Positions 1 to 12,156 of a stretch of DNA of 12,156 bases are shown here, piece by piece (the first letter of the stretch is position 1; each line of letters starts with the position of its first letter). The notes below the pieces were generated by a model. The model ran no database searches. It worked only from the letters and a program-made list of their open reading frames with translations, and had not been told where the DNA came from. The stretch lies in the NCBI GenBank assembly GCA_029560455.1, contig JAKQKW010000421.1, forward strand, positions 1-12,156. The letters run 5' to 3'. The stretch is from Candidatus Rifleibacteriota bacterium. GTDB taxonomy: Bacteria > Riflebacteria > Ozemobacteria > Ozemobacterales > Ozemobacteraceae. The position numbers were made by a program, and so were the translations under genes.

Positions 1-36
1 CTTGTTTTTGGTATTCTTTGGTAGTATTTAATATTA

Positions 37-606
37 CTATTGAGTACTGCATAATAAAAGTCGGCTTGTCTGTTGTTTTCTGTCGTGTGCGTGTTTGATA
101 AAGGATTTTATTAAACCTCGGTCTTGCTTAATTTTGTTCAAACTCTCTTTTGCGCGTTCGCGGAGTTCTTCAGCATTTTTTACAACCAGATTGGCTAATT
201 GATGGTATTTTGCGTGGCCCCAGCATCCTTCAACCGGATTCGTATCAGGCGCATATGCTGGTAACCTGAACGTTTCAATTCGAGTTTGTTCCGACAAAAA
301 CCTGGTAACAACCTTTGCTCTGTGAATGGGAGCTCCATCCCATATCAGCTTAATCGGTCCAGCAACGTGGTATCGAAGAAAGCGAAGAAATTCAACAATC
401 AAATTGCCATTGAAGTTTAGATCAGCAGGTAGCATTTGAAATAGAAATCCCTTCTTTCCTGTTTTGGGACTGATTGTAATTGCTCCGATTACTGAAATTT
501 TTCCACGCTTGTCCCATGCCATCAATTTTGGAGTCTCTCCGCGCGGGGCAAGCGTGCGCCGTCTCGTTGGCATCAGCTGAAAACAGGCTTCATCAGAAAA
601 TATCAA
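37..606 (-). CDS. IS630-family transposase, C-terminal DDE domain (orfB frame)
   Basis: This is the catalytic half of an IS630-type transposase (DDE_3 type), which cuts and joins DNA at the element ends. Numbering from the first codon at 606, the acidic triad is visible: Asp5 in IFSDEACF, Asp90 in LIWDGAPIH and Glu126 in DTNPVEGCW. There are 35 residues between the last two, as expected. The tail is basic. The frame stays open upstream of 606 through GCC GAA AAT GAA GGG GCC ACC, giving AENEGAT, which is the usual lead-in to this motif in the family. It therefore has no convincing start or RBS of its own and is probably made by fusion with the upstream frame through slippage at the A8 run (628-635). 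The joined protein would be about 351 residues, normal for the family. The catalytic residues look intact, so this part is not decayed. Confidence 0.85.
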   Translation of the reverse strand: MIFSDEACFQLMPTRRRTLAPRGETPKLMAWDKRGKISVIGAITISPKTGKKGFLFQMLPADLNFNGNLIVEFLRFLRYHVAGPIKLIWDGAPIHRAKVVTRFLSEQTRIETFRLPAYAPDTNPVEGCWGHAKYHQLANLVVKNAEELRERAKESLNKIKQDRGLIKSFIKHAHDRKQQTSRLLLCSTQ

Positions 607-616
607 GGTGGCCCCT

Positions 617-1093
617 TCATTTTCGGCTTTTTTTTATAGTAGGAAGCTCTTCTGTCAGCCATTGCTGAACTCGACTTTCGTCTCGCTCTCTCGCTACCTT
701 CTCAGGCCGCTGGAAAGACCAGTTTAATTTTTGGGTAACAATACGAAAAACGTGGTCTGGATGGAAGGAAACTCCAAACAGCTTACGAATAAGCTCTGCA
801 ACTCGTGGGCATGTCCAGATTTCTGTATTCCAGCCATGAAATACAGCACCTTTCTGCAATTGCTCAACCAATTCCTTCAGTTGTTCGTTTGTCAGTCGAG
901 GGGTTCGCCCGGGATGCCGTTTGGGCCGAAGGGATTCAGGATCTGCTCGATACCGAGTTACCCATTTGGAGAGAGTATCTGGGTGAATGTCCATAATTTT
1001 AGCAACATCAACCTGCTTATATCCTGCATCAACAGCATCAACAGCCTTCATGCGTGTTCGTTCCAGCTCTTCAGGTGTTCCTTTTGGTCGCAT
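617..1093 (-). CDS. IS630-family transposase, N-terminal helix-turn-helix domain (orfA frame)
   Basis: This 158-residue DNA-binding half of the transposase has two HTH-like segments. The first is around residues 15-50 (DAGYKQVDVAKIMDIHPDTLSKWV) and the second lies in the 80-125 region, joined by a basic PKRHPGRTPRL linker. The start is placed at ATG 1093 because a GGAGG at 1100-1104 sits six bases upstream; an upstream TTG at 1099 would be too close to that RBS. The frame ends at a TGA (617-619) shortly after the motif ELPTIKK. The catalytic half continues in the +1 frame. On its own this product can bind element ends but lacks all catalytic acids. It could act as a transposition inhibitor, as truncated transposases sometimes do (inference). 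Confidence 0.8.
   Translation of the reverse strand: MRPKGTPEELERTRMKAVDAVDAGYKQVDVAKIMDIHPDTLSKWVTRYRADPESLRPKRHPGRTPRLTNEQLKELVEQLQKGAVFHGWNTEIWTCPRVAELIRKLFGVSFHPDHVFRIVTQKLNWSFQRPEKVARERDESRVQQWLTEELPTIKKSRK
628..635 (-). promoter_or_regulatory. A8 homopolymer: candidate slippage site joining orfA and orfB
   Basis: On the minus strand the orfA codons ATA AAA AAA AGC contain eight consecutive A. Dropping one A (7) or adding two (10) joins orfA to the orfB frame and gives IKKAENEGAT or IKKKAENEGAT, both typical of intact IS630 transposases. A simple -1 shift reads into a TGA within eight codons, so a -1 ribosomal shift does not work. Transcriptional slippage or a +1/-2 shift would. Confidence 0.5.
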
Positions 1094-1145
1094 AATCAAC
1101 CTCCGATAACACCACTTTACCTGATCAGAAGAAAATGTACAACAA

Positions 1146-1222
1146 AAACCGGCTTTTAATTTACATGACTCAATAATATAACTTTTTATCCGGCCGGGTC
1201 AAGCTGACCGCGAAACCGGCTT
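1146..1222. repeat. 10-bp direct repeat AAACCGGCTT upstream of DUF364 operon
   Basis: AAACCGGCTT occurs at 1146-1155 and again at 1213-1222, 67 bases apart, each followed by an A/T-rich stretch. The repeats flank the palindrome at 1197-1209. They may be regulator sites or a trace of the insertion event. I cannot distinguish these from sequence alone. Confidence 0.4.
1197..1209. promoter_or_regulatory. Palindrome GGTCA-AGC-TGACC, possible NorR-type operator
   Basis: This is a perfect inverted repeat with 5-base arms and a 3-base centre, 55 bases before the DUF364 start codon. Its core GTCA-N3-TGAC fits the GT-N7-AC enhancer consensus described for the NO regulator NorR. The second gene of the operon encodes a NorR/FhlA-type activator, so autoregulation is plausible (inference). 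I found no -24/-12 promoter between it and the gene. Confidence 0.4.
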
Positions 1223-1263
1223 AAAATCGATCATATAACAGAGTCGAGTCGGGAGAGTAAAAA

Positions 1264-2007
1264 ATGAAACTGCACGAACGGTTGATTGAGATTGCGACAC
1301 CCTGGTCAGAAGGCAGAACCGTTAAAGATCTTCGTTTTGGTCTCGGTTACAGCTGCGCTGAACTCGATGACGGGCGCAGCGGCATTGCCTGTACACTGCT
1401 CTTCGAAAATTCCGGGAGCTGTACGCATGTGGCCGCTGCCGGTCAGATCGCCGGCAGCCCGGCATCAGAGATTCTTGGCTGGTTGAAACATGACAACGAC
1501 CTCGAAAGGGCCGCCGGACTTGCTGTTTTTAACGCGCTGAACGCCAGTCACAGCCGCAACTTTATCGAGGGCGAAGCGATTTCGCTGCTCAAAATCGACA
1601 AAAACGACCATGTTGTTATGGTTGGCTTCTTTGGCCCGGTCATACCCGATATAAAGGCTACCGGCTGCCGTTTCGAAATCGTCGAACTGAACGCTGACAA
1701 GCCGGGAGTCATAACTCCCGAACAGGGCTTCAAAGCTCTCGCCGAGTGCGACGTGGCGATTATCACCTCGACCAGCATTATCAACGGCACCTGCGACGGT
1801 CTGTTGCAGGCCCTCAAGCGCAATCGCGCCGCGGTAATGCTTGGGCCATCGACGCCAATGAGCCCCGAAGCTTTCGCCGGCACACGCATTACCCAGCTTA
1901 GCGGTTCTTACGTGCTCGATAAAGCGCGAATTCAGACAATTGTTTCTGAAGGCGGCGGCACCAGACTTCTGAAGAAGCACCTGCGCTTCAGTAACGTCAT
2001 GGTGTAA
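1264..2007 (+). CDS. DUF4213/DUF364 domain protein (putative heavy-metal chelation family)
   Basis: This 247-residue cytoplasmic protein matches the DUF364 family in length and layout. An N-terminal DUF4213-like part (about 1-90) contains FGLGYSCAEL and a small-residue-rich stretch. A Rossmann-like DUF364 part (about 105-240) has the motifs VGFFGPV (120-126), the TSTSIINGTCD loop (168-178) and LGPSTPMSP (193-201). The family has a proposed role in binding metal ions or tetrapyrrole-like ligands, and I know of no proven reaction. No signal peptide or membrane segment is seen. The ATG is chosen for the GGGAGAG six bases upstream. The gene is followed after 31 bases by the sigma-54 activator, so the two are probably cotranscribed. 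Family assignment is good; biochemical role is open. Confidence 0.8.
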   Translation: MKLHERLIEIATPWSEGRTVKDLRFGLGYSCAELDDGRSGIACTLLFENSGSCTHVAAAGQIAGSPASEILGWLKHDNDLERAAGLAVFNALNASHSRNFIEGEAISLLKIDKNDHVVMVGFFGPVIPDIKATGCRFEIVELNADKPGVITPEQGFKALAECDVAIITSTSIINGTCDGLLQALKRNRAAVMLGPSTPMSPEAFAGTRITQLSGSYVLDKARIQTIVSEGGGTRLLKKHLRFSNVMV

Positions 2008-2038
2008 AATATTCGCAATTCATAATCGGGGAAAAAGC

Positions 2039-3544
2039 ATGCTGGCCAGTGAAATGTCTCTGACTCTCAGTCCTGAACGGGCTATGGGCATCGTTCTCGA
2101 TGCCATTCAGGAAATTATTCCGTTCGAACTGGCTGTCATCTTAAGCCTTGAAAAGAACAATACCCTGCAGGTTCGTTACTGCAGCGGAGTTCTCTGCTGC
2201 GAGAAGCTGGCAAATCAGACGCTGACCATCGATGACCGGCCAGATATAAAAATGGCCCTGCGGCGCGGCGAGGTTACTCTCGTTAAAGAAACAGCAGATC
2301 CTCATCACAAAGATACCTACGATGGTCTCGTCGATATTCCGGCCGGGCACTCATGTATGCTCACTCCTCTCAAAGCTGGCGGCGAAGTAATCGGCCTGAT
2401 GACCCTCGATCATCGTCAGTGCGGCCTGTTTACGCCCGAAAGGGTTAAATTCGCCGGTATTCTTTCTCAATTGCTGGCAATCGCTTTGGCGCAGTCTCTG
2501 CAGACCGAAAGCCTGCTGAGCGAAAAGACCGCCCTGCTTTATGAAAGAAATTCTTTTGTTGCCGATCTTGCAAGGGTAGCAGGCGGCCTTGTCGGCAATT
2601 CACCAGCCTGGAAGCAGGTTCTCGAAAAAATCAGGCTGGTAGCTCCGACCGATTCGCATGTGATGATTCTTGGCGAGACCGGCACCGGCAAAGAGCAGGT
2701 TGCCAAGGCGGTGCATGCTCTTTCGGGCCGCTCGAAGCAACCGTTTATAACCCTGAACTGTTCGGCCCTGAATCACAATCTTGCCGAAAGTGAGTTGTTC
2801 GGCCACGAAAAGGGCGCGTTTACCGGTGCGGTTGCGGCACGCAAAGGCCGCTTCGAGCTCGCAGCCGGCGGCACGCTTTTCCTCGATGAGCTTGGCGATC
2901 TGCCGCTCGAAACTCAGCCAAAGCTGCTGCGCGCCATTCAACAGGGCACTTTTGAACGACTCGGCGGCGAAAAAACATTGCAGGCCGACGTTCGCATCAT
3001 CAGCGCTACCAATGTCAGGCTCGAAGAAAAGGTCAGGCAGGGCAAATTCAGAGAAGACCTCTATTACCGGCTCAATGTTTTTCCGATCGTGGTGCCGCCG
3101 CTGCGCGAGCGCCAGAGCGATGTCGTTCTGTTGGCGCATCATTTTGTCGAGAAAATGCGGTCGCGTTTCGGTTACGACCGGGTTATGCTTTCGGGACTGG
3201 CGATCAGAAAGCTGCTCGAAAACGGTTGGCCAGGCAATGTCAGAGAACTCCAGAATACCATTGAAAGGGCTTTGATCAATTGTCGTGGCGGCCAGATAGA
3301 GGCTGAGCACATATTTTTCGAATCGCAGGCAAAGTCGCCAAAGCTGGAAAAACCCGTATCGTCTGCGTCAGATTCCGGCGTTTCAGACTTCGAAACCGAA
3401 GTGGGGCGTATCATCGCCCGGGCTTTGCAGCAGTGTGGCGGCCGCATCTACGGCAAGGACGGCGCAGCGGCCCTGCTGAATCTCAAGCCAACCACCCTGC
3501 AAAGTAAAATTAAAAAACTCGGTCTTGATAAGAAGCCTGATTGA
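2039..3544 (+). CDS. Sigma-54-dependent activator, GAF-AAA+-Fis (NorR/FhlA type)
   Basis: This 501-residue enhancer-binding protein remodels RNA polymerase holding sigma-54. Residues about 14-155 form a GAF sensor domain. Residues 183-412 are the AAA+ domain with Walker A GETGTGKE (212-219), the sigma-54 contact loop GAFTGA (259-264), Walker B LFLDE (280-284) and the arginine-finger region [11 protein letters not shown] (338-348). Residues 450-497 form a Fis-type HTH ([20 protein letters not shown]), closest in style to FhlA and NorR. There is no receiver domain, so it likely senses a ligand directly. In the GAF domain Asp92, Asp95, His104, Cys106 and Asp124 line up, allowing a 3-residue gap, with the iron ligands proposed for E. 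coli NorR as I remember them, suggesting NO or redox sensing (inference). ATG 2039 is preceded by a GGGGA. It is the second gene of an operon with DUF364; a likely target promoter lies 300 bases downstream. Confidence 0.9.
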
Positions 3545-3734
3545 TTGGGCGATAATGTTCTTGATGAGTCGCTGTCGTTGCTTTTACGACCGTTGTAATC
3601 TTAAAACATGTTTCTGGTAGTCATATTTGGTTTCCTTATGAGTAATGTAAAAGGTGGTCTGGCCTGCTGGCAGAATAGCGCACCGGATTTTTGCAGACTC
3701 AACTGAAATCGATTTCATAAAGACTTCAAGCGCC
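3545..3734. other. Intergenic stretch, no gene recognised
   Basis: This is the upstream half of the 357-base gap between the activator and the peroxiredoxin. I see no convincing gene. The only structure is a weak hairpin near 3570-3588 (GTCGT...ACGAC, seven-base loop) without a T-run, so it is not a clear terminator for the activator operon. The regulatory sites begin at 3735. Confidence 0.5.
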
Positions 3735-3788
3735 ACCGAAATCTGGTTGATACCGAAATATCGGTGTGAAAAACAACGATATTTCGGT
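3735..3788. promoter_or_regulatory. Enhancer-like cluster: three ACCGAAAT-type sites upstream of peroxiredoxin
   Basis: Three related 14-base sites lie here: ACCGAAATCTGGTT (3735-3748), ACCGAAATATCGGT (3752-3765) and AACGATATTTCGGT (3775-3788, the reverse of the second with one mismatch). Sites two and three also form a 12-base perfect inverted repeat around a 13-base loop. A further CGGT-AAAA-ACCG inverted repeat lies at 3798-3809. The cluster is about 80-135 bases before the predicted start of the sigma-54 transcript, the usual distance for activator enhancers. The candidate binder is the activator encoded just upstream (inference). Confidence 0.6.
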
Positions 3789-3843
3789 GTAAACGTCCGG
3801 TAAAAACCGTTTAAACTCGCTTTTGAGGCTGATTGTAGTAACA

Positions 3844-3858
3844 TGGCATGGCAGTTGC
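3844..3858 (+). promoter_or_regulatory. Sigma-54 (-24/-12) promoter of the peroxiredoxin gene
   Basis: TGGCAT-GGCAG-TTGC matches the sigma-54 consensus TGGCAC-N5-TTGC with one mismatch. The invariant GG (3845-3846) and GC (3857-3858) have the required spacing. Transcription would start near 3870, about 30 bases before the peroxiredoxin ATG. Confidence 0.7.
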
Positions 3859-3901
3859 GATTGCTTCGGCGTTGATAAATTAAACCCCGGAGGAATTAAA
3901 A

Positions 3902-4558
3902 ATGGAAAACGTTCAAAATTGCAGTATGCCTCTTCTTGGCGACAGAATGCCCGAATTCACCGTTCTGACCACGCACGGAATGAAAAGCTTTCCGAATGAT
4001 TATGCCGGAAAATGGATTGTTCTGTTCAGCCACCCTGGCGATTTTACCCCGGTCTGCACCACTGAATTCGTCGCTTTTGCAAAACGCGAAGCCGAATTTA
4101 AAAAACTGAATGCCGAACTGGTTGGCCTGTCGATTGACCAGGTGTTTTCTCACATCAAATGGGTCGAATGGATCGAAGAAAAACTGCAGGTCAAGATTCC
4201 TTTCCCGATCATCGCTGATGATATGGGCAATGTCGCTAAAAAGCTTGGCATGCTCCACCCTGGCAAAGGGTCAAATACTGTCAGAGCCGTATTTCTTATC
4301 GATCCAAACGGCGTTACCCGCCTGATGATCTACTACCCCCAGGAAATCGGCCGTCAGGTCGACGAAGTCCTGCGTGCTCTCAAAGCCCTGCAGGTCGCTG
4401 ACGCTCACAAGGTCGCTCTTCCCGAAAACTGGCCGAACAATGAGCTTCTCAAAGACAAGGTAATTGTGCCGCCGGCCAAAGACGTTGAAACCGCCGCCAA
4501 ACGCAAAGGCGAAAAGAACAGCTACGACTGGTGGTTTGTTTACAAAGACCTCAAATAA
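3902..4558 (+). CDS. Peroxiredoxin, Prx6/1-Cys-like subfamily
   Basis: This 218-residue thiol peroxidase reduces hydrogen peroxide, organic peroxides or peroxynitrite. An AhpC/TSA thioredoxin-like fold (about 9-150) carries the active-site motif PGDFTPVC with the peroxidatic Cys52 and the conserved Thr49. The C-terminal 1-cysPrx_C domain ends in [10 protein letters not shown], as in the archaeal/Prx6 type. The only other cysteine is Cys7. The C-terminal resolving cysteines found in many archaeal relatives are absent, so it may act as a 1-Cys enzyme needing an outside thiol, or use Cys7. No signal peptide is seen, so it is cytoplasmic. The start follows a GGAGG (3889-3893) eight bases upstream. 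It is preceded by a -24/-12 promoter and enhancer-like repeats and followed by a terminator, so it is monocistronic and probably controlled by a sigma-54 activator. Confidence 0.93.
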
Positions 4559-4595
4559 TTGTGTCAGCCGTAGCTGATATCTGATAAGTCCTTAG

Positions 4596-4640
4596 TCTCC
4601 GCTTCTGTCTGCAAAACCGGCAGAGGCGGAGATTTCTTTT
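4596..4640 (+). terminator. Rho-independent terminator of the peroxiredoxin gene
   Basis: The arms TCTCCGC (4596-4602) and GCGGAGA (4626-4632) are perfect complements. The inner TCTG/CAGA and GC pairs extend the stem, and TTTCTTTT follows. It lies 40 bases after the peroxiredoxin stop. Confidence 0.75.
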
Positions 4641-4690
4641 CAGTAGCAGTCTGTCTGGGAGAGAGACTTTTGAAGCCGAATCTGTCGCAG

Positions 4691-4719
4691 TTGCGCAATG
4701 ACGTTTTTCTGACTATGAT
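4691..4719 (+). promoter_or_regulatory. Possible sigma-70-type promoter of the secreted repeat protein
   Basis: A -35-like TTGCGC (4691-4696) is separated by 17 bases from a -10-like TATGAT (4714-4719), downstream of the peroxiredoxin terminator and about 50 bases before the next ATG. The -10 is good and the -35 is weak. Confidence 0.4.
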
Positions 4720-4772
4720 TTATATCTGTCATAAAGCTTTAAAATTCAGTCGGTAAGGATGGATCTGAAATA

Positions 4773-5381
4773 ATGAAACCCTGTTTTAAAAAAATGTTCT
4801 GTGCCGCTTTCGGTCTTGGTATGCTTGTGGTGCCGGCATTCGCTCAGAATGCAGAAACTGCCGATGCGATTGTCGGGCCGATTCTCGATAACGTCGGTAA
4901 ACTAACCGAAATGACTGCCGGTTCAAGCGATCTTGATCTCAAGAAAGCCATCGATGGTATGAAGCTCAATCTCGACGGCATCATGGGTAAATCTCTCGGA
5001 GCCAACGATGAAAAGGTTAAAGCGACGATCGAAGGTATCAATACTCAGGTCGAGGGCCTGTTACAGAAATCACTCGGTGAAAATGGCGAGATGATTGGCA
5101 AGTTGCTTGAAGCCATCAATGGTCAGGTAGACACCTTTCTGCAGCAGACAAATGAATTCACCAACAAAGTTGTCGAGCAGAGTCTTAAAACTGCCAACGA
5201 AGCTACTGCCCAGGGCCTCGAAATGGGCCGGCAGTTGACCGAACAGGCACTGCAGGACGCCAATCAGACGATGAATCAGGCTCTCGAAGAAGGTCTGCAG
5301 AGCGGCCAGGATCTCAGCAACCAGATCATCAACGAAACGATGCAGGATCTGCAGAACCAGTCATACGGCACCTCCGATTAA
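4773..5381 (+). CDS. Secreted helical repeat protein of unknown function
   Basis: I do not recognise this 202-residue protein. It begins with a Sec signal peptide: basic MKPCFKK, a hydrophobic core to about residue 20, and a likely cut after VPAFA (Ala24). There is no lipobox, so it should be periplasmic or secreted. The mature part is acidic, glutamine- and asparagine-rich, and predicted to be almost entirely amphipathic helix. Three imperfect 26-residue units follow each other, about 60-85, 86-111 and 112-137, anchored by AIDGMK, TIEGIN and LLEAIN; the first two share KSLG. A second half (about 138-195) has coiled-coil-like spacing with little Gly or Pro. A weak AAGGA lies 13 bases before the ATG. 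The gene stands alone between two terminators. A role in the envelope, or as a chaperone-like or surface-active helix bundle, is speculation. Confidence 0.7.
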   Translation: MKPCFKKMFCAAFGLGMLVVPAFAQNAETADAIVGPILDNVGKLTEMTAGSSDLDLKKAIDGMKLNLDGIMGKSLGANDEKVKATIEGINTQVEGLLQKSLGENGEMIGKLLEAINGQVDTFLQQTNEFTNKVVEQSLKTANEATAQGLEMGRQLTEQALQDANQTMNQALEEGLQSGQDLSNQIINETMQDLQNQSYGTSD

Positions 5382-5440
5382 CGGCCACGGATGAACCCGA
5401 TCAAAAAAACGGCCACGGATGAACACAGATAAACACTGAT
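5380..5440. repeat. Direct repeat AACGGCCACGGATGAAC, two copies
   Basis: The 17-base sequence AACGGCCACGGATGAAC occurs at 5380-5396 and 5408-5424, 28 bases apart. The first copy begins inside the stop codon of the preceding gene. The second continues into ACAGATAAACACTGAT. This GGATGAACACAGATAAACAC style resembles short intergenic repeats I recall from unrelated bacterial genomes (memory, not checked). Confidence 0.65.
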
Positions 5441-5497
5441 TGCGCCGGAGTCAGCAGGCAGGGTATCTGTCCTGCTGGCTCGGGCGCAATTTTTTGT
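5439..5497 (+). terminator. Very strong Rho-independent terminator
   Basis: A 20-base arm (5439-5458, starting ATTGCGCC) pairs with 5471-5490 (ending GGGCGCAAT) with only one mismatch and one G-U pair, around a 12-base loop. A run of T follows. It ends the transcript of the secreted repeat protein. The stem is symmetric and could also work from the minus strand, but without an equally good T-run. Confidence 0.88.
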
Positions 5498-5580
5498 TAT
5501 TTATAGAATACTTCAAAGCGAAAATAGAACCGGGCCGCCGAACCGGTTAACCAGATTTTAATTTTACAGGAATCAATAAA

Positions 5581-6423
5581 ATGGGCTTTGCAAACCATGA
5601 AAGCGACAACCTGCTGAACAGGCTGCGCCTGTTCAGATTCTGGGCTGAAAAAGAGTTTGAGGTCGTTATCGATGGAGAACGAAGAAAAATTCGCTGCCGG
5701 GCCGGTTCGAACGAATCGAAGCGTGCGGCTGAAGAACTTTGTCGGCAAAAAGCCGAAAGGGTGCAGCTTATCGTTGATAAAAAGGTTCAGCGCCAGAGCT
5801 CATACGAAAAGCCCACGCGTGAGCATATTATCAAAGAGATCGACTCTGAAAACATCATTACCCGCAATTACTATGGAGCCCTGATTCTCAATACCTCTTC
5901 AGTAAATATTTTTGATATAGATACCTACCAGAAAACCTTCTGGGAAAGGCTGACCTTCAAAAAAATCGATAACAAGCAGGGCATTATCGGCCTTTTGCGC
6001 CGGTTGCATGCCGAGCAGATAATTCCCGGCACCACCTGGCGAATCTACGAAACCTGCAAAGGCATCAGAGTGATGGTGCTCGGCAGATTCATCGAACCCG
6101 GCTCTGACCTGTTCAAGACTTTCTGCGAAAAATCGAACGCTGATGGCCTGTATTCATGGCTTTGTGTGCAGCAGCGCTGTTACCGCGCCAGGCTGACGCC
6201 GAAACCATATCGCATGCACATTGACTGCATAAAGTATCGCTGCCCGGTTCCAGAAGGCCAGGAACAGGCTTATAAAAACTGGGAACATGAATATGACAAC
6301 GCTGCACGCGGCTTCGCCGTCTGCCGGTATGTCGAAACTCTTGGTAACGGGGTTGTAGACAGCCGCATCATCGACCTGCACGACCGCTATTGTCTGAACG
6401 ACCAGGCCGAAAAGCTCGCTTGA
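5581..6423 (+). CDS. Conserved protein of unknown function (possible degenerate primase-like fold)
   Basis: This 280-residue soluble protein has no signal peptide or membrane segment. I recognise the motif set of a widespread uncharacterised bacterial family: a TRNYYGALILNTS segment (94-106) leading to VNIFDID (108-114), then WRIYETCKGIRVMV (153-166), then RCYRARLTPKPYR (199-211) and a C-terminal LHD. The N-terminal 70 residues are basic and partly helical. The hDhD motif followed by a T-x-x-G turn is reminiscent of archaeo-eukaryotic primase-polymerases, but the expected motif II histidine is Arg163, so polymerase activity is not supported. The ATG has an AGGA about ten bases upstream. It follows a strong terminator and is probably the first gene of an operon with the hydrolase 18 bases downstream. 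Confidence 0.75.
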   Translation: MGFANHESDNLLNRLRLFRFWAEKEFEVVIDGERRKIRCRAGSNESKRAAEELCRQKAERVQLIVDKKVQRQSSYEKPTREHIIKEIDSENIITRNYYGALILNTSSVNIFDIDTYQKTFWERLTFKKIDNKQGIIGLLRRLHAEQIIPGTTWRIYETCKGIRVMVLGRFIEPGSDLFKTFCEKSNADGLYSWLCVQQRCYRARLTPKPYRMHIDCIKYRCPVPEGQEQAYKNWEHEYDNAARGFAVCRYVETLGNGVVDSRIIDLHDRYCLNDQAEKLA

Positions 6424-6441
6424 AACCGTGAAGGTAAACCA

Positions 6442-7245
6442 ATGAAAAATACTGAGAGACTCGATCTGACTTTTCTCGTCGATAACAACGCCGGGCCCGG
6501 TTGTGGTGCTGAACATGGCCTGTCGATAATTGTTGAAACTGACGATACCCGAATTCTTTTCGACTCAGGCCAGGGTTCTCTTTTTAAAAGCAATGCCATG
6601 AGCCTCGGAATCGATCTCGATCGCATCGAGCTCGCAGTCTTGAGCCATGGGCACTACGATCATGGCAATGGCTTTGAATACTTTGCCGGCCGGCGGCTGG
6701 TATGCCACCCGGAAATCTTCATACGCCGCTATCGTGAAAAGAATGGCACTTATATCGGTTTGAGCTATGATAAACAGCAGGCAGAAAACTGGTTTAACCT
6801 GCAGACCAGCGTAGAACCGGTTAAAATCTCAGAATCAATAACTTTTCTCGGGCAGATTGCCCGTCTGAACGATTTTGAGGCAAAGCAGACGCTGTTTTAT
6901 GATGAAGCCGGGCAACCTGACTTTGTGCCCGACGATTCGGCCATAGCCGTTGAAACTACTAAGGGGCTGGTTATAATTGCAGGCTGTTCTCATTCCGGTA
7001 TATGCAATATTATCGCTTATGCCTGTGCTGTAACCGGGCGCAGCGATATTGCCGCCGTGATTGGCGGGTTTCACCTTAAAGAGGGCAGTTCGGCGATTGA
7101 ACCGACCATGTCTTACCTGAAGAGCAGAAACATCAGACTTCTTATGCCATGCCACTGCGTCGATGCCTCTGTCATTCAGCTTCTACATGCAGAAATGCCC
7201 TGTGAGCCCGTTTTTTCGGGTCGCCGGGTCACTTTTACCAGATAA
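6442..7245 (+). CDS. Metallo-beta-lactamase-fold metal-dependent hydrolase, COG1237 type
   Basis: This 267-residue cytoplasmic enzyme has the metallo-beta-lactamase fold. The metal site is complete: His69-x-His71-x-Asp73-His74 in SHGHYDHG, then His184 in GCSHSG, with family-specific His211 in GGFHL and His238 in PCHC. GCSHSG together with GGFHL marks the COG1237 group. One archaeal member of that group (MJ0301) is linked to a dihydropterin-ribofuranosylaminobenzene phosphate step of methanopterin synthesis. Most bacterial members have no known substrate, so I name only the fold. The ATG is preceded by GAAGG eight bases upstream and lies 18 bases after the previous stop, so the two are likely cotranscribed. 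The stop is one base from the stop of the convergent chemoreceptor. Confidence 0.88.
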   Translation: MKNTERLDLTFLVDNNAGPGCGAEHGLSIIVETDDTRILFDSGQGSLFKSNAMSLGIDLDRIELAVLSHGHYDHGNGFEYFAGRRLVCHPEIFIRRYREKNGTYIGLSYDKQQAENWFNLQTSVEPVKISESITFLGQIARLNDFEAKQTLFYDEAGQPDFVPDDSAIAVETTKGLVIIAGCSHSGICNIIAYACAVTGRSDIAAVIGGFHLKEGSSAIEPTMSYLKSRNIRLLMPCHCVDASVIQLLHAEMPCEPVFSGRRVTFTR

Positions 7246-7246
7246 T

Positions 7247-9199
7247 TCAGTTTTTCAATTTGAACTGCTTGAGCATCTGCTGCAGTTCAACCGCCTGCCG
7301 ATTGAGCTCCTCGGCGGTGGCGGCCAACTCTTCCGAGCCGGCTGAATTTTTGTGAGTTACGCTTTCAATCTGATTCAGCCCGGTGCTGACCTGCGAAACG
7401 CCAGAAGCTTGATCATTACTGGCAGTGGCAATCTGGCCGACAAGTTTAGCCAGACTTGTAGCCGTTGTTACAATCTCACTGAGAGCTTTTGCCGTATGTT
7501 CGGCAAGCTCAGAACCGCGCGAGATTTTCTGAACCGAGGCTTCAATCAGCAGAGCGGTTTCGTTGGCTGCTTTGGCACTGCGCACCGCAAGATTGCGAAC
7601 TTCATCGGCGACTACCGAGAACCCTTTGCCATGACGACCAGCTCTGGCAGCTTCAACTGCTGCGTTCAAAGACAGCAGATTCGTCTGAAATGCAATATCG
7701 TCGATTACTTTGAGGATTTTGGTGATTTCGTGGCTTGATGACTTGATTTCGTGCATGGCAGCCGACATTTCTGACATTCTTTCTGAGCCCCGGCTGGCGG
7801 CGGAACTGGCTTCGGTTGCCAGTTGATTCGCCTTGCTGGCATCGGCTGCGTTGGCGCGTGCCTGCTGGTCTATTTCTGAAAGCGAGGCGCTGATTTCTTC
7901 GAGACATGCGGCTGATTCGGTAGTGCCCTGGGCAAGCGACTGCGAAACGTCAGATATCTGCTCCGAGTTGGCGCCAACCTGTATGGCGGCGCTGTTGACA
8001 CTTACCAGCATATTGTTCATGCTTGCCATCATTTTTTTCAGGGTAATACTGAAGTTGTCTTCATCCGAGCGAACCGGAACATCAAGACTCCAGTCGCCAG
8101 CCGCAACCTGTTCGACAATTGCCGTCTGTGCCCGTTGTGAATCGATAAGGCCCTGAACCGATTTTGCCAGCTGACCGATTTCGTCGGTGCGTGATAAATA
8201 CTCGTCAGGCGCGTTGCGGCTGATGATGCCTTTCATGGCCACCACTTCGAGCAGATCGACCCCGGCTTTGACCGGGAGGGTAATGCCCCTGGCAATGATT
8301 ACCGCTATCAGAGCAGTGATCAGCAGCACAATAATCGCCGGGAAAATCAGAGTCGCGAGCTTGCCGTAAATCTGGTTCTCGTAAATATTGACCATTATTG
8401 CCCAGGGAGTCTGGGTTGTGCCGATCCTGACCGGCGCAAATTCTTTGAGAATATTGGCCTGTCTTTCTTTATCGAACTCGGTTTCGCGGTAGACTTCGCC
8501 GGCTTCGATTGCTTTCAGAGCTTTCATCCTCAATTCCTTGTTACCATACTGCGTAAAGCTGGTGCCAACACGCTCCGGGCTCTTAAGAGAATTGGTAATA
8601 ATGCCGCCATTCGACAGCATGACCGACCGCCGGGCATTGTATGGCTTTATCTTTTCGAGAATCTCGTTGAATGCCCGCAGGTCAAGCTCGATGCCGATCA
8701 CGCCGGCGGTATTTCCATCTTTGATTACAGGCATCATTACCAGAGCGGTAGTATGCTTCTGCCCACCTGATTCATGCAGAACCGGCTCCAGTATTTTTTC
8801 GGCTTTAATCTCAGAAACCTTCACAGTGAAGCAGTTTTCTGATTTTTCGGCGTTCTGCGGCGTCAACTCGTCGATAGACTTATCGTTTCGTTTCCAGCCT
8901 GCGGCAAACTGGCTGCCCGGTTCTTTCCCGTCAAAGGCTCCAGGTAACCAGCTCATCCAGATACTTGCAAGATTCTGATTGTCTTCAAGCGCCTTATAAA
9001 GAATCTCCCCGGCCATTTTTCGGGAAATGGGCTGCTGCGGCCCGGCGGCATTGCCAAGGCTGGCAGCGATGATTCTGCCTGTGGTGATCGCCCGGTCAAA
9101 AAACTGTTCGAGATGATGCGCGTTGCGAAACGCCATTTCATCGATCTTTTCGGCCGTTTCATCACCGATTATCGTTCTGGTAATGAAAATTTGCGCCAT
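7247..9199 (-). CDS. Methyl-accepting chemotaxis protein, 5' end frameshifted
   Basis: This is a chemoreceptor that passes an extracytoplasmic ligand signal to CheA. In the 650-residue open part, residues about 20-275 are a periplasmic Cache-type sensor (including GVIGIELDL and a TPWAIMV strand). Residues 281-303 are the second membrane helix. A HAMP and a second HAMP-like segment ([12 protein letters not shown]) cover 304-400. Residues 405-645 are the signalling coiled coil with the conserved tip [22 protein letters not shown]. No CheR-binding pentapeptide is seen at the C-terminus. The first membrane helix is missing because it lies in another frame upstream (9199-9279). Adding one T to the four-T run at 9218-9221 would restore a 677-residue receptor. 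As the sequence stands, ATG 9199 overlaps the upstream stop as TAATG, so reinitiation could yield a receptor without its N-terminal anchor, probably defective. Confidence 0.88.
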
Positions 9200-9279
9200 T
9201 ACCAGGGTGAGGCAGGCAAAATGACTATCGCTATCATTATTGCCGGGAGTTTAAAGGTCAGCTTCATGTTTCTGAACAT
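9199..9279 (-). pseudogene. Detached N-terminal membrane segment of the chemoreceptor
   Basis: Starting at ATG 9279, with GAGG six bases upstream (9286-9289), the frame encodes [19 protein letters not shown] and stops after 26 codons at TAA (9199-9201). One extra T in the run at 9218-9221 turns the tail into [15 protein letters not shown] and joins it to the long frame. The result is a normal chemoreceptor start: short basic cytoplasmic tail, then membrane helix. So this is the true 5' end of the gene, separated by a one-base deletion or a sequencing error. Confidence 0.75.
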
Positions 9280-9343
9280 TTTATACCTCGATACGGCAGA
9301 GGATTCATGGACTAGAACAGATTTGAAAAGATCTTTTTAGAGT

Positions 9344-9372
9344 ATTAAAAAGTAATACTAATTCGGTGGCAA
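9344..9372 (-). promoter_or_regulatory. Predicted sigma-70-type promoter of the chemoreceptor
   Basis: On the minus strand TTGCCA (9372-9367) and TTTAAT (9349-9344) are separated by 17 bases, each matching five of six consensus bases. Transcription would start near 9337, about 58 bases before ATG 9279. The palindrome AAAAGATCTTTT (9326-9337) sits at the predicted start and could be an operator. Confidence 0.55.
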
Positions 9373-9373
9373 A

Positions 9374-9419
9374 TAATTTAAAAAAATGCCCTGGCTTAAT
9401 CATAAAGCCAGGGCATTTT
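9374..9419 (-). terminator. Terminator of the CoA-disulfide reductase gene
   Basis: Arms at 9405-9419 and 9383-9397 pair over 15 bases around AAAATGCCCTGGCTT, with a seven-base loop. Read on the minus strand the stem is followed by seven T. It lies nine bases after the reductase stop and immediately before the chemoreceptor promoter, insulating the two genes. Confidence 0.9.
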
Positions 9420-9427
9420 CAAAACTT

Positions 9428-11116
9428 TTATTTTTCGCGTGGGAAAGGCCAGGCCATGATGCCGCCTTCCATTACTTTGACGTTGGTGTAGCCATGCTGC
9501 ACAAGCAATCTGGCTGCTTCGTAGCCACGCAGCGAAATTTTACAGTAGCAGACGATCGGGGCATTTTTGTCCTGCGGCAGTTCGTTAAGGCGTTTGCGCA
9601 CCGCACCGAGCGGAATCAGGTGTTCGCCGATACCCAGGCGCATCATTTCGTATTCATCGGGGCCACGCGTATCGAGAATGAATGGGCTGTTACCCGAATC
9701 GACGAGCTGCTTCAATTCGGTGGTCGAAATGCCCTGCATAAGGCCATCGAGCTTGTTCTGCATCAGATGGGCCGTAGCGATGCCGTGATCGATTGCGAGT
9801 GAAAATGGTGGCGCATAGGGCAGATCGGCATTAACCATGTCGTCGACGGTGAGGCCGCCCTGAATGGCCATAGCCCACTGGGCAATCTGTTTTGCAACAT
9901 CGCCCGGCCCGACACACTGGGCGCCGAGAATCTTGCGGGTCTTGCGATCGGCAACAAGCTTGGTAACCAGCAGCTGGCCTTTCATGAAACCAGGTTTATC
10001 AGGGCTGGCATTGATTACGGTCTCAAAATCGAAACCATTCGCCTTGGCAGTTCTTTCTGAGAGCCCGGTCGAGCCGGCAGCAAAATCAAAAACCTTGCAG
10101 ATCCCGGTCTGAATCGTTCCGGGGAACTCTTTAACATTGCCGGTTATCGCGTTTTCTCCAGCTACCCTGCCCTGCAGATTGGCCAGGTCGCCATAGGGTG
10201 CCAAAACCTTTTTGCCAGTCAGGCGCTGGTAAGTTTCGACGCAATCGCCGACCGCATAAATATCAGGGTCTGAGGTCTGCATGTGCTTATCAACTACAAT
10301 GCCGTCGGTCGGTCCGACTTCGAGGCCGATGCGGCCAGCCAGATCGCTGTTCGGTATTACACCGATCGCGATGATTGCAAGCTGACATTCAAGTTCGGCG
10401 CCATTCTGCAGTTTGATGCCGGTCAGTTTGCCATCTTTACCCAGGAAAGCTTCAAGACCGTTGTTCGACATGACGTTGGCGCCTTTGCTGCGCACGTGAT
10501 TCTCGACGAGTTTCGCGATTTCCATGTCGAGAAACGACAGCAGCTGCGGCAGCATTTCGACAACGGTGATTTCAATCCCGGCCAGATGCAGTGCTTCACA
10601 GGTTTCAATGCCGATCAGGCCGCCACCGATAACGACGGCTTTTTTGATTTTCTTTTCGTCGGCAATTTTGCGCAGAAAGTCGGCATCCTGCATTGACTGA
10701 AGAGTTGTGATCCCTTCGAGCTCGATACCGGGCACTTTGGGCATGCGTGGCCGGGCACCGGTGGCAAGAATGACCTTGTCGTAAGGCAATTCTTCGGTTT
10801 TTCGACTATTGAGATCTTCAACTACGACGACTTTCTTTTTGCGATCGATGGAAATGGCTTCGGTAGCAGTTCTGGCAATGATATTCTTGGCGGCCATGAA
10901 GAATTTCGGGTCACGGACAACCCCTGCAGGAGTGCAGAGAAGCTGGTTGCGGTCATCGAAAAAGCCACCGACATAGTATGGGTAGCCGCATGAAGCCATT
11001 GAAAGTTCAGGGGACTTCTGAATAATGGTGACTTCTGCATGCTCATCGAGGCGCCTGGCTCTGGCTGCTGCTTTTGGGCCTGCTGCCGACCCACCGATTA
11101 CGATAATCTTTTTCAT
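9428..11116 (-). CDS. CoA-disulfide reductase / NAD(P)H oxidoreductase fused to rhodanese domain
   Basis: This 562-residue flavoprotein reduces CoA disulfide, CoA persulfide or polysulfide with NAD(P)H; the rhodanese part carries sulfane sulfur. The N-terminal FAD motif is GGSAAG (8-13). The active-site cysteine is Cys43 in SCGYPYY, the same number as in the characterised staphylococcal enzyme. A NAD(P)H-binding GGGLIGIE lies in the middle, followed by an AVGDC flavin motif and a dimerisation domain containing LPYAPPFS. The rhodanese domain occupies about 450-562 with a CKISLRG loop (Cys525) in place of the usual CxxGxR. The start is moved to ATG 11116, preceded by AAAGGA six bases upstream; an in-frame non-ATG start 24 bases earlier lacks an RBS. 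It is monocistronic, with its own promoter and terminator. The substrate (CoA disulfide or polysulfide) cannot be decided here. Confidence 0.92.
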   Translation of the reverse strand: MKKIIVIGGSAAGPKAAARARRLDEHAEVTIIQKSPELSMASCGYPYYVGGFFDDRNQLLCTPAGVVRDPKFFMAAKNIIARTATEAISIDRKKKVVVVEDLNSRKTEELPYDKVILATGARPRMPKVPGIELEGITTLQSMQDADFLRKIADEKKIKKAVVIGGGLIGIETCEALHLAGIEITVVEMLPQLLSFLDMEIAKLVENHVRSKGANVMSNNGLEAFLGKDGKLTGIKLQNGAELECQLAIIAIGVIPNSDLAGRIGLEVGPTDGIVVDKHMQTSDPDIYAVGDCVETYQRLTGKKVLAPYGDLANLQGRVAGENAITGNVKEFPGTIQTGICKVFDFAAGSTGLSERTAKANGFDFETVINASPDKPGFMKGQLLVTKLVADRKTRKILGAQCVGPGDVAKQIAQWAMAIQGGLTVDDMVNADLPYAPPFSLAIDHGIATAHLMQNKLDGLMQGISTTELKQLVDSGNSPFILDTRGPDEYEMMRLGIGEHLIPLGAVRKRLNELPQDKNAPIVCYCKISLRGYEAARLLVQHGYTNVKVMEGGIMAWPFPREK

Positions 11117-11232
11117 TCTGGTTCCTTTCTCTGCTGACAAAAACGTTCTGATTCAATACGAGTTTGCAGTTCAACTGCTTCTGGACTCAGGCTAACAACC
11201 CGGCATCGCTTAAACACGATTGTTATAAAGGT

Positions 11233-11261
11233 AATATAAAATAACTCCTTGTTAATGGCAA
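11233..11261 (-). promoter_or_regulatory. Predicted sigma-70-type promoter of the CoA-disulfide reductase
   Basis: On the minus strand TTGCCA (11261-11256) and TATATT (11238-11233) are 17 bases apart, each five of six to consensus. The start would be near 11226, leaving a leader of about 110 bases before ATG 11116, long enough for regulation. I recognise no known riboswitch in it. Confidence 0.6.
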
Positions 11262-11313
11262 ACGTATTTTGCGATTTTGCTGTCACCCGTTATTGGCTTA
11301 TGCTAAAAATAAA

Positions 11314-11343
11314 TTGTAATTCGGACTATTAATATTTTATAAT
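11314..11343 (+). promoter_or_regulatory. Predicted sigma-70-type promoter of the DUF5320-like/radical SAM operon
   Basis: A perfect -10 TATAAT (11338-11343) lies 18 bases after TTGTAA (11314-11319). Transcription would start near 11350. A small hairpin CTGCT-TAA-AGCAG follows before the GGAGGG at 11381. Confidence 0.6.
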
Positions 11344-11391
11344 ACAGACCTGAATCCTGCTTAAAGCAGAAATTTTATTCGGAGGGAAGCC

Positions 11392-11667
11392 ATGCCACGC
11401 GGTGATGGAAAAGGCCCATGCGGGATTGGTCCCGGCAGTGGCCGGAGAAATGGTGTGTGTGTCGATTCTGGTTACACAGATCTGTCGATAGTCATCGTCA
11501 GACTGGTAATAGCACACTGGCGGCTCATTGCCGGGGTTCTTCTGGCGTTTGCGGCTCCGGTACTGAAAAACCGGATTGTCTCCCTGCTCAAAGACCAGGA
11601 TGAACTGCCGGTAATAACGGTTGTAAAAGAAAGCAGCAAAAGGCTCATTGATGCCGGCAAAAAATAA
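11392..11667 (+). CDS. Small DUF5320-like membrane protein
   Basis: This 91-residue protein starts with MPRGDGKGPCGIGPGSGRR, the Gly/Pro signature of the DUF5320 family (usually MP-GDGTGP-G-GP-TGRG). Members are common in anaerobes beside radical SAM, NifB-like or dinitrogenase-cofactor genes. Unlike typical members, which continue into a soluble coiled coil, this one has a hydrophobic stretch at about 31-57 (SIVIVRLVIAHWRLIAGVLL) with a charged tail after it, suggesting a single membrane helix. Cys10 and Cys23 are in the N-terminal part. The ATG is preceded by GGAGGG five bases upstream. Its last 17 bases overlap the start of the radical SAM gene in another frame, indicating translational coupling. 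No biochemical function is known for the family; a partner of the neighbouring enzyme is inference. Confidence 0.75.
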   Translation: MPRGDGKGPCGIGPGSGRRNGVCVDSGYTDLSIVIVRLVIAHWRLIAGVLLAFAAPVLKNRIVSLLKDQDELPVITVVKESSKRLIDAGKK

Positions 11668-12156
11668 ATACCTGTTCGGGCCGGTGCCATCCAGGCGCCT
11701 CGGTCGGTCTCTCGGGATCGACCTGACCCCTTTCAAAACCTGCAGCTTCGATTGTATTTTCTGCCAGCTTGGCAGAACGACCTGTCTGATGGCTGATCGG
11801 GCAGAGTATGTGCCGGTCGCAGCTGTTGTTGACGAACTTGATGTCTGGCTGAAAAACGGCGGTCAGGCCGATATCATAACTTTTGCCGGTTCAGGTGAGC
11901 CAACCCTGCATTCAGGTATTGGCGAGATAATTGCGCACCTGAAAAAGCAGACGCAGATTCCGGTCGCTGTTCTCACTAATGGTTCTTTACTGCATCTGCC
12001 CGAAATTCGCAAAAGCATAGCTCTGGCAGATATCGTGAAAGTGTCTTTGAGTGCCTGGAACGATGCGTCTCTGCAGACCATCAATCGCCCGGCGTCGGGT
12101 CTTAATTTTTCGAGTCTGGTCGCTGGCGAACGCCAGTTCAGGCAGGAATTTTCCGG
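11651..12156 (+). CDS. Radical SAM protein, COG0731 type (partial, runs off window)
   Basis: The first 168 codons of a radical SAM enzyme are present. The opening YLFGPVPSRRLGRSLGIDL (about 7-25) followed by PFKTCSFDCIFCQLG identifies the COG0731 type. Cys31, Cys35 and Cys38 form the CxxxCxxC site that binds the 4Fe-4S cluster and S-adenosylmethionine. FAGSGEPTLH (about 81-90) is the GGEP-like SAM-binding motif, followed by AVLTNGSLL and an IVKVSLSAWN strand. COG0731 relatives include wybutosine-synthesis-like enzymes, but many bacterial members are uncharacterised. The start ATG 11651 has an AAGG seven bases upstream and overlaps the end of the DUF5320-like gene by 17 bases. The frame is open to the last base, so the C-terminus is not visible. 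Confidence 0.88.
   Translation, partial: MPAKNKYLFGPVPSRRLGRSLGIDLTPFKTCSFDCIFCQLGRTTCLMADRAEYVPVAAVVDELDVWLKNGGQADIITFAGSGEPTLHSGIGEIIAHLKKQTQIPVAVLTNGSLLHLPEIRKSIALADIVKVSLSAWNDASLQTINRPASGLNFSSLVAGERQFRQEFS

Follow-up and report, generated by a model that had tools for sequence, protein, structure and literature searches.

A putative sigma-54 switch of the NorR kind conserved at peroxide-defence genes in three bacterial phyla

Bacterial peroxide sensing is mostly told as OxyR and PerR, and PerR in Bacillus is a repressor of ordinary promoters. FhlA of E. coli is a sigma-54 activator with GAF domains and a C-terminal HTH, and the iron ligands of NorR are R75, D96, D99, H111, C113 and D131. 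According to one account, the three enhancer sites of NorR are essential and R75 is a postulated iron ligand (PMC2941729). In Proteobacteria, the peroxiredoxin COG0450 belongs to a predicted sigma-54 regulon, to which it was assigned by promoter scoring and where it clusters with NifU and hydrogenase maturation factors; the main text of that paper returned no hit in a term search for NorR, Dps, catalase or peroxide (PMC12316311). Among the papers listed by searches of the open-access literature, we found no description of a sigma-54 switch of this kind.

The locus analyzed here lies in a stretch of 12,156 bases from Riflebacteria (the window) and is like E. coli NorR and its target norVW in that a GAF-AAA+ sigma-54 activator, with an HTH seen by alignment, is found with three sites upstream of a −24/−12 promoter, the third site lying 75 bp from the −12 element in the window and 74 bp in norVW. 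The sites start 17 and 23 bp apart, as compared to 21 and 24 bp for E. coli NorR, and they are ACCGAWATWTCGGT-like where those of E. coli NorR read GTN7AC. Unlike NorR, the regulator has another recognition helix, the extra residues H125 and C128, no R75, and a score below the NorR family cut-off, and the targets proposed here belong to peroxide defence whereas that of NorR is nitric oxide reductase. FhlA has a C-terminal HTH similar to the one seen by alignment in the activator but is longer (692 aa) and responds to another signal, and its long branch in the tree is not part of the family clade.

The peroxiredoxin promoter in the window

The peroxiredoxin gene had been predicted, from its upstream sequence, to be under sigma-54 control through a three-site enhancer. 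The −24/−12 box has the right GG/GC spacing, and its last base (3858) is 44 bases upstream of the A of the ATG (3902), as claimed; the predicted transcription start is near 3870. The three 14-base sites upstream of the gene were confirmed, site 1 with two mismatches to the consensus that the other two match exactly (Table 1), and their centers lie at approximately −128, −111 and −88 relative to the predicted start. The 12-base perfect inverted repeat of the original prediction is also present (3752–3763 and 3777–3788), with longer imperfect arms at 3746–3767 and 3773–3794. Loose matches in the whole window number 13 for the site (≤3 mismatches, 12.07 expected by chance) and 28 for the box (≤2 mismatches, 27.24 expected). 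Since these window-only matches are at chance level, the weight has to come from relatives; what exceeds chance is the set of exact matches as a whole, the way they are arranged and, most of all, how well they are conserved.

Table 1. Features of the window (positions in the 12,156-base stretch).
Feature	Position	Strand	Basis and remarks
DDE transposase, two pieces (adjacent reading frames)	37–1099	minus	DDE_3 and HTH_33 domains (Pfam); adjoins operon
DUF4213/DUF364 protein	1264–2007	+	Pfam
GAF-AAA+ sigma-54 activator (bEBP)	2039–3544	+	Pfam Sigma54_activat (PF00158) 1.6e-70, AAA_lid_14, GAF
Putative enhancer site 1, ACCGAAATCTGGTT	3735–3748	.	13.4 bits by site matrix; weakest in window; position conserved
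Putative enhancer site 2, ACCGAAATATCGGT	3752–3765	.	19.9 bits; matches AMCGAWATWTMGKT exactly
Putative enhancer site 3, AACGATATTTCGGT	3775–3788	.	19.6 bits; matches AMCGAWATWTMGKT exactly
−24/−12 sigma-54 promoter, TGGCATGGCAGTTGC	3844–3858	+	Sole exact TGGCAYN5TTGC match in window
GGAGG, likely peroxiredoxin ribosome-binding site	3889–3893	+	Sequence
AhpC/TSA 1-Cys peroxiredoxin, proposed regulated gene	3902–4558	+	Pfam AhpC-TSA (PF00578) 2.7e-32, 1-cysPrx_C (PF10417)

The peroxiredoxin scores 344.4 bits with NCBIfam PRK13189 (cut-off 211), and its translation agrees with the 1-Cys class, with C7 and C52 as the only cysteines and no evident resolving cysteine. Beyond it are two proteins without a Pfam match, a metallo-beta-lactamase-like protein, a chemotaxis receptor and a CoA-disulphide-reductase/rhodanese-like protein. 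The DUF4213/DUF364 gene, separated from the activator gene by a gap of 31 bases, is probably co-transcribed with it. A gene of this kind (putative heavy-metal chelation) is also found directly upstream of the activator in two other Riflebacteria loci (L002, 3603–4340; L088, 733–1473), and it was not found by tblastn in L003 or L004, so that it is absent from some activator loci. The transposase adjoining the operon is presumably of the IS630 type.

Conservation of the locus and of the array

Orthologues of the activator were assessed in 41 loci from three phyla, 34 of which adjoin a peroxiredoxin, Dps or DUF454-catalase-peroxidase gene. Two loci were excluded before counting: L111, where the contig ends and leaves no promoter, and L088, a second partial copy in G001. 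This genome bin contains two activator copies, L001 (contig C347) and L088 (C138), one cut at its start and one at its end, which represent either a paralogue or mixed strains. In a scan of genome contigs with the peroxiredoxin (best 80 of 92 relatives), four loci, L001–L004, have an activator 64–76% identical to that of the window directly upstream of a peroxiredoxin 84–88% identical, and the box and three sites lie between the genes or overlap the end of the activator gene. The gap between the two genes is 357 bases in the window (3545–3901) versus roughly 150–195 in these four. The genomes of L001–L004 are the only 4 of 39 in Riflebacteria with the activator at E ≤ 1e-140.

In Bacteroidota, sampled from the class of G007 with three candidates scored per genome listed, an orthologue was found at E ≤ 1e-130 in 17 of 391 genomes, and in 15 of 16 loci (L111 left out) it is divergent from Dps. 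Target identities in this phylum were assigned by family models for part of the loci and by tblastn for the rest. Behind Dps there is a peroxiredoxin in nine loci (L005, L007, L010, L098, L099, L101, L102, L105, L108); L100 has catalase-peroxidase at this place and L104 has catalase. In L103, DUF454 and catalase-peroxidase take the place of Dps. The array is found also upstream of Dps and, with or behind Dps, of catalase-peroxidase or catalase. A sample of 392 Spirochaetota genomes contained 20 with an orthologue at E ≤ 1e-120 (query P0042); the activator is divergent from a peroxiredoxin in 12 of these and from Dps in one. The remaining seven, five of them treponeme-like, have neither such a target gene nor the array within about 1.5 kb. 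The treponeme-like loci (L170, L173–L176) have retained the activator, but neither the array nor peroxide genes adjoin it. The P0042 query gave no match in 12 other genomes. Of 21 carrier genomes, 20 have an rpoN gene. In L145 (1–2613) and L156 (1–4633) another oxygen-linked neighborhood lies downstream of the activator, with cytochrome bd-type genes and an Rrf2 regulator; Pfam identifies Rrf2 in L145, and the other assignments were made by eye.

We trained a 14-column site matrix on 21 Riflebacteria and Bacteroidota promoters of the 34, the window included. It reads AMCGAWATWTMGTT and contains a few false sites (five training promoters were initially too short and were lengthened afterwards). 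At ≥11 bits there are 61 sites in the 21 training promoters (0.53 expected), and the 13 spirochaete promoters outside the training set have 27 (0.43 expected). With a matrix floor of 6 bits, three sites spaced at 16–20 and 20–24 bp were found in 31 of the 34 target promoters and in none of 1700 shuffled regions; the first spacing is 17 or 18 in 29 of these promoters and the second is 22 or 23 in 26. The exceptions are L007 and L161 with two sites and L168 with one. With the widest pattern, which has no computed chance rate, a −24/−12-like box is found in 34/34 promoters, and a narrower pattern finds it in 21/21 Riflebacteria and Bacteroidota promoters (0.16 expected) and in 10/13 spirochaete promoters (0.53 expected). 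Among the 16 Bacteroidota boxes, 13 have no C in the −12 GC and read TTGA, TTGG, TTGT or, in L100, TAGA in place of TTGC. Box and sites are accordingly seen in three phyla, in agreement with the conservation that the original prediction had named as support.

The distance between site 3 and the −12 element takes 18 different values up to 140 bp, and 0.7% of random sets are equally regular at a period of 10–11 bp, by a statistic that ignores the relatedness of the loci and leaves out distances above 140 bp. A period of 11–11.5 bp fits better than 10.5 bp, and the regular spacing is suggestive. In three loci, L163, L167 and L169, the distance from box to site 3 is 136, 246 and 279 bp. As a control, 71 peroxiredoxin loci without an adjacent activator (L040 and L069, with little or no upstream DNA, were dropped) contained five scattered sites in four loci within 900 bases upstream.

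Searches of whole genomes for paired sites gave a similar picture. The 17-bp pair (≤3 mismatches) occurs at one place per genome in 16 of the 21 Riflebacteria and Bacteroidota carriers, each adjoining the activator, and has no match in the other five, four of which have activator-adjacent sites, three as a triple. The 23-bp pair matched in 14/21 genomes, 13 times at the promoter and once at a stray place with three mismatches in G285. Backward control patterns matched 1 place (17-bp) and 0 (23-bp) in these 21 genomes, and 1 and 0 in the spirochaetes. The 17-bp and 18-bp pair patterns found eight places in seven of 20 spirochaete genomes, six at the activator's promoter (of 13 such promoters) and two unlinked places in G705. 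Paired sites are almost only found at the activator's promoter in the carrier genomes searched.

One of the unlinked places in G705 precedes Dps, with the box TGGCATACTTTCTGC, and the other precedes a flavodiiron protein (L202), with the box TGGCATGATATATGA, which was seen by eye and is unlisted by the box pattern. A third unlinked place, upstream of Dps in G636, came from a noisier single-site list. According to the matrix, each of these unlinked promoters has two sites instead of three. The genes at unlinked places were not sought, and they therefore serve as a partial blind check. The noisier list comes from a single-site search with one mismatch in the 20 spirochaete genomes, which gave 2–36 places per genome versus 0–16 for controls, among the matches listed, and these are mostly noise. 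Six places were chosen from the single-site matches listed as exact or paired sites: three turned out to be promoter regions, belonging to Dps in L201 and L203 and to the flavodiiron protein in L202, and three (L204–L206) are lone sites inside reading frames. The pair patterns revealed no array elsewhere in the genomes of the seven spirochaete orthologues without an adjacent target, an absence that is weak because the patterns match only 6 of the 13 spirochaete promoters beside the activator. Exact single sites in seven genomes occur at seven places, five at the activator's promoter and two inside reading frames (G002:C10, L157; G006:C76, L158), with one place for the backward control in the same genomes. 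A wider regulon in Riflebacteria and Bacteroidota was considered and is not supported, the exact single sites beyond the promoter in these seven genomes being only inside reading frames.

A regulator related to NorR

The original prediction took the upstream neighbor of the peroxiredoxin to be a sigma-54 activator, and its Pfam match identifies it as such (Table 1). Its best NCBIfam match is NorR (NF003451) with 405.9 bits, under the cut-off of 476; five relatives score 381.9 to 415.4 and E. coli NorR 822.2. NorR is also the best match for four of the five other members scanned, while the L010 protein has NifA first by a little. The window protein contains GAFTGA, as do 81 of 86 family rows in this or a close variant (five are unmatched by the pattern). 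A C-terminal Fis/FhlA-like HTH is seen by alignment; it has no Pfam HTH match in the window protein, and PF02954 is matched in P0039–P0041. The recognition helix is KPTTLQSKMKKLG-like in the alignment rows printed that reach that far.

The alignment has 86 rows, some showing the same gene twice, and 84 of them have letters at the GAF positions. D92, H104, C106, D124 and C128 are present in 84/84 of these and H125 in 81/84. The equivalents of NorR D96, H111, C113 and D131 are kept in all 84, that of D99 is D or E in 66/84, and that of R75 is D or E in 59/61 rows. At the two positions that hold C128 and H125 here, NorR has P and G. The family does not contain the full NorR ligand set. The predicted GAF model has a mean pLDDT of 85.8. 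PDB sequences yielded AAA+ relatives, none named NorR among 42 matches listed, and on the GAF side one weak match, a phytochrome-like protein.

A tree of 41 proteins sets the family apart from NorR, FhlA and two paralogues (support 89/94; midpoint root, outgroups on long branches). The Riflebacteria proteins make up a single clade (100/100), to which 11 Bacteroidota sequences are joined (98/88), a pattern that transfer between phyla would give.

Proposed mechanism, signal and alternatives

As far as computation goes, the original prediction of sigma-54 control through a three-site enhancer is supported. The architecture of the switch is well supported: the promoter, the three sites with their conservation and rarity, the target genes and the conserved residues are all computational findings. 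By analogy with NorR and other bEBPs, we infer that the 2039–3544 protein would bind the three sites between 3735 and 3788 as dimers and that its AAA+ ring would assemble on them. When the GAF domain meets its signal, the sigma-54 RNA polymerase waiting at 3844–3858 would be remodeled and the 3902 peroxiredoxin made. The signal would most likely be hydrogen peroxide or oxygen, perceived through a GAF metal/cysteine center that may consist of D92, H104, C106, D124, H125 and C128. This assignment of the signal is drawn from the target genes alone (proposed targets: Prx, Dps, KatG and catalase). The best reading as a whole, and one that we regard as probable, is that a NorR-like activator responds to peroxide or oxygen by turning on the genes of peroxide defence. 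Several observations speak against it: the Bacteroidota −12 elements that lack the C, the long distances between box and site 3 in L163, L167 and L169, the incomplete arrays of L007, L161 and L168, the seven spirochaete orthologues that adjoin neither target nor array, and the two-site arrays of the unlinked promoters.

Regulators of another kind occupy the same slot elsewhere. A FUR-family gene lies directly upstream of the same kind of peroxiredoxin or Dps-peroxiredoxin in L013, L016, L020, L023 and L025 (35 loci looked at, five genes tested; the lineages include Bacteroidales and a spirochaete). All five are FUR by Pfam, and PerR is the best NCBIfam match in 4/4 scanned, all below cut-off. 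These proteins, which are PerR by best match only, are unrelated to the activator, and their presence in this slot is a pointer to peroxide. In the Bacteroidales MAGs of L023 (1–1610) and L025 (5036–6648), a PerR-like FUR gene, Dps and peroxiredoxin form one run, the same Dps-peroxiredoxin module under another regulator.

The same switch might instead sense nitric oxide through a NorR-type iron center, with peroxiredoxin, Dps and the haem peroxidases countering nitrosative damage such as peroxynitrite. The family models, which place NorR first for the window protein and most members scanned, agree with this, as do the conserved D, H, C and D of the NorR iron ligands, the geometry, which is like that of E. 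coli norR-norV (site spacings of 21 and 24 bp, the third site 74 bp from −12), and the unlinked flavodiiron protein, for which NCBIfam gives flavorubredoxins as the best matches, all below cut-off. Nitric oxide would be in keeping with both this flavodiiron target and the NorR-like GAF, and oxygen is compatible with them as well. However, the window activator falls below the NorR cut-off, R75 is replaced and D99 is only partly kept as D or E, no nitric oxide reductase is among the adjacent targets identified, and the slot is taken by PerR-like genes elsewhere. We consider a nitric oxide sensor unlikely, if the most plausible of the alternatives.

That some other factor binds the repeats while the adjacent activator serves another promoter is very improbable. 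The seven of 20 spirochaete orthologues without an adjacent array would suit such a factor, but 34 loci of three phyla combine the activator with such sites, 31 of them with all three, sites are few and scattered in the 71 peroxiredoxin loci without the adjacent activator, and the recognition helix of the aligned HTH is as conserved as the sites. Least likely by far is that the inverted repeat at 3746–3794 is an RNA hairpin, for example the terminator of the activator gene, and the box a product of chance. Its 22-nt arms are 86% complementary and 5 nt apart, as a hairpin would have them, but no terminator is called there, the sites have the same orientation in divergent promoters elsewhere (e.g. 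L101, L104, L105), and the box is present in every target promoter; this reading was rejected.

We return to the peroxide or oxygen switch. The regulators may form a separate subfamily of sigma-54 activators, a peroxide/oxygen sensor with its own GAF metal/cysteine center that has spread among at least three phyla of mostly anaerobes and that replaces PerR/OxyR as the main local regulator of peroxide defence; for this wider reading the chances appear to us even. The sequences point to a conserved sigma-54 switch of peroxide-defence genes, of the NorR kind. It appears that, in three bacterial groups, a kind of regulator so far known for sensing nitric oxide and related signals has become a switch dedicated to genes for the removal of peroxide and oxygen, in the window a peroxiredoxin. 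If true, this would add another kind of peroxide control, covering peroxiredoxin, Dps, catalase and catalase-peroxidase and with its own enhancer code, in lineages whose oxygen defence is little studied, and it would provide an example of the retuning of a nitric-oxide-type sensor domain. The array is specific enough for predicting targets from sequence, such as Dps and the flavodiiron protein in spirochaetes.
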